Positions 1 through 64,000 of a DNA stretch of 64,000 nucleotides are shown piece by piece. Made by a program: the position numbers and the translations under genes. Position 1 is the first letter of the stretch. Every line of letters begins with the position of its first letter. The stretch is from NCBI GenBank assembly GCA_017992055.1, contig JAGOPK010000021.1, positions 1 through 64,000 of the forward strand. Reading direction: 5' to 3'. The notes beneath the pieces are model-generated. The model ran no database searches. It saw nothing but the letters and a program-made list of their open reading frames with translations, and was not told the origin of the DNA. The stretch comes from Burkholderiaceae bacterium. GTDB taxonomy: Bacteria > Pseudomonadota > Gammaproteobacteria > Burkholderiales > Burkholderiaceae_C.

Positions 1-293
1 CCCTTGCCGATGCTGGTGGTGACGGCCTGCACGCTGTCGCGGCCCTCGCGCACCCGGCTGGCCTTGGCGCGCACCACCGGCAGCGTGCCGGTGACAGCCG
101 GCTCGGCGGCGGCCGGCGTGGCCGGGGTGCTGGCGGCAGCGGCCGGCGGCGTGGCAGCGGCCGGCGGCGTCTGCGCCAGCGCCAGGCCGGCGGCGCCGGC
201 TAGGCCGAAGCCGGCGGCCAGCGCGCCCAGCGGCAGCAGGCGGGGTGCGGGTGCCGGCTGGCGCTCGGCGTCGGGGTGGCGGTTCATGTTCAT
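1..293 (-). CDS. TonB-dependent outer-membrane receptor, N-terminal fragment cut by the window edge
   Basis: Only about the first 97 residues lie in the window. They show an N-terminal export signal (a hydrophobic run ending LALAQ), a low-complexity Ala/Pro/Thr stretch, and then the start of a receptor: a segment reading LPVVRAKASRVREGRDS followed by TTSIGKG. This resembles the region just before the plug domain in siderophore-type receptors. It is the last visible gene of a tonB-exbB-exbD-receptor series, which supports a metal or siderophore uptake role. ATG at 293 follows an AGGAG-type ribosome site; a second in-frame ATG lies two codons later. The 99-base gap to exbD holds a short hairpin (331-345, stem CTGCCC) that might attenuate readthrough. 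The substrate cannot be told from this fragment. Confidence 0.75.
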   Translation of the reverse strand, partial: MNMNRHPDAERQPAPAPRLLPLGALAAGFGLAGAAGLALAQTPPAAATPPAAAASTPATPAAAEPAVTGTLPVVRAKASRVREGRDSVQAVTTSIGK

Positions 294-392
294 CTCCTGG
301 TCACGGTTTCGGGCAAAGCCGTGGCTGGCACTGCCCATCGGGCAGCGCTTGGCTGGGGCGGTTCTGAGGGGTGTTGGGGTCGGGTCGCTGCC

Positions 393-824
393 TCAGCGCG
401 CCTCGGGCTCGCTGACGAAGCCGATGCGCGTCAGCCCGGCCCGGCCGGCATCGGCCAGGGTCTCGGCGACCACGCGGTAGGGCACGGACTGGTCGGCGCG
501 CAAGTGCATCTCGGGCGCCGGCCGGCCGTCGGTGGCCGCGGCCACGGCGCGGGCAAAGCGCTCGGCGGCCTGGTCGCGGGCCACCGGCTCGCCGTTGTAG
601 AAGCGCTGGCCGGCGGCATCGATGGCGAACTCGATCTTCTCGGCCTTTTGCTCGTTGGCGCTGGAGCTGGCCTTGGGCAGGTCGAGCTTGACCGCATGCG
701 TGAGCAGGGGCGCGGTGACGATGAAGATCACCAGCAGCACCAGCATCACGTCGATCAGCGGCACCATGTTGATCTCGGCCACCGGCGCCGCGCCGCGCTT
801 GCCGTCGAAGGAGGCGAAGGCCAT
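393..824 (-). CDS. exbD: ExbD, proton-channel subunit of the Ton complex
   Basis: 143 residues, normal for ExbD. A short cytoplasmic N-terminus leads into one membrane helix (about residues 20-42, starting EINMVPLIDVMLVLL). It contains the conserved membrane aspartate at residue 25, which in the E. coli protein is needed for proton-driven energisation. The rest is a periplasmic domain ending in the usual R-A-G-L-T-R-I-G-F-V strand. With ExbB and TonB it transmits the proton motive force to outer-membrane receptors. It lies 19 bases after exbB and upstream of a TonB-dependent receptor, so all four genes are probably one transcript. Confidence 0.95.
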   Translation of the reverse strand: MAFASFDGKRGAAPVAEINMVPLIDVMLVLLVIFIVTAPLLTHAVKLDLPKASSSANEQKAEKIEFAIDAAGQRFYNGEPVARDQAAERFARAVAAATDGRPAPEMHLRADQSVPYRVVAETLADAGRAGLTRIGFVSEPEAR

Positions 825-843
825 CGCTGCTGCTCCTGGCCGA

Positions 844-1611
844 TCAGGCCGCGCTGGCCGTGCCGGCCGCCGGCGACACCGCGCGCACCCGCGGCGTGGC
901 GCCGCTGGGCTGGCGGGCGGCGGCGCCCGGCGCCTCGCCCAGCGTCAGAAAGCTGTGCAGCTCGTAGGCAAAGGCGTCGAGCCGGGCCGACAGCACGCGG
1001 TTGCCGCGGGTGAAGGCGTTGTAGGCCACCACCGCCGGAATGGCCACGGCCAGGCCCAGGCCGGTCATGATCAGGGCCTCGCCCACCGGGCCGGCCACCT
1101 TGTCCAGCGTGCCGGCGCCGCTCATGCCGATGGCCACCAGGGCGTGGTACACGCCCCAGACGGTGCCGAACAGGCCGACAAACGGCGCGGTGGCGCCCAC
1201 CGTGGCCAGCGTGGTCAGGCCGCTTTCCATGCGCGTGGTCTCTTCGTCGAGCACCTTGCGGATGGTGCGGGTGATGAACTCGCTGGTGCCGCCGGCGTCC
1301 GCCAGGCGCGTGGCGCCGTGGCGGGCATGGTGCTCCTGCGCATGCAGGGCATGGGCGGTGAGGTGGGCGAAGGGGTCGTGCGCGCCATGCGTGGCCAGCT
1401 CGTGGCGCACCGCGTCCAGCGTCGGCGCATTCCAGAACGTGGCCAGAAAGGCTTCGCCACGGCGCTTGCGCCGCCACTGGGCAAAGCCCTTGGCGGCGGT
1501 CAGCGCCCAGCTGGCCACCGACATCAGCAGCAGCACGGCCAGCAAGGCCTTGCCCAGCGCGTCGCTCTGGGCGATGAAGTGGCCGAAGCCGAGGGAGGTG
1601 GTGGGTTCCAT
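844..1611 (-). CDS. exbB: ExbB, MotA/TolQ/ExbB-type inner-membrane subunit of the Ton complex
   Basis: 255 residues. There is a first membrane helix near residues 18-40, a cytoplasmic domain, and the paired C-terminal helices. The first of the pair carries the family run ATVGATAPFVGLFGTVWGV and the second carries LIMTGLGLAVAIPAVVAYN. These are the MotA/TolQ/ExbB signature and line the proton path with ExbD. TolQ is the alternative, but the flanking tonB and exbD (not tolR or tolA) settle it. The gene lies between tonB (45 bases upstream) and exbD. The last 15 or so residues are a non-conserved Ala-rich tail. Confidence 0.94.
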   Translation of the reverse strand: MEPTTSLGFGHFIAQSDALGKALLAVLLLMSVASWALTAAKGFAQWRRKRRGEAFLATFWNAPTLDAVRHELATHGAHDPFAHLTAHALHAQEHHARHGATRLADAGGTSEFITRTIRKVLDEETTRMESGLTTLATVGATAPFVGLFGTVWGVYHALVAIGMSGAGTLDKVAGPVGEALIMTGLGLAVAIPAVVAYNAFTRGNRVLSARLDAFAYELHSFLTLGEAPGAAARQPSGATPRVRAVSPAAGTASAA

Positions 1612-1656
1612 GGTGGACGGCGGATGGGATGCGATGAGGGGATGCGGAGGACCGGC

Positions 1657-2499
1657 TCAGTCCAGGTCGTAGGCCATCGGCGCCAGCACGCTGACCTCGA
1701 TGGCCTGGCCGTTCTCGATGTAGGGCGTGATGCGCGAGCGCTGGATCGCCGACAGCGCCTGCGCGTCCAGCCGCGCAAAGCCCGAACTGCGCTGCACGCT
1801 GGCGCTCTTGACGCGGCCGCTGGTGTCGAAGATCACCAGCAGCAGCACGGTGCCGGACTCGCTGAGCCGGCGCGAGGCCAGCGGCACCTCGATCGGCGGC
1901 AGCACCTGCCAGCGCAGCGACGAGGCGGTGATCTGCTTGGGCTCGGCCGGCCGCGGCGGCGGTGCCACCGGGGCCGGTGGCGCGGGCGGCGCCGGCGGCG
2001 CCTGCACCACCGGGGCCGGCGCGGGCACCGGCGCGGGCACCACGAAGGCCGGCGGCGCCGGCGCCGGCGTGGGCTCGGCGACGATCACTGGCAGCGGCGT
2101 GGGCAGTGGTGTCGGCAGGCGCTTGGCCTGCGGCGGCGTGGGCGGCGGCGGCACGGGCTTGGGCGGCGGCGGCTCGCTGCTGATGAAGTCGACCATCAGC
2201 GGCGCCACCTCGCGCACCGTCTGGCGCACCGATTCCACCTGCAGCAGGCCCCACAGCGCCAGCAGGTGGGCACCGGCCACGCCGGCCACCAGCCAGCGGC
2301 GCTCGGCCGGGGCCAGGTCGGCGCGGGCGGCGGTCAGCGGCAGCGGCGCCGGGCGGCTGGGCGCAGGCGCGGGAGAAGGGGCTGCACCCAGCGGCCGGGC
2401 GGCGGTCTCGCGGCGGCCGGTGGAGCTTGCCGCCGCCGGCGAGCCGGCCGGCCGGTGCAGGCCGTCGCCGGGCGACAAGGGCAGGGCAGAGGAAGACAT
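1657..2499 (-). CDS. tonB: TonB energy-transducing protein with a long N-terminal extension
   Basis: 280 residues. The single membrane anchor sits unusually far in (about residues 69-88), after some 68 Pro/Ala/Ser-rich residues. Next comes a Pro-rich spacer with Pro-Pro-Pro and Ala-Pro repeats (about 110-185), as expected for spanning the periplasm. The C-terminal TonB domain contains VLLLVIFDTSGRVKSASVQ and a final I-E-V-S-V-L-A-P strand. It contacts the TonB box of outer-membrane receptors. It is first in the tonB-exbB-exbD-receptor series. A Fur-like box overlaps its putative promoter, so iron repression is likely. I see no later in-frame ATG that would remove the extension. Confidence 0.92.
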   Translation of the reverse strand: MSSSALPLSPGDGLHRPAGSPAAASSTGRRETAARPLGAAPSPAPAPSRPAPLPLTAARADLAPAERRWLVAGVAGAHLLALWGLLQVESVRQTVREVAPLMVDFISSEPPPPKPVPPPPTPPQAKRLPTPLPTPLPVIVAEPTPAPAPPAFVVPAPVPAPAPVVQAPPAPPAPPAPVAPPPRPAEPKQITASSLRWQVLPPIEVPLASRRLSESGTVLLLVIFDTSGRVKSASVQRSSGFARLDAQALSAIQRSRITPYIENGQAIEVSVLAPMAYDLD

Positions 2500-2539
2500 G
2501 GTGGCAAGCGCGTTGTGCGGAACGTGTTGCCGAATATTA

Positions 2540-2569
2540 ATCTAAATGCAAATGAGTCGCATCTGAAAG
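2540..2569 (-). promoter_or_regulatory. Putative tonB promoter
   Basis: Read on the minus strand, CTTTCA (2564-2569) is followed 18 bases later by TTAGAT (2540-2545), about 40 bases upstream of the tonB ATG. The segment is AT-rich against a strongly GC-rich background. The match to sigma-70 consensus is moderate, and the assignment rests partly on the overlapping Fur-like box. Confidence 0.45.
2544..2562. promoter_or_regulatory. Putative Fur box upstream of tonB
   Basis: The plus strand reads AAATGCAAATGAGTCGCAT. This resembles betaproteobacterial Fur boxes (AATGCgaATcATTcTCATT-like) and contains the imperfect inverted pair ATGC/GCAT. It covers the spacer and the -10 hexamer of the putative tonB promoter, where Fur would block transcription under iron sufficiency. 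It was judged by eye against the consensus and not scored. Confidence 0.5.
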
Positions 2570-2613
2570 TTCGGGTTGACCCGTGGATTCGTGGCGAGGG
2601 CGCCACGGCTTGG

Positions 2614-2637
2614 CCGGCGGCGGTATCCCGCCGCCGG
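2614..2637. terminator. GC hairpin between the EF-G paralogue and tonB
   Basis: A perfect 10-bp stem (CCGGCGGCGG / CCGCCGCCGG) with loop TATC lies just after the EF-G paralogue stop codon (minus-strand direction). A second smaller hairpin (CGTGGC/GCCACG) follows at about 2590-2607. There is no T-run, so this is not a classic intrinsic terminator. It may still separate the two transcription units. Confidence 0.4.
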
Positions 2638-2647
2638 GTGCCGACAT

Positions 2648-4744
2648 TCACTCGTCTTCGTGCGGCTGGAACGCCGCCATCAGCTGCTGCTGCACGCCGG
2701 GCGGCGCGATGTCGTGGTGCGACAGCGTCAGCGTGAAGCGGCCCTGGCCGGCGGTCAGCGCATTGAGCCGGTTCTGGTAGGCCGACAGCTCGGCCAGCGG
2801 CGCCTGGCCGCGCACCAGGGCCAGCGTCAGGCTGGGGCAGGCCAGGCCGGCGGCCTCGGTGCCCAGCACCGAGCCGCGGCGTCCGGCCAGGTCGCCGGTG
2901 ATGTCGCCGATGGCTTCGGTGGGCGCCTGGATCTCGATGTCCACCACCGGCTCCAGCACCACCGGCCGGGCCTCGCGCAGCGCCACCATGAAGGCCTTGC
3001 GCGCCGCGGTGACGAAGGCGATCTCCTTGCTGTCCACGCTGTGGTGCTTGCCGTCGTAGACGATGACGCGCACGTCCACCACCGGGTGGCCGGAGATGGC
3101 GCCGCTGGCCAGCACCTCGCGGATGCCTTTTTCCACCGCCGGCATGAACTGGCCCGGGATGGTGCCGCCCTTGACCGCGTCCACGAACTCGAAGCCGCCG
3201 CCGCGTGGCAGCGGCTCCACGCGCAGGAACACCTCGCCAAACTGGCCGGCGCCGCCGGTCTGCTTCTTGTGGCGGTAGTGGCCCTCGGCCTTGGCGGTGA
3301 TGGTCTCGCGGTAGGCGATGCGCGGCGGCCGTGTCTCGACCTCGAAGCGGTGCACCTCGCGCAGCCGGTCGAGCAGGATGCGCAGGTGCAGCTCGCCCAG
3401 GCCGTAGACCACGGTCTCATGGGTGTGCGCGTCCTGCTCGATGCGCAGGCAGGGGTCCTCGTCGACCAGCTTGGCCAGGATCTCCCACAGCCGCTGCTCG
3501 TCGCCACGGCGCTTGGGCGCGATCGCCAGGCCGTGCACCGGCCGCGGCAGGGCCAGCGGCGCCAGGTGCAGGTGCTCGTCCTCGGCGGCGTCGTGCAGCA
3601 CGGCGTCGTGGTGCAGTTCCTCCACCTTGGCCACCGCGCACAGCTCGCCGGGCAGGGCCTGGGCCAGCTCCACATGCTCCTTGCCCTGCATCAGGTACAG
3701 GTGCTGCACCTTGAACGGCTTGCGCCCGTCGCCCACGTAGAGCAGGGCGCCGGGCCGCAGCGTGCCCTGGTGCACGCGCATCAGGCCCAGCTTGCCCACA
3801 TAGGGATCGACCGTGACCTTGAACACATGGGCCAGCACATGGGCCGCCGGATCGGGCGCGAAGTGCAGGCGCTCGGCGTCGGCGCCTTCGCCACGCAGAA
3901 AGTCCGGCGGATTGCCCTCGCCGGGATGCGGCAGCAGCCGGTCCATCACGTCCAGCAGCTCGGTCACGCCGGCGCCGGTGCGCGCCGAGACGAAGCACAC
4001 CGGGATCAGATGGCCTTCGCGCAGCGCCTGCTCCAGCGGCGCATGCAGCTCCTCGGCCGGCACGTCGCCGTCGTTCAGGTAGCGGTCGACGAAGTCGCCG
4101 TCGACCTCGACCACCTGCTCCACCAGGGCGCGGTGGGCCGCGGCCACCGAGCCCAGCAGGCTGGCGTCGTCGGCGCCGCCGCCGCGGTTGAAGAAGCAGT
4201 CGACCACGCCCAGGCCGCCGCCGGGCAGGGCCCGCGGCAGGTTCACCGGCAGGCAGGCGCGGCCGAACACGGCCTGGATCTGCGCCAGCACGGCCGCCAG
4301 GTCCACGCCGGCGGCGTCGATCTTGTTGACGATCACCAGCCGGTCCAGGCCGCGGTCGGCGGCGTACTGCATCATGCGCTGGGCCATGGGCTCGACGCCG
4401 CTGCTGGCGGCGATGACCACCGCCGCCGTGTCCACCGCCTCCAGCGGCGGCAGGCTCTGGCCGGCGAAGTCGGGCGCTCCGGGGGTGTCGATGAAGTGGA
4501 TGCGGCTGTCGCGCCAGTGGCAGTGCATCAGCGAGGCATTCAGCGAGTGCTGCAGCCGGCGTTCCAGCGGATCGTGGTCGCTGACCGTGGAGCCGCGCTC
4601 CAGGCTGCCGGCGCTGGCGATGGCGCCGCTGGCCAGCAGCAGGGCCTCGGACAGCGTGGTCTTGCCGGCGGCGGCCGGGCCGACCAGGGCCAGGGTGCGG
4701 ATGGCCTGGACCGGCACGCTGCCGGTGGTTTGTGGGCTTGGCAT
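2648..4744 (-). CDS. Elongation factor G-like GTPase (EF-G paralogue)
   Basis: 698 residues, full EF-G size. The P-loop is GPAAAGKTTL (about residues 22-31) instead of the AHIDAGKTT of the main EF-G. G3 is DTPGAPDF and G4 is NKID. EF-G domains II to V follow, including HKKQTGGAGQFGEVFLRVEP and the domain V segment ending in QAPTEAIGDITGDLAGRRG. It belongs to the EF-G-related group found as a second copy in many bacteria, whose function is not well settled. ATG at 4744 was chosen because AGGAG sits just upstream; the longer upstream reading has no support. The ribosomal-protein and tuf neighbours of true fusA are absent, so this is not the housekeeping copy. Confidence 0.85.
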   Translation of the reverse strand: MPSPQTTGSVPVQAIRTLALVGPAAAGKTTLSEALLLASGAIASAGSLERGSTVSDHDPLERRLQHSLNASLMHCHWRDSRIHFIDTPGAPDFAGQSLPPLEAVDTAAVVIAASSGVEPMAQRMMQYAADRGLDRLVIVNKIDAAGVDLAAVLAQIQAVFGRACLPVNLPRALPGGGLGVVDCFFNRGGGADDASLLGSVAAAHRALVEQVVEVDGDFVDRYLNDGDVPAEELHAPLEQALREGHLIPVCFVSARTGAGVTELLDVMDRLLPHPGEGNPPDFLRGEGADAERLHFAPDPAAHVLAHVFKVTVDPYVGKLGLMRVHQGTLRPGALLYVGDGRKPFKVQHLYLMQGKEHVELAQALPGELCAVAKVEELHHDAVLHDAAEDEHLHLAPLALPRPVHGLAIAPKRRGDEQRLWEILAKLVDEDPCLRIEQDAHTHETVVYGLGELHLRILLDRLREVHRFEVETRPPRIAYRETITAKAEGHYRHKKQTGGAGQFGEVFLRVEPLPRGGGFEFVDAVKGGTIPGQFMPAVEKGIREVLASGAISGHPVVDVRVIVYDGKHHSVDSKEIAFVTAARKAFMVALREARPVVLEPVVDIEIQAPTEAIGDITGDLAGRRGSVLGTEAAGLACPSLTLALVRGQAPLAELSAYQNRLNALTAGQGRFTLTLSHHDIAPPGVQQQLMAAFQPHEDE

Positions 4745-4889
4745 GGCGGATCTCCTAGAGCAGGGATGCCCCGGTCCTGTTGCCACGGCGGTCGGCCTGG
4801 CGCCCAGCACCGGCCGGGAGGCGGCCGGGCGTCGTGTGGCGGTGCTTGGTGTGCTGCGGTGATGTGGCGCTGTGACGCGCGCGGCGAGC

Positions 4890-5540
4890 CTATGCCCGCC
4901 GGCCGTGCTGCGCAAGCCCGGTGATCAAGGCGTCGATGGCCAGCGGCGCCTCGCGGCACAGGCGCTCGGCGGTGCGGCCATCGGTCTCGCCGCCGGCCTC
5001 GCCCTGGGTGCACAGGCGCAGCAGGCCGTCGACCAGGGCCAGCAAGGCGGTGGCGGCCACCGCCGCGCTGATGCCCGGGCCCAGCTGGCCGGCGGCCTCG
5101 GCAGCCTCGAAGCAGCGCTGCATGCGGCCGATGCAGTCGTCCATGGCCTCGTCGTGGCGGCGCGCCAGCGCGGCCAGCTCGCCGACGAACTCGCCGCGGT
5201 GCAGCAGGATGGTGAAGACGCGCCGGGCCCGCAGGTCGCTGGCGATCAGCTCGAAGGGCGCGCGCGCCATCAGCCGCAGCCGCTCCAGCGGCGCATGGGC
5301 CAGCGTGGTCTCGGCCTCGCGGCTGGCCTGCTCCAGCGGCAGGTCCACGCGGTCGATCAGCGCCTGCACCAGGGCCACCTTGTCGGTGAAGTGCCAGTAG
5401 AAGGCGCCGCGGGTCACGCCGGCGGCCTGGGCGATGTCCTGCAGCGAGGTGCGCACCAGGCCACGCTCCAGGAACAGGCGCTCGGCCGCCTCGAGCAGCT
5501 GCTCGCGCGTGGCCTGGGCGTCTTCTTTGGTGCGGCGCAT
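4890..5540 (-). CDS. TetR-family repressor of the adjacent RND efflux pump (AcrR/TtgR type)
   Basis: 216 residues. The N-terminal TetR helix-turn-helix (about residues 10-56) reads TREQLLEAAERLFLERG, then TSLQDIAQAAGVTRGAFYWHF, the strongly conserved recognition region. The C-terminal half is a helical ligand pocket of AcrR/TtgR/MexR-like length. It is transcribed divergently from the efflux operon across about 300 bases containing an AcrR-like palindrome. That layout and the palindrome argue that it represses the pump and releases DNA when bound by the pump's hydrophobic substrates. The ligand is unknown. Confidence 0.88.
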   Translation of the reverse strand: MRRTKEDAQATREQLLEAAERLFLERGLVRTSLQDIAQAAGVTRGAFYWHFTDKVALVQALIDRVDLPLEQASREAETTLAHAPLERLRLMARAPFELIASDLRARRVFTILLHRGEFVGELAALARRHDEAMDDCIGRMQRCFEAAEAAGQLGPGISAAVAATALLALVDGLLRLCTQGEAGGETDGRTAERLCREAPLAIDALITGLAQHGRRA

Positions 5541-5844
5541 GGAGGGGGAATGCTGGGCTTAGGGGGGAGCTGGGGCCGGCCGGCCGGGAGTCAACGGGAA
5601 GACCCTAGGATTTGCCAAGGGCATTTGCAGTCGGCCACATACATCCGAGATTGTATGTAAGATTCCGGTCGAATGTTGCCATCCTCACCCGTCGTGAGGG
5701 TGGTGGCGGGGCCGGCTCCACGGCCGCTCCCGCCCGTCCATCCCCCGCCCGCCCGGGGCCCGGCGCCGCGATCCGGCGCCGGACCGTCCCGGGCGGTTTT
5801 CTGTTGCGGCCCTCCCACGATCTGCACGACCTGCACGACCCGCC
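5541..5844. other. Divergent intergenic region between tetR and the RND operon
   Basis: 304 bases without a gene. The tetR-proximal half holds the operator at 5637-5658 and TTGCAG (5625-5630), a weak -35 candidate for the pump. The rest, to the first pump ATG, is very GC-rich with no convincing ORF, hairpin or second operator; it is probably untranslated leader. Confidence 0.6.
5637..5658. promoter_or_regulatory. AcrR/TtgR-type operator palindrome
   Basis: ACATACAT-CCGAGA-TTGTATGT is an inverted repeat with 7 of 8 matching arm positions. The arms closely resemble the known AcrR operator half-sites (TACATACA...TGTATGTA). It lies about 100 bases upstream of the tetR start and 190 upstream of the pump start, so one site could control both directions. 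Confidence 0.75.
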
Positions 5845-7113
5845 ATGCCCCAGATCCAGACCCTGACCACGCCCCGCTCCGACCTCCAGCGGCGCCGGCC
5901 GCCGATGCTGCTGCCGGCGCTGGCCGCTGCCGCCCTGCTTGCCGCCTGCAGCGGCAAGCCCGAGGGCGGTGGCGCCGGCGCGCCTGGCGGCGGCATGCCG
6001 CCGCCCCAGGTGGGCGTGCTGACCGTGCAGCCCGCCAGCGTGCCGCTGGCCGCCGAACTGCCGGGCCGGCTGGAAGCCTGGCGCACGGCCCAGGTGCGGG
6101 CCCGTGTGGCCGGCATCGTGCAGCAGCGCCAGTTCACCGAGGGCAGCGAGGTCAAGGCCGGCCAGGCCCTGTTCCGCCTGGATGCCGATGCCGCGCGTGC
6201 CGCGCTGGCCAGCGCCGAGGCCCAGGTGGCGCGTGCCGAGGCCGCGCTGGCCCAGGCCAATGCCCAGCTGGAGCGCAACCGGCCGCTGGCCGAGGCCAAG
6301 GCCATCAGCGCCCAGGAATGGCTGGCCACGCAGACCACGGCCAAGGCCGCGGTGGCCGACCTGGCCGCGGCGCGCGCCGCCGTGGCTTCCAGCAAGGTGA
6401 CGCTGGACTACACCGCCATCACCGCGCCGGTGGCCGGCCGCATCGGCCGCGCCCAGGTCAGCGAAGGCGCCCTGGTCGGCCCGACCGATGCCACGCCGCT
6501 GGCGGTGATCCAGCAGACCGGCACGCTGTACGTCAATTTCACCCAGCCGGCGGCCGAGGTGCTGCGCCTGCGCCGGGCGCTGGAGTCGGGCCAGTTGAAG
6601 CGCGCCGGCGCCGGCGCTGCCGAGGTGCGCGTGGTGCTGGACGATGGCACGGTCTATCCGCTGGCGGGCAAGCTGCTGTTCACCGACCTGTCGGTGGATG
6701 CCGGCACCGGCCAGGTCAGCCTGCGCGCCGAGCTGCCCAATCCCAAGGGCGAGCTGCTGCCGGGCCTGTACGTCAAGGTGCGCCTGACCCAGGCGGTCAG
6801 CGACAAGGCCATGCGCATCCCGCAGCAGGCCGTGACCCGTGGCGCCGATGCCGACACCGTGCTGGTGGTCGGCGAGGGCAACAAGCCGCAGACGCGGGCC
6901 ATCAAGATCGCCGCGGCCCAGGGCACGGACTGGATTGTGCTGGACGGCCTGAAGCCCGGCGAGCGCGTCATCGTCGACGGCTTCCAGAAGATGTTCGTGC
7001 CCGGCGCGCCGGTGAGCCCGGTGCCCTGGTCGCCGGTGGCGGCCTCGGCCCCGGCCGGTGCAGCCCCGGCGGCCGCGGCCGCCTCGGCGCCGGCCTCGGC
7101 CGCCAGCCGCTGA
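5845..7113 (+). CDS. RND efflux periplasmic adaptor (AcrA/MexA family lipoprotein)
   Basis: 422 residues. A lipoprotein signal ends LLAACSG, with the lipidated Cys near residue 35. A biotinyl-lipoyl-like segment (RARVAGIVQQRQFTEGSEVKAGQ) and an Ala/Gln-rich helical hairpin follow (about 110-175). The beta-barrel region contains DYTAITAPVAGRIGRAQVS and LLPGLYVKVRL. This is the adaptor that bridges the RND pump and the outer-membrane channel. The last 40 residues are a low-complexity Ala/Pro tail. The start at 5845 or a later ATG at 5905 would both leave a usable signal. It is first in a three-gene pump operon. Confidence 0.93.
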   Translation: MPQIQTLTTPRSDLQRRRPPMLLPALAAAALLAACSGKPEGGGAGAPGGGMPPPQVGVLTVQPASVPLAAELPGRLEAWRTAQVRARVAGIVQQRQFTEGSEVKAGQALFRLDADAARAALASAEAQVARAEAALAQANAQLERNRPLAEAKAISAQEWLATQTTAKAAVADLAAARAAVASSKVTLDYTAITAPVAGRIGRAQVSEGALVGPTDATPLAVIQQTGTLYVNFTQPAAEVLRLRRALESGQLKRAGAGAAEVRVVLDDGTVYPLAGKLLFTDLSVDAGTGQVSLRAELPNPKGELLPGLYVKVRLTQAVSDKAMRIPQQAVTRGADADTVLVVGEGNKPQTRAIKIAAAQGTDWIVLDGLKPGERVIVDGFQKMFVPGAPVSPVPWSPVAASAPAGAAPAAAAASAPASAASR

Positions 7114-7133
7114 AGCGCGGGAGCTGACGCACC

Positions 7134-10100
7134 ATGCTTTCCAAGTTTTTCATCGACCGACCCATCTTTGCCTGGGTCATCGCGCTGTTCATCATCGTCG
7201 GCGGCGCGGCGGCGATCACCCGGCTGCCGGTGTCGCAATACCCCAGCGTGGCGCCGCCGTCGCTGGCCGTCAACGTGGTCTATCCGGGCGCCTCGGCCAA
7301 GGTGCTGGAGGAGACCGTGCTGGCCGTGCTGGAGCAGGAGCTCAATGGCGCGCCCGGCATGATCTACATGGAGTCGACCGCCCAGGCCAATGGCGTGGGC
7401 TCGATCACCGCCACCTTTGCCACCGGCACCAACATCGACCTGGCCCAGGTCGAGATCCAGAACCGGGTCTCGCGCGCCACGCCGCGGCTGCCGGCCTCGG
7501 TGGTGCAGCAGGGCGTGCGCATCGACAAGGCGCAGTTCAACTTCCTGATGTTCGTGTCGCTGACCTCCACCGACCCGGCCTACGACCCGGTGGCCATCGG
7601 TGACTATGCGGCGCGCAACATCCAGCCCGAGCTGCAGCGCATTGCCGGCGTGGGCCAGGCCCAGCTGTTCGGCACCGAGCGCGCGATGCGCATCTGGGTC
7701 GAGCCGGCCAAGCTGGTGGGCTTCGGCCTGACGCCGCTGGACGTGGTGACTGCCATCCAGGCACAGAACATCCAGGTGCCGGGTGGCACGCTGGGCGAGC
7801 AGCCGGCGGCCGCGGGCCAGACCATGAGCGCCACCGTGGTGGTGAGCGGCCAGCTCACCGATGTGCGGGCCTTCGGCGCCATCGTGCTGCGCGCCAATGC
7901 CGACGGCTCCAGCGTGCGCCTGTCGGACGTGGCCCGCGTCGAACTGGGCGGCCAGAGCTATGGCACCTATTCGCGGCTGAACGGCCAGCCCTCGGCCGGC
8001 GTGGGCATCCAGCTCTCGCCCAGCGGCAATGCCCTGGCCACGGCCGAGGCGGTGCGCAAGCGCATGGTCGAGCTGAAGCCCTTCATGCCGCCGGGCATGG
8101 ACTACAAGATCCCCTACGACAGCTCCAAGTTCGTGCGCATCTCGATCACCCAGGTCATCGAGACCCTGGTCGAGGCCGTGGCCCTGGTGTTCGTGGTGAT
8201 GCTGATCTTCCTGCAGAACCTGCGCTACACGCTGATCCCGACCATCGTCGTGCCGGTGGCCCTGCTGGGCACCTTCGGCATGCTGCTGGCCTTCGGCTTC
8301 TCGATCAATGTGCTGACGCTGTTCGGCATGGTGCTGGCCATCGGCATCCTGGTCGACGACGCCATCGTGGTGGTCGAGAACGTCGAGCGCCTGATGGCCG
8401 AGGAGGGCCTGGGCCCGCGCGAGGCCACCATCAAGGCCATGGGCCAGATCACCGGCGCGGTGATCGGCATCACCGTGGTGCTGGTGTCGGTGTTCGTGCC
8501 GATGGCCTTCTTCTCCGGTGCGGTGGGCGCGATCTACCAGCAGTTCTCGCTGGCCATGGCCTCGTCCATCCTGTTCTCGGCCTTCCTGGCGCTGACGCTG
8601 ACGCCGGCGCTGTGCGCCAGCTTCCTCAAGCCGGTGGCTGGCCACCACGAGCGCAAGGGCTTCTACGGCCTGTTCAACCGCGTGTTCAAGAGCACGGCCC
8701 ATGGCTACGAGGGCCTGGTGTCGCGCATCCTGCGCCGCAGCGGCCGCTGGATGATCCTGTTCGCGGTGATCGTCGGTGCCGTGGCCTGGATGTACCAGCG
8801 CCTGCCGTCGAGCTTTCTGCCCAATGAAGACCAGGGCTACCTGATCGTCAATGTGCAGCTGCCGCCGGGCGCCACGGTGGAACGCACCCAGGCTGCGATG
8901 CAGCAGGTCGAGGGCTTCTTCATGAAGCAGCCCGAGGTCGACCAGGTGGTGGCGGTGATCGGCTTCAGCTTCTCGGGCCAGGGCCAGAACGCCGGCCTGG
9001 TGTTCGTGCCGCTGAAGGACTGGAGCGAGCGCAAGGGCAAGGAGCACAGCGCCCAGGCGCTGGCCGGCCGCGCCTTCCCGGCGCTGATGGGCGTGCGCGA
9101 TGCCTTCATCTATCCGCTGAGCCCGCCGCCCATCCCCGAGCTGGGCACGGCCACCGGCTTCAACTTCCGCCTGCAGGACCGCGCCGGCCATGGCCACGAG
9201 GCCTTGCTGGCCGCGCGCAACCAGCTGCTGGGCATGGCCAGCCAGAGCAAGATCGTCAGCGGCATCCGCCCCGACGGCCTGGAAGATGCGCCGCAGCTGC
9301 AGGTCAGCATCGACCGCGAGCGCGCCTATGCCCAGGGCGTCAGCTTCGACGGCATCAATGCCTTGCTGTCCACCGCGCTGGGCTCGGCCTATGTCAACGA
9401 CTTCCCCAACAAGGGACGGCTGCAGCGCGTCATCGTGCAGGCCGAGGCCGGCGCGCGCATGACGCCGGAAGACGTGCTGAAGCTGCAGGTCATGAACAGC
9501 CGCGGCCAGCTGGTGCCGCTGTCTGCGCTGGCCAGCACGCAGTGGATCACCGGGCCGATGCAGACCTCGCGCTACAACGGCTATCCGGCGATGAAGCTGG
9601 CCGGCGATGCCGCGCCTGGCCGCTCCACCGGCGAGGCCATGGCCGAGATGGAACGCCTGGCGGCCCAGCTGCCCACCGGCTTCGGCTTCGAATGGACCGG
9701 CCAGTCCTACGAAGAAAAGCTGTCGGGCGCGCAGGCCACCATCCTGCTGGCGTTCTCGATGCTGGCGGTGTTTTTGTGCCTGGCCGCGCTGTACGAGAGC
9801 TGGGCCATTCCCGTGTCGGTGATGCTGGTGGTGCCGCTGGGCGTGCTCGGCGCGCTGGCCGGCGTGTGGCTGCGCGGCATGCCCAACGACGTGTACTTCA
9901 AGGTCGGCCTGATCACGGTGATCGGCCTGTCGGCGAAGAACGCGATCCTGATCGTCGAGTTCGCCAAGGACCTGCAGGCCGAGGGCAAGAGCCTGCTCGA
10001 AGCCACGCTGATGGCCTGCCATCTGCGCTTCCGGCCGATCGTGATGACCTCGCTGGCCTTCATCCTGGGCGTGCTGCCGCTGGCCATCTCCAGCGGTGCC

Positions 10101-10352
10101 GGCGCCGCCAGCCAGCAGGCCATCGGCACCGGCGTGATGGGCGGCATGATCACCGCCACCGTGCTGGCGGTGTTCCTGGTGCCGGTGTTCTATGTGCTGG
10201 TGCGTACCCTGGTGCCGGTCAAGCATGTGGCGCCGCATGGCACGCCGATCAGCGCGCCGCTGCCCCACAGCCCGGTGCCGCATGCCGTGCCGCACGGCCA
10301 TTCCCCTGACGATGCCGCCGGTGGCACCACCGGCCAAGGAGCTGCGCAATGA
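7134..10352 (+). CDS. RND multidrug efflux transporter (AcrB/MexB family)
   Basis: 1072 residues, HAE1 family. It starts MLSKFFIDRPIFAWVIAL, typical of AcrB. Membrane helix 4 carries GILVDDAIVVVENVER, with the proton-relay aspartate pair near residues 407-408. The helix 10-12 region has GLSAKNAILIVEFAKDL with the matching lysine. Two large periplasmic loops are present. It exports amphiphilic compounds using the proton gradient, in a complex with the adaptor before it and the channel after it. It ends in an unusual histidine- and proline-rich tail of about 45 residues after the last helix. Its stop overlaps the start of the channel gene (ATGA). Confidence 0.95.
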   Translation: MLSKFFIDRPIFAWVIALFIIVGGAAAITRLPVSQYPSVAPPSLAVNVVYPGASAKVLEETVLAVLEQELNGAPGMIYMESTAQANGVGSITATFATGTNIDLAQVEIQNRVSRATPRLPASVVQQGVRIDKAQFNFLMFVSLTSTDPAYDPVAIGDYAARNIQPELQRIAGVGQAQLFGTERAMRIWVEPAKLVGFGLTPLDVVTAIQAQNIQVPGGTLGEQPAAAGQTMSATVVVSGQLTDVRAFGAIVLRANADGSSVRLSDVARVELGGQSYGTYSRLNGQPSAGVGIQLSPSGNALATAEAVRKRMVELKPFMPPGMDYKIPYDSSKFVRISITQVIETLVEAVALVFVVMLIFLQNLRYTLIPTIVVPVALLGTFGMLLAFGFSINVLTLFGMVLAIGILVDDAIVVVENVERLMAEEGLGPREATIKAMGQITGAVIGITVVLVSVFVPMAFFSGAVGAIYQQFSLAMASSILFSAFLALTLTPALCASFLKPVAGHHERKGFYGLFNRVFKSTAHGYEGLVSRILRRSGRWMILFAVIVGAVAWMYQRLPSSFLPNEDQGYLIVNVQLPPGATVERTQAAMQQVEGFFMKQPEVDQVVAVIGFSFSGQGQNAGLVFVPLKDWSERKGKEHSAQALAGRAFPALMGVRDAFIYPLSPPPIPELGTATGFNFRLQDRAGHGHEALLAARNQLLGMASQSKIVSGIRPDGLEDAPQLQVSIDRERAYAQGVSFDGINALLSTALGSAYVNDFPNKGRLQRVIVQAEAGARMTPEDVLKLQVMNSRGQLVPLSALASTQWITGPMQTSRYNGYPAMKLAGDAAPGRSTGEAMAEMERLAAQLPTGFGFEWTGQSYEEKLSGAQATILLAFSMLAVFLCLAALYESWAIPVSVMLVVPLGVLGALAGVWLRGMPNDVYFKVGLITVIGLSAKNAILIVEFAKDLQAEGKSLLEATLMACHLRFRPIVMTSLAFILGVLPLAISSGAGAASQQAIGTGVMGGMITATVLAVFLVPVFYVLVRTLVPVKHVAPHGTPISAPLPHSPVPHAVPHGHSPDDAAGGTTGQGAAQ

Positions 10353-11776
10353 GCGCGCGTCTGCAACTGCACCGCCTGGCCGCTGCCGCGGCCCTGGTGG
10401 CCCTGCTCACCGGCTGCGCCAGCACCGGCAACAGCCACGGTGAAGCCCAGGCGGCCGCACGTGCCGCCACCGCGGCCAGCGCCATCCCGGCCCAGCTGCC
10501 GGCGGGTGCCGGCGGCGTGGCCGAGACCCCGGCCATCGACTGGCGCAGCCTGGCCCCCGATGCGGCCCTGGCCGCCCTGGTGGAACAGGCCCTGGCCCAC
10601 AACCTGGACCTGCGCGTCGCGGCGCTGAACGTCGAGCGCGCCCAGGCCCTGCTGGCCGGCAGCGAGGCCAACCGTGCGCCGGTCATCGGCGCCGGTGTCA
10701 ATGCCCAGCGTGCGCCCAACAGCCAGGGCAACCAGGCCAACAGCTACAGCGCCGGCGTGCAGCTGGCCAGCTGGGAGCTGGACCTGTTCGGCCGCCTGAA
10801 GGCCCAGGACGAGGCCGCACGCGCCCAGTGGCTGGCCAGCGCCGCCGGCCAGCGCGCCGCCGAGCTGTCGCTGGCCTCGCAGGTGATGGCCACCGTGCTG
10901 GCCCTGCGTGCCGACGATGCGCTGCTGGCGGTGACCCAGCGCACGCTGGCCAGCCGCGAGCAGACGCTGCAGCTGGTGGCGCTGCGCGAGCGGGTCGGCG
11001 CCGCCTCGGCGCTGGAGCTGCAGGCCCAGCAAAGCCTGGTCGCCCAGGCCCGCGCCACGCTGGCCCAGGCCACGCGCGCCCGCGCCCAGGACGCCGCCAC
11101 GCTGGCCCTGCTGGTGGGCCGGCCGGTGGCCGATGGCGCCTGGGCCCTGCCGGGCCTGGCGGCCGAGGCCCAGGCCGGCACCGCCGCGCTGGGCGAGCTG
11201 GCCCAGGTGCCGGTGGGCCTGTCGTCCCAGGTGCTGCTGGCCCGGCCCGATGTGGTGCAGGCCGAGCAGGGCCTGGTGGCGGCGCGTGCCAACCTGGCCG
11301 CGGCCCGCGCCGCGCTGTGGCCCAGCGTCACCCTCACCGCCCAGGCCGGCCAGGCCGCCGGCACGCTGTCCGGCCTGTTCGAGGGTGGCAACTTCGCCTA
11401 CACGGTGGCGGCCAACGTGCTGCTGACGGTGTTCGACGGCGGCCGGCGCGAGTCGGCCATCAATGCCGCCGGCTCGGCCGAGCGCATTGCCGTGGCCCAG
11501 TACCAGCGCGCGGCGCAGGTGGCCTTCCGCGAGACCGCCGATGCACTGGCCGGCCTGGCCACCTGGCGCGCCCAGCGCGAGGCCGTGGCCCAGCAGCGCG
11601 ACCTGGCACGCGACACCGACCGCCTGACCACGCTGCGCCTGCAGCAGGGCGCGGCCAGTGCGCTGGAACAGCAGGACGCCCAGCGCAATCTGCTGGCCGC
11701 CGAGCAGGCCTTGCTGCAGGTGCGCCTGGCCGAGCTGAACAACCGCGTGGCGCTGTTCAAGGCTTTGGGGCGCTGA
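10349..11776 (+). CDS. Outer-membrane efflux channel lipoprotein (OprM/NodT family)
   Basis: 475 residues. The lipoprotein signal ends ALLTGCAS, with Cys near residue 23. Two tandem outer-membrane-efflux-protein repeats follow. The first includes LVEQALAHNLDLRVAALNVE and SWELDLFGRL, the second RPDVVQAEQGLVAARANLAAARAALWPSVTL, both typical of OprM/NodT. It forms the trimeric tunnel for the RND pump encoded just upstream, and its ATG overlaps the pump's stop. The 3' end overlaps the convergent hydroxylase gene by 20 bases. All three pump parts are present, so the system should be self-sufficient. Confidence 0.93.
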   Translation: MSARLQLHRLAAAAALVALLTGCASTGNSHGEAQAAARAATAASAIPAQLPAGAGGVAETPAIDWRSLAPDAALAALVEQALAHNLDLRVAALNVERAQALLAGSEANRAPVIGAGVNAQRAPNSQGNQANSYSAGVQLASWELDLFGRLKAQDEAARAQWLASAAGQRAAELSLASQVMATVLALRADDALLAVTQRTLASREQTLQLVALRERVGAASALELQAQQSLVAQARATLAQATRARAQDAATLALLVGRPVADGAWALPGLAAEAQAGTAALGELAQVPVGLSSQVLLARPDVVQAEQGLVAARANLAAARAALWPSVTLTAQAGQAAGTLSGLFEGGNFAYTVAANVLLTVFDGGRRESAINAAGSAERIAVAQYQRAAQVAFRETADALAGLATWRAQREAVAQQRDLARDTDRLTTLRLQQGAASALEQQDAQRNLLAAEQALLQVRLAELNNRVALFKALGR

Positions 11777-12875
11777 CGCTGACGCTGCTGAAGCCGGTCG
11801 CGGCCTGCGGGTCGCGGCCCAGCCAGGCGATCAGGCCCAGCAGGGCCAGCACCGCGGCCGTGCCGGCGGCCAGCGCCGCCAGCGACAGCAGATGGGCCCA
11901 CCACAGCAGGCCGGTCACCGCGCCCAGCAGGACCAGGAACAGCAGCGCCGACAGCCACTGCGCGCCGCGGCCCACGGCCGGGTCCCAGCGGCCGGCGCGG
12001 GCGCGCTCCAGGTCGAAGGCCGGCTTGGGCTCGCGCGCGGCCAGCTCGGCCGGCTGCCAGCCCGGCGGCATCCACCACAGCCGCAGCTTGTCGCTCCAGC
12101 GCCGCGCCCGCCAGCTGTCGCGCGCCAGGTCGGCATAGACCTGCAGGTTGGCCCACAGCGGGTTCCAGCTGCGCAGCGGGCTGCGCGTGCCGTAGACGAT
12201 GGCGATGTCATCGCGCTCGTCGGCGAAGCTGCCGAACAGACGGTCCCAGATCATCAGGATGCCGCCGTAGTTCTTGTCCAGGTATTCGTCGTTCACCGCA
12301 TGGTGCACGCGGTGGTTGCTGGGGCTGCAGAACCAGCGGTCGAACCAGCCCAGGCGGCCGATCTGCTGGGTGTGCACCCAGAACTGGTACAGCAGGTCGA
12401 TCAGCGCGACCACGCCGAACACCAGCGGCGGCACGCCGGCCAGGGCCATCGGCAGGTAGAACAGCCAGCCCAGCAGCCAGCCCGAGCCGGTCTGGCGCAG
12501 CGCGGTGGACAGGTTGTAGTCCTCGCTCTGGTGGTGCACCGCATGCGCCGCCCACAGCACGGCCACGCGGTGGCCGGCGCGGTGGTGCCAGTAGTACAGA
12601 AAGTCGTAGGCCACCAGCGCGCCCAGCCACACCGCCCACGAGTCCACCGGCAGCTGCCAGGGCGCGGCGTGCTGCCACACCAGCACATAGCTGCCCAGGC
12701 CCAGGGCCTTGACCAGCACGCCGGCCAGCTGGTTGACCATGCCCAGGCCGATGCTGGCCAGGGCGTCGTGCAGGCGGTAGGTGTCGTGGCCGCGGCGGCG
12801 CCCGATCCACCATTCCAGCGCGATCAGGGCCAGGAACACCGGCGTGGCCAGGACGATGACTTGGGCAGGCTGCAT
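11757..12875 (-). CDS. Sterol desaturase / fatty acid hydroxylase family membrane protein
   Basis: 372 residues with about six membrane helices. The histidine clusters of the di-iron hydroxylase family are present: YWHHRAGHR, HAVHHQSEDYN and HRVHHAVNDEYLDKNYGG (roughly residues 95-215). These would bind a di-iron centre oxidising lipid substrates at the membrane. Family members act on sterols, carotenoids or fatty and ether lipids; nothing here fixes the substrate. The C-terminal 90 residues add two or three helices beyond the catalytic core. It faces the pump operon tail to tail and seems to be a single-gene unit. Confidence 0.87.
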   Translation of the reverse strand: MQPAQVIVLATPVFLALIALEWWIGRRRGHDTYRLHDALASIGLGMVNQLAGVLVKALGLGSYVLVWQHAAPWQLPVDSWAVWLGALVAYDFLYYWHHRAGHRVAVLWAAHAVHHQSEDYNLSTALRQTGSGWLLGWLFYLPMALAGVPPLVFGVVALIDLLYQFWVHTQQIGRLGWFDRWFCSPSNHRVHHAVNDEYLDKNYGGILMIWDRLFGSFADERDDIAIVYGTRSPLRSWNPLWANLQVYADLARDSWRARRWSDKLRLWWMPPGWQPAELAAREPKPAFDLERARAGRWDPAVGRGAQWLSALLFLVLLGAVTGLLWWAHLLSLAALAAGTAAVLALLGLIAWLGRDPQAATGFSSVSVSAPKP

Positions 12876-12943
12876 GGACGGCGATGCTGCCGCAGCCGCG
12901 CCGGGCCGGCCAGCGGGGCTTCCCGGTCTTCAGCGCCGGCGCG

Positions 12944-13363
12944 TCACCAGCACTTGGCCACGCTCATGCTGGCGTCGCTGCCCAGGCTTTGCTCGCCCAG
13001 CTGGTTGTAGCGGTAGGTGCCGCAGGCATCGCCGGCCTGGGCGCCGCGCGGCGTGGCGGTGAGGGTGAAGCCGTCGGCCGTGGCCGTGGCGATGGCCAGG
13101 CTGTAGTAGCCGCCCTGCGAGACATTGGCATAGAGGCCGTCTGTGCCCAGCGTGGCGCCGGCATAGGTGGCGCGCTCGGTGTAGCGGCGCTCCATGCGCT
13201 GGGCGATGTCCAGCAGGGCCTGCTTGGCATCGGCGCGCCGGCCCTTGGCGACGAAGCTGGTGTAGCTGGGATAGGCCACGCCGGCGAGGATGGCGATCAC
13301 GGCCACGGTGATCATCAGCTCCAGCAGCGTGAAGCCCTGGCGGCGGGCAGTGCGGTGGTTCAT
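12944..13363 (-). CDS. pilE: PilE-type type IV pilin-like protein
   Basis: 139 residues. The class III prepilin leader ends RRQG, then FTLLELMITVAVIAILAGVAYPSY with the conserved Glu5. PilD would cleave after the Gly and methylate the Phe. The C-terminal domain has two cysteines (CGTYRYNQLG... and the terminal AKCW) able to form the pilin D-loop disulfide. The short length and its place at the end of a minor-pilin operon match the PilE minor pilin rather than the major fibre subunit. Its ATG overlaps the preceding stop (ATGA). The 68 bases after it show no clear terminator. Confidence 0.88.
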   Translation of the reverse strand: MNHRTARRQGFTLLELMITVAVIAILAGVAYPSYTSFVAKGRRADAKQALLDIAQRMERRYTERATYAGATLGTDGLYANVSQGGYYSLAIATATADGFTLTATPRGAQAGDACGTYRYNQLGEQSLGSDASMSVAKCW

Positions 13364-13773
13364 GGCTGTCGGTCGATGTAGACCAGCAGCAGGCGGCGGG
13401 TGCTGCGCTGCGGGTCGGTGATGGCGGTGGGCGCCAGCGGCTCCAGCGCAAAGCGCACCTGCTGGCCGGCGCGCAGCGAGGCCGGGCCGGCCAGGCGCTG
13501 GCCGTCGGGGCCGATCACGCGCAGGCCCTCGGCCACCCAGGCCAGCGGCGCCCCGTCGATGTGGATGCGGCCGGCCGCCAGGTCCACCGCGGTGATGCGG
13601 CCCGGCAGCAGCGAGGGCGCGTCGTCGGCCGGGGCTGCGGGCGTGGCCACGATCAGGCGCACGCCCTGGGCCGCCGTGCCCTGGGGCCCGGCCACGGCCG
13701 CGGCCCGGGCGGCGCCGGCGGCCAGCAGGCCGGCGGCCAGCAGGCCCAGGGGGCGAAGCAGGCGCTGGTTCAT
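13360..13773 (-). CDS. Uncharacterised exported protein between pilY1 and pilE
   Basis: 137 residues, family not recognised. A cleavable signal sequence (about 1-25, ending AARA) is followed by a compact region. Its segments PGRITAVDLAAGRIHIDG and GQQVRFALEPLA suggest a small beta-barrel or OB-like fold. No cysteines are visible. It overlaps pilY1 before it and pilE after it by ATGA, so it is co-translated with the pilus tip genes. From position alone it may assist PilY1 or the minor-pilin complex in the periplasm. Confidence 0.75.
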   Translation of the reverse strand: MNQRLLRPLGLLAAGLLAAGAARAAAVAGPQGTAAQGVRLIVATPAAPADDAPSLLPGRITAVDLAAGRIHIDGAPLAWVAEGLRVIGPDGQRLAGPASLRAGQQVRFALEPLAPTAITDPQRSTRRLLLVYIDRQP

Positions 13774-16700
13774 TGGATCTGCTCCCAGGCACCGCGGCGC
13801 GACACCGCGGCATTGCCCTTCTCGCGCACCCGCACGATGGTGCCGGCCGAGGTGTTGATCAGCTTGTCGTCCTCGCGGCGGTTGCGCATGATGGTGGCCG
13901 CCGCCGGCACCGAGCCCACCTGCACCGCCGCCGCGTAGGTGCCGTTGAGCTTGTCGTTGGTGTCGATGGCGTTGTCGGCATTGGTGTCCAGCGCCGCCGT
14001 GCGGTTGCCGGTGACCACGTCGATGTCGACCACCCAGCCGTCGCCGCCGAACGAGCACACCGCGGTGCTGGGGATCAGCGTGGAGACGATGGCGCGGCCG
14101 GCGCGTATCGTGGCCTCGGCCACCACGCGCTCACCCGAGGTCGGCAGGTCCAGCTTCCAGCCGCGCTTGTTGGCGTAGTAGTCGGCCAGCGTGATGGCGT
14201 TGTCGCCGGTGATCAGGGTGTCGCCCGGCCGGTCCACCGCATGCGTGCTCAGCCGGTAGGTGCGGCCATCGGTGCCGGCCACCGTGGTGGTGGCAAAGCT
14301 CTGCGTCTGCAGGCTGCTGGCGGCCACGGTGGCGCCGTTGTCCCAGATGCCGTAGATGGTCTGCGTGCTGCCGGCGCTGTTGTCGCTGATGTCCACATAG
14401 CGCCCGGTGCCGAACACCGCCATGTAGCCACCCTTGGGAAAGCGCGTGATGTCGGGCCGCGCGGTGATGGGCTGGCTGCTGCCGGTCGTGAACAGCGGCG
14501 CCGGCGCGCCGCTGGCGGTGTAGGCCACGCGCCAGCCGGCCGAGGTGGCGGCCGACAGGTCGAACTTCCACATATTGCCCTTCAGGTCGCCGGCATAGAC
14601 GATGTCGACCACGCCGTTCTCGCGGCTGCTGATCGCGGTCACCGCCGACAGGCCGTTGGGCGCGGCGGCCGTGCCCACGCCGGTGTCGATCTTGGTGACG
14701 CTGCCGTTCTCCAGGTCCACCAGCAGCAGCACGGCATGGCCGTTGGCGCTGTTGTAGCCGTTGCCGACGATGGCGCGCCAGCGCCCGTCCTTCATCTTCG
14801 CCAGGATCGGCCGGCCGAAGATGTAGCCGACGTCGGCATCGCTGTCGCCCAGCTCCCAGCGCACCACGCTGCTGGCGCTCGCCTCGGTGAAGTTGCCGGG
14901 GTTGCTGACGTCCAGCGCATACAGGCCCGGCGCACCGGCGTTCATGCCGGCCACCAGCAGGGTCTTCCAGCCGCCGCCGTAGTACACGTCGCCCACCGCC
15001 GGCGAGCCGTCGACCGTGTAGGTGTGGGTGTAGGGGTTGGCGGTCAGCTGCGGCAGCTTGCTGCGCACCGCATGCGGCACATAGGCGAACAGCTCGTTGC
15101 CGCTGCTGGCGCTGAAGGCGTGCAGCATGCCGTCGTTGGCGCCGACATAGATCACCGGCGCCTGGCCGGCGCGGCCGTTGGCATAGGCGCTGTAGCGCTG
15201 CATCTCGATGGTGTCGCGCCAGTCGGCCGTTGGGCCGCCCACGTACACCGGGGCCGAGTTGATGATGTCGCCCAGCACCGAGATCTGGCGGTCGCGGAAC
15301 ACCGGCGCGCTGCAGGTCGAGCAGTTGCGCGCCTCGCGGGTGGTATTGCCGCGCAGGTATTCCAGCCGCTGCTGGCCGTAGCCGTCGGTGCTGCCGGCGG
15401 CGTTCTTGTTCAGCGAGGCCACCAGCGTGGCGTCGATCTCGGTGGCGGTGGGCGCCGCGGCATTGGCCGGCCAGCGGAACGGCACGCCGCGGCTGCCCAG
15501 GGCATTGCCGGGCTTGTAGGTGATGATCTGGCGCGCGCTGCTCCAGTGCTGGGCGTTGACGCGCTGGCCGGCATCCCAGTCGGCCACCGTGCCCGGCTCG
15601 CCCGAGCTGCCGATCGGATAGGCCAGCAGCTGGCCCGACCAGTCGCCGCTGGAGAACTTGCCCTGGTAGACCTTGGCGCCGGTGTTCCACGAGCCCGAGT
15701 TCAGCGACACCGACGAGGCCGCGGCGGTGCGCGAGATGATGTCCACGCTGATCTCGCGGAACTTCTGCGCCAGCGCGTCCTGGTCGCTGGCCAGGTAGGC
15801 GCTGTCGGTGCCGCCCAGGCTGGCCATGCGGTTGAGCGTGGCCACCGAGTCGGCATTGGCCACCGAGTCGCCCAGGCCCACCACATAGGTCTGCACGTCG
15901 TAGCTGCGGCTGTTGTAGCTGGTGCTGCGCAGCGCGCTGATGCGCGTGAACACGTCGCTGGCGGCGGTGCTCCAGGCGGTGATGGCGCCGGTGCCGCTCT
16001 TGGTGTGGGCCTGCTCGGCCAGCGTGTACATGTTGCCGTTGGTCTTGCCGGTGGGGTTGCCATCGGTGGCCAGCAGCACGAAGTTGCGCTGGCAGCTCTG
16101 CGCGATCGGCGTGGTCGTGCCGCTCAGGGTGTTGGCGAAGTAGCTCTTGGCCGTGTCCATGGCGCCGGCCAGCGGCGTGAACACCGCGGCGTTCTTCAGC
16201 TCGGTGGTGGCGTTGTTGTTGGTCTCGGCGGCCAGCAGGGCCATCAGCGCGTCGTACTGGGCGGTGGAGTCGGCGGCCACGGCGCGGTTGATCTTGCCGC
16301 GGCCGGTGATGTTGCTGTAGTAGCCCCAGGCGCGCTTGAGCCAGAACATGCGGCTGTTGGGCGGCGTCTGCGGCAGGTAGCCGGCGTCGGTGGGCGTGAA
16401 GCTCCAGGTGCCCTGGCTGCTGTCGAAGCTGCTGCCGCCCCAGGCGGTGCCGGCGCTGTTCTTGTGGCTGCTGTAGACGTTGTAGTTGGTGCTGTTGTTG
16501 ACGCCGATGCCGTACAGCTGTGCGCCGTAGTCGCCGGTGTAGAGCACGTCGTTGATGCGCGGGTCGTCGCCGGTCAGCTCGTAGGTGATGAAGTTGTAGC
16601 CGTTGCCGGTCTGCGGATTGGCGACGCAGCGACGGTTGGCATTGCTGGCCGAGAGGCCGTTGACGCAGTCGTTGGTGTAGACCACCTGGCTGTCGCTGCC

Positions 16701-17060
16701 GAAGTAGTAGGCATAGGTGGTGTAGAGGCTGGCGCCCGACAGCTCGAAGCTGCCCAGGCCCCAGTTGAAGGCATTGCGGTAGCTGGTGATGGTCGAGCGC
16801 AGCACGCTGCGCGCGATGTTGCCGCGCGTGCTGGCATCGCTGCCGGCGATCAGCTTGCCGGCCATGGTGCCGTCCATGGACTGGGAGTTGTCGAACATCA
16901 CCAGCACATTGGGCTTGACCGTGGTGCCCAGGAACAGCGGCGTCTGCGCAAAGCTCAGGGCCTGGGCCCGGGCGGGTTGGGCCAGGGCCAGCAGCGAGGC
17001 CGCCAGCGCCAGGGCCAGCGGCGCAGGCCGCAGCGGCGATGTGGAGGTGCGGGGGTTCAT
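13770..17060 (-). CDS. pilY1: PilY1 type IV pilus tip adhesin/assembly protein
   Basis: 1096 residues. The signal peptide ends QPARA (about residue 32). A von Willebrand A-like N-terminal part follows, with a MIDAS-type DNSQS (residues 57-61) in [14 protein letters not shown]. The C-terminal half is the PilY1 beta-propeller ([24 protein letters not shown], then a series of blade repeats). Near the C-terminus [12 protein letters not shown] matches the calcium-binding loop of PilY1 proteins, which controls pilus extension and retraction. CSTC in the middle may form a disulfide. ATG at 17060 overlaps the pilX stop; a longer upstream reading runs through pilX in the wrong frame. Confidence 0.93.
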   Translation of the reverse strand: [1096 protein letters not shown]

Positions 17061-17656
17061 TGCTTGACGTAGACCGATTGCAGCATCACGACGGTGGAGG
17101 CACGCACGCCCGAGGCGCGCACGGTGATGCGGTAGGCGCGCGGGCGTTCGGTGGGCGCGTTGGAGCAGCCGCCGCCGGTGCAGGCGCTGGAGCCTATGCC
17201 CGGCGGCAGCGTCGGCAGACGCTCGATGAAGTAGCGCGGCTGCGCCGACAGGGCCTCGTTGGCCGGGCCGAGCAGGGCCGGAGCGCCGGTGGCGCTGCCA
17301 TAGGCCACGCCCTGGGTGGCCCAGTCCAGGCCCTGCCAGCGCGGCGTGGAGCGCGGAGCGCTGGCGGTGTCGGACATCGAGATGCACAGGCCGTTGGTGC
17401 AGGCCTCGGTGAAGCCGATGGCCGCATTCGGATTGGCCTCGATGGCCGCCTCGGCATCGCGCAGCGCGGCCTCGCCGGCCTGCAGCGCCACCTGCTGGTC
17501 GCGTGCATTGCCGGCCATGCGCTCCTGCACCAGGCTGCTGTTCATGCCGCCCAGCGCCAGCAGCGACAGCACCAGCATCATCAGCAGGATGGCGATCAGC
17601 GAGAAGCCATGCGCCGGGGCGCGCAGCGACGGGACGGGGCGTTGCGGCGGCGTCAT
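17057..17656 (-). CDS. pilX: PilX minor pilin
   Basis: 199 residues. The prepilin leader ends HG, then FSLIAILLMMLVLSLLALGG. Position 5 is Ala instead of the usual Glu, as is common in PilX-type (and GspK-type) subunits that sit at the tip. MNSSLVQERMAGNARDQQVALQAGEAALRDAE follows, the PilX-like helical region. A CTGGGC motif and a CTNGLC motif could form disulfides. It works with PilV, PilW, PilE, FimT and PilY1 to prime pilus assembly. Start and stop overlap the neighbours (TGATG with pilW, ATGA with pilY1). Confidence 0.9.
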   Translation of the reverse strand: MTPPQRPVPSLRAPAHGFSLIAILLMMLVLSLLALGGMNSSLVQERMAGNARDQQVALQAGEAALRDAEAAIEANPNAAIGFTEACTNGLCISMSDTASAPRSTPRWQGLDWATQGVAYGSATGAPALLGPANEALSAQPRYFIERLPTLPPGIGSSACTGGGCSNAPTERPRAYRITVRASGVRASTVVMLQSVYVKQ

Positions 17657-18726
17657 CACGGCAGGGTGTTGCGCAGGGCCACCAGCGTCGACATCACCGC
17701 GCGCGGCTTGCCGTCGGTGGGCGTGACCGTGCTGCCGGCAAAGGTGTAGGGCTGGGCGGTGCTGGTGCTGCTGCCCTGGCTGACCAGCAGCAGCTCGACG
17801 CGGGCGTTGACAACGCGGCCCCAGTCGGTGACCGAGCCGGGCGCCACCAGGCGGTCGGCGGCATCGTCGCCGTCGTTGTCGATGCCGAACGTCAGGGCCA
17901 TGCGCTCGACGCCGGTGATCAGCTCGCTGCGCTGGGCCGAGCCGTCGTAGGTCGGGTGGCGGTACAGCCACAGCGCGGTCTGGCCCGACTGGCGCTCGCT
18001 GGCGGCCAGGTAGTAGATCAGCGTTTGCATGCGCCAGACCACCGCGTCGTGGGCAAAGATGCGCGCCAGCGCGTCGCGGGCCACGCCCGGCACCAGGCCG
18101 GCGACGGCGGTCTGGTGCTGGAGGCTGCCGGCCGCGCCGGGGCCGTCGTTGGTGGCCTGCAGCACCGAGGCGCCCGCGCAGTCGGCCACCATCAGCAGGT
18201 CGCCCTTGGCGAACTGGGCGGTGGCGGTGACGGTCAGCGGCGCCGTGGTGTCGGCCATCTCGGCGATCAGCGACCAGGCCGTGCCATTGGGCCGGCGGAT
18301 CACCAGCACGTCGCCGCCGGCGGCCGGCGACAGGCCGGTCAGCGGCGCGGCGAGCGCCGGGCTCCAAGCCGAGCCGTTGTGGTGCGAGCCCCAGATCGGC
18401 TGGCCGAAGTTGTAGAGCAGGCCGTCGGGCGTGTTCAGCGTGTTGTCCACCGCCGGCACCGCCAGCGGGCTGCCCGAGCCGCCGGTGGCCTGCTGGGCGC
18501 TGCAGCCGCGAAAGCCCGACATGCGCAGGTCCTGCGTCAGCGTGTCCATCGCGAAGCGGCCGTTCTCCTGCAGCCGCGAGCCCGACTCCTGGGCCACGAA
18601 GCTGGTCTTGCTGCCGACGTAGACCGCGCCCATCACCGCCATCAGGAACAGGCCGATGGCCACGCCGACCAGCAGCTCGACCAGGGTGAAGCCGCGCCGC
18701 GCGGCCTGCCCGATGCCGGGGCTCAT
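17656..18726 (-). CDS. pilW: PilW minor pilin
   Basis: 356 residues, the normal large size for PilW. The leader ends ARRG, then FTLVELLVGVAIGLFLMAVMGAVY with Glu5. SGSRLQENGRFAMDTLTQDLRMSGFRGCS follows, the characteristic PilW stretch. A long globular domain ends in a beta-rich part (ARVELLLVSQGSS). It is part of the minor-pilin tip complex. The ATG at 18726 overlaps the end of pilV (ATGA); an upstream extension would run antiparallel to nothing useful and lacks a leader. Confidence 0.9.
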   Translation of the reverse strand: MSPGIGQAARRGFTLVELLVGVAIGLFLMAVMGAVYVGSKTSFVAQESGSRLQENGRFAMDTLTQDLRMSGFRGCSAQQATGGSGSPLAVPAVDNTLNTPDGLLYNFGQPIWGSHHNGSAWSPALAAPLTGLSPAAGGDVLVIRRPNGTAWSLIAEMADTTAPLTVTATAQFAKGDLLMVADCAGASVLQATNDGPGAAGSLQHQTAVAGLVPGVARDALARIFAHDAVVWRMQTLIYYLAASERQSGQTALWLYRHPTYDGSAQRSELITGVERMALTFGIDNDGDDAADRLVAPGSVTDWGRVVNARVELLLVSQGSSTSTAQPYTFAGSTVTPTDGKPRAVMSTLVALRNTLP

Positions 18727-19211
18727 GGCCGCACCGCCATGCTCAGCCGCGCGGCCTCGCCGCGTTCGCGCCAGAACAGCTTGACGGCGAACACATCGCC
18801 CTGGCCGTCGCAGGCCGGGGCCTCGGCCGTGCCGTCGTCGGGGCTGGCATCGCGGCACACCGCGCCGCTGCCGCCGGGCAGCTCGCGGGCGATGGTGGCG
18901 TTCCACTGCGCATGGTCCAGCGCCGCCATGTTGGCCGGCGTGCAGTTGCTGGTGCTGCCGCAGCTGGGCGCGGTGGCGGCGCCACTGCGGTCGTTGTAGT
19001 TGCCGGCCAGCACGCCGCTGCGGTTGGCGCGCAGTCGGTCGGCCATGTCATTGGCCAGCAGCGTGGCCTTGCTGCGCCACATCGCGCCGGCATTGCCCGA
19101 CAGGCCGCGCATCTGCATCGCCGCATAACCCAGCGCAGCCATGGACAACAGCAGCACCGCGATCATGGCCTCGATCAGCACGATGCCGCGGCGACCCGGC
19201 GCGCGCCTCAC
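18723..19211 (-). CDS. pilV: PilV minor pilin, GTG start
   Basis: 162 residues. The start is GTG at 19211, overlapping the fimT stop (GTGA). This gives VRRAPGRRG, then IVLIEAMIAVLLLSMAALGYA, a proper prepilin leader with Glu5. Starting at the next ATG would delete the leader and cleavage site, so GTG is right. PilV features include MQMRGLSGNAGAMWRSKATLLANDMADRLRAN and several cysteines in the C-terminal domain. It is a minor pilin of the tip complex, second in the operon. Confidence 0.88.
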   Translation of the reverse strand: MRRAPGRRGIVLIEAMIAVLLLSMAALGYAAMQMRGLSGNAGAMWRSKATLLANDMADRLRANRSGVLAGNYNDRSGAATAPSCGSTSNCTPANMAALDHAQWNATIARELPGGSGAVCRDASPDDGTAEAPACDGQGDVFAVKLFWRERGEAARLSMAVRP

Positions 19212-19747
19212 GATCCGCACTCCGCGGTGGCGGCCACGTCGGCCGCGCCACTGGGGTTGACGGTGATGGCATAGCCCTGGCTGCTGCCGCTGCGGCGGCA
19301 GACGCTGTAGTCCTCGGCCGAGGTGCCCTGCAGCGCGCCGCTGGCGCGGAACACCAGGCTGGCATTGCCGCTGATGCGCACCGCCGGCGCCGGCGCGGCA
19401 TAGCGGCGCACCCGCGGCTCGCTGTCGGCGGCGCTGCCGTCGGCGTTGTCGTCGACCACCACCTCCCAGCCGCTGGCAAAGGCATCGTCGCCGCTGCCCA
19501 GGGCCTGCACGATCACCGGCCTGCCGCGGCGCGCGGCCTCGGTGCGCGCCAGGCCCACGGCAGCGGCAAAGCCCGACTTGGCCGCCACCACCTGGTTGTT
19601 GGCGCTGAACTCGCTCATCGCCGGCGCGGCCACCGACATCACCACCACCAGCACCGCCAGGCCGACCATCAGCTCGATCAGCGTCACGCCGCGGGCCGGC
19701 GTGGCCGCGTCTGGACGCTGCAAGGTGGGGGTGTACGGCTGGGACAT
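19208..19747 (-). CDS. fimT: FimT/GspH-type minor pilin
   Basis: 179 residues. The leader ends TPARG, then VTLIELMVGLAVLVVVMSVAAPAM with Glu5. A GspH/FimT domain follows (SEFSANNQVVAAKSGFAAAVGLARTEAARRG, which is diagnostic). FimT proteins in some bacteria bind incoming DNA during transformation; the same cannot be shown here. ATG at 19747 has AGAGG upstream. A TTG at 19777 is possible but unnecessary. It is first in the seven-gene operon, so the operon promoter should lie within 19748-19847. Confidence 0.88.
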   Translation of the reverse strand: MSQPYTPTLQRPDAATPARGVTLIELMVGLAVLVVVMSVAAPAMSEFSANNQVVAAKSGFAAAVGLARTEAARRGRPVIVQALGSGDDAFASGWEVVVDDNADGSAADSEPRVRRYAAPAPAVRISGNASLVFRASGALQGTSAEDYSVCRRSGSSQGYAITVNPSGAADVAATAECGS

Positions 19748-19847
19748 GGGGGAACCTCTTGCCTCGGTTATCGGCAAGCCGCCCGCAGGCCTGAGGTCGC
19801 GTCGCGGTAACGGTATGCGTCAAATGTCGCCGGTCGCGCGCTGCGGT

Positions 19848-20492
19848 TCAGGCGCTGTCGTCGTCCCGGCCCAGGTCCTGCAGATGCGCCACGTCGTCCC
19901 AGCCGACCAGGCTCAGCCCCTGGGGCGTGTGCAGCAGGCGGTTGATGCTGGCATTGCCCAGCTGCCAGCTGCGTGGAGCGTCCAGCGCCAGCCGGGTGGC
20001 GGCGCGGTACAGGCAGTCCAGCACGCCGCCATGGCAGACCAGGGCGATGCAGCCGCCGGCGTGGGCGCCAGCCGCCCGCTCCACCGCGGCCAGCACGCGG
20101 GCCGAGAACTGCGGCAGGCTTTCGCCGCCGTCCGGCGCGGCGAATTCCAGGTCGCGGCGCCGCCAGCGCTCGGCCAGCTCGGGCCAGCGCTCGCGGATCT
20201 CGTCGTAGCGCAAACCCTGCAGCGCGCCGAAGCCGCGTTCGCGCAGGCCCGGTTCGGCCTGCAGCGGCAGGCCCAGCGGGCCGGCCAGGGCCTGGGCCGT
20301 GTGCCAGGCCCGGCCCAGGTCGCTGGACACCACCGCCTGCAGGCCCTCGTCTCCCAGCGCCTGCGCCAGGCGTGCGGCCTGGGCCCGGCCGACGGCGTTC
20401 AGCGGCACGTCCAGCTGGCCCTGCAGCCGGCCCTCGGCGTTCCAGGCCGTCTCGCCATGGCGGATGGCGACGATGCGCGTGGCGTCGAGCAC
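19848..20492 (-). CDS. Histidine phosphatase family protein (phosphoglycerate mutase-like)
   Basis: 214 residues. RHGETAWN near residues 9-16 is the phosphohistidine motif. The rest of the core is present: SSDLGRAWHTAQALA, the ERGFGALQG loop with the proton-donor Glu, and VCHGGVLDCL with the second His. Family members hydrolyse small phosphate esters (CobC, GpmB-like or phosphoserine phosphatase types), and the substrate is not readable from sequence. GTG at 20492 is chosen because the conserved start VLDATRIVAIRHGE begins there, 15 bases after the PEBP gene. Fairly sure of fold and catalysis, not of substrate. Confidence 0.85.
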   Translation of the reverse strand: MLDATRIVAIRHGETAWNAEGRLQGQLDVPLNAVGRAQAARLAQALGDEGLQAVVSSDLGRAWHTAQALAGPLGLPLQAEPGLRERGFGALQGLRYDEIRERWPELAERWRRRDLEFAAPDGGESLPQFSARVLAAVERAAGAHAGGCIALVCHGGVLDCLYRAATRLALDAPRSWQLGNASINRLLHTPQGLSLVGWDDVAHLQDLGRDDDSA

Positions 20493-20506
20493 GGTGGCGG
20501 CGGCGC

Positions 20507-21157
20507 TCAGCGCAGGCGCCGGTTCAGCGTGTAGGTGCCCGACAGCGTGGCCGCGTCCAGCACATGGCCGGCCAGCGCGGCCAGCACCTGGGCGCCGTTG
20601 AAGTCGCCGTCCACCGCCAGGCGCGGCGTGTCCAGCGCATACAGCGTGAACAGGTAGTGGTGCACCAGCGAGTCGTTGAACGGCGGGAACGGGCCGTCGT
20701 AGCCGTGGTAGCAGCCGGCCAGCTGGGCATCGCCGGCAAACCACAGGCTGTAGTCGTTGAGGCCGTGGCGCGCGCCGCCGGGCGCCGGGCTGCCGTCGGC
20801 CAGCTGCGCGGCCGGGCCGGGCTTGCCCCGCGGCGTGAAGCCGCGGCTCCACTGGCCCTCGGCAAAGCCGTCCAGCGTGGGCGGCAGGTCGACCAGCAGC
20901 CAGTGGAAGAAGTCGATGCGCGGCAGCCCGGCCGGCACCTCGCGGTCGGCCTGGTTGACGTCGTCGGCGCGGCTGGGCACGTCGAAGTCGTGGCACACCA
21001 GCACCAGCGACTGCGTGCCGGCCGGCAGGTCGCTCCAGCGCAGCGGCGGGCTCAGGTTGTCGGAGAAGCCCACGCTGCCGTCGGCGGCCAGGCGCCCGGC
21101 GGCATGGCGCTCGGGAATCGCCTCGCCATTGGCCCAGGCGTCGCTCCACAGTCTCAT
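20507..21157 (-). CDS. YbhB/YbcL-like PEBP-family protein (Raf kinase inhibitor-like)
   Basis: 216 residues. It has phosphatidylethanolamine-binding-protein features: NLSPPLRWSDLPAGTQSLVLVCHDFDVP, then FFHWLLVDLP, and GYDGPFPPFNDSLVHHYLFTLYALD. The conserved Asp-Pro and His-Tyr ligand-pocket positions match the YbhB subgroup, except that DPDAP is VFDVP-like. There is no signal peptide, so it is cytoplasmic. The biochemical role of bacterial PEBPs is unclear. It sits between a DUF1840 gene and a histidine phosphatase gene on the same strand. Confidence 0.85.
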   Translation of the reverse strand: MRLWSDAWANGEAIPERHAAGRLAADGSVGFSDNLSPPLRWSDLPAGTQSLVLVCHDFDVPSRADDVNQADREVPAGLPRIDFFHWLLVDLPPTLDGFAEGQWSRGFTPRGKPGPAAQLADGSPAPGGARHGLNDYSLWFAGDAQLAGCYHGYDGPFPPFNDSLVHHYLFTLYALDTPRLAVDGDFNGAQVLAALAGHVLDAATLSGTYTLNRRLR

Positions 21158-21186
21158 CGTCGGCGGTCCTTCTCAAGCGCCCGGGG

Positions 21187-21522
21187 TCAGACGCCCCAGG
21201 TGATGGGTTCGTCGGCGGCGCGGGCGCGCTCCAGCATCTGCAGCATCGGCCACAGGCGCTGGCGCAGTCCCGGGGCCTCGGCCGGCGCGGCCGTCTCCTG
21301 GCCCTGGGCGGTGGCGGCCTCGGCCTCCAGCAGGGCCTGGGCGCGGCGGGCCTCGTCGTCGGCCACCGCCTGCCGCAGGGCCTGGATGGCCTGGGCCATG
21401 GCCGCCGGCTCGATGATGCCGCGTGGCGCGGGCTCGCGGCCCAGCACGCGCAGCAGCGCGTCGCCATGGGGGCCGAGCATGACCAGATCGCCGGTGGCGG
21501 GACTCTTGAACTTGTACAGCAT
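21187..21522 (-). CDS. DUF1840 domain-containing protein
   Basis: 111 residues. It begins MLYKFKSPATGDLVMLGPHGDALLRVLGRE and ends MLERARAADEPITWGV, which match DUF1840, a small family concentrated in Betaproteobacteria. The middle is Ala/Glu-rich and probably helical. There is no membrane segment or signal. Its function is unknown. It lies 56 bases after the GGDEF/EAL gene, possibly in one transcript with it. Confidence 0.85.
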   Translation of the reverse strand: MLYKFKSPATGDLVMLGPHGDALLRVLGREPAPRGIIEPAAMAQAIQALRQAVADDEARRAQALLEAEAATAQGQETAAPAEAPGLRQRLWPMLQMLERARAADEPITWGV

Positions 21523-21578
21523 GGCGTCGGTCCTCCGGCCGCCATTGTGCCCGGGCAGGGCCGCCGCTGCCCGGCGGG

Positions 21579-23699
21579 CTACTTGCTGACCAGGCTCAGC
21601 CGCGGCCGCTGGCGCTCGCGGCCCGACAGCACACGCTCGGCAAAGCTCTGCGCGTCCAGCGCCGGCGCGTACAGAAAGCCCTGGAAGGCGTCGCAGCCGG
21701 TCTCGCTGAGGAAGTGGCGCTGCGGCTCGGTCTCCACGCCCTCGGCGATGACGTTCAGCCCCAGCGCCTGGGCCATCTGCACGATGGCGCGCACGATGGC
21801 CGCGCCCGAGTCGTCGCCGGGCTGGCCCAGGCTCTTGACGAAGCTGCGGTCGATCTTCAGCCGGTCGATCGGGAACTGCTTCAGATAGGCCAGGCTGGAG
21901 TAGCCGGTGCCGAAGTCGTCGATGGCCAGCTTGACGCCCAGCGCCGACAGCTGCGACAGCCGCGCCAGCGCGTCCTGGGCGTCGTGCACCAGGATGCTCT
22001 CGGTCAGCTCCAGCTCCAGCAGGGCGCCGTCCAGGCCCTGCTCGCGCAGCACCGCGCTGACGCGGTCGACGAAGTCGGACTGCTGGAACTGCAGCGCCGA
22101 GACGTTGACCGACACCGGCATCTCCAGGCCGCTGGCGCGCCACTGCGCGGCCTGGCGCACGGCCTGCTCCAGCACCCAGTCGCCGATGGCGATGATGAAG
22201 CCGGTTTCCTCGGCCACCGGGATGAACTGTGCCGGCGGCACCTCGCCCAGCTCGGGGTCGCGCCAGCGGATCAGCGCCTCGGCGCCGATGACGCGGCCGC
22301 TGGCCAGCTGCACCTGGGGCTGGTAGTGCAGGCGGAAGCGGTGGCTGGCCAAGGCCTGGCGCATCGCATGGTCGATGCGCATGCGCTGGCGCAGGTCGGC
22401 ATCGTGCTGCGGCTGGTGGAAGCGGAAGCAGGCGCGGCCGCCCTGCTTGGCGCGCAGCATGGCCGTCTCGGCATGGCGCAGCAGCAGCTCGGCATCGGGC
22501 GCGTCGGCGGGAAAGGACGACACGCCCACCGAGCAGGTCTGGGTGAACTGCAGGCCGTCCACAGCCAGCGGCTGGGCGATCACGTCCAGCGCCCGCCGGG
22601 CCGTGGCCTCGGCGGCGCGGCTGTCGGCCTGGTGCACCAGCACCGCGAACTGGTCGCCGCCGGTGCGCGCCACCACGTCGCCCTGGCGCAGGCAGGCCTT
22701 GAGCCGCTCGCTGACCTCCACCAGCACGCGGTCGCCGACCTCCTGGCCCAGGCTGTCGTTGATCTGGCGGAAGCGGTCCAGGTCCAGCAGCAGCAGGGCC
22801 AGCTGGCCGCCGGCGCGCCGCGCCTGGCGCAGCGAGTCGCCGATGGTGTTGATCATCTGCCGGCGGTTGAACAGTCCGGTCAGCGCATCGGTGGTCGACA
22901 GCGCCTCGATGCGCTGGCCGGCGGCCACCAGCTCGGTGTGGTCGCGGAACGACCAGACGCGGCCGCAGGGCCGGCCATGGCAGTGCTGCGGCCGGGTGAC
23001 GCGCTCGATGACCTGGCCGGAATGCAGGCTGATGCGCTCGGTGGCCTGCAGCAGCGTGGCCTCGTGGATGGTGGCGACGCGGCGCTCATAGCCCTCGGGG
23101 TCGACCACCGAGCGGCGCATCCAGTCGTAGACGGCGTCGTCGCGTTTTTCGGTCAGCAGGCTCTCGGGCAGGCCCCAGATCTGCGCGAAGCGGCGGTTGA
23201 AGGCGCGGATGCGGCCGGCCAGGTCGGTGACCAGGATGCCGTCGGCGGTGGATTCCAGCGTCGCCTGCAGCTCCGACAGCAGCAGCTCGCGCTCGTCGTG
23301 CTGGCGCTGCTCGGCGCTGCGGTCGCGCACCACCACCAGCCAGTGGCCGGCGGCGTGATCCGGGCCGTCCGGCACCGGGCGCACGCGCCGCGTCACCTGC
23401 ACCAGCCGGCCGGTGGCATCGACCAGCACCGCCTCGGACTCCAGCGCCTGGGCTTCGCCGGCGCGCACCTCGTCCCAGAAGGCCAGGTCCTCGGGCGTGG
23501 CGATCAGGCTGTCGGCGGCCTGGCCCAGCACCGCCGCGGCCTCGCGGCCCAGCAGGGCCAGTGCCTCGGCATTGATGGCGCAGACGCTGAGCCCGCGGCC
23601 CTCCACCAGCCAGGCCGGCTGGCCGAGCGCGTCCAGCAGGGCCTGCCAGGGTGGGGCCTCGGCGCTGCCCGCAGGCAGCGGATGGCGCTGGGCGCTCAC
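21579..23699 (-). CDS. PAS-GGDEF-EAL protein, predicted cyclic-di-GMP phosphodiesterase
   Basis: 706 residues. Two PAS-like sensor regions (about 10-130 and 140-255) are followed by GGDEF (about 270-420) and EAL (about 445-690). The GGDEF active-site loop reads RTGGDQF (near 346): Gln replaces the second acidic residue, so cyclase activity is probably lost. The EAL domain looks complete: GAEALIRW, NVSALQF, ELTES, DDFGTGYSSLAYLKQFP, KIDRSFVK and AEGVE. It should therefore degrade cyclic-di-GMP, with PAS (and perhaps GTP at GGDQF) as input. There is no membrane segment. GTG at 23699 has AGAGG upstream. Confidence 0.88.
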   Translation of the reverse strand: MSAQRHPLPAGSAEAPPWQALLDALGQPAWLVEGRGLSVCAINAEALALLGREAAAVLGQAADSLIATPEDLAFWDEVRAGEAQALESEAVLVDATGRLVQVTRRVRPVPDGPDHAAGHWLVVVRDRSAEQRQHDERELLLSELQATLESTADGILVTDLAGRIRAFNRRFAQIWGLPESLLTEKRDDAVYDWMRRSVVDPEGYERRVATIHEATLLQATERISLHSGQVIERVTRPQHCHGRPCGRVWSFRDHTELVAAGQRIEALSTTDALTGLFNRRQMINTIGDSLRQARRAGGQLALLLLDLDRFRQINDSLGQEVGDRVLVEVSERLKACLRQGDVVARTGGDQFAVLVHQADSRAAEATARRALDVIAQPLAVDGLQFTQTCSVGVSSFPADAPDAELLLRHAETAMLRAKQGGRACFRFHQPQHDADLRQRMRIDHAMRQALASHRFRLHYQPQVQLASGRVIGAEALIRWRDPELGEVPPAQFIPVAEETGFIIAIGDWVLEQAVRQAAQWRASGLEMPVSVNVSALQFQQSDFVDRVSAVLREQGLDGALLELELTESILVHDAQDALARLSQLSALGVKLAIDDFGTGYSSLAYLKQFPIDRLKIDRSFVKSLGQPGDDSGAAIVRAIVQMAQALGLNVIAEGVETEPQRHFLSETGCDAFQGFLYAPALDAQSFAERVLSGRERQRPRLSLVSK

Positions 23700-23757
23700 C
23701 AGGCCACCTCTGCGCTGTCGCGCTCCGGTGTGAGCGCTTTGGAGCGGCCATGCGCGC

Positions 23758-25089
23758 TCACGCCGCCAACTCCTCCGAGGACCGGGCCTGCTGCACTTGC
23801 AGCGGCTCGAAGAAATACACCATGCGCTGGCGCGGCTGCAGCCACTGGCGCACGGCCGCCGGCAGCTGCTGCGGCTTGAGGCTGCGGCGGATGCCCAGGT
23901 TGCGCTCGCCGTCCAGGTTCAGCAGCAGGGCCTGCTCGACCGGCAGCGCCGGGTCGCAGATCAGCACCCGCGGCTTCAGCGGGCGGCTGGAGTTGACGCT
24001 GATCACCGAGGCATAGCGGTCGTCGGTGAGCTGCACCATCGAACCCGGCGGATACACCCCCATCATGCGGATGAAGGCATTCAGCATGGTGATGTCGAAC
24101 TTGCTCTTGCTCTGGGCAAACAGCGTCTGCAGCGCCTCGTGTGGCGTCAGCGCCAGCGCCGGGTTGCGCGGATTGCACAGGTTGTCGTAGCGGTTGACCA
24201 GGGCCACGATGCGCGCCGCGCCGCTCATGCGGTCGAGGTTGAGCCGCTGCGGAAAGCCGCTGGCGTCGGCCATCTCGTGGTGCTGGGCGATGACCAGCAG
24301 GGCGCCGGGCTCCAGGCCCATGCGCCGGCCGGCGTTGACGCCATGGGCCACATGCTCGCGGTACAGCGCATGCTCGCTGGGGCCGCAGCGGTCGTCGTCG
24401 TGGCGGGCGCGCTCGGGCAGCTCCAGCTTGCCGATGTCGTGCAGCAGGGCGCCGACGCCCATGTCCTGCATCTCGGCGGGCGAGAAGCCGAACACGCGGC
24501 CCATCAGCAGCGAGATCACGGCCACGTTCAGCGCATGGCCGGCGGCGGGGTCGCAGCCGGCGTCGTCCAGCGCGCGCACGCACATGTCCTGGTCGCCCAG
24601 CAGCTTGTCCAGCAGCGCGCGGGTCAGCCGGTCCACCACCTCGCGGGCGTGCAGCGGCTGCTGCGGCACCAGCTGGCTGGCCTCGGCCCAGGCGCTGCGG
24701 GCCTCGGCCACCTGCTGCTGGCACAGCGTGGTGGCGGCCAGCTGCTCGGCCAGCGCGCGCTGCTGGCCGGGCGTGGGCGGCTGGGCGGCGGCGGCGGGGT
24801 GGGGGGCGGCCGTGCTGTCGGAGGCCGTGCCGGTGGCGGCCGGTCCCTCGGCCGGTTCCTGGGTCGGTTCGTGGGTCTGGGCCGGGGCCTGGCTGTCGGC
24901 GGCCTCGGCCAGCTGGCTCTTGTCCGGGCTCCAGCGCACGCGCTGCAGCTTCAGGCCGCGGATGGTGTCGATCTGATCGGGCGAGACGATCAGGAAGCTG
25001 GACAGCGCAAACGGGTGCGCCCACCAGCCCAGGTCGAGATGCACGAACATCCCCACCTTCAGATCCCTGACATCGACCATCGTCGCCAT
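23758..25089 (-). CDS. HD-GYP domain phosphodiesterase with DUF3391-like N-terminus
   Basis: 443 residues from ATG at 25089; a longer reading adds an unconserved Pro/Ala-rich leader. The N-terminus VDVRDLKVGMFVHLDLGWWAHPF is the DUF3391-like domain often fused to HD-GYP. The HD domain has LLHDIGKLELP (about 216) and HHEMADASGFPQRL (about 268): the metal ligands are present and GYP appears as GFP. A Gln/Ala/Pro-rich linker separates the parts. It is likely a cytoplasmic cyclic-di-GMP phosphodiesterase. It lies directly upstream of the EAL gene, giving two predicted degrading enzymes side by side. Confidence 0.87.
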   Translation of the reverse strand: MATMVDVRDLKVGMFVHLDLGWWAHPFALSSFLIVSPDQIDTIRGLKLQRVRWSPDKSQLAEAADSQAPAQTHEPTQEPAEGPAATGTASDSTAAPHPAAAAQPPTPGQQRALAEQLAATTLCQQQVAEARSAWAEASQLVPQQPLHAREVVDRLTRALLDKLLGDQDMCVRALDDAGCDPAAGHALNVAVISLLMGRVFGFSPAEMQDMGVGALLHDIGKLELPERARHDDDRCGPSEHALYREHVAHGVNAGRRMGLEPGALLVIAQHHEMADASGFPQRLNLDRMSGAARIVALVNRYDNLCNPRNPALALTPHEALQTLFAQSKSKFDITMLNAFIRMMGVYPPGSMVQLTDDRYASVISVNSSRPLKPRVLICDPALPVEQALLLNLDGERNLGIRRSLKPQQLPAAVRQWLQPRQRMVYFFEPLQVQQARSSEELAA

Positions 25090-25227
25090 GGTGTGAACTT
25101 TCTTCACGATCAAACGTACTGCTGGCGGGCGACTTGCCCGCATGGACTGGGGTTTCGGCATGGCCTGGTACGGACTTGAACCGTGGCCCGCGCTTGGCCC
25201 CGCGCCGGCCGCGGCGGGCGCGGGCGG

Positions 25228-25243
25228 CGTGACGTGCATCACG
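25228..25243. promoter_or_regulatory. Candidate CRP/FNR-family half-site pair upstream of the HD-GYP gene
   Basis: CGTGA-CGTGCA-TCACG is an inverted repeat with a 6-base spacer, shaped like the TGTGA-N6-TCACA site of CRP-family regulators. It lies in the 174-base gap upstream of the HD-GYP gene. Short palindromes are common in GC-rich DNA, so this is only a candidate. Confidence 0.3.
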
Positions 25244-25263
25244 GGCGGCGGGCGCCCGCGGCG

Positions 25264-26220
25264 TCAGCGGGCCTGGGCCGAGCGCTGCCGCCAGGCCAGC
25301 GGCGTGTGGCCCATGTGGCGGCGGAAGAAGCGGCTGAAGTAGCCGGCGTCGGCAAAACCCAGGCCCAGCGCCACCTGCTTGACGCTCATCGTGGTGTAGG
25401 CCAGGTCGCGCTGGGCCTCCAGCAGCAGCCGGCCCTGCAGCACGCCCAGCGCGGCATGACCCAGCACCTGGTGGCAGCAGCGGTTGAGCTGGGTGGGCGT
25501 GATGCCGATCTCGGCCGCCAGGCTGGCCAGCGAGGGCTGCTCGCGAAAGCGCGCGTCGACCAGGGCGCGATAGCGCTGCACATGGGCGACTGCCCGGCTG
25601 CCGGCCTCGGCGACCACCCGGCCTCCGGTCTCGGCGGCGGCCGTGGCGCCGGCATCCGGCGCGGCCTCGACCGCCGGCGCCAGCCGGCCCAGCGCCAGCA
25701 CCCAGTGCAGCAGGGCCGCGTCCAGCGCCAGGTCGCGCCAGGCCTGGCTGGCATGGAACTCGGCCACCAGCCTGGCCATGGCCGCGCCCAGCTCGGCGGC
25801 TTCGGCCGCCCCCTCGGCCCAGGCCAGGTGGCGCGGGCTGGCCAGGCGCTCGCGCAGCGCCGGCGCTGGCTGCAGCAGCCGCGCCAGGTGCTGGTCCAGC
25901 ACGGTCAGCACATGGCCATGGATGTCGGGCGCGAAGCGGAAGCCGTGCGGCACCAGCGGTGGCACCCACAGCACGCAGGGCCCGGCCAGCGGCAGGCGGC
26001 GCTGTTCCAGCAAGGCCTCGGCCTGGCCGCGGTCGATGTACAGAAATTGAAACAGTGCCTCGTGCCGGTGCGGGCGGATCTCCCAGTCGTGGCGGCGGCT
26101 GCGGTCGGCGATGGCCTCGCAGTGCAGCCAGTCGGTGGCCTGGGTGCGGTCACGCTCGCCATAGAGGGCATAAGTGGGCAGGCGGGGCGCTGTCGGGCTG
26201 GATGGGCTGGCTGAGCGCAT
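25264..26220 (-). CDS. AraC-family activator of pobA (PobR-like)
   Basis: 318 residues from ATG at 26220. The N-terminal sensing domain includes LPTYALYGE, HRHEALFQFLYIDRGQ and LVPHGFRF. The C-terminal AraC double helix-turn-helix (about 230-318) contains LASLAAEIGITPTQLNRCCHQVLG and VALGLGFADAGYFSRFFRRHMGHTPLAWR. It is divergent from pobA, and known AraC-type PobR proteins activate pobA in response to 4-hydroxybenzoate. An alternative ATG at 26256 would place the GTTC/GAAC palindrome inside the gene; the shorter start leaves it in the promoter. Confidence 0.85.
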   Translation of the reverse strand: MRSASPSSPTAPRLPTYALYGERDRTQATDWLHCEAIADRSRRHDWEIRPHRHEALFQFLYIDRGQAEALLEQRRLPLAGPCVLWVPPLVPHGFRFAPDIHGHVLTVLDQHLARLLQPAPALRERLASPRHLAWAEGAAEAAELGAAMARLVAEFHASQAWRDLALDAALLHWVLALGRLAPAVEAAPDAGATAAAETGGRVVAEAGSRAVAHVQRYRALVDARFREQPSLASLAAEIGITPTQLNRCCHQVLGHAALGVLQGRLLLEAQRDLAYTTMSVKQVALGLGFADAGYFSRFFRRHMGHTPLAWRQRSAQAR

Positions 26221-26245
26221 GTTCGAATTGTTCAAGAACTCGAAC
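26221..26245. promoter_or_regulatory. Nested inverted repeat between the PobR-like gene and pobA
   Basis: GTTCGA (26221-26226) pairs with TCGAAC (26240-26245). Inside is a second pair, GTTC-AA-GAAC (26230-26239). It lies directly against the start of the AraC-family gene and about 95 bases upstream of pobA. It fits an operator for autoregulation or pobA activation, but no published PobR site was compared. Confidence 0.5.
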
Positions 26246-26290
26246 GGACTGTCCATTGCGCAGCCGGCCGGGCGGGCGCCACACTCTTGA

Positions 26291-27511
<1,221 letters not shown>

Positions 27512-27518
27512 GCGCGGC

Positions 27519-28793
27519 TCAGCCGGCAGCCACGCCGGCCCGCTCCAGCATCGCATGCAGCAGCACATTGCAGCCGGCCTCGATGTGCTCGGGCTTGGCG
27601 TCCTCGATCTCGTTGTGGCTGATGCCGTCCTTGCAGGGGATGAAGATCATGCCCGCCGGCGCCAGGCGCGCCATGTAGACCGCATCGTGGCCGGCGCCCG
27701 AGACCGCCGGCATGTGGCTGTAGCCCAGTTTCTCGGCCGCGGCCTGCACCGCGCCCACGCAGTCGGCATGGAAGGGCTGGGCCGGGTAGGCGCTGACCGG
27801 CGTGATCTCGATGCTCAGGCCCGAATCGGCCGCCAGCCTGGCCGCCACCGCGCGGATGTCGGCATCCATGGCTTCGCACAGCGCGTCGCTGGCATTGCGC
27901 AGGTCGATGCTGAACTTGACCCGGCCCGGGATCACGTTGCGGCTGTTCGGGTGCACATTGACCATGCCCACCGTGCCGCGGCCGTGCGGCGGATGGCGGT
28001 GGGCGCAGGCCACCACCTCCTGCATCAAATGGGTGGCCACCTGCAGCGCGTCCTTGCGCAGCGCCATCGGCGTCGGGCCGGCATGGGCCTCCATGCCGGT
28101 GACCACGCAGTCGTACCAGCGGATGCCCAGCACGCCGGTGACCACGCCGATGGTCTTGTCGTGGTCCTCCAGCACTGGGCCCTGCTCGATGTGGGTCTCG
28201 AAGTAGCAGCCGATCGGGTGCTCGCCCGGCTCCTCGTCGCCGATGTAGCCGATGCGCTCCAGCTCGGCCTTCACCGTCTTGCCCTCGGTGTCGGTGGCGG
28301 CATAGGCGGTTTCCAGCGTGAAGGCCTTGGCGAACACGCCCGAGCCCATCATCACCGGCACGAAGCGCGAGCCTTCTTCATTGGTCCACCAGGCCACCTC
28401 GATCGGCGCCTCGGTCTCGATGCCGGCATCGTTGAGCGTGCGCACCACCTCCAGGCCGGCCAGCACGCCGTAGTTGCCGTCGAACTTGCCGCCGGTGGGC
28501 TGGGTGTCGATGTGGCTGCCGGTCATCACCGGCGGCAGGCTGTTGTTGCGGCCCGGGCGGCGCAGAAAGCCGTTGCCGATCTTGTCGATGGTGATGGTCA
28601 TGCCGGCCTCGCGGGCCCAGCGGCTGACCAGGTCGCGGCCCTGCTTGTCCAGGTCGGTCAGGGTCAGGCGGCAGACGCCGCCCTTGGGCGTGGCGCCGAT
28701 CCGGGCCAGCTCCATCAGGCTGTCCCACAGGCGCGGGCCGTTGATGCGCAGCGCCTGCAGTTTTTCGGGCAGCGGGGTGGTCTTCATGTCCAT
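27519..28793 (-). CDS. N-carbamoyl-beta-alanine amidohydrolase (HyuC/PydC-type, M20 family)
   Basis: 424 residues. It belongs to the M20 allantoate/N-carbamoyl amino acid hydrolase group. SHIDTQPTGGKFDG gives the first metal His and Asp, NEEGSRF the Glu pair, YFETHIEQGP another His, and GAGHDAVYMA the C-terminal His. HPNSRNVIPG is the dimerisation/substrate motif. The gene follows hydA by 14 bases in a pyrimidine degradation cluster, so the likely step is N-carbamoyl-beta-alanine to beta-alanine, CO2 and ammonia. Allantoate amidohydrolase is the main alternative by sequence; context favours the pyrimidine role. A second ATG lies two codons in. Confidence 0.85.
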   Translation of the reverse strand: MDMKTTPLPEKLQALRINGPRLWDSLMELARIGATPKGGVCRLTLTDLDKQGRDLVSRWAREAGMTITIDKIGNGFLRRPGRNNSLPPVMTGSHIDTQPTGGKFDGNYGVLAGLEVVRTLNDAGIETEAPIEVAWWTNEEGSRFVPVMMGSGVFAKAFTLETAYAATDTEGKTVKAELERIGYIGDEEPGEHPIGCYFETHIEQGPVLEDHDKTIGVVTGVLGIRWYDCVVTGMEAHAGPTPMALRKDALQVATHLMQEVVACAHRHPPHGRGTVGMVNVHPNSRNVIPGRVKFSIDLRNASDALCEAMDADIRAVAARLAADSGLSIEITPVSAYPAQPFHADCVGAVQAAAEKLGYSHMPAVSGAGHDAVYMARLAPAGMIFIPCKDGISHNEIEDAKPEHIEAGCNVLLHAMLERAGVAAG

Positions 28794-28807
28794 GGGGTTC
28801 TCCGGTG

Positions 28808-31646
<2,839 letters not shown>

Positions 31647-31663
31647 GGTGGGCTCCCGGGCGT

Positions 31664-33043
31664 TCAGGCTGGGGTGAGTTCGGCGTGGATGGCGGCGGCG
31701 GCGCGCTTGCCGTCCTCCACCGCTTCCACCGTCAGGTCGCGGCCGCCGTGGCGGCAGTCGCCGCCGGCATACAGGCCGGGCACGCCGGTGCGGCCATCGT
31801 CGTCGGCGACGATGCGGCCGTCCTTCAGGCTCAGTCCGCAGGTCTGGGCCAGGGCCACGTCCAGCTTCTGGCCGATGGCGCGCAGCACCAGGTCGGCTTC
31901 AAAGACGCGGTGCTCGCCGGTGGGCTTGAGCTGGCCGCCCACCAGGGTCTGCTGGGCGAAGCGCACGCCGGTGACATGGCCGGCCTCGCCGAGGAGGGCC
32001 TCGGGCGCCAGCCAGTGGTGCAGGCTCACGCCATGGGTCTGGGCCCATTGCTGCTCGGCCGCCGAGGCGCCCATCTGCTCGGGACCGCGGCGGTAGACCA
32101 TGTGCACCGTCTCGGCGCCCAGCAGCTTGCTTTGCACCGCGGCATCCACGGCGGTCATGCCGCCGCCGATGACCACCACGCGGCGGCCGACGGCCACGCT
32201 GGCCTTGTCGCCGGCCTGGCGCAGCTCGGCGATGAAATCCACCGCATCGCGCACGCCGGCCAGCGTGTCGCCGGGCAGGCCCAGGCCCTGGGTGCGTGTC
32301 AGGCCCAGGCCCAGGAACACGGCCGCGTACCGCTGCTGCAAGGCCTGCAGCTGGGCCGCCGATTCCAGCCGCCAGCCGTGCTGCACCGTGATGCCGCCGA
32401 TGCCCAGCAGCCAGTCGATCTCGCGCTGGGCAAAGTCATCGGCCATCTTGTAGCTGGCCAGGCCGTATTCGTTCAGGCCGCCGGCCTTGGGCTGGGCGTC
32501 GTGGATCACCACCTCGTGGCCACGCCGCGCCAGCTCCACCGCGCAGGCCAGGCCGGCCGGTCCGGCGCCGACCACGGCCACGGTCTTGCCGGTGGCGGCC
32601 GCGCGCGGGAACAGGCTGGCATAGGGCCGGTCCATCACCGCGTCGGTGGCATAGCGCTGCAGGCGGCCGATCTCCACCGGCTTGCCCTGCTGCGTGGTAC
32701 GCACGCAGACCTGCTCGCACAGCTCCTCGGTGGGGCAGACGCGGGCGCAGGTGCCGCCCAGCGGGTTGGCCGACAGGATGGCGCGGGCCGCGCCGCGCAG
32801 GTTGTCGTCGGCGATGCGGCGGATGAAGCTGGGGATGTCGATGCCGGTGGGGCAGGCCGTGGCGCAGGGCGCGTCATGGCAGTACAGGCAGCGCTCGGCC
32901 TCGGCCAGGGCCTGGGTGCGGCTCAGGCGCGGTGCGGCATCGGCAAAGTTGCGCGCCAGCTGCTCATGGCCCAGGCGGTGGCTGCGCAGGTCGGCGTCGG
33001 CGGCGGTGATCGACGCGGCGGCCGGGTGGTGGGTGGCTGACAC
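31664..33043 (-). CDS. preT: NAD-dependent dihydropyrimidine dehydrogenase, FAD/NADH subunit PreT
   Basis: 459 residues from GTG at 33043, with GAGGAG 10 bases upstream. The N-terminal Fe-S region has CLYCHDAPCATACPTGIDIP and GTCARVCPTEELCEQVC. An FAD-binding GAGPAGLAC and an NAD(P)H-binding GGGMTAVDAA follow, as in the glutamate synthase small-subunit family. It passes electrons from NADH to PreA. An upstream ATG at 33103 is rejected because it lies inside the RutR-like palindrome, so the operator would be within the gene. It is first of preT-preA-hydA-hyuC. Confidence 0.92.
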   Translation of the reverse strand: MSATHHPAAASITAADADLRSHRLGHEQLARNFADAAPRLSRTQALAEAERCLYCHDAPCATACPTGIDIPSFIRRIADDNLRGAARAILSANPLGGTCARVCPTEELCEQVCVRTTQQGKPVEIGRLQRYATDAVMDRPYASLFPRAAATGKTVAVVGAGPAGLACAVELARRGHEVVIHDAQPKAGGLNEYGLASYKMADDFAQREIDWLLGIGGITVQHGWRLESAAQLQALQQRYAAVFLGLGLTRTQGLGLPGDTLAGVRDAVDFIAELRQAGDKASVAVGRRVVVIGGGMTAVDAAVQSKLLGAETVHMVYRRGPEQMGASAAEQQWAQTHGVSLHHWLAPEALLGEAGHVTGVRFAQQTLVGGQLKPTGEHRVFEADLVLRAIGQKLDVALAQTCGLSLKDGRIVADDDGRTGVPGLYAGGDCRHGGRDLTVEAVEDGKRAAAAIHAELTPA

Positions 33044-33095
33044 GGCGTGCTGGCTCCTCGCCCGGGCAGGAGGGTGGCCCGGATTCACCACGAAG

Positions 33096-33111
33096 CTGAC
33101 CATTTGGTCAG
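33096..33111. promoter_or_regulatory. RutR-like operator palindrome upstream of preT
   Basis: CTGACCATTTGGTCAG is a perfect inverted repeat around TT, apart from the two central bases. Its core TGACCA-NN-TGGTCA equals the core of the E. coli RutR site TTGACCA-NN-TGGTCAA. RutR is the uracil-responsive repressor of pyrimidine degradation, so both sequence and location fit. It lies about 50 bases upstream of the preT GTG. TTGCGT on the minus strand (33128-33133) is a possible -35 just before it. Confidence 0.72.
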
Positions 33112-33245
33112 GAATCGGGTCGACTGTACGCAACCCCCGTGCCAGGTGGCGAGCCCGGACAAACCCCGGTGGCGCTGTGCCGCAGCGGGGTCGGGTGCCC
33201 GCCACCCGCCCCGCGGCGGGGCGGGCGCGCGACCCCGCCGCACGC

Positions 33246-34211
33246 TCAAGGTGCCTGCATGCTGCGGGCGCGGGCGCGCCGCCATTGCCGGTCAGAGCCG
33301 AAGCCGCCCAGCGTGGCGGCCTGGGCGGCGCTGGCGCCGCGCTGCCGGGCCTGGCCGGCCAGGGCCAGGCGCACCTGCTCCACATACTCGCGCGGGCTCA
33401 GTCCGGTGTGCTGGCGGAACAGCCGCGACAGATGGCGCGGCGTCACATGGGCCACGGCGGCCAGGGCCTGCGCGCTCCAGTGCTGCTGCGGACGCTCGGC
33501 CACCGCCTCCTGCGCGCGGTGCACGGCCGGGTGCAGGTGGTTGCGCAGGGCCAGCAGCGGCGACTGCTGCGGGTCGTCGCGATGGCGGCGCAGCGGCGCC
33601 ACCATCACCTGGGCCACGCTGGCGGCCAGGGCCTCGCCGCTGTGCAGCGCGATGGCGCGCAAGGCCATGTCGATGCCGGCGGTGATGCCGGCGCTGGTCC
33701 ACAGCGCGCCGTCTTCCACCCACACCTTGTTGGGCAGCACCTGGGCCGCCGGCGCCAGCCGCGCCAGTTCGTCCAGCAGCTCGTGGTGGCTGGTGCAGCG
33801 CCGGCCGGCCAGCAGACCGGCATCGGCGGCCAGCAGGGCTCCGGTGCAGACCGTCATCAGCCGGTGTGGCGTGGCCGGGTCGGCCAGCACCGGCGCCATC
33901 TGCCGCGCCAGCCACTGGCGCGTGGCCAGCCAGGCCGGCTCGGGGCGCACGACCTGGGCGCCGTCGCCGGGCCGGCCCAGCAGCAGCACCCAGGTGGCGC
34001 GCTCGAAGTGCTGCGGCAGCGGCTCCAGGCCGGCCAGTTGCAGGCCCACCGACGAGCCGGTGGCCGCCAGCGGCCCGGCATAACGCAGGCTGAAGGCCGG
34101 CGGCTGGCCGCGCCGCTGCAGGGCCTGGTTGGCCAGGCGCAGGGCCTCGGCCGGGCCGGCCAGGTCCAGCAGCAGGGTGTCGGGCAGCACGATGAACAGC
34201 ACGTCGATCAT
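33246..34211 (-). CDS. GlxA-type regulator: DJ-1/PfpI domain fused to AraC helix-turn-helix
   Basis: 321 residues. The N-terminal DJ-1/PfpI-like domain (about 1-190) begins MIDVLFIVLPDTLLLDLAGPAEALRLAN and has a nucleophile elbow TVCTGALL with Cys and a downstream SHHE. The C-terminal AraC domain (about 225-321) carries WSAQALAAVAHVTPRHLSRLFRQHTGLSPREYVEQVRL. Such regulators respond to nitrogen compounds such as choline derivatives, arginine or quaternary amines; the ligand here is unknown. It lies 17 bases after a stand-alone DJ-1 gene, and ends about 200 bases before preT on the same strand, so it could also influence that cluster. Confidence 0.88.
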   Translation of the reverse strand: MIDVLFIVLPDTLLLDLAGPAEALRLANQALQRRGQPPAFSLRYAGPLAATGSSVGLQLAGLEPLPQHFERATWVLLLGRPGDGAQVVRPEPAWLATRQWLARQMAPVLADPATPHRLMTVCTGALLAADAGLLAGRRCTSHHELLDELARLAPAAQVLPNKVWVEDGALWTSAGITAGIDMALRAIALHSGEALAASVAQVMVAPLRRHRDDPQQSPLLALRNHLHPAVHRAQEAVAERPQQHWSAQALAAVAHVTPRHLSRLFRQHTGLSPREYVEQVRLALAGQARQRGASAAQAATLGGFGSDRQWRRARARSMQAP

Positions 34212-34228
34212 CGGCCGATCTTCGCAGT

Positions 34229-34879
34229 TCAACCCAGCACGGTCCCGCCCCAGGGATCGCGCTGCCAGGCCACATCCATCTGCCGTGCGGTGCGCTCGGC
34301 CAGGGCCGTGTCGGCCAGGCGCGCCACCAGGTGCAGCGACATGTCGATGCCGGCCTGGATGCCGGCCGAGCTGATGCGCGAGCCGTCCGCGCTCTCGATG
34401 TAGCGCCGCGTCGCATCGACGCGCAGCGCGGGCTGGGCGCGGGCCAGGTCGGCCGCGTCCTCCCAGTGCGTGCTGACCTGGCTGCCCGGCGCCAGCAGGC
34501 CAGCGGCGGCCAGCACAAAGGCGCCGGTGCACACCGAGGCGACGATCTGCGCGCCTTCGCCCAGGCGGCGGATCTGCGCCAGCGCCTGCGCATCGGCGCA
34601 CAGCGCATCGACCACGCCGCCCGGCAGCAGCAGCAGGTCGGGCGGCGCGGCTTGGGCCCAGGCCTGGTCGGCGCCGAACTGCAGGCCGGCGCGGGCCCGC
34701 ACCGGGCCGGCCTCGGCGGCCAGCGTGACCACCGCGAACGGCGGCGGCTGGTCGGGCGCCAGGCGCTGCGCCATGCGGCTGGCGCAGGTGAACACCTCGT
34801 AGGGGCCGGCGGCGTCCAGCGCCTCGACCTCGGGGAACAGCAGGATGGCGACGCGCCGTGGCGCGGGGATCTGGGGCAT
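34229..34879 (-). CDS. DJ-1/PfpI family protein (isonitrile hydratase-like)
   Basis: 216 residues, a stand-alone DJ-1 domain. It has a conserved Glu in FPEVEALDAAGPYEVF, the nucleophile elbow SVCTGAFVLAAAGLL with Cys, and STHWE. The pattern is close to isonitrile hydratase (InhA) proteins and to the sensor half of the GlxA-type regulator next door. AGGAG precedes the ATG. It may hydrate an isonitrile or act on another small carbonyl compound; sequence alone does not decide. Confidence 0.82.
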   Translation of the reverse strand: MPQIPAPRRVAILLFPEVEALDAAGPYEVFTCASRMAQRLAPDQPPPFAVVTLAAEAGPVRARAGLQFGADQAWAQAAPPDLLLLPGGVVDALCADAQALAQIRRLGEGAQIVASVCTGAFVLAAAGLLAPGSQVSTHWEDAADLARAQPALRVDATRRYIESADGSRISSAGIQAGIDMSLHLVARLADTALAERTARQMDVAWQRDPWGGTVLG

Positions 34880-34962
34880 GCAGGGCTCCTGAAGCGGGAG
34901 CCTGCATGCTGGTGCCGGCCGGCGGCGCGCGCAGCGCCGTCGCCGGACCGGCGGCGGACGTT

Positions 34963-36066
34963 TCAGGACATCGCCAGACCGGCCACGCCTTCGCGCGCCG
35001 CCGCCAGGCCCTGGGCCAGGATCTGGCGCTTCCAGCCATCGCTGTCGGTGTAGAAGGCGTCGCGCAGCCGGCGCTTGATGGCCTCGGCCTGCGGCGCGCC
35101 GATCTCCGGATGGTTCTCCAGCCACTGGTCGGCGCGCAGCGCGTCCAGCACCTCGGCGATCGGCTCGGTGCCGTATTCGAGCGCGATGCCGGTGTACTGG
35201 GCCTGGGCGCATTCCTGCTCGACCACGGTCCACATCAGGCCGGTGAGCAGGGCCGAGGTGGACGAGCCGTCGTAGATCGAGGTCACGTCCGGCCCCCACC
35301 AGGCACGTGCCCGGGCCAGGGCCGCGGCATCGTCGCGGCAGGCGAAGATGCGCTCGCCCACGCCGCTGGGGCCCAGGCCGGTGTGCAGGTCGATCCAGCC
35401 CAGGCGGGCACAGCGCTGGGCCTGGTCGCGCAGCACATGGCGCAGCGCCTGCTGGCTCCAGGTGGGCGCATGGCCGCCGAAGAACAGGCCTTCGGGATGC
35501 CGGTACTGGCCGGCCGAGATGGCCTTCTGCCAGGCCTTGAGCCCGTGGGCGGCGATGTAGGCATCGACCTGGGCCTGCACCTCGGCCGAGGGTGGCCACT
35601 GGCGTGGCACCACCAGGTGGGCGATCTCGTCGTAGGCCGCATTGGCCGGCAGCGGCTGGTGGAAGTCCTGGAAATTGCGGTTCAGGTCCACGTTCTCCTG
35701 CGTGGTGCGCCGCCACCACGAGAAGCCGTAGGGATTGAGCCCGTGCAGGTACAGCACGGCCACGCCGGCGGCCCGGGCCTGGGCGCGGAAGCCCGCGTCG
35801 CCCAGCAGGGCGATCTGCAGGCCCGAGCCGCAATAGCCCTCGACGCCATGGCAGGCGCTGCTGACGATCAGCAGCGCTGCGGCATCGGTCGGGCCGTCGC
35901 GCACCGCGTCCAGCGCCAGCTCCTCGCCATCGCGGCCACGCAGCGGATGCAGCTCGGAGTGCACATCCAGGCCGGCGGCCTCGGCCGCGGCCAGGAACTT
36001 GGCGCGGGCCTCGGCATAGGACTGCGAGAAGTGGCCGGTGGCGTCCACGGTCGCCACGGCGTTCAT
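34963..36066 (-). CDS. DUF2817 / M14-like metallopeptidase
   Basis: 367 residues, cytoplasmic. It matches the DUF2817 branch of the M14 zinc carboxypeptidase fold: SSACHGVEGYCGSGLQIALL (a zinc-binding His-x-x-Glu pattern), LYLHGLNPYGFSWWRRTTQENVDLNRNF, WIDLHTGLGPSGVGE with the third metal His, and ALEYGTEP with the catalytic Glu. It probably cleaves a C-terminal residue or amide. ATGA overlap with the M20 amidohydrolase upstream shows co-translation, so both may act on one class of amide or peptide. The substrate is unknown. Confidence 0.85.
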   Translation of the reverse strand: MNAVATVDATGHFSQSYAEARAKFLAAAEAAGLDVHSELHPLRGRDGEELALDAVRDGPTDAAALLIVSSACHGVEGYCGSGLQIALLGDAGFRAQARAAGVAVLYLHGLNPYGFSWWRRTTQENVDLNRNFQDFHQPLPANAAYDEIAHLVVPRQWPPSAEVQAQVDAYIAAHGLKAWQKAISAGQYRHPEGLFFGGHAPTWSQQALRHVLRDQAQRCARLGWIDLHTGLGPSGVGERIFACRDDAAALARARAWWGPDVTSIYDGSSTSALLTGLMWTVVEQECAQAQYTGIALEYGTEPIAEVLDALRADQWLENHPEIGAPQAEAIKRRLRDAFYTDSDGWKRQILAQGLAAAREGVAGLAMS

Positions 36067-37256
36067 CGCGGCGTGTTCAGCCACGACTCGGCGATGCGCA
36101 CCCAGGCGGTGGCGCCCAGCGGGATCAGGTCGTCGTTGAAGTCGTAGGCCGGGTTGTGCAGCATGCAGGGGCCCAGGCCGTGGCCGCCCTCGCGGTGCGC
36201 GCCGTCGCCGTTGCCGATCATGAAATAGCAGCCCGGAATGGCCTGCAGGTAGTAGCTGAAGTCTTCGGCGCCCATGGTCGGCTCGAACTCGACCACGTTG
36301 TCGGCGCCCACCACCTCGGTCAGCACACGCTGGGCAAACTCGGTCTCGGCCGGGTGGTTGATGGTCGGCGGGTAGTTGCGGTGGAAGCGGAAGTCGACGC
36401 TGCAGCCATAGGCCTCGGCGATGGACTCGCTCATCGCCTTCATGCGCGCCTCGATCAGGTCCAGCACCTCGGTGGTGAAGGTGCGCACCGTGCCTTCCAT
36501 CGTGCAGGCCTCGGGGATGACGTTGGTGGCCTCGCCGGTGTGGATCATGGTCACCGAGATCACGCCGGTGTCGATGGGCCGCTTGTTGCGGCTGATGATG
36601 GTCTGGAAGGCCTGCACCATGGCCGCGGCCGCCGGCACCGGATCGACGCCCAGGTGCGGCATGGCGCCATGCGCGCCCTTGCCCTTGATGATGATCTCGA
36701 ACTCGTTGCTCGAGGCGTAGCAGGGCCCGGACTTCAGCGCGAACTGGCCGACCTGCATGCCCGGCCAGTTGTGGGCGCCGAACATGGCCTCCATCGGGAA
36801 CTGCTCGAACAGGCCGTCCTTGATCATCTCGCGCGCGCCGCCGCCGCCTTCTTCGGCCGGCTGGAACACCAGGTAGACCGTGCCGTCGAAGTTGCGGTGC
36901 CTGGCCAGGTGCTTGGCCGCGGCCAGCAGCATGGCGGTGTGGCCGTCGTGGCCGCAGGCGTGCATCTTGCCGGCATGGCGGCTGGCATGGGCGAAGGTAT
37001 TGCCTTCCTGGATCGGCAGGGCGTCGATGTCGGCGCGCAGGCCCACGGCGCGGCTGGACGTGCCGTTCTTGACGATGCCCACCACGCCGGTCTTGCCCAG
37101 GCCGCGGTGCACCGGGATGCCCCAGTCGGTGAGCGCCTGGGCGATCAGGTCGGAGGTGCGCTGCTCCTGGAAGCACAGCTCGGGGTGGGCATGGATGTCG
37201 CGGCGCAGCGTGGTGATGCTGGCGGCATCGGCCAGGATGGATTCGATCAGGCGCAT
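36063..37256 (-). CDS. M20D-family amidohydrolase (hippurate hydrolase-like)
   Basis: 397 residues. It has M20D features: RRDIHAHPELCFQEQRTS, HACGHDGHTAMLL (metal Cys/His), FQPAEEGGGGAREM (the catalytic Glu pair), GAHGAMPHLGVDP, GTVRTF, and the C-terminal GAEDFSYY. Family members split N-acyl amino acids such as hippurate, N-acetyl amino acids or indole-acetyl conjugates. The first gene of an apparent M20-DUF2817 pair, with a DJ-1 gene and a GlxA-type regulator downstream on the same strand. Substrate not resolved. Confidence 0.88.
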   Translation of the reverse strand: MRLIESILADAASITTLRRDIHAHPELCFQEQRTSDLIAQALTDWGIPVHRGLGKTGVVGIVKNGTSSRAVGLRADIDALPIQEGNTFAHASRHAGKMHACGHDGHTAMLLAAAKHLARHRNFDGTVYLVFQPAEEGGGGAREMIKDGLFEQFPMEAMFGAHNWPGMQVGQFALKSGPCYASSNEFEIIIKGKGAHGAMPHLGVDPVPAAAAMVQAFQTIISRNKRPIDTGVISVTMIHTGEATNVIPEACTMEGTVRTFTTEVLDLIEARMKAMSESIAEAYGCSVDFRFHRNYPPTINHPAETEFAQRVLTEVVGADNVVEFEPTMGAEDFSYYLQAIPGCYFMIGNGDGAHREGGHGLGPCMLHNPAYDFNDDLIPLGATAWVRIAESWLNTPR

Positions 37257-37347
37257 GGTGTGCGGCTCCTCGTGGTCTGTGTCTGGCGGGCTGGAACGGA
37301 TCAGTGTAGGTCGGGGCCGATGGCCCTGCGGCAGGCGGGGAACGGCC

Positions 37348-38511
37348 TCAGCGCCGCACCTTGCCATCGGCGGTGAGCATGGTCAGCTCGACGAACTGCG
37401 AGCCCACATGCTGGCGCGGGCCGAAGGCCAGGCCGAAGCCGCCGAAGTCCAGCTTCAGCGTCTCCAGCGCGCTCACCAGGGCCTCGCGGCTGGCGGCGCG
37501 CGAGCGCTTCAGGCCCTCGATCAGCACGCGGGCGGCGAGGTAGCCCTCGATGCCCGAATAGTTGGGCTTGTGCGCGCTGCCCGAGCGGGCGATGGCATCG
37601 AGGTAGTCGCGTGCCGCGCCGCTGGTGGTGGAAAACGGCGAGGGCATGACCTGGCTCACCGCCACGCCCAGGGCCTCGCGGCCCAGTTCGTCGGCCAGGG
37701 CCTGGGTGCCGACGAAGGACACATTGAAGAACTGGCCGCCAAAGCCGGCGGCGCGCGCCGCGCGGATGAAGGCGGCGCAGCTCTTGTAGGCGCTGATCTG
37801 CACCACCGCATCGGGCTGGCGCGGCACGATGGCCTTGACCGCCGCGGCCACGTCCACGCTGTTGCGTTCCACCGTGCCCACCACCAGCGGCTCCAGGCCA
37901 CGCGCGGCCAGGGCGCGCTGCACGCCGTCCAGCCCGGCCTGGCCATAGCTGTCGTTCTGGCGGAACACGGCGATCTTCTTCAGGCCCAGGCCGGTGAGCT
38001 GCTTGACGATCAGCTCGGTCTCGTCGAAGTACGAGGCGCGCACATGGAACACCTGGCGGCTGAACGGCTCGCGCAGCGCCTGGGCGCCGGTGAAGGGGCC
38101 GATCAGCGGCAGCTGCGCGGCATTGAGCAGCGGCAGCGCGGCCAGCGTGGTGGGTGTGCCCACATAGCCGAACAGCGCAAACACCTCGTCACGGATGAAC
38201 TTCTCGGTGTTGGCCTTGCAGCGCTCGGGCTCGTAGCCATCGTCCAGCAGGCGCAACTCGATGGGCCGGCCGTTGATGCCGCCGGCCGCATTGGCGGCAT
38301 CGAAGGCCAGGCGGGCGCCCTGGTTCATCTGCAGGCCCAGCTGGGCCGCCGCGCCGGTGCTGGGCGCCGACTGGCCGATGACGATGGGCCGCTCGTTCTG
38401 ACCGAAGGCCAGCGGTGCGCGACCACCGAGTGCGGTCAGCGTGGCCAGGGCGCCGGCGCCTTGCAGCAGGCGGCGGCGGGTGGGGAGAGGGCGGGAGGAT
38501 TTGGACAACAT
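37348..38511 (-). CDS. Branched-chain amino acid type ABC solute-binding protein (orphan)
   Basis: 387 residues. The signal has a twin-arginine-like TRRRLLQGAG ahead of a hydrophobic stretch and cleavage near AFGQ. The mature part is a type I periplasmic binding fold of the LivK/urea-amide class: IVIGQSAPSTGAAAQLGLQMNQGARLAFDAANAAGGINGRPIELRLLDDGYEPERC, and later FRQNDSYGQAGLDGV. No permease or ATPase genes are adjacent. It diverges from a molybdopterin oxidoreductase gene. ATG at 38511 chosen; an in-frame ATG at 38532 adds seven residues. The ligand is unknown. Confidence 0.85.
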   Translation of the reverse strand: MLSKSSRPLPTRRRLLQGAGALATLTALGGRAPLAFGQNERPIVIGQSAPSTGAAAQLGLQMNQGARLAFDAANAAGGINGRPIELRLLDDGYEPERCKANTEKFIRDEVFALFGYVGTPTTLAALPLLNAAQLPLIGPFTGAQALREPFSRQVFHVRASYFDETELIVKQLTGLGLKKIAVFRQNDSYGQAGLDGVQRALAARGLEPLVVGTVERNSVDVAAAVKAIVPRQPDAVVQISAYKSCAAFIRAARAAGFGGQFFNVSFVGTQALADELGREALGVAVSQVMPSPFSTTSGAARDYLDAIARSGSAHKPNYSGIEGYLAARVLIEGLKRSRAASREALVSALETLKLDFGGFGLAFGPRQHVGSQFVELTMLTADGKVRR

Positions 38512-38631
38512 CGGTACCGGAAAAACGGGCATGGCCGCGGCCGTTGCAAGCCGCGAGCCTACCAAGCCCGGCACCCGCCTGGCGCCGGGGCAAACAGCAG
38601 GGGGTCGCAGGGGCTGTGCCATCATCATCGG

Positions 38632-40749
38632 ATGAGCACGATCTCTGCTGCCGCCGATCCGTCCCGCACCCTGTCCCGCTCCAATGACGGCACCGCCGAT
38701 GCGTTGGTGCGTGGCGCCTGTCCGCACGACTGTCCCGACACCTGCGCCCTGCTGGTCACGGTGCGCGAGGGCCGAGCCGTCAAGGTGGCCGGCGATCCCG
38801 ACCACCCGCCCACCCATGGCGCGCTGTGCACCAAGGTGTCGCGCTATGCCGAGCGCAGCTACCACCCCGAGCGGGTGCTGACGCCGCTCAGGCGTGTCGG
38901 GCCCAAGGGTTCGGGCCGCTTCGAGCCGGTGGGCTGGGACGAGGCGCTGGACGACATCGCGCAGCGCCTGTCGGCCATTGCCGCGCGCGATGCCCAGGCC
39001 ATCGTGCCCTACAGCTATGCCGGCACCATGGGCCTGGTGCAGGGCGAGGCCATGGCGGGGCGCTTTTTCCACCGGCTGGGCGCGTCGCTGCTCGACCGCA
39101 CCATCTGTGCCTCGGCCGGTGCCGAGGGCCTGGCGGCCACCTATGGCGGCAAGGTCGGCATGCACCTGGAGCACTATGCCGAGAGCCGGCTGATCCTGAT
39201 CTGGGGCAGCAATTCGATTGCCAGCAACCTGCATTTCTGGACCTTTGCCCAGCAGGCCAAGCGCAATGGTGCCAAGCTGGTGGCCATCGACCCGCGGCGC
39301 AGCGAAACCGCCGACAAATGCCACGAGCACCTGGCCCTGCTGCCCGGCACCGACGGTGCCCTGGCCCTGGGCCTGATGCACGAGCTGATCGCTCACGACT
39401 GGCTGGACCACGACTACATCGAGCGCCATGTGGACGGCTGGCCCGCGCTGCGCGACGAGGCCCTGCAATGGCCGCCAGAGCGCGTGGCCGAGGTCTGCGG
39501 CCTGGCGCCCGAGCAGGTGCGCCAGCTGGCCCGCGACTATGGCCAGACGCGGCCGGCCGCCATCCGCCTGAACTACGGCATGCAGCGCGCCCGGGGCGGC
39601 GGCAATGCGGTGCGCCTGATCGCGCTGCTGCCCTGCCTGGTGGGCGCCTGGCGCCATCGCGGCGGCGGCCTGCTGCTGTCGGCCTCGGGTTGGTTTGCCA
39701 GCGTGCGCAACGATGCGGCGCTGCAGCGCACCGACCTGCTGGCCGGGCGCCGCCCACGCACCCTCAACATGAGCACCATCGGCGACGACCTGCTGCGCGA
39801 GGCCTCGCCCGGCTTCGGCCCCAAGGTCGAGGCCCTGATCGTCTACAACAGCAACCCGGTGGCCGTGGCGCCCGAGTCGGCCAAGGTGGTGGCCGGCTTC
39901 CAGCGCGAGGATCTGTTCACCGTGGTCATCGAGCAGTTCATGACCGACACCGCCGACCAGGCCGACTATGTGCTGCCGGCCACCACCCAGCTCGAACACT
40001 GGGATGTGCACACCAGCTACGGCCACACCTATGTGCTGCTGAACCGGCCGGCGATTGCTCCGCTGGGCCAGGCCCGGCCCAACACCGAGGTGTTCCGCGG
40101 CCTGGCGCGGCGCCTGGGCTTCGACGAGTCCTGCTTTGCCGACGACGACCTGTCGCTGTGCCAACAGGCCGTGCCCGGCGTGTCGTTCCAGCGCCTGCTC
40201 GACGATGGCTGGGTCAAGCTGGCCCTGCCCGAGGCGCCGTTTGCCGAGGGCGGCTTTCCGGCACCCGGCGGCAAGGCGCGTGTCGCCGTGCCGGGCCTGG
40301 GCCTGCCGGGCTATGTGCCGCCTTACGAGAGCCGGGCCTCGGCGCCAGAGCTGGCCGCGCGGTACCCGCTGGCCATGATCTCGCCGCCGGCGCGGCATTT
40401 CCTCAATTCCACCTTCGTCAATGTCACCAGCCTGCGCAGCATCGAAGGCGAGCCGCTGCTGGAGATGCATGCCGACGATGCCGCCGCGCGGGGCATTGCC
40501 GACGGCAGCGAGGTGCGTGTCTTCAACGACCGCGGCGAGCACCGCTGCAAGGTGGCGGTGAGCCCGCGGGCGCGGCCCGGCGTGGTCAACGGCCTGGGCG
40601 TGTGGTGGCGCAAGTTCGGCCGCGACGGCCGCAACGTCAACCAGCTGACCAGCCAGCGCCTCACCGACCTGGGCCGCGCGCCCACCTTCTACGACTGCCT
40701 GGTCGAGGTGGCGCCCAGCCCGTCGCCCGGTCAGCCTGCTGCGAACTGA
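38632..40749 (+). CDS. Molybdopterin-dependent oxidoreductase (DMSO reductase / formate dehydrogenase-like family)
   Basis: 705 residues. The N-terminal [4Fe-4S] motif is Cys30-x3-Cys34-x3-Cys38 and Cys66 (ACPHDCPDTC...GALC). Molybdopterin-binding segments include YAGTMGLVQGEAMAGRFF, LIWGSNSIASNLHFW and NSNPVAVAPES. The C-terminal cofactor-binding domain has FVNVTSLRSIEGEPLLEMH and NGLGVWWRKFGRDGRNVNQLT. There is no twin-arginine signal, so it is probably cytoplasmic. Its electron partner and substrate are not evident; no chaperone or membrane subunit is adjacent. Its stop overlaps the start of the aminopeptidase gene (TGATG). Confidence 0.88.
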   Translation: MSTISAAADPSRTLSRSNDGTADALVRGACPHDCPDTCALLVTVREGRAVKVAGDPDHPPTHGALCTKVSRYAERSYHPERVLTPLRRVGPKGSGRFEPVGWDEALDDIAQRLSAIAARDAQAIVPYSYAGTMGLVQGEAMAGRFFHRLGASLLDRTICASAGAEGLAATYGGKVGMHLEHYAESRLILIWGSNSIASNLHFWTFAQQAKRNGAKLVAIDPRRSETADKCHEHLALLPGTDGALALGLMHELIAHDWLDHDYIERHVDGWPALRDEALQWPPERVAEVCGLAPEQVRQLARDYGQTRPAAIRLNYGMQRARGGGNAVRLIALLPCLVGAWRHRGGGLLLSASGWFASVRNDAALQRTDLLAGRRPRTLNMSTIGDDLLREASPGFGPKVEALIVYNSNPVAVAPESAKVVAGFQREDLFTVVIEQFMTDTADQADYVLPATTQLEHWDVHTSYGHTYVLLNRPAIAPLGQARPNTEVFRGLARRLGFDESCFADDDLSLCQQAVPGVSFQRLLDDGWVKLALPEAPFAEGGFPAPGGKARVAVPGLGLPGYVPPYESRASAPELAARYPLAMISPPARHFLNSTFVNVTSLRSIEGEPLLEMHADDAAARGIADGSEVRVFNDRGEHRCKVAVSPRARPGVVNGLGVWWRKFGRDGRNVNQLTSQRLTDLGRAPTFYDCLVEVAPSPSPGQPAAN

Positions 40750-41852
40750 TGCCGCGCTGGGCCTGGCTGGCCTCGGCCGGCACCCTGGCAGCGGGCATCG
40801 CCGCGCTGTGCCTGGGCAGCGGCTGTAGCACGCTGGCCTATTACGGCCAGTCCGCCGCCGGCCATGCCGAGCTGCTGCGCCGCGCCCGGCCGGTGGACGA
40901 CTGGCTGGCCGATCCAGCCACGTCCACCGCGCTGCGCCAGCGCCTGCAGCTGGCCCGCGAGGCGCGGGCCTTTGCGGTGAGCGAACTGGCCCTGCCCGAC
41001 AACGCCAGCTACAAGCGCTATGCCGACCTGGGCCGGCCGGCCGCGGTGTGGAACGTGGTCGCCGCACCCGAGCTGTCGCTGTCGCTGCACCGCTGGTGTT
41101 ATCCGGTGATGGGCTGCGTGGGCTACCGCGGCTACTTCGACCGCGCCGAGGCCGAGGCCGAGGCCGCGGCGCTGCGGGCCCAGGGCCTGGAGGCTTTTGT
41201 CTACGGCGTGCCGGCCTATTCGACGCTGGGCTGGAGCAACTGGCTGGGCGGCGATCCGCTGCTCAACACCTTTGCGCTGGGGCCCGAGCAGGAGCTGGTG
41301 CGCCTGGTGTTCCACGAGCTGGCGCACCAGGTGGTGTTTGCGCCCGGCGACACCGAGTTCAACGAGGCTTATGCCACGGCGGTGGAGCGCCTGGGCCTGG
41401 CGCGTTGGCAGCAAGCCACCGGCCGCACGCTGGACGATGCGGCGGCCGCGCGCCGCCGCGACGATTTCCGCCGCCTTACCCGGCACACCCGTGCCGCGCT
41501 GGACGCCCTGTACCGCAGCCGCCTGCCCGACGAGCTGCGCCGCCAGCGCAAGGCCGAACTGATGGCCGAGCTGCGCGCCGCTCATGCCGCGCTGAAGACC
41601 CAGCCCGAAGGCCCCTGGGCCGGCTTCGATGGCTACGACCGCTGGTTTGCCCGGGCCAACAATGCCGCGCTGGCGCTGCAAGCGGCCTACGACGGCTGGG
41701 TGCCGGCCTTCGAGGCCCTGTTTGAACGCGAGGGCCGCGACTTCGCCCGCTTCCATGCCGCGGTGCGCCAGCTGGCCAGCTTGCCGGCCGAGCAGCGCCA
41801 CGCGACACTGCAATCACTGGCCCCTGCCCCCCAGAGGCCCACAACACCTTGA
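40749..41852 (+). CDS. Predicted zinc aminopeptidase lipoprotein (COG4324-like)
   Basis: 367 residues. A signal-like N-terminus ends LGSGCSTLAYYGQSA, a probable lipoprotein site although the -3 residue is not ideal. The core motif is VRLVFHELAHQVVFAPGDTEFNEAYATAVE, with HELAH as metal ligands and the downstream Glu as third ligand. SVEL-type helices follow, rich in Arg/Ala. It matches the family annotated as predicted aminopeptidases in proteobacteria. The start overlaps the oxidoreductase stop by TGATG, suggesting co-translation, though a functional link is unclear. Confidence 0.8.
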   Translation: MPRWAWLASAGTLAAGIAALCLGSGCSTLAYYGQSAAGHAELLRRARPVDDWLADPATSTALRQRLQLAREARAFAVSELALPDNASYKRYADLGRPAAVWNVVAAPELSLSLHRWCYPVMGCVGYRGYFDRAEAEAEAAALRAQGLEAFVYGVPAYSTLGWSNWLGGDPLLNTFALGPEQELVRLVFHELAHQVVFAPGDTEFNEAYATAVERLGLARWQQATGRTLDDAAAARRRDDFRRLTRHTRAALDALYRSRLPDELRRQRKAELMAELRAAHAALKTQPEGPWAGFDGYDRWFARANNAALALQAAYDGWVPAFEALFEREGRDFARFHAAVRQLASLPAEQRHATLQSLAPAPQRPTTP

Positions 41853-41867
41853 TCAGGAGCGCCCGCC

Positions 41868-42191
41868 ATGCCCGACATCCGCATCCACCGCGACCATGCC
41901 CTGGGCCTGGCCAAGGCGCGCAAGGTGGCTTGGCAATGGGCCGAGCAGGCGGAGCAGGAATTCGACATGGAGTGCTCGGTGCTCGAAGGCGAGACCAGCG
42001 ACACGGTCGAGTTCAGCCGCTCGGGCGTCAAGGGCCGGCTGGTGGTGGCCGCCGATCACTTCGACCTGGAGGCCAAGCTGGGCTTTCTGCTCGGCGCCTT
42101 CGCCCACAAGATCGAGTCCGAGATCGAGAAGAACCTCGACGGCCTGCTGGGCGCGGCCGCCGCCAAAGGCAAGCGGCCGGCGAAGAAGTGA
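41868..42191 (+). CDS. Polyhydroxyalkanoic acid system family protein
   Basis: 107 residues. MPDIRIHRDHALGLAKARKVAWQWAEQAEQEFDMEC, then FSRSGVKGRLVVAADHFDLEAKLGFLLGAF and IESEIEKNLDGLL, match the small family associated with polyhydroxyalkanoate granule regions. It is cytoplasmic, with a Lys-rich end. The exact role is unknown (granule-associated or regulatory). It is 15 bases after the aminopeptidase gene and tail to tail with the acyl-CoA-binding protein gene, one base apart. Confidence 0.85.
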   Translation: MPDIRIHRDHALGLAKARKVAWQWAEQAEQEFDMECSVLEGETSDTVEFSRSGVKGRLVVAADHFDLEAKLGFLLGAFAHKIESEIEKNLDGLLGAAAAKGKRPAKK

Positions 42192-42192
42192 C

Positions 42193-42447
42193 TTACTTCA
42201 AAGACTCGATCAGGTCGATGTAGTCCTGCATCGCCTGCTTGGCATCGGTGCCCTTCAGTGCCTCCCAGGCGTCGAACTTGGCGCGGCCGACGAAGTCGGT
42301 GAAACCGGGGCGCTTGCCTTCCACGTCGCCGGCCGTGGCCTGCTTGTACAGCGCGTAGATCTTCAGCAAGGTGTTGTTGTCGGGCTTTTCCGGCAGCTCC
42401 TTGCTCTCGCTCACTGCCTGCTCGAACTTCGCCTTCAGCGTGGCCAT
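42193..42447 (-). CDS. Acyl-CoA-binding protein
   Basis: 84 residues, the classic ACBP length. LKAKFEQAVSESKELPEKPDNNTLLKIYALYKQATAGDVEGKRPGF and FDAWEALKGTDAKQAMQDYIDLIE give the four-helix bundle with the conserved Tyr/Lys that bind the CoA phosphate. It buffers and delivers long-chain acyl-CoA in the cytoplasm. ACBPs are best known from eukaryotes and occur in a limited set of bacteria. It diverges from a wax ester synthase gene (115 bases between), which uses acyl-CoA, so a shared lipid role is reasonable. Confidence 0.93.
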   Translation of the reverse strand: MATLKAKFEQAVSESKELPEKPDNNTLLKIYALYKQATAGDVEGKRPGFTDFVGRAKFDAWEALKGTDAKQAMQDYIDLIESLK

Positions 42448-42562
42448 GGACGCGGTCTCCTGTGGTTCAGAATGGGTCGGTGACGTGGCATGTTAACCAG
42501 CGTCGCCCGCGGGCATTAGACCTGCGCACCCAGCCTGCTGACGATACGAGGAGACGCCGCCC

Positions 42563-44023
42563 GTGACCGCCGCCGCCAGCCAACGCATGTCCCGGGTCGA
42601 CACCGCCTGGCTGCGCATGGACAACGACGTCAACCAGATGATGATCGTCGGCGTCTGGCTGCTGACGCCGGCCATCACGCTGCAGGCCCTGCGCCAGCGC
42701 ATCACCGAGCGCCTGCTGCAGTACCCGCGCTTCGGCCAGCGGGTCGAGCACGACGCGGTGGGCGCCAACTGGGTCGACGACCCGCATTTCGACATCGAGC
42801 GCCATGTGGTGGCCGAGCGCCTGCCGCGCCGCGCCGGGCAGAGTCCGCGCCAGGCGCTGCAGCAGCGCTGCGGCGACCTGGCCACCCAGCCGCTCGATCC
42901 GCACCGGCCGCTGTGGCAGTTCCACCTGATCGAGCAGCACGAGGATGGCTGCGCGGTGATCGTGCGCATCCACCACTGCATCGCCGACGGCATTGCGCTG
43001 ATCGCCGTCACCAACTCCATCACCGACGGTGGCGAGGGCCCGCCGCAGCGGCCGGACCATGAGCACGACAGCGAGGCCGACTGGCTGGCCGAGACCCTGC
43101 TGAAGCCGCTGACCGAGGCCACGGTGCGCCTGATCGGCCTCACCGGCGAGGGCGTGTCGCGGTCCATCGACCTGCTGGCCCATCCGCAGCAGCCGCTCTA
43201 CAACACTGTCGCCGGCTCGTTGGACCTGGCGCGTGTGGGCGCCCAGGTGCTGGCCGATACCGCGGCGCTGGCGCTGATGGCCGACGACTCGACCACCGCG
43301 CTGAAGGGCCGGCCCGAGCGGCCGCTGGCCGGCCGCAAGCGCGTGGCCTGGAACGAGCCGCTGCCGCTGGATGCGGTCAAGGCCGTGGGCCGGGGCCTGG
43401 GCTGCTCGGTCAACGATGTGCTGCTGTCCTGCGTCTCGGGCGCCATCGGCGGCTGGCTGCGCGAGCGGGGCGAGGATCCGGCGGGCCAAGAGATCCGCGC
43501 CATGGTGCCGGTCAACCTGCGGCCGCTGGACAAGGCCTGGCAGCTGGGCAACCGCTTCGGCCTGGTGCCGCTGGTGCTGCCGATCGGCATCGCCAATCCG
43601 GTCGAGCGCCTGTACGCGGTGCGTGCGCGCATGGCCGAGCTCAAGGGCAGCTACCAGCCGCTGCTGGCCTTTGGCGTGCTGGCGCTGTCGGGCCTGCTGG
43701 TCAAGCCGGTGCAGGACCTGGTGCTGAACCTGTTTGCCAAGAAGGCCACCGCGGTGATGACCAATGTGCCGGGCCCGCGCGAGCCGCTGCACTTCTGCGG
43801 CGCCACGCTGCGGCAGACGCTGTTCTGGGTGCCGGCCTCGGGCAACATCGGCGTCGGCGTGTCCATCCTCAGCTATGCCGGCGGCGTGCAGTTCGGCCTG
43901 ATCACCGACGAGGCGCTGTGCCCCGAGCCGCAGGCCATCATCGAGCGTTTCGAGCCCGAGTTCCAGCAGCTCGAATGGCTGGCGCTGATGCTGCCCTGGG
44001 ACGCAGGCCAGGCCGGCGCCTGA
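42563..44023 (+). CDS. Wax ester synthase / diacylglycerol acyltransferase (WS/DGAT)
   Basis: 486 residues. The catalytic HHCIADG is at residues 137-143. Also typical are the N-terminal SRVDTAWLRMDNDVNQMMIVGV, NDVLLSCVSGAIGGWLRERGE, VPVNLRPLDKAWQLGNRFG and TNVPGPREPLHFCGATL. It joins acyl-CoA to fatty alcohols or diacylglycerol, producing neutral storage lipid. The start is GTG at 42563 with ACGAGGAG upstream; an ATG eight codons later is a weaker alternative. Its stop and that of rppH abut (TGATCA). Confidence 0.9.
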   Translation: MTAAASQRMSRVDTAWLRMDNDVNQMMIVGVWLLTPAITLQALRQRITERLLQYPRFGQRVEHDAVGANWVDDPHFDIERHVVAERLPRRAGQSPRQALQQRCGDLATQPLDPHRPLWQFHLIEQHEDGCAVIVRIHHCIADGIALIAVTNSITDGGEGPPQRPDHEHDSEADWLAETLLKPLTEATVRLIGLTGEGVSRSIDLLAHPQQPLYNTVAGSLDLARVGAQVLADTAALALMADDSTTALKGRPERPLAGRKRVAWNEPLPLDAVKAVGRGLGCSVNDVLLSCVSGAIGGWLRERGEDPAGQEIRAMVPVNLRPLDKAWQLGNRFGLVPLVLPIGIANPVERLYAVRARMAELKGSYQPLLAFGVLALSGLLVKPVQDLVLNLFAKKATAVMTNVPGPREPLHFCGATLRQTLFWVPASGNIGVGVSILSYAGGVQFGLITDEALCPEPQAIIERFEPEFQQLEWLALMLPWDAGQAGA

Positions 44024-44629
44024 TCAGGCCTCGCGCGGCGGCTCCAGGCGTTCGGCGCCGGGCCGCTCCTGCGGCTGGGGCGCCTCGGCCTCGTGCTCGT
44101 CGTCGGACATCATGCGCGGCCGCATGCCGCCCCGCAGGTAGCGGTTGTGGTGGTTCACGCGCGGCAGAAAGCGCGCCAGCTCGCTGAGCGCCATCTGGTA
44201 GACGTCGCGCTTGAACTCGATCACCAGCTCCAGCGGCACCCAGTAGTCGTTCCAGCGCCAGGCGTCGAACTCCGGGTGGTCGGTGGCACGCAGGTCCAGG
44301 TCGCAGTCGCGGCCCATCAGGCGCAGCAGGTACCAGATCTGCTTCTGGCCCTTGTAGTGGCCGCGCGCATCCTTGCGGATGAAGTGCTCGGGCACCTCGT
44401 AGCGCAGCCAGTCGCGGGTGCGCGCGAGGATGCGCACATGCTCCGGCCGCAAGCCCACTTCTTCGTGCAGCTCACGGAACATCGCCTGCTCGGGCGTCTC
44501 ACCGTACTTGATGCCGCCCTGGGGGAACTGCCACGAGTGGGTGCGCAGTCGCTTGCCCCAGAACACCTGGTTGCGCGGATTGAGCAGGATGATGCCGACG
44601 TTGGGCCTGAAGCCTTCCCGGTCGAGCAT
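44024..44629 (-). CDS. rppH: RNA pyrophosphohydrolase RppH
   Basis: 201 residues. The Nudix box is [23 protein letters not shown]. The N-terminal [11 protein letters not shown] and the WQFPQGG segment are RppH hallmarks. It removes pyrophosphate from 5' triphosphorylated RNA, opening the way to decay. ATG at 44629 was chosen over an upstream TTG. The C-terminal 35 residues are Glu/Pro-rich and variable. It is divergent from proS, the usual betaproteobacterial arrangement. Confidence 0.94.
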
Positions 44630-44764
44630 AATCAAACCCCGATATCTGAATTGATTTCATTATTGCACCGGCCTCGTGCGGCCTGCGAACTCTCGCTAAC
44701 CCGCATGCTCTTCCAGGCTGCGCTGCATCGCGTCGCACCCCTGCCGACGCTGTTCGGACACCCC

Positions 44765-46510
44765 ATGAAAGCCTCCCAGTTCTTCATCGCCACCCTGAAG
44801 GAAGCCCCCGCCGACGCCGAAGTGGTCAGCCACCAGCTGATGATGCGCGCCGGCATGATCAAGCGCCTGGGCGCCGGCATCTACAACTACATGCCGATGG
44901 GCCTGCGTGTGATCCGCAAGGTCGAGGCCATCATCCGCGACGAGATGGTGCGCGCCGGTGCGGTGGAACTGCTGATGCCGGTGGTGCAGCCGGCCGAGCT
45001 GTGGCAGGAGACCGGCCGCTTCGACAAGATGGGCCCCGAGCTGATGCGCGTGAAGGACCGGCACGAGCGCGACTTCATCATCCAGCCGACCAGCGAAGAG
45101 GTGGTCACCGACATCGCCCGGCAGGAGCTGCGCAGCTACAAGCAGCTGCCGAAGAACTTCTTCCACATCCAGACCAAGTTCCGCGACGAGCGCCGGCCGC
45201 GCTTCGGCATCATGCGCGGCCGCGAGTTCACGATGAAGGACGCCTATTCCTTCGACCGTGATGCGGCCGCTGCAGCCAAGAGCTATGACGTGATGTTCGC
45301 GGCCTACAAGCGCATCTTCGATCGCTTCGGCCTGCGCTACCGCGCGGTGGCGGCCGACACCGGCGCCATCGGCGGCGACCTGAGCCACGAGTTCCAGGTC
45401 ATCGCCAAGACCGGCGAAGACGCCATCATCTACTGCCCGACCAGCGACTATGCCGCCAACATCGAGCTGGCCGAGGCCGTGGCCCCAGCCACGCCGCGTG
45501 GTGCCGCGGGCCAGGCGCTGGTGAAGACGCCGACGCCGGGCAAGAGCACCTGTGCCGACGTGGCCGCCTTCCTGTCGCTGGACCTGAAGCGCACCGTCAA
45601 GAGCCTGGTGCTGGCCACCGACGAAACCAACGAGGCCGGCGAGATCGTCAAGTCCACGGTCTGGCTGCTGCTGCTGCGCGGCGACCACGACATGAACGAG
45701 GTCAAGGTCGGCAAGGTCGAGGGCCTGAAGGGCGGCTTCCGCTTTGCCAGCCTGGCCGAGATCGACGAGCACTTCGGCTCCAAGCCCGGCTACCTGGGGC
45801 CGGTGGGCCTGAAGAAGCCGGTCAAGATCATCGCCGACCGCAGCGCGGCCGTGCTCAGCGACTGGGTCTGCGGCGCCAACGAGCCCGACTTCCACTACAC
45901 CGGCGTCAACTGGGGCCGTGACCTGCCCGAGCCCGACCTGGTGGCTGACATCCGCAACGTCGTCGAAGGCGATCCCTCGCCCGACGGCCAGGGCGTGCTG
46001 GCCATCGAGCGTGGCATCGAGGTCGGCCATGTGTTCTATCTCGGCACCAAGTACAGCAAGGCCATGAACGCCACCTTCCTGGACGAGACCGGCAAGCCGG
46101 CGCTGTTCGAGATGGGCTGCTACGGCATCGGCGTCACGCGCATCCTAGGCGCGGCCATCGAGCAGAACCACGACGAGCGTGGCATCGTCTGGCCGGCGTC
46201 CATCGCGCCGTTCCAGGCCGTGATCTGCCCGATCGGCATGGACCGCTCGGCCGAGGTCAAGGCCGCGGCCGAAGCCCTGTATGCCGAGCTGCAGGCGGCC
46301 GGCATCGACGTGCTGCTGGACGACCGCGGCGAGCGTCCCGGCGCGATGTTCGCCGACTGGGAGCTGATCGGCGTGCCGCAGCGCGTGGTCATCAGCGACC
46401 GCGGCCTGAAGGCCGGCACGGTGGAGTTGCAGGGCCGCAGCGAGACCGCGGCCACGGCCATGCCGCTGGACCAGGCCGCGGCCCAGCTGAAGGCCCGACT
46501 GCAGGCTTGA
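44765..46510 (+). CDS. proS: Prolyl-tRNA synthetase
   Basis: 581 residues, bacterial type with the YbaK-like editing insertion. [70 protein letters not shown] (class II motif 2) and the C-terminal anticodon-binding domain are clear. It charges tRNA-Pro and clears misacylated Ala. ATG at 44765 gives the standard [16 protein letters not shown]-terminus. The last codons overlap the TTG start of the following membrane protein gene. The 135 bases separating it from rppH hold the AT-richest run of this region, probably both promoters. Confidence 0.96.
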
Positions 46511-47607
46511 GCGCTTCTGCACCGCCGACGCTGCGGGCCGCGTCGCCCCGCCATCCCCAGCTGGATGCGCTGCGGGCCCTGGCCTTGCTGCCGGTGGTGG
46601 TGGTCAATTTTTCCGGCTATGCCACGCTGCCGCTGAACGGCCCGCTGGCCGCGCCAGCGCCCAGCGACGGCGCCCTGGCCTGGGTCGTCACCGTGCTGCT
46701 GCTGGCCCTGGTGCAGGGCAAGGGCCTGGCGCTGCTGATGTTCCTGTTCGGCTACAGCCTGGTGCTGGGCGGCGCGCTGCGCCAGCGCCTGCAGCGGCTG
46801 CGCAACCTGGGCCTGGCCCATGGCCTGCTGCTGTACTGCGGCGATGTGGCCGCGTCCTACGCGATGGCCGGACTGTGGGTCAGGCGCTGGCTGGCGCTGC
46901 CGGCACGGCGGCTGTGGCGGCGTGCCTGGCGGCTGCTGCTGGCCGGCGCACTGCTGCAGCTGGCGGTGGATGCGGCGCTGTCGGCGGCCGGCGAGCGCGG
47001 GCCGTCGGACATCGACACGGCACTGGCCGACCTGCCCCACATCGGCGCCTGGAGCCTGGCCAATGCCGGCTGGTATCTGGTCACGCTGCTGACCGTGCTG
47101 CTGGTCTATGCCCCGTGGCTGCTGGGCGTGGTGGCCCTGGGCGCGGCGGCGGCCCGCCAGCGCTGGCTGAGCCACCGCCGCTGGCGGGCGCAATGGCGCA
47201 GCCGCGCACGCTGGGCCGGGCCCATGCTGGCGCTGCAGCTGGCCTGGGCCGCGGCCATGGCCGGGCAGCTGGTGGGCGAGGGGCATCCGCAGTCGATGGC
47301 GCACACGGTGCAGGCCCTGCTGGGCCTGCTGGCCTGGTGGGCCTGGCTGCCCTGGCTGCTGCTGCGCCGCCGCTGGCCGGCCTGGCTGGTGCGGGCCGGC
47401 CGGCAGACGCTGAGCCTGTACCTGCTGTGCTCGGCGGTCACGGTGCTGGGCTGGTGCGCCTGGGGCCTGGGCTGGCGGCCCGGCGTGCTGCCGGCCACGC
47501 TGGGCGGCCTGGGCTTGTGGGCGGCGCTGATGGCCCTGGCCGCCTGGGCCGGCGCCCGCGGCCTGCGCCTGCCGGCCGAGGCCTGGATGGCGCGGGGCCG
47601 CGCATGA
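46507..47607 (+). CDS. DUF418-like multi-pass membrane protein, TTG start
   Basis: 366 residues with about nine to ten membrane helices and many Leu/Ala/Trp. The N-terminus [23 protein letters not shown] resembles DUF418 proteins and the DUF1624/acyltransferase-like class (LDALRG motif). The TTG at 46507 overlaps the proS stop (TTGA), keeping the conserved start; the next ATG would cut into the first helix. It overlaps the lytic transglycosylase gene after it. Its function is unknown; possible acyl or envelope modification is a guess. Confidence 0.72.
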
Positions 47608-48197
47608 GGCGCCGCCGCCTGCTGCTGGCCGCCGCCGCAGCGTTGGCCCTGCCGGCGCGCGCCGGCCGCCAGGCCGAGGAGCCGCTGGCCGATGCGGTGC
47701 GCACCGCGCTGTCGGCCGCGGTGGCCGCCGCCGCGCCGCCGCGGCCCAGCTTTGCCAGCACCGAGGAACGACTGGCCTTTCTGCGCTGGCAGGGCGCGAT
47801 GAGCGAGCGGCTCAAGCGCTACAAGAGCGAAGGCCACACCCGCGTGGAGTTCCTCGATACGCTGTGGTACGAGGCCACCCGAGCCGGCCTGGAGCCGGCC
47901 CTGGTGCTGGGCCTGATCCAGGTGGAAAGCGGCTTTCGCAAATACGCCATCAGCTCGGCCGGCGCACGCGGCTACATGCAGGTGATGCCGTTCTGGGCGC
48001 GGCTGATCGGCGATGGCGATGCCTCGCGCCTGTTCCATCTGCAGACCAATCTGCGCTTCGGCTGCGTGATCCTGCGCCACTACCTGGACACCGAGCGCGG
48101 CGACCTGTTCCTGGCCCTGGGCCGCTACAACGGCAGCCGCGGCAAGCCGGAATATCCGAATGCCGTGCTGGCCAACCGGCGGCGCTGGACGCCGTGA
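47604..48197 (+). CDS. Lytic transglycosylase (SLT domain)
   Basis: 197 residues. The signal sequence ends ALPARAG (about residue 21). The SLT lysozyme-like domain has LVLGLIQVESGFRKYAISSAGARGYMQVMPFW, with the catalytic Glu in QVESGF, and ALGRYNGSRGKPEYPNAVL near the end. It cleaves the peptidoglycan glycan strand in the periplasm. Such a gene commonly follows proS in Burkholderiales. It overlaps the membrane protein gene before it (ATGA). It meets ubiX tail to tail 22 bases on. Confidence 0.9.
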   Translation: MRRRRLLLAAAAALALPARAGRQAEEPLADAVRTALSAAVAAAAPPRPSFASTEERLAFLRWQGAMSERLKRYKSEGHTRVEFLDTLWYEATRAGLEPALVLGLIQVESGFRKYAISSAGARGYMQVMPFWARLIGDGDASRLFHLQTNLRFGCVILRHYLDTERGDLFLALGRYNGSRGKPEYPNAVLANRRRWTP

Positions 48198-48219
48198 ACG
48201 GCCGTGCGCGGCGGCGGCC

Positions 48220-48792
48220 TCAGCCGCGCAGGCCGGTCCATTCGCGTGGCGCGGCCGCGGCCACGCCGGCCAGCGCCAGCACGCGCTCGACCGTGTCGTC
48301 CACCAGCTCGTCGATGCTGGCCGGCTTGTTGTAGAAGGCCGGCAGCGGCGGGAAGACGATGCCGCCCATCTCGGTGACGGCGGTCATGTTGCGCAGATGG
48401 GCCAGGTTGAACGGCGTCTCGCGCACCAGCAGGATCAGGCGGCGGCGCTCCTTCAGCGTGACATCGGCGGCACGCGTCAGCAGGTTGTCGCCAAAGCCAT
48501 GGGCGATGGCGGCCAGGGTCTTCATCGAGCAGGGCGCCACCACCATGGCCGCGGTGTCGAAGCTGCCCGAGGCGATGCAGGCGCCGACATCGGCTGGCGC
48601 ATGGTGGTGCCGGGCCAGGGCGGCCAGTGCCGCGCGGTCCAGGCCCAGTTCGTGGTGGGCGCTGAGCACGCCGGCCGGCGTGGCCACCAGGTGCGTCTCG
48701 ATGCCCAGCGCGCCCGCGCGCTGCAGCAGGCGCACGCCATAGACCGCACCGCTGGCGCCGGTCAGGCCGACGACCAGCCGGGGGGCGGACAT
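48220..48792 (-). CDS. ubiX: UbiX flavin prenyltransferase
   Basis: 190 residues. VGLTGASGAVYGVRLLQR is the FMN-binding start; PCSMKTLAAIAHGFGDNLLTRAADVTLKERRRLILLVRETPFNLAHL is the prenyl-phosphate and active-site region, all standard. It makes the prenylated FMN cofactor used by UbiD-type decarboxylases in ubiquinone synthesis. It is 4 bases after grxD in the hemA-prfA-prmC-...-grxD-ubiX block. Confidence 0.95.
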   Translation of the reverse strand: MSAPRLVVGLTGASGAVYGVRLLQRAGALGIETHLVATPAGVLSAHHELGLDRAALAALARHHHAPADVGACIASGSFDTAAMVVAPCSMKTLAAIAHGFGDNLLTRAADVTLKERRRLILLVRETPFNLAHLRNMTAVTEMGGIVFPPLPAFYNKPASIDELVDDTVERVLALAGVAAAAPREWTGLRG

Positions 48793-48796
48793 GGGC

Positions 48797-49108
48797 TCAG
48801 GCGGCCAGCAGCTGCTGCAGCTCGCCCGACTGGTACATCTCCATCAGGATGTCCGAGCCACCGACGAACTCGCCGTTGACATAGAGCTGGGGGATGGTCG
48901 GCCAGTTGGCATAGTCCTTGATGCCCTGGCGCACGGCGTCGTCCTCGAGCACGTTGACCGTGACCAGGTCGCCCACGCCGCAGGCCTTCAGCACCTGCAC
49001 CGCGCGGCCGGAGAAGCCGCACATCGGAAACTGGGCCGTGCCCTTCATGAACAACACCACGCGGTTGTTCTTCACCAGGCCATCGATACGCTGTTGCACG
49101 TCACTCAT
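48797..49108 (-). CDS. grxD: Monothiol glutaredoxin Grx4
   Basis: 103 residues with the CGFS active site in FMKGTAQFPMCGFSGRAV, plus WPTIPQLYVNGEFVGGSDILMEM, the glutathione-binding part. It carries and delivers [2Fe-2S] clusters with BolA-type partners in the cytoplasm. It is separated from the prmC block by an extra exported-protein gene. A TATAAA (minus strand, about 49166-49171) lies upstream, but no matching -35 is visible. Confidence 0.95.
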   Translation of the reverse strand: MSDVQQRIDGLVKNNRVVLFMKGTAQFPMCGFSGRAVQVLKACGVGDLVTVNVLEDDAVRQGIKDYANWPTIPQLYVNGEFVGGSDILMEMYQSGELQQLLAA

Positions 49109-49216
49109 GATCGGAAAGGCGGCGGTGGACCCGCACGCCTGGGCAGGAAGCTGGAACAGCCGGCTTTATACGGCAAAGCGCCCGCCCGGCGCCGTTGCAG
49201 GGCGATGCGCGGCGGA

Positions 49217-49762
49217 TCAGAACGACAGGTTCATGCCCAGGCGCAAGGTCGGCTGCAGTCGCAGCGCCGGCCAGTTGGCATCGCTGCCCAGCGACTGGCG
49301 GCCCAGCTGCGGATTGCCGAAGGACAGGCCGGTCAGGCCCAGGTCGGCGGAGAAGCCCCATTCGGGCCCGACCGGGCCGCGCCCGGCGCCATAGGAATAG
49401 CCGACGCCGGCATAGCCGACCCCGGCAAAGGCCAGGCCGCTGCTGTCGGTGCTGGCGCCCAGGCCCAGGTTCTGGCGCACGCTGAGCAGCACGCCGCCAC
49501 TCAGGCGCAGGCCGCCGGTGTCGCCCAGGCGCAGCCAGCCCGACTGGTAGTCGCCCATCAGGCGCAGCGACTGCGTGCTCTGTGTCTTCATGGCCATCAG
49601 GCCGGTGGTGCGCAGGGGCAGGGCGCTGACGCCGTCCTGCTCGAAGCGCGCCTGCCAGCGCGGCCCGCCCAGCGCATCGGCGGCGGCGGTTAGGCCATGG
49701 TTCTGCGCGGCCAGCGGCCCCATGCTCAGCAGGGCGGCGGCGAACACGGCGATCTGGCGCAT
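49217..49762 (-). CDS. Uncharacterised exported, outer-membrane-like protein
   Basis: 181 residues, family not recognised. The signal peptide ends GPLAAQ (about 20). The rest is rich in alternating aromatic/Gly patterns typical of small beta-barrels: LRLMGDYQSGWLRLGDTGGLRLSGGVLL, VGYAGVGYSYGAG, and a C-terminus LRLGMNLSF ending in Phe, as outer-membrane proteins do. There are no cysteines. AGGAG precedes the ATG. It interrupts the usual prmC-grxD adjacency. Confidence 0.72.
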   Translation of the reverse strand: MRQIAVFAAALLSMGPLAAQNHGLTAAADALGGPRWQARFEQDGVSALPLRTTGLMAMKTQSTQSLRLMGDYQSGWLRLGDTGGLRLSGGVLLSVRQNLGLGASTDSSGLAFAGVGYAGVGYSYGAGRGPVGPEWGFSADLGLTGLSFGNPQLGRQSLGSDANWPALRLQPTLRLGMNLSF

Positions 49763-49895
49763 GCTGGTCTCCTGACGAGGATTCTGAGGGCGGGCCGGTA
49801 GGCAGTTGCAAACCATCCTACGCCTGAGCGGACGGGCGTGCAGCCGGAACAGGGCTGCAAGCGTGCCGGTTTTCCGGCGCTGTTGCGCCAGGGTC

Positions 49896-50729
49896 TCAGG
49901 CCGGCCGGCGGGCGCCGGTGCAGCGCGGCTGGCCGCCCAGGTCGCGTCGCGTGGCCACGAGCTCGAAGCCGGCCTGGCGCAGCAGGCCGGCCACCGCATC
50001 GGCCTGGTCCCAGCCATGCTCCAGCAGCAGCCAGCCGCCGGGACGCAGCCGCGCCGGCGCGCCGGCGACGATGGCGCGCAGCGCGTCCAGGCCGTCGCCG
50101 CCGGGGCTCAGGGCCAGCAGGGGCTCGTGGCGCAGCGCCGGCAGGTGGACATCGTCGCCGGCGATGTAGGGCGGGTTGCTGAGCACCAAATCGAACACGG
50201 TGTCGGCTGGCAGGGCCTGCCACCAGCTGCCTGGGTGGAAGGCCACGGCCAGCCCCAGGCGTTGGGCATTGGCGCGGGCCACGGCCAGCGCGGCCGGGCT
50301 CAGGTCGGTGGCGCTGACGCAGGCTGCCGGCTGGCGGTGGGCCACGGCCAGCGCGATGGCGCCGCTGCCGGTGCCCAGGTCCAGCACCTGCGGATGCGGG
50401 CCCAGCGCCGGCAGCAGCTCCAGCGCCCAGTCGACCAGGGTCTCGGTGTCGGGGCGGGGCACCAGCACGTCGGGCGTGAGCTGCAGCAGCAGGCCGTGGA
50501 ATTCACGCTGGCCCAGCAGATAGGCCACCGGCATGCCGTCGGCGCGCTGGCGGCAGTCGGCCAGGTAGGCGGCGGTGGTGACCGGGTCCAGCGCATCGCC
50601 GTCGTGGGCGATCAGCCAGCTGCGCGGGCGCTGCAGCCGGTGGCCGAGCAGGGCCTGGGCATCGACGCGGTCCAGGCCCAGCGCGGCGGCGCAGGCCAGC
50701 GCCTGGGCCACGCTGAGCGGCGCCGTCAT
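49896..50729 (-). CDS. prmC: Release factor glutamine methyltransferase PrmC
   Basis: 277 residues. A SAM-dependent methyltransferase: [52 protein letters not shown] (SAM loop) and SNPPYI (the NPPY catalytic motif). It methylates the Gln of the GGQ motif in release factors, raising termination efficiency. ATGA overlap with prfA, its main substrate's gene, supports the assignment. Confidence 0.95.
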
Positions 50730-51808
50730 GTGCCCGCCTCCAGCGCCGCCAGCTGGTCCTGGGCCTGGGCCGTCTGCAGCGCCGCCACCACGTCGCCCAG
50801 CTCGCCGTCCATCACCGCGCCCAGCTTGTACAGCGTGAGGTTGATGCGGTGGTCGGTGAGCCGGCCCTGCGGGAAGTTGTAGGTGCGGATGCGGTCCGAG
50901 CGGTCGCCGCTGCCGACCAGGCTCTTGCGCGTGGCGGCTTCCCGGGCCTCGCGCTCGGCGCGCTCGCGGTCGCGCAGCCGCGCCTGCAGCACGGCCAGGG
51001 CCTTGGCCTTGTTGCGGTGCTGGCTGCGGTCGTCCTGGCACTCGGCCACCAGGCCGGTGGGCAGGTGGGTGATGCGGATGGCCGAGTCGGTCTTGTTGAC
51101 GTGCTGGCCACCGGCGCCGCTGGCGCGGAAGGTGTCGATGCGCAGCTCGGCCGGGTTCAGCGTCAGCTCGGCGGCCTCGTCGGGCTCGGGCATCACGGCC
51201 ACGGTGCAGGCGCTGGTGTGGATGCGGCCCTGGCTCTCGGTGGCCGGCACCCGCTGCACGCGGTGGCCGCCGCTCTCGAACTTGAGCTGGCCGTAGACAT
51301 CGTCGCCTTCGATGCGCAGCACCAGCTCCTTGTAGCCGCCCAGGTCGGAGGCGCTTTCGCTCATCACCTCGATGCGCCAGCCCCGGCCTTCGGCAAAGCG
51401 GGTGTACATGCGCGCCAGGTCGGCGGCGAACAGCGCCGATTCTTCGCCGCCGGTTCCGGCGCGGATCTCCAGGAAGGCGTTGCGCGGGTCGTCGGGGTCC
51501 TTGGGCAGCAGCAGGGTCTTGAGCTCGCCGTCCAGGCGCGCCAGATCGGCCTCGGCGGCGGTGATCTCGTCACGGGCCATCTCGGCCATGTCGGCGTCGC
51601 CGAGCAGCTCGCGCGCGGTGGCCAGGTCGGTCTCGCGCTGCTGGTACCGGCGCCAGCGCTGCACCAGCTCGGCGACCTCGGCCTGCTCGCGCGCCACGCT
51701 GCGGTAGCGTGCGATGTCCTGGCCCAGGGCCGGGTCGGCCAGATGGGCATCCAGCTCGGCCAGGCGCATGGCCAGGCGCTCAAGCTGCTGGCGCAGCGCG
51801 GGGTTCAT
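50726..51808 (-). CDS. prfA: Peptide chain release factor 1
   Basis: 360 residues. The GGQ loop is [23 protein letters not shown]; the stop-codon-reading PxT-type region lies earlier in [13 protein letters not shown]. It ends translation at UAA and UAG. It overlaps hemA upstream and prmC downstream (ATGA at both), the conserved betaproteobacterial arrangement. Confidence 0.96.
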
Positions 51809-53127
51809 CCGCGGCCGTCGTCGGCCGCCGGATTGCGCGGGCTGTTGCGCAGGAACAGCCGCGACACCGTCTGCGCCAGCTGCTGGCGCTGCTCGCCGTC
51901 GCTGCCGTGCAGCTCGGCCATCGCGCCGTGCAGCAGCTTCTGCGTCAGGCCCTTGGACAGGGCTTCGAGCACGCTGTCGATGTCGCTGCCCTTGGCCAGC
52001 AGCTTGCGCGCGCGGGCGATCTCGGCGCTGCGCCAGTCGTCGGCCTGGGCCTGCAGGGCCTGGATCAGCGGCACGGTGGCGCGCTGCTCCAGCCAGTGGG
52101 CAAAGCTTTGCACGCCGGCGTCGATGATGGCCTCGGCCTGGGCCACCGCGGCCTGGCGCTTCTCGCCGGCCGACTGCACCAGGGCCGACAGATCGTCGAC
52201 GGTGTAGAGGTAGACATCGGACAGCGAGGCCACCTCGGGCTCGATGTCGCGCGGCACGGCCAGATCGACCATGAACATCGGCCGGTGGCGGCGCGCCTTC
52301 AGCGCGCTGCGCACCGCGCCCAGCCCGATGATGGGCAGGCTGCTGGCGGTGCAGGAGACGATGGCGTCGAACTCGTGCAGGCGCTGCGGCAGCTCGGCCA
52401 GGCGCAGGGCCTCGGCGCCGAAGCGGCCGGCCAGCTTCTCGCCCCGCTCCAGCGTGCGGTTGGCGATGGCCATGGCCTTGGGCTCGCGCGCGGCGAAATG
52501 CGTGGCCACCAGCTCGATCATCTCGCCGGCGCCGACGAACAGCACGCGGATGTCGCGCAGGTCTTCAAACAGCTGGGCCGCCAGGCGCACCGAGGCCGCG
52601 GCCATGCTGATGCTGTGGGCGCCGATCTCGGTGGAGCTGCGCACGTCCTTGGCCACCGAGAAGCTGCGCTGGAACAACTGGTGCAGCGTGGTGCCCAGCG
52701 TGCCGGCGGCATCGGCCTCGCGCACCGCCTGCTTGAGCTGGCCGAGGATCTGGGCCTCGCCCAGCACCATCGAGTCCAGGCCCGAGGCGACGCGGAAGGC
52801 ATGGCGCGCGGCCTCGCGCTGCTCGCGCACATAGGTGTGGTGGCGCAGCTGCTCGGCGCTGACCTGGCCATGGGCGGCCAGCCATTCGATGGCCGGCGCC
52901 ACCAGGGCGTGCACGCCGGCCTGGGTCTGCGCCTGGCCCGGCTCGGCGGCCACATACAGCTCTGTGCGGTTGCAGGTGGACAGCAGGGCCGCCTCGGGCG
53001 CGTTGCGGCCCACCCGTTCACGGAAGGCGCGCAGCGCCGGCGGCAATTGCTCGGGCGCGAACGCAAACCGGCCGCGCAGATCCAGCGGCGCGGTGTGGTG
53101 GTTCAAGCCGACGGCAAAAACGCTCAT
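51805..53127 (-). CDS. hemA: Glutamyl-tRNA reductase
   Basis: 440 residues. The catalytic Cys is in [12 protein letters not shown] (about 50). [16 protein letters not shown] and the NADPH-binding [15 protein letters not shown] follow, then the C-terminal dimerisation helices. It reduces glutamyl-tRNA to glutamate-1-semialdehyde, the first committed step of tetrapyrrole synthesis. First gene of hemA-prfA-prmC. The region upstream faces the small membrane protein gene divergently (90 bases), where its promoter should lie. Confidence 0.96.
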
Positions 53128-53217
53128 GGGGTGGGATTCTAGAATTCGCCGCCGCGGCCCGGCCGCTGCAGGGCCTGCGGCGGCCGATCACGCTTGACTT
53201 GCATCAACCGGAGCACC

Positions 53218-53493
53218 ATGGGACCGCTGGACGCCGTGTGGCATTTGCTGAATCTGTTCGCCCCGGCCGTCGGACTGGGGGTGATCGCCGCCACGCTGAC
53301 CAAGCTGCTGTGGCGCCGGCCGCTGGCCGGCGTGGCCTGGCGGCGGCTGGCCGGCTGGGCCAGCGCCGCCAGCGCTCTGGCCTTGCTGGCGGGGCTGGTG
53401 CTCAGTGGTCGGGACGGCAAGATGCTCACCTATGCGGCCATGGTGCTGGCCTGCGCCGGTGCGCTGTGGTGGGCCGGCCTGCGCGGACGCTGA
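53218..53493 (+). CDS. Small uncharacterised membrane protein
   Basis: 91 residues with three probable membrane helices (about 8-28, 41-60, 69-86). It begins MGPLDAVWHLLNLFAPAVGLGVIAATLTKLLW and has a GRDGKMLTY loop. GGAG precedes the ATG. Similar small proteins are found beside hemA in related genomes by my recollection, but no function is known. It is convergent with miaB and ends at a GC palindrome. Confidence 0.75.
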   Translation: MGPLDAVWHLLNLFAPAVGLGVIAATLTKLLWRRPLAGVAWRRLAGWASAASALALLAGLVLSGRDGKMLTYAAMVLACAGALWWAGLRGR

Positions 53494-53494
53494 A

Positions 53495-53514
53495 GAAGGC
53501 CGCGCGCGGCCTTC
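53495..53514. terminator. Candidate bidirectional terminator palindrome
   Basis: GAAGGCCGCG/CGCGGCCTTC is a perfect 20-base palindrome at the convergent ends of the small membrane protein gene and miaB; it overlaps the miaB stop codon. There is no strong T-run on either side, so efficiency is uncertain. Confidence 0.5.
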
Positions 53515-54865
53515 AGCCCAGCGCGGCCTCCTGCGTCAGCACGCTGGCGCGCAGCGAGTGCGGCAGGGCCTCGGTGATGGTCACGTCGATCATCCGGCCG
53601 ATCAGCCGGTCGCGCAGCGGGCCGCCGTCGAAGTTGACGATGCGGTTGCACTCGGTGCGGCCCATCAGCTCCTGCGGGTTCTTGCGGCTGGGGCCTTCGA
53701 CCAGCAGGGTCTGCACCGTGCCCACGCGCGACTCGCTGATGCGGCGCACGTTCTGCTCCAGCAGGGCCTGCAGCTGCTGCAGGCGCTTGAGCTTCTGCTC
53801 CTGCGGCGCATCGTCGGCCAGGTTGGCCGCCGGCGTGCCCGGGCGCGGGCTGAAGACGAAGCTGAAAGACGCGTCGTAGCCGATGTCCTCGATCAGCTTC
53901 AGCGAGCGCGCATGGTCGTCCTCGGTCTCGCCGGGGAAGCCGACGATGAAGTCGGTGGACAGGCTGATGTCGGGCCGCACCGCGCGCAGCTTGCGGATGA
54001 TGCTTTTGTATTCCAGCACCGTGTAGCCGCGCTTCATGGCCATCAGGATGCGGTCGGCGCCATGCTGCACCGGCAGGTGCAGGTGGTTGACCAGCTTGGG
54101 CAGGCGGCCGTAGGCGTCGATCAGGCGCTGGGTGAATTCGTTCGGATGGCTGGTGGTGTAGCGGATGCGCTCGATGCCGGGGATCTCGTGCACATACTCC
54201 AGCAGCAGCGCGAAGTCGGCGATCTCGCTGGTGTCGCCCATGCGGCCGCGGTAGGCGTTGACGTTCTGGCCCAGCAGGGTCACTTCCTTGACGCCCTGCT
54301 CGGCCAGGCCGGCCACCTCGACCAGCACGTCGTCGAAGGGCCGGTGCACCTCTTCGCCGCGGGTATAGGGCACGACGCAGTAGCTGCAGTACTTGCTGCA
54401 GCCTTCCATGATGGAGACGAAGGCCGAGGCGCCATCCACCTTGGCCGGCGGCAGGTGGTCGAACTTCTCGATCTCGGGGAAGCTGATGTCCACCTGCGGC
54501 CGCGCCGCATCGCGCCGGCGCTGCAGCAGCTCGGGCAGGCGGTGCAGGGTTTGCGGGCCGAACACCACGTCCACATAGGGCGCGCGCTCGATGATGGCCG
54601 CGCCCTCCTGGCTGGCCACGCAGCCGCCCACGCCGATCAGCACGCCCTTGGCCTTCAGGTGCTTGACGCGGCCCAGGTCGGAAAACACCTTCTCCTGCGC
54701 CTTCTCGCGCACCGAGCAGGTGTTGAACAGGATCAGGTCGGCCTGCTCGGGGTCGTTGGTGGTCTCGTAGCCTTCGGCCGCGTGCATCACGTCGACCATC
54801 TTGTCGGCGTCGTATTCGTTCATCTGGCAGCCGAAGCTGCGGATGTAGACCTTCTTGGTGCTCAT
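53513..54865 (-). CDS. miaB: tRNA-2-methylthio-N6-isopentenyladenosine synthase MiaB
   Basis: 450 residues. The N-terminal UPF0004 domain has its three cluster cysteines in [16 protein letters not shown] and GGCVAS. The radical-SAM motif [16 protein letters not shown] (Cys-x3-Cys-x2-Cys) is near 157. A C-terminal TRAM domain follows. It methylthiolates A37 of tRNAs that read UNN codons. It lies 13 bases after a small exported-protein gene, perhaps one transcript. Confidence 0.96.
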
Positions 54866-54878
54866 GGGGCGCGGGATC

Positions 54879-55289
54879 TCAGGGCTTGGTCCAGGTCTGG
54901 CTCGGCGCATCGAAGCGCCAGGCGGCGGCCTCGGCCGGCGTGGCCGGCCAGGGCTTCTTGGCCAGCTCGTCGGGGCGCAGGATCCACAGATCCTTCAGCA
55001 GGCCGGTGCCGTTTTCGACGGTGTAGTGCACCACCAGCGTCTGGCCGACGAAGCGGCCCGACAGTTGCACCAGGTTCTGCTCGTCGCGGATGCGCGCACC
55101 GGGCGCCAGCCGCGCCGGCTGGCCGTTGACCAGGGCCTCGGGCGGCTGGGTGATCTGCAGCGTGCCGCGCAGCGCGGTGGCCGGAAAAGGGCGCGGCATC
55201 TGCGCCTGGGCGGCTTGCATCGGCAGCACGGCCAGCAGCATGGCAGCCAGTAACGTGGCAAGCAAGGGCCGCGGAGCACAGCGATTCAT
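54879..55289 (-). CDS. Uncharacterised exported protein upstream of miaB
   Basis: 136 residues, no family recognised. A signal peptide ends QAAQAQ (about 30). The mature part [45 protein letters not shown] is followed by [23 protein letters not shown], which looks like a small beta-sandwich ending in a basic helix. No cysteines. A start just after the terminator of the next transcription unit suggests it is first in a unit with miaB. Confidence 0.75.
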
Positions 55290-55314
55290 GGTGTAGAGCC
55301 AGTGGCTGTGAAAT

Positions 55315-55342
55315 GAAAAAAGCCCGCCAGTGTAGCGGGCTT
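55315..55342 (-). terminator. Intrinsic terminator after the 395-residue exported protein
   Basis: On the minus strand AGCCCGC-TACACTG-GCGGGCT is followed by a run of six T. This is a textbook rho-independent terminator, about 27 bases after the stop of the gene at 55369-56556. Confidence 0.88.
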
Positions 55343-55368
55343 GGCCTGGACGGCGGCTGGGTCGGGGA

Positions 55369-56556
55369 TCAGCGGGCCAGCGCGGCCAGCTGCTTGATCT
55401 TGTTCATGGTGCTGTTGTCGATGGGCAGCAGGTCCATCAGCTGGCTTTGCAGCTGCTGGGTCATCTGCTGCTTGCCGCTCTCGGCCATCTCGCCCAGGCT
55501 TTCGGCCATGCCGAACGGCGCCGGCACATTGATCACCGGGGTGCACAGGTCCTTGTCGCGGCTGCGGTAGCGGAAGCGCACGCCCATCTTCATCGGCAGC
55601 GTCGAGCCGGCGGCCGAGATGCCGGGGTCCAGGCCCATGCACAGGCTGGCGCTCAGCGAGCCGCCGCCCACCACCGGGATGCAGGCGCGCGGGCATTCGT
55701 TGGGCGAGTCCTTGGCGTCCTTGATCATCTGCCACAGGTTCAGCGGCACCGGGCTGTCGTCGCTCCACTTGAACCAGCTGTCGTAGCCGATGGCGTCCTC
55801 GGGCTTGCCCGAGGCCACGGCGCCGCACTTGTAGAGCACGCCGCCGCCGGCCTGCACGGTGCGGCTGATGCCGCCCTTGAAGCCGAACTTCTCACGCACC
55901 GACCAGCTGGAGATCTGCACGCCGTTTTCGGAGCATTCCTTCCAGTTGGCCTGCAGGTCCCGGTACTTCTGCAGGCGGAAGCTGAGCTGGGCCACGTTGT
56001 AGATGGCCGGGCAGGCGGCGTCGCGGAAGGCGATGAAGGCCTGGTAGGCGGCCTCGCCCTTGTCCGGCGAGGCCTTCATGAACAGCGCACGCAGCTGGGC
56101 ATCGCTGAGCGTGATCTGGGCCGTGCTGGGCGGCACGGTGAAGCTGATGCTGCGGCCGGCCGGGCCGCCCATCTTGGCCACCGGGCAGTTCATGGCCGGG
56201 ATGCCGCCGATCTTCTGCACATCGGGCAGCGAGTTCAGATAGGTCTCGGCATCCAGCTGGCTCATGTTGGGCATGGGCTGCACCGCCAGGCGGGTGCCGG
56301 GCAGCGGGTCCTTGGGCACGCGGGTCAGCTCGTAGACGGTGCGCCACTGGTAGTCGCGCAGCTTCTCGTGGGCGCTGCGCAGCTTGTTGGCAAAGTCGCC
56401 GCTGACGATGCTGCCCAGGTCACCGGCCAGCGAGTTCCAGCCGGTCTGGATCTCGGCCGGGCTGGCGGCCTGGGCCGTGGCGGCGGCCAGCAGGCCGGTG
56501 GTCAGCAGGGCGCCGCGCAGGCCGCGCAGCTGGGTCAGGGAGGGGGACAGGGTCAA
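55369..56556 (-). CDS. Uncharacterised exported protein with eight cysteines
   Basis: 395 residues, not recognised. A signal peptide ends ATAQAA (about 31). The mature protein has eight cysteines (NCPV, ACPA, ECSE, KCGA, ECPRAC, LCMG, LCTP), fitting four disulfides in the periplasm or outside. An N-terminal region (about 32-75) looks helical (NSLAGDLGSIVSGDFANKLRSAHEKLRDYQW). The C-terminus is a Gln/Met-rich helix (MAESGKQQMTQQLQSQLMDLLP). It has its own strong terminator and about 70 bases upstream, so it appears to be a single-gene unit next to, but not in, the secretin operon. Confidence 0.75.
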   Translation of the reverse strand: MTLSPSLTQLRGLRGALLTTGLLAAATAQAASPAEIQTGWNSLAGDLGSIVSGDFANKLRSAHEKLRDYQWRTVYELTRVPKDPLPGTRLAVQPMPNMSQLDAETYLNSLPDVQKIGGIPAMNCPVAKMGGPAGRSISFTVPPSTAQITLSDAQLRALFMKASPDKGEAAYQAFIAFRDAACPAIYNVAQLSFRLQKYRDLQANWKECSENGVQISSWSVREKFGFKGGISRTVQAGGGVLYKCGAVASGKPEDAIGYDSWFKWSDDSPVPLNLWQMIKDAKDSPNECPRACIPVVGGGSLSASLCMGLDPGISAAGSTLPMKMGVRFRYRSRDKDLCTPVINVPAPFGMAESLGEMAESGKQQMTQQLQSQLMDLLPIDNSTMNKIKQLAALAR

Positions 56557-56626
56557 GGGACTGCTCCTACAGCTACAAAGAAAAGGGAGGGGTGGGACGG
56601 GGGGTGAAAACGTGGCAGCCGGGGCT

Positions 56627-57370
56627 TCAGACCGGCAGGTCCTGCGCTGGCCGGGTGCTGATGGGCTGCACCGCGGCGCTGCGCAGCCAGCCTTGCCGGC
56701 CGGCCTGCAGCAGCGCCTGGCGGGCCAGCTCCAGGCTGCTGTCGATCAGCTGCAGGCCGGGTGGTGGCAGCGGTGCGGCGGCGATGGGCAGCTCGGTGCA
56801 GGCCAGGATCACCGCGGCCAGGCCCTGCTCGCGCATCGCCGCCAGGGCCCGTGCCAGGTGGGCGCTGCCGGCGGCCAGGTCACCGGCCTTGACGGCCTGG
56901 ATGCAGGCGTCGATGCGCGGCTGCACGGCCGGCTCGGGCAGGCGCAGCAGCCGGCCCTGGGCGGCGGCGATGCGCTGGTAGAAGCCCGAGGCCAGCGTGC
57001 CGCGGGTGGCAAACAGCGCCACCGGCGCCGTGCCGTGCGGCGGCAGCGCCGCCAGGCTGGCCTCGGCGATGTGCAGCAGCGGGGCCCGGCTGCGCCGCGC
57101 CAGCGGCTCATGCCAGTGGTGGGCGGTGTTGCAGGTGATCAGGTTCAGCCCGCTGCCGGCGCGGTTGAGCAGATCCATGCCATCGAGCAGAGCCGGCAGC
57201 GGATCGGCACCGCCGCCCAGGATGTGGCGCGAGCGGTCGGGGATCTGCGGCAGGTTGGCCACCACCACCGGCACATGCTCCTGGTCGCAGGTGGCCGGCG
57301 TCAGCTGCAGCAGCTTGGCCATAAAGTCCACCGTGGCCGCCGGGCCCATGCCGCCGAGCACGCCGATCAT
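56627..57370 (-). CDS. Aspartate/glutamate racemase family protein
   Basis: 247 residues. It begins MIGVLGGMGPAATVDFM. The two catalytic cysteines are both present, in LITCNTAHHW (about 85) and ILACTELPI (about 195), so racemase activity is likely. The family interconverts L- and D-aspartate or glutamate by a cofactor-free mechanism. It is last in the 56627-63811 operon and overlaps the symporter gene by ATGA. This implies the transported compound is an acidic amino acid, possibly in the D form. Confidence 0.9.
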   Translation of the reverse strand: MIGVLGGMGPAATVDFMAKLLQLTPATCDQEHVPVVVANLPQIPDRSRHILGGGADPLPALLDGMDLLNRAGSGLNLITCNTAHHWHEPLARRSRAPLLHIAEASLAALPPHGTAPVALFATRGTLASGFYQRIAAAQGRLLRLPEPAVQPRIDACIQAVKAGDLAAGSAHLARALAAMREQGLAAVILACTELPIAAAPLPPPGLQLIDSSLELARQALLQAGRQGWLRSAAVQPISTRPAQDLPV

Positions 57371-58776
57371 GCGGGCTCCTCGACGCGGGTGTTGGTGGTG
57401 GCCGGCGCGGCGCGCGCCGGTGTCGGGCCGGCAGGCGGGATCATGGTCGCGTCGACTGCGGGTTGGGAGGAGGTCGCTGCCGCGATGGCCGGGCCGGGGT
57501 CTGCCTTGGCCTCGGCCGCCGGCGCCTCGCAGACCACGGCCACCGCCGCGGCATTGCCGATCACCAGCACCGCGGTGCGCAGCATGTCGCACACCGGGTC
57601 CACCGCCAGGAACAGCACGAAGGCGGCCTCGAAGGGCAGGCCCACATAGCCGCAGACCATGCTGGTCAGCGACACCGTGACCAGGCCGGTCATGCCGGCC
57701 GAGGCGCAGCCGGCCAGCACCGCCGCGGTGGCCACCACCAGCAGCTCGGCGGCGCCCAGGTCGCGGCCGTAGAGGTGGGCGATGAACAGCGTGGCGCAGA
57801 CGTAGTACAGCACCGGCCCGGTGCGCAGCAGCGAGACGCTCAGCGGCACCAGCAGCTCCACCCGCTCGCGCGCCAGGCGCAGGCCGTCGCACAGCGCATC
57901 GATCATCGCCGGCATGCAGGTGGCGCTGCTGCGCGTGGCCAGGGCCAGCGCAAACGGTGCCCGCAGATGGCCCAGCGTGGCCGGCAGCGACTGGCCGCCG
58001 CGCCGCCACAGCACGCCTGCGGCCAGCACCACCACCGCGGCCGAGGCCAGTGCAAAGCCGGCGATGAAGTCGATCATCGCCCACAGCGGGCCGGCGCCGG
58101 TGCGCGCCAGCTGCGAGGCGCTCATGCACACCAGCACCAGGGGCAGCGGATAGTTGAGCCAGCGCGTCAGGTGCTGGCAGGACTGGTACACCGCCTCCAG
58201 CGCCTGGGCCAGGCCGCTGGCCGAGGGCCCGGCCACATGGCCCAGGGCCAGGCCGAACAGCAGCGCAAACACCAGGGCCTTCAGTGCCTCGCCCTGGGCC
58301 AGGGCGGCAAACACATTGGTCGGCAGCAGGCTGGTGCGCAGGGTATCGGCCAGGCCGGGCTGGGGCGCGGCGCTGCTGCCGTCCAGCGTGATGGCGGTGT
58401 CGTTGGCCGCCGTGTCCTGGCCGATGATGCGGCCGTATTCGGCCACCTGGTCGGCGCTGGGCACGCTGATGCGGCCGATCAGCAGCGCGCTGGCCGTGCC
58501 CACCGCAGCCACCACGGCCAGGGCCAGCGCAAACACCCAGGCCGTGCGCGTGAGCACGGCACCGGCGCCGCCATGGCGCAGCAGCTTCTGCAGGCTGAAC
58601 ATCACGGCCGAGACCATGAAGGGCAGCACCACCATCTTCAGCAGGTCCACATAGGCGTCGCCGATGAAGCCCAGCGGCAGCGCCAGCTGCGGTGCGCCCA
58701 GGCCCAGCGCCGCACCCAGCGCCAGCGCGCCGAGGATGACCCAGGGGTTGATGGCCCAGCGGTAAAGCGCGTTCAT
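57367..58776 (-). CDS. Divergent dicarboxylate/amino acid:cation symporter (DAACS/GltP-like)
   Basis: 469 residues. It has the family fold: LLKMVVLPFMVSAVMFSL, the serine-rich re-entrant loop as TRSSATCMPAMID (about 281-293), the seventh-helix region PLSVSLLRTGPVLYY, and DPVCDMLRTAVLVIGN (about 393-408). The Arg that fixes the substrate carboxyl (about 400) and two Asp residues are kept. By eye, the NMDGT motif is replaced by SLLRT and later Asn/Asp ion ligands by Leu/Asn, so ion coupling may differ. A 55-residue Ala/Pro-rich tail follows the last helix. ATGA overlaps on both sides tie it to the binding protein and the racemase. Confidence 0.85.
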   Translation of the reverse strand: MNALYRWAINPWVILGALALGAALGLGAPQLALPLGFIGDAYVDLLKMVVLPFMVSAVMFSLQKLLRHGGAGAVLTRTAWVFALALAVVAAVGTASALLIGRISVPSADQVAEYGRIIGQDTAANDTAITLDGSSAAPQPGLADTLRTSLLPTNVFAALAQGEALKALVFALLFGLALGHVAGPSASGLAQALEAVYQSCQHLTRWLNYPLPLVLVCMSASQLARTGAGPLWAMIDFIAGFALASAAVVVLAAGVLWRRGGQSLPATLGHLRAPFALALATRSSATCMPAMIDALCDGLRLARERVELLVPLSVSLLRTGPVLYYVCATLFIAHLYGRDLGAAELLVVATAAVLAGCASAGMTGLVTVSLTSMVCGYVGLPFEAAFVLFLAVDPVCDMLRTAVLVIGNAAAVAVVCEAPAAEAKADPGPAIAAATSSQPAVDATMIPPAGPTPARAAPATTNTRVEEPA

Positions 58777-59624
58777 GCCTTGCCTCCGGTGGCTTCGGGC
58801 AGGGCCTTGAGCACGTCGTCCACGCGCAGCGTCTGGCGGCGCATGGACAGCAGCAGGTTGACGAAGGACTGCAGCGTCGGTGCGTCGTGGTGCAGCACCA
58901 CGCCGATGGTGTCGTCGCGGTCCTTCAGCGTCACGGTGCGCAGGCGCAGCGCCAGCGACGGCCGCTCGGCCAGCAGGCGCTTGACCTCGAACTCGTCGCG
59001 GTAGCCGCCGGCCACCTCGCCACGCTCAACCGCGGCCACCACCTCGCTCCAGCCGGGGTAGCTGCGCAGCGTGGCGCGTGGAAAGTTGCTGCGCGCGAAG
59101 TCCTCGAACGAGGACTTGGCGATCACGCCCAGGCTGCCGCTGTAGTGCTGCAGCGCCTGCTCGGCCGAGCGATCGCGCGCCAGGCGGGCGAACTCCAGCC
59201 GGTTCAGGATCAGCGCATGGTGCAGGGTCAGGTAAGGCGTGGAGAAGCGCACGCTGCGCGCCCGGGCCAGGGTGCGCGAGATCTTGCTGATGCCCAGGTC
59301 GGCCTCGCCGCGCGCCACCTGCTCGACCACGGCATTGAAGCTCGCGGCGCTGCGGTCGAAGCGCACGGCCACGCCCAGCTCGCGGGCGATGTCCTGGGCG
59401 ATGTCCACGTCCAGGCCGCGCAGCTGGCCGTCGCGCTGGTAGAAGAACGGCGGCGTGTCGGTGGCCAGCATGGCCACCAGCAGCTCCTTGCGCTGCAGGA
59501 TGCGCGCCACGTCGGGCGCCGGCGCGGCGGCACGCGCCAGGCCGGGCGGCAGCAGCGCCGCCAGGCCGGCGAGTCCGAGCAGGCCACCGATGCGGCGGCG
59601 CTGCAGGCTGTGGGGATCATTCAT
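58773..59624 (-). CDS. Family-3 solute-binding protein without transporter partners
   Basis: 283 residues. Signal peptide with cleavage near LARA. The SBP_bac_3 fold is clear: LLVAMLATDTPPFFYQRDGQLRGLDVDIAQDIARELGVAVRFDR, then ADLGISKISRTLARARSVRFSTPYL, and a late SLGVIAKSSFEDFA. Such proteins bind polar amino acids in the periplasm and normally feed ABC permeases or sensor proteins, neither of which is in the window. It is co-translated with the symporter gene (ATGA) and overlaps the pentapeptide gene by 8 bases. It may deliver substrate to the symporter. Confidence 0.87.
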   Translation of the reverse strand: MNDPHSLQRRRIGGLLGLAGLAALLPPGLARAAAPAPDVARILQRKELLVAMLATDTPPFFYQRDGQLRGLDVDIAQDIARELGVAVRFDRSAASFNAVVEQVARGEADLGISKISRTLARARSVRFSTPYLTLHHALILNRLEFARLARDRSAEQALQHYSGSLGVIAKSSFEDFARSNFPRATLRSYPGWSEVVAAVERGEVAGGYRDEFEVKRLLAERPSLALRLRTVTLKDRDDTIGVVLHHDAPTLQSFVNLLLSMRRQTLRVDDVLKALPEATGGKA

Positions 59625-60672
59625 CGTCGGCCTCGTCCTGGTCCTCGTCGTCGTCGATGCGGTGCAGCGCCGGTGCGGGCTGGCCGTTCGGGCTGGCACG
59701 GTCGGCCGCAGCCGCAGGCCTGGCCGCGGGGGGCTTGGCCGCTGGGGGCTTGGGTGCGGCCTGGGCCTGGGGCTGGGCCTGGGGTTGGGCTTGTGGAGGG
59801 GGCTTGGCGAGGGTCTTGGGGCCGGGGCAGGGCGGCACGCGCTGGCCGTCGGGCAGGGTGGCGCCGCAGGTCTTGGCGCCTTCCAGCACGGCGCTGCCGA
59901 TCTCGGCGCCGCTCAGGTCGGCCTGGCTCAGGTCGGCATGCAGGAAGTTGGCGCCGGTCAGGTCGGCACCGCGCAGATTGGCGCCCACCAGCACCGCATT
60001 GGCCAGGTTGGCATAGGCCAGCTTGGCCTGGCTGAGGTTGCTGCCCAGCAGCCGCGCCTTGCGGAAGTTGCTGCCCTGCAGCCAGGCGGCGCTGAGGTCG
60101 GCCTCGGACAGGTCGGCATCGACGAACTGGGCGCCGCGCATGCGCGCCCGCTGCAGGCGTGCGCCACGCAGGTCGGCGCTCATGAACAGCGCCTTCTCGG
60201 CAAAGGCATGGATGAAGCTGGCGTTGCGCAGGTCGGCCGTGGTCAGCACCGACTCGGACAGGTCGGCCGAGTCGAACAGCGCGCGGTGGGCCACCACCTG
60301 GCGCATCGAGGCGCGGATCAGCGTGGCGCCCATCAGATTGGCCTCGCTGACCATGGCCCGGTCCAGCCGTGCCTGGCTCAGGTCGGCACGTTCCAGATTG
60401 GCCCGCTGCAGATTGCTGCTTTCCATCTGGGCCTGCTCCAGCCGCGCGCTGAGCAGGTTGATGTTGAACATGTAGGCGCCGCGCAGGTCGGCGCCGCGGA
60501 AGTCGCCCTCGACCGCGCTTTCGTAGCGCAGGTCGCAGCGAAAGCAGCTGCGGCCTTCGGCCAGGCGGCGCACGTCGCTGGGGTCGCCAGCGTCGGCAGG
60601 GCCGGCTGCGGTCAGCGTGGCCAGCAGGGCCGCGGCCAGCAGCCCGGCCTTGCGTGTGGTTTGAACTGCCAT
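59617..60672 (-). CDS. Exported pentapeptide-repeat protein with acidic tail
   Basis: 351 residues. Signal peptide ends GPADAG (about 29). SCFRCDL follows, then about forty pentapeptide repeats (about 45-265, A(D/N)LXX pattern, for example ADLRG AYMFN, ANLER ADLSQ ARLDR). They would form a right-handed four-sided beta-helix. A CxxC-like SCFRC and a later CGAT...PCPG could be disulfides. The C-terminal 75 residues are Pro/Ala/Gln-rich and end DDDEDQDEADDE. Most pentapeptide proteins are cytoplasmic, so an exported one is notable. It is 14 bases after the secretin gene in the same operon. Confidence 0.87.
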   Translation of the reverse strand: MAVQTTRKAGLLAAALLATLTAAGPADAGDPSDVRRLAEGRSCFRCDLRYESAVEGDFRGADLRGAYMFNINLLSARLEQAQMESSNLQRANLERADLSQARLDRAMVSEANLMGATLIRASMRQVVAHRALFDSADLSESVLTTADLRNASFIHAFAEKALFMSADLRGARLQRARMRGAQFVDADLSEADLSAAWLQGSNFRKARLLGSNLSQAKLAYANLANAVLVGANLRGADLTGANFLHADLSQADLSGAEIGSAVLEGAKTCGATLPDGQRVPPCPGPKTLAKPPPQAQPQAQPQAQAAPKPPAAKPPAARPAAAADRASPNGQPAPALHRIDDDEDQDEADDE

Positions 60673-60686
60673 GTGCTGGGCCCCGG

Positions 60687-62762
60687 TCAGTAGTAGAGGA
60701 AGCCCAAGGCCTGCTTCAGGCGCTCGCGCGTGCTGTCCATGCGGTCCCAGCGTTCCAGCGTCACGTCGCCGGTGCGGAACTCGCGGTACAGGTCGGCCTG
60801 GTTCAGGTGGTGGAACACCGAGGCCAGGTTGGGATAGGGCTTGAACCAGTCGCTGTAGCGCGCGCGCAGCACATCGGTGGCGCTGTTGCTGCCGCCTTCG
60901 GTGCGCGCCGCGCCTTCGCCCTCGGGCATCGGCGTGCCGTCCTCGGCCAGCCAGGTGTAGGTGGCCGGGCGCGGCGTGATCAGCATCAGCACCGAGCGCT
61001 GGTAGTCGGTCTTGCCCTGCTGCGAGAACAGGTACTGCACGCCGGGCAGGTCCTGCAGGCCGGGCACGCCATCGCGGTTGGTGGTCGATTCCTTCTCGCT
61101 CAGCCCGCCCAGCACCAGGGTGTCGCCCATGCGCATCACCACATTGGCATTGGCCAGGATCTCCGAGATCTCCAGCTTGTAGGTGAAGCCGATGTTGGCG
61201 CTGGGCGGCTTGAGAAAGGTGCGCGAGGCATCGATGCTCAGCCGGATCATGCCGTTGGGCATGATCTGCGGCAGCACCGTCAGCTTGACGCCATAGCGCT
61301 TTTCCAGCGCCACTGCGCTGCCGCCGGAGACGCTGCCGTTGGACACCACGGCGGCGTTCAGGCTGGTGCCGGAGAAGAACTCCGAGCGCATGCCTTCCAC
61401 CGCGGCCAGCGTGGGCCGCGCCAGCACCTCGTTGAGGCTGCTGTTGGCATTGGCCAGGTTCAGCGAATAGGCCAGCGCCGGCACGGTGATGGCCCGCGTC
61501 ACCGTGGTGGCGCCGCCCGAGCCGGCCTCGCCGGCATAGGTCTTGGAGAAGGCCGGCGCGCCCGACGAGCCGAACTGCAGCGTCAGCGCATTCAGCAGGT
61601 TGATGCCCTTGGAGGTGGTGATCGAGTCTTCGGTGCGCACCATCACCACATCCACCAGCACCATGCGCGAGTTGCCCGACGATGGCGCCGTGGCGGCCAC
61701 CGTCGAACCCGAGCTGGAGCCGCCGAAGCTACCGCTGCTGCCGCCGCTGCCAAAGCCCCCCGAGCTGCCGAAGCCACCCATGGCGCTGCTGCCGCCGCCG
61801 GAGGCCACGCCGCCATCGCCGGTGCCGGTGAAGCTGTTGCCGCTGACGGTATTGCTGCGCGGCGCATTCACCGAGCCGGAGCTGACGAAGGGGTTGCTGC
61901 CCGATGCGCCGCTGCTGAACTGGGTCTTCTGCGCCAGGCCGGCCGCCGGCGCCTGGTCGCCGCGCGAGCGGTGGAAGGCCCGCCACTGCGCCAGGCGGCG
62001 CTGGGTCTGGCTCAGGTCCTCGCTGCGCGGCTGGGTGGCGGCATAGGCCCGCTGCTGCTGCTCGGCACGCTCGAAGTCGCCGCAGGCCGCATACACCGAC
62101 ACCGCCGAGCGCAAAAAGGCAACGCTGCGGCCCTCGGGCGTGGCCTCCAGCTGGCTGGCGATGCTGCAGGCCGTGCGTGCATCGCCAGCCAGGTAGGACG
62201 CGGCCAGCATGCGCGCCAGCACCACCGCATCGTCGGGGCGCTGCAGCAGCACCTCGGCAAACGCGGCCTGGGCGCGGCGGTACTGCTTCTGCTCCAGCAG
62301 CACCAGGCCCATGAACTCATGGGCGATCCAGTGCGCGGGGTCGAAGCGCACCGCCTGCTGGTAGCCCTCGACGGCCAGGTCGGCCTTGTCGGTGCTGCCC
62401 TGGCGCGCCTGCAGGTGGTAGATGAAGGCGTTGAAGAAGTGCAGGTTGGCGTTGGCCGGATCGAGCTGCAGCGCCTCGTTGATCGAGCGGCTGGCGCGCG
62501 GCAGGTCCAGGCCGGCGGCCTGCTCCAGCGCCTGCGTGGCGCGGCTCAGGGCCTCGGTGTCGGGGGCCTGGGCCGGGCGGCCGCGCAGCGTCTGCAGGAT
62601 CTGGTTCAGCGACACCAGGGACGGCGTCTCGGTGGTTCCGGCCGGGGCCAGAGCCGGCGCCGTGGCCAGCGCCAGGCCGCTGGCCAGGGCCACGGCGGCC
62701 AGGCTGGCGCCTCGGCGCCGGTGATTTCCATCCAGGCGCCGCAGCAACAACAGTCCGTTCAT
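60687..62762 (-). CDS. TPR-secretin protein, type II/III secretion system D-like, without N0/N1 domains
   Basis: 691 residues. A long signal region (1-45) precedes TPR-like repeats (about 70-245: LDPANANLHFFNAFIYHLQ, FDPAHWIAHEFMGLVLLEQ). A Gly/Ser-rich linker covers 285-360. The secretin domain (about 365-600) includes LARPTLAAVEGMRSEFFSG, GVKLTVLPQIMPNGMIRLSID and the signature VVMRMGDTLVLGGLSEKE, then VPGLQDLPGVQYLFS and VLMLITPRP. A 90-residue C-terminal tail follows. Secretins form outer-membrane pores. The usual N0/N1 domains and any secretion-apparatus neighbours are missing. ATGA overlap with the TAXI gene. Confidence 0.87.
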   Translation of the reverse strand: MNGLLLLRRLDGNHRRRGASLAAVALASGLALATAPALAPAGTTETPSLVSLNQILQTLRGRPAQAPDTEALSRATQALEQAAGLDLPRASRSINEALQLDPANANLHFFNAFIYHLQARQGSTDKADLAVEGYQQAVRFDPAHWIAHEFMGLVLLEQKQYRRAQAAFAEVLLQRPDDAVVLARMLAASYLAGDARTACSIASQLEATPEGRSVAFLRSAVSVYAACGDFERAEQQQRAYAATQPRSEDLSQTQRRLAQWRAFHRSRGDQAPAAGLAQKTQFSSGASGSNPFVSSGSVNAPRSNTVSGNSFTGTGDGGVASGGGSSAMGGFGSSGGFGSGGSSGSFGGSSSGSTVAATAPSSGNSRMVLVDVVMVRTEDSITTSKGINLLNALTLQFGSSGAPAFSKTYAGEAGSGGATTVTRAITVPALAYSLNLANANSSLNEVLARPTLAAVEGMRSEFFSGTSLNAAVVSNGSVSGGSAVALEKRYGVKLTVLPQIMPNGMIRLSIDASRTFLKPPSANIGFTYKLEISEILANANVVMRMGDTLVLGGLSEKESTTNRDGVPGLQDLPGVQYLFSQQGKTDYQRSVLMLITPRPATYTWLAEDGTPMPEGEGAARTEGGSNSATDVLRARYSDWFKPYPNLASVFHHLNQADLYREFRTGDVTLERWDRMDSTRERLKQALGFLYY

Positions 62763-63811
62763 CGGGAATCTTTCTGAAGCGCCAGGCGTGGCGTGGGGCT
62801 GGGCGCGAGGCCATAGGCGCGCGCGGCGCCGCGGTGCAGCGGGGCGGCCAGGCGCGCCGCATCAAAGGCATCCAGCCGCTGCATGCTGTCCAGCAGGGGC
62901 TGGCTGCGCTGCAGCTCGGCCTGGCGGCGGCGCAGGCTCTGCGTCAGGCGGAAGATCGACTCGTCGTCCACCGCCGCCTGGGTGAACAGCAGGTTGCGCA
63001 TGCCCAGCGTTTGCACCGGCTGCTGGCGGCCCGGATACAGCGCGGCCGGAATCTGCTGCGCCGACAGCCAGGGGTTCTCGGCCGCCAGGCGCTGGCGCAC
63101 CGGCTCGGGCAGGTCGATGAACTCGCCACCGCAGGCGCGCAGCGCGGCAAACAGCGGCGACGGATGGGCCACGGCCTCGACCACCACATCGACCTGGCCG
63201 CCGCAGAAGGCGCGCTCGAACTCGCTGGTGGCCAGGTAGCTGGCGCTGCCCAGGTCCTCGACGCGCAGGTCCAGCGCACGCAGCAGCGCGGCGGTGATGG
63301 CGAACTGGCCCGAGCCGCGGTTGCCCAGGTTCATGCGCTTGCCGGCAATCTGCGCCAGCGTGCCGATGCCGCTGTCCTTGCGCACCATCACCGCGATCGG
63401 CGAGGTGTGCAGCACGGCCACCGTGCGCAGCGCCTGGGCCTTGGGCACGGCGGCATTGCGCTGCAGCTGGGCCAGCAGATCCTCCTGGGCGATGCCCAGC
63501 TGGATCGACTGGTTGCTCACCGCATGCAGGTTGAAGGTGGTGCCGGCGGTGCCCACCGGCACGCAGCGCACCAGGCTGGCTTCGCGGTCCTCGTTGATGG
63601 CATCGCACAAGGCCTCGCCGACCGGGCGGAAGGTGCCGCCGACCGGGCCCGTGCCCAGCATCAGAAACTTGTCCGAGAAGTCGTCGGCCGGGGCCGCGGA
63701 GGCGGTGGCGGCGGCCAGGCTCAGACTGAGCAGCAGCCGCCTCAGCAGGTGGTGCCGGACCGGGCGTGGAGTGGGGTGGGGTGGTGCATGTCGGGGGCGC
63801 AAATACTGCAT
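62759..63811 (-). CDS. TAXI-family solute-binding protein without TRAP membrane subunits
   Basis: 350 residues. Signal peptide ends ATASAA (about 40). FLMLGTGPVGGTFRPVGEALCDAINE and VPVGTAGTTFNLHAVSNQSIQLGIAQEDLLAQL fit TAXI proteins (TRAP transporter binding subunits and their relatives). LGNRGSGQFAITAALLRALDL and VDVVVEAVAHPSPLFAALR follow. No DctQ/DctM-type subunits are nearby. It is first in the six-gene operon and overlaps the secretin gene (ATGA). It may bind its ligand for a partner in the operon rather than for a TRAP transporter. A pair of cysteines (ALC..., RCV) could form a disulfide. Confidence 0.88.
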   Translation of the reverse strand: MQYLRPRHAPPHPTPRPVRHHLLRRLLLSLSLAAATASAAPADDFSDKFLMLGTGPVGGTFRPVGEALCDAINEDREASLVRCVPVGTAGTTFNLHAVSNQSIQLGIAQEDLLAQLQRNAAVPKAQALRTVAVLHTSPIAVMVRKDSGIGTLAQIAGKRMNLGNRGSGQFAITAALLRALDLRVEDLGSASYLATSEFERAFCGGQVDVVVEAVAHPSPLFAALRACGGEFIDLPEPVRQRLAAENPWLSAQQIPAALYPGRQQPVQTLGMRNLLFTQAAVDDESIFRLTQSLRRRQAELQRSQPLLDSMQRLDAFDAARLAAPLHRGAARAYGLAPSPTPRLALQKDSR

Positions 63812-64000
63812 GGCCCGGCTATCGGCCCGCCGGCCGGGCCGCTTGACCCCATCAGGCAGCCTTTACAGGGCCAGTTTCGTGGGCCGGCGCACAAGCCGTT
63901 GCAAAGTGTGACATCGGTCCCATGCCTGCGCCCGTGCCTGCAGCGGTGACGACGGGGACGGCGACCTTGCAGCCATCTGACGCGGCCAGAAAGAACCGGC
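63812..64000. other. Region upstream of the six-gene envelope operon
   Basis: 189 bases to the window edge without a supported gene. It should hold the operon promoter. I see no convincing palindrome or sigma-70 pair; the sequence is GC-rich with short GGCC repeats. Confidence 0.5.

Follow-up and report, generated by a model that had tools for sequence, protein, structure and literature searches.

The window analysed here, a 64,000-nucleotide stretch of DNA from a Burkholderiaceae bacterium, carries on its minus strand six consecutive open reading frames, all free of internal stops. The first encodes a TAXI-type periplasmic binding protein of 350 aa (62759..63811; TIGR02122, 180.6 bits against a cut-off of 84.35), and its gene overlaps by 4 bases that of a 691-aa TPR-secretin (60687..62762; PF00263, 95.3 bits, cut-off 27.5). 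After a 14-base gap comes a pentapeptide-repeat protein of 351 aa, whose N-terminus looks signal-like by eye (59617..60672; PF00805, 143.4 bits, cut-off 20.2), followed with an 8-base overlap by a family-3 amino-acid binding protein of 283 aa, SBP3 (58773..59624; PF00497 (SBP_bac_3), 69.7 bits, cut-off 26.4). Overlaps of 4 bases each then join SBP3 to a 469-aa DAACS/SDF transporter (57367..58776; PF00375, 193.4 bits, cut-off 27.9) and the transporter to a 247-aa, CuyB-like racemase of the Asp/Glu type (56627..57370; PF01177, 139.8 bits, cut-off 31). Our reading of the ORFs and the sequence confirmed the single strand, the positions and the junctions that an earlier note on this DNA had given. 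The contig stops at 64177, 366 bases upstream of the TAXI gene, so that gene content farther upstream lies out of view.

Seventy bases past the racemase gene, on the same strand, starts a gene for an exported-looking protein of 395 aa, X395 (55369..56556, minus strand). X395 is probably a seventh member of the putative operon, because a 44% identical homologue lies in the L150 cluster and because it is distributed together with the TAXI protein: of 300 genomes of the order, 2 gave matches to X395 at E<=1e-10, the source genome and G397, and the TAXI protein at E<=1e-60 occurs in the same two among 399. The fetched stretches of L072, L137 and L205 hold no X395 homologue. No Pfam or NCBIfam family scored above its cut-off for X395, and a first impression of a TraU-like protein was unsupported by any profile. 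Its predicted structure, from an alignment of 2 rows, is poor throughout (mean pLDDT 38.2). None of the seven proteins matched an anti-phage defence model in PADLOC at E<=0.01.

Distribution of the cluster and its two halves

The complete six-gene order was found again in L072 (61-68% identity) and in L205 (39-66%), where the racemase frame carries an in-frame stop. A rearranged cluster, SBP3-DAACS-TAXI-SECR(-PENT), is present in L150 and L137, and the 4-base overlap of TAXI and secretin genes also occurs in L072, L150 and L137. Co-occurrence in conserved order beyond one strain, which the earlier note had put forward as a check, is therefore real. The full cluster is rare, though not strain-specific: among 20 other genomes of the same genus that were searched, an SBP-type DAACS is encoded by 3 and the whole cluster by 1.

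The two ends of the cluster are also found apart. Close relatives of the secretin turned up in 2 of 298 other genomes of the family, neither of which carries the remaining five genes. In G397, TAXI, secretin and X395 are present and an SBP-type DAACS is absent; G212, G002 and G1012 likewise encode a TPR-secretin without such a transporter, and the DAACS of G894 is of the canonical type. From the side of the transporter, a TPR-secretin is absent from view in 77 of the 80 module loci sampled (best 80 of 136). The six genes, which had been read as a single system, thus need to be described as two separable halves: an SBP3-DAACS-enzyme module, and a unit of TAXI, TPR-secretin and exported protein to which X395 likely belongs.

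The SBP3-DAACS-enzyme module

Module loci were found by peptide patterns, and the best 80 of 136 were picked on DAACS similarity alone; five of nine loci from a separate set, L063, L066, L067, L068 and L069, are repeat records of loci among the 80, to which the module counts refer. An SBP3 homologue lies directly upstream of the DAACS gene in 79 of the 80 (best 80 of 136), the sole miss falling at a contig edge, and in all three distant loci, L171-L173, from 284 class-level genomes. As a control, 40 relatives were searched with PF00375, with duplicates merged and with L196 (unaligned) and three rows without a locus left out. SBP3 was present within ~1.5 kb upstream in 0 of 22 evaluated genes that have the sodium-site Asp and upstream of 4 of 4 SBP-type first symporters. 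The window module therefore has what marks the TRAP, TTT and TAXI-GltS class, genetic linkage between a secondary transporter and an SBP.

Residues were counted from alignment columns, with the DAACS proteins aligned to GltPh-type structures and with the fragmented transporter of L071 excluded from these counts and from the DAACS tree. The window DAACS is without the NMDGT / NxDG(T) sodium-site motif in TM7 and has SLLRTGP there instead. At the Asp312 position, where the 22 control genes have Asp, this residue was found in 0 of 80 loci (best 80 of 136), which supports the earlier description of the transporter as divergent. Arg is kept at the Arg397 position in 80/80 (best 80 of 136). The window DAACS keeps both substrate residues, Asp394 and Arg397 in GltPh numbering and roles, Asp394 of GltPh being the binder of the amino group. 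Among the best 80 of 136, position 394 is Asp or Glu in all 57 racemase loci and Ala or Thr in all 10 formyltransferase loci; in the DAACS tree, this match of enzyme type to residue is close to a single evolutionary split. Arg and Asp of the SBP3 ligand site are kept in nearly all rows of its alignment, and one Ser, a position that we assume to be tied to ligand chemistry, is Ala/Gly in formyltransferase loci. The racemase scores above the NCBIfam cut-off for the cysteate racemase CuyB (NF052483, 216.5 against 190), as do the racemases of L072, L064 and L074. It passes this equivalog cut-off among neighbours that are, however, transport and envelope genes, and cysteate activity is predicted. 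As far as the sequence can tell, acidic amino acids, proposed earlier as the substrate, are likely.

Loss of the motif has a second possible meaning. The second symporters (DAACS2) of T6SS loci also lack it, and no SBP3 gene belonging to them is in view, so motif loss by itself is not proof of SBP-dependence, and the DAACS may instead be a non-transporting sensor. The settings of the module bear on this question. T6SS-linked genes accompany it in 66 of 80 loci and a core gene in 65 of 80 (both best 80 of 136; L080 was scored as T6SS on MORN and PAAR-like genes alone, and L109, of 3 kb, as 'other'), and in L071 and L142 it adjoins NHLP/NHLM peptide-export genes. That one module goes with these export systems and with the TPR-secretin is consistent with a transceptor, in which SBP3, TAXI and the sodium-site-less DAACS would sense periplasmic acidic amino acids and license secretion, through the T6SS in most loci and through the secretin in the window, while the racemase tunes the ligand pool. 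In the same direction point two-component genes near the TPR-secretins of L150 and L160 (by profiles) and L043 (by eye), although those of L160 and L043 sit where no SBP-type DAACS was seen. The T6SS-b symporters have themselves been suggested as possible dicarboxylate sensors in the excerpted text of PMC8356804. Against a sensor stand the retention of Arg397 and the existence of stand-alone SBP3-DAACS pairs such as that of L173, from a small genome, where the pair lies between ATP-synthase genes (named by eye) and so resembles plain transport. We regard the sensor as possible but doubtful.

Binding protein, symporter and racemase together also make a sensible uptake set, and L074, L088 and L100 are three-gene units with no T6SS or secretin genes in view. 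The module could accordingly be a high-affinity importer that scavenges acidic D-/L-amino acids, its adjacency to the secretin reflecting shared regulation only. However, order with the secretin genes is kept at 39-66% identity in L205, and the secretin link recurs in two distinct DAACS clades of the tree, which makes scavenging rather unlikely.

Two described systems resemble this half, each known to us from excerpts. In the T6SS-b (type i4a) of Paraburkholderia phymatum, Bphy_5986-5992, genes for an amino-acid binding protein, a Na+:dicarboxylate symporter and an Asp/Glu racemase are consecutive and in the same order as here (PMC8356804). The P. phymatum module lies inside the T6SS and is accompanied by a second symporter, whereas the window has one symporter, TAXI, secretin and pentapeptide genes in front and no TssK; TssK (PF05936) is absent from the whole source genome, which is 99.09% complete. 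The excerpts of PMC8356804 do not propose an SBP-dependent transporter for the T6SS-b module. The second system is TAXI-GltS, encoded by BP0403/BP0402 of Bordetella pertussis and put forward as an SBP-dependent transporter, in which, as here, an SBP gene is coupled to the gene of a glutamate-family secondary transporter and TRAP membrane genes are not adjacent (PMC12344293, in excerpt). In the window, by contrast, the pair consists of SBP3 and a DAACS/SDF protein rather than GltS, the sodium motif is lost, an enzyme is attached, and the TAXI gene overlaps a secretin gene.

The TAXI protein, the TPR-secretin and its exported neighbour

At E<=0.001, 7 solved structures match the TAXI protein, every one of them a TAXI or TAXI-like binding protein. 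According to the excerpted PMC12344293, glutamate is the reported ligand of several TAXI proteins, and 2-oxoglutarate or phthalate that of others. No TRAP membrane or ABC gene lies on the visible sides of either binding protein, and in L072 the three genes upstream of TAXI encode ChaC, bestrophin and acetyl-CoA hydrolase. The cluster thus shares its TAXI protein with TAXI-type TRAP transporters but has no DctQM on the visible side. Since 12 TRAP DctM genes occur elsewhere in the source genome, the TAXI protein could work with one of them; the earlier statement that both binding proteins lack their customary transporter is correct for the neighbouring genes only.

The secretin domain occupies residues 440-598 of the TPR-secretin, preceded at the N-terminus by TPR-like repeats (~70-268) and followed by a C-terminal extension that is conserved in the alignment. 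TPR matches fall barely below the Pfam cut-offs (the best 26.7 against 26.8), the same stretch matches solved TPR proteins, and the predicted model shows helical repeats at residues 71-260 with ten-residue mean pLDDT values of 57-88. Outside this stretch the model, from an alignment of 3 rows, is unusable (whole-model mean pLDDT 39.7). GspD, PilQ, SctC and pIV share the PF00263 domain with this protein. Unlike them, it gave no Pfam match to secretin N-domains (N0-N3 type) at E<=1 and has the TPR-like N-terminus and the conserved extension, and no ATPase, platform or pilin gene was noticed alongside. No pilus or T2SS genes adjoin it, in line with what had been noted earlier. L002 and L004, secretin relatives picked from its own genome, matched 0 families. 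The protein does match the PilQ and GspD profiles, at 75.4 and 64.1 bits, and might on that account serve type IV pili or type II secretion as an additional channel. Both scores lie far below the NCBIfam cut-offs (284.35 and 351.35), the N-domain match is missing, and a PilQ (512.7 bits) and a GspD (514.6 bits) are encoded elsewhere in the genome, so that we consider such a role extremely improbable.

The gene after the TPR-secretin could be read in 8 loci, and in all 8 its product looks exported by eye, which favours a protein cargo. It is a pentapeptide homologue in 5 of the 8 (window, L072, L150, L205 and L161), a propeller-like protein, by eye, in L041 and L160, and a different exported-looking protein in L040. 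We therefore regard the pentapeptide protein as a candidate secretin cargo or surface partner. The earlier note had instead supposed that the secretin is a dedicated pore in the outer membrane through which amino acids or dicarboxylates move in or out. All that speaks for this is that the genes of a predicted pore and of a transporter lie together. The exported-looking protein follows the secretin even in L040, L041, L160 and L161, whose genomes are without an SBP-type DAACS, and secretins are gated protein channels; the pore is thus very unlikely.

Proposed mechanism and its meaning

Taken together, these findings lead us to favour, at just short of even confidence, a system in which acidic amino acids are carried by an SBP-dependent elevator transporter that, with its matching enzyme, serves a secretin export unit. 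SBP3 would bind Asp, Glu or cysteate and partner the DAACS, a binding-protein-dependent elevator transporter in which the usual sodium sites would no longer be used, and the racemase would interconvert L and D forms of the transported amino acid. The TPR-secretin, translationally coupled to TAXI, would export the adjacent pentapeptide protein, with its TPRs as a periplasmic docking domain and X395 as an accessory. The inner part (SBP3, DAACS and racemase) may provide the export unit either with a signal, in the form of a periplasmic acidic amino acid, or with a modified (D-) amino acid, and presumably does likewise for T6SS clusters, its commoner setting. In Acinetobacter, there is reportedly a case that involves a racemase and T6SS immunity. 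A more elaborate mechanism, which we think improbable, is that a sodium-independent, SBP-fed DAACS swaps the acidic amino acid for the enzyme product, a D-amino acid with the racemase or an N-formyl amino acid where a formyltransferase stands instead, and that the exported product, once detected by TAXI, gates or drives the secretion of the beta-helix protein through the TPR-docked secretin. Transport of the enzyme product is suggested because enzyme type matches the residue at GltPh Asp394.

We found no described system with the whole cluster in the open-licence literature, outside which most subscription papers and preprints lie. To that extent the earlier claim of novelty stands. The SBP3-DAACS-racemase half is partly published: the excerpts of PMC8356804 describe it for one T6SS type, and 66 of 80 module loci (best 80 of 136) have T6SS-linked genes. 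For those loci, the module reading gives the transporters and racemases encoded amid T6SS genes a role that can be tested. The TPR-secretin, with its TAXI partner and exported neighbour, shares with the known secretin families the secretin domain and none of their other features that we looked for. The DAACS proteins have the textbook elevator fold. According to the excerpted PMC12344293, the binding-protein-dependent secondary transporters known until TAXI-GltS were TRAP and TTT alone, and its authors suggest that SBP-dependence may call for an elevator mechanism, which further classes would permit to be tested. The SBP3-paired, sodium-motif-less type of the GltPh family, which many named strains of Burkholderiales carry, is one candidate for a further class of this kind.

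Gene anatomy and conservation of the cluster

Six ORFs, backed by profile searches, lie on the minus strand at 56627-63811 in the transcription order TAXI, TPR-secretin, pentapeptide protein, family-3 amino-acid binding protein (SBP3), DAACS symporter and racemase. The junctions between successive ORFs are -4, +14, -8, -4 and -4 bases, as the earlier note had read them. Upstream of TAXI, 366 bases remain before the end of the contig. Starting 70 bases downstream of the six genes is X395, an exported-looking protein of 395 aa (55369-56556, minus strand), followed by a 136-aa protein and miaB. The 136-aa protein (54879-55289, minus strand) also looks exported and matched no family over the cut-off.

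We scanned an 84,980-species collection with a pattern-based search, using the DAACS alignment as query, and kept the best 80 of 136 loci, which were chosen by the transporter alone. The conserved order that the earlier note had proposed to look for was found twice. In L072, a locus from an uncultured beta proteobacterium, all six genes stand in identical order at 61-68% identity to the window, with 4-base overlaps at three junctions where the window has them. The third full set, L205, was reached by a PF00375 search of 40 relatives and comes from the window's own genus (TAXI 48, pentapeptide 52, SBP3 44, DAACS 39 and racemase 44% identity, and 66% for the secretin as measured on its C-terminal 341 residues). 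One in-frame stop interrupts the L205 racemase frame (L205:10440-11282), reflecting either decay or a sequencing error. Upstream of this cluster, L205:1789-2106 (minus strand) encodes a ubiquitin-like protein whose N-terminus resembles a signal (47.2 bits with the Rad23 profile, under the cut-off) and which may stem from contamination. Two loci are rearranged: L150 reads formyltransferase-SBP3-DAACS-TAXI-secretin-pentapeptide with an X395 homologue upstream, and L137 reads formyltransferase-SBP3-DAACS-TAXI-secretin up to the contig end. Since the full order recurs in L072 and L205 and a rearranged one in L150 and L137, adjacency outlasts deep divergence and one rearrangement. The TAXI and secretin genes share 4 bases in the window, L072, L150 and L137; in L205 a 4-base gap separates them.

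The cluster is rare and modular. A search of 299 family genomes for the secretin gave, apart from the query itself, two close relatives (G212, G002), neither at a locus that carries the other five cluster genes; a close DAACS relative (E<=1e-40) occurs in 10 of the 299. In the genus, 20 further genomes were searched: three have an SBP-type DAACS, the type paired with SBP3 (G1052, G1055, G1060), and one has the full set. At E<=1e-60, TAXI is confined to two genomes, the window's own and G397, among 399 from the order, and X395 at E<=1e-10 to the same pair among 300 (27% over 213 residues in G397, on a separate contig). G397 carries TAXI then secretin, and no SBP-type DAACS was found there; together with the other separate occurrences, this means that the outer half (TAXI, secretin and exported neighbour) can exist without the inner half (SBP3, DAACS and enzyme). 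X395 probably belongs to the outer half; the stretches fetched for L072, L137 and L205 do not contain it.

Binding protein linkage and transporter residues

SBP3 lies immediately upstream of DAACS on the same strand in 79 of the best 80 of 136 loci, with match-to-match gaps of 15-170 bases; the stretch of the single exception, L145, begins 14 bases before the transporter match. SBP3 was also upstream in 3/3 distant loci (L171-L173, 29-33% identity; non-own matches at E<=1e-50 in 284 class genomes). One of these, L173:90-7511, is flanked by what look by eye like ATP-synthase subunits; its SBP3 was confirmed, and its genome is small (0.9 Mb, 63% complete). As a control, we collected DAACS genes by family profile in 40 relatives. 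None of the 22 evaluated genes keeping the sodium-site aspartate had SBP3 upstream within about 1.5 kb, and all four SBP-type first symporters did (window, L188, L189, L190). In L185, one of the 22, SBP3 lies downstream, followed by an ABC-permease look-alike (by eye) that gave no Pfam match. Against the linkage argument stand the second symporters of T6SS loci (DAACS2): they too miss the sodium-site motif, and no SBP3 belonging to them was in view.

We aligned the 80 loci to GltPh-type structures and numbered the columns after GltPh. Asp is present at the Asp312 position in 0/80 loci and at the Asp405 position in 1/80, Asn at the Asn401 position in 7/80, and Arg replaces Met311 in 78/80; Arg397 is kept in 80/80. 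The symporter is indeed divergent, as first noted. From these columns we infer that the protein, whether a transporter or a sensor, binds an acidic substrate and has ceased to use the usual sodium sites. That the inner half acts purely as a sensor seems to us rather doubtful.

Genomic settings and enzyme type

T6SS-linked genes from our query set lie within the fetched stretch in 66/80 loci (a core gene in 65/80), the secretin in 3/80, and neither in 11/80. Pfam confirmed VgrG, TssK, TssL, TssM, a ClpV-like ATPase, a MORN protein and a DUF4280 protein at the T6SS loci, and gave no match for TssJ. According to PMC8356804, in which the DUF4280 protein corresponds to a PAAR-like protein, the same arrangement occurs in T6SS-b of P. 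phymatum and in similar clusters of fifteen strains, one of which lacks the racemase. Two SBP3-DAACS-racemase loci adjoin NHLP/NHLM peptide-export genes (L071:2575-4776, TIGR03796 1102.9 bits; L142:5710-5967, leader_NHLP 81.7 bits). Within the window's genus, the module accompanies T6SS genes in L203 (no racemase in view) and L204, and the secretin in the window and L205; TssK was not found in the window's genome.

In GltPh, Asp394 holds the substrate's amino group. Of the 57 loci with a racemase in view, 56 have Asp at this position and one has Glu; with a formyltransferase in view, 10/10 loci have Ala or Thr, so the residue differs by enzyme type in 67/67 enzyme-showing loci of the 80. Loci showing neither enzyme have Asp (10 loci) or Ala (3 loci). 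The small formyltransferase (PF00551 27.4 bits, cut-off 26.1) stands at L150:8270-8908 and L137:8469-9107 and also occurs in L138, L139, L140, L143, L145, L147, L148, L149 and L070, the racemase missing throughout; at T6SS loci it lies about 1.5-9 kb from DAACS on either strand. The formyltransferase loci group in one clade with L144, L146 and L151 (support 0.83), and the residue/enzyme match therefore counts as about one event, not ten. It hints that DAACS handles the product of its enzyme. In a tree without L205, both DAACS types include secretin-linked members (window and L072; L137 and L150).

The outer half and a proposed role

Pfam recognizes a secretin domain in the TPR-secretin and gave no match for a secretin N-domain. 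TPR profiles fall just below the Pfam cut-offs (best 26.7 vs 26.8); this stretch has predicted helical repeats, matches solved TPR proteins, and is the sole part of the secretin model predicted with some confidence. A solved protein of 502 aa (PDB 8jvb / 9wfd), titled 'Type II and III secretion system protein', gives a match to the secretin domain that extends over a portion of the C-terminal extension. Separate PilQ and GspD exceed their cut-offs in the window's genome, and we find it scarcely credible that the secretin is a spare pilus or T2SS channel. The gene after it encodes a pentapeptide protein in the window, L072, L150, L205 and L161. In L041 and L160 its product is long and propeller-like (by eye; only weak CIS12 and PorZ matches), and in L040 the product looks exported and has no family; the contigs of L137 and L156 stop before this gene, and the tally covers loci closer than L042-L046. 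These neighbours favor export by the secretin of the adjacent gene's protein, and passage of amino acids through it appears highly improbable. Some TPR-secretin loci have two-component genes nearby, at L150:2866-5500 and L160:10948-13566 (profiles) and at L043:11180-13758 (by eye).

The claim that both binding proteins lack their usual transporter held in part: no TRAP membrane gene was found on TAXI's visible side in the window, although 12 DctM genes lie elsewhere in the genome, and TAXI may therefore serve one of them. In L072, genes for ChaC, bestrophin and acetyl-CoA hydrolase flank TAXI upstream. According to PMC12344293, glutamate is bound by several TAXI proteins and 2-oxoglutarate or phthalate by others, and the racemases tested (window, L072, L064, L074) exceed the CuyB cut-off. 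Acidic amino acids, cysteate included, are thus the likely substrates.

The gene layout and its conservation are shown here, and we infer each functional step of the system. The SBP-dependent DAACS and enzyme would form a metabolite module, which would serve the secretin export unit; this is our best, though tentative, reading. We consider it unlikely that the module serves pure scavenging. Each part comes from a known family, and T6SS clusters had already been seen to contain the inner half. In the open-licence literature we found no paper joining secretin, tetratricopeptide repeat and TAXI, only a neuropeptide paper for 'orphan secretin', only a lectin review for secretin with tectonin, and TAXI-GltS among SBP-dependent secondary transporters. 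Neither the whole secretin system nor SBP3 with DAACS as an SBP-dependent class appears to be described in the literature searched. The inner half by itself would make a new class within a known kind, and the whole system would be new as such.
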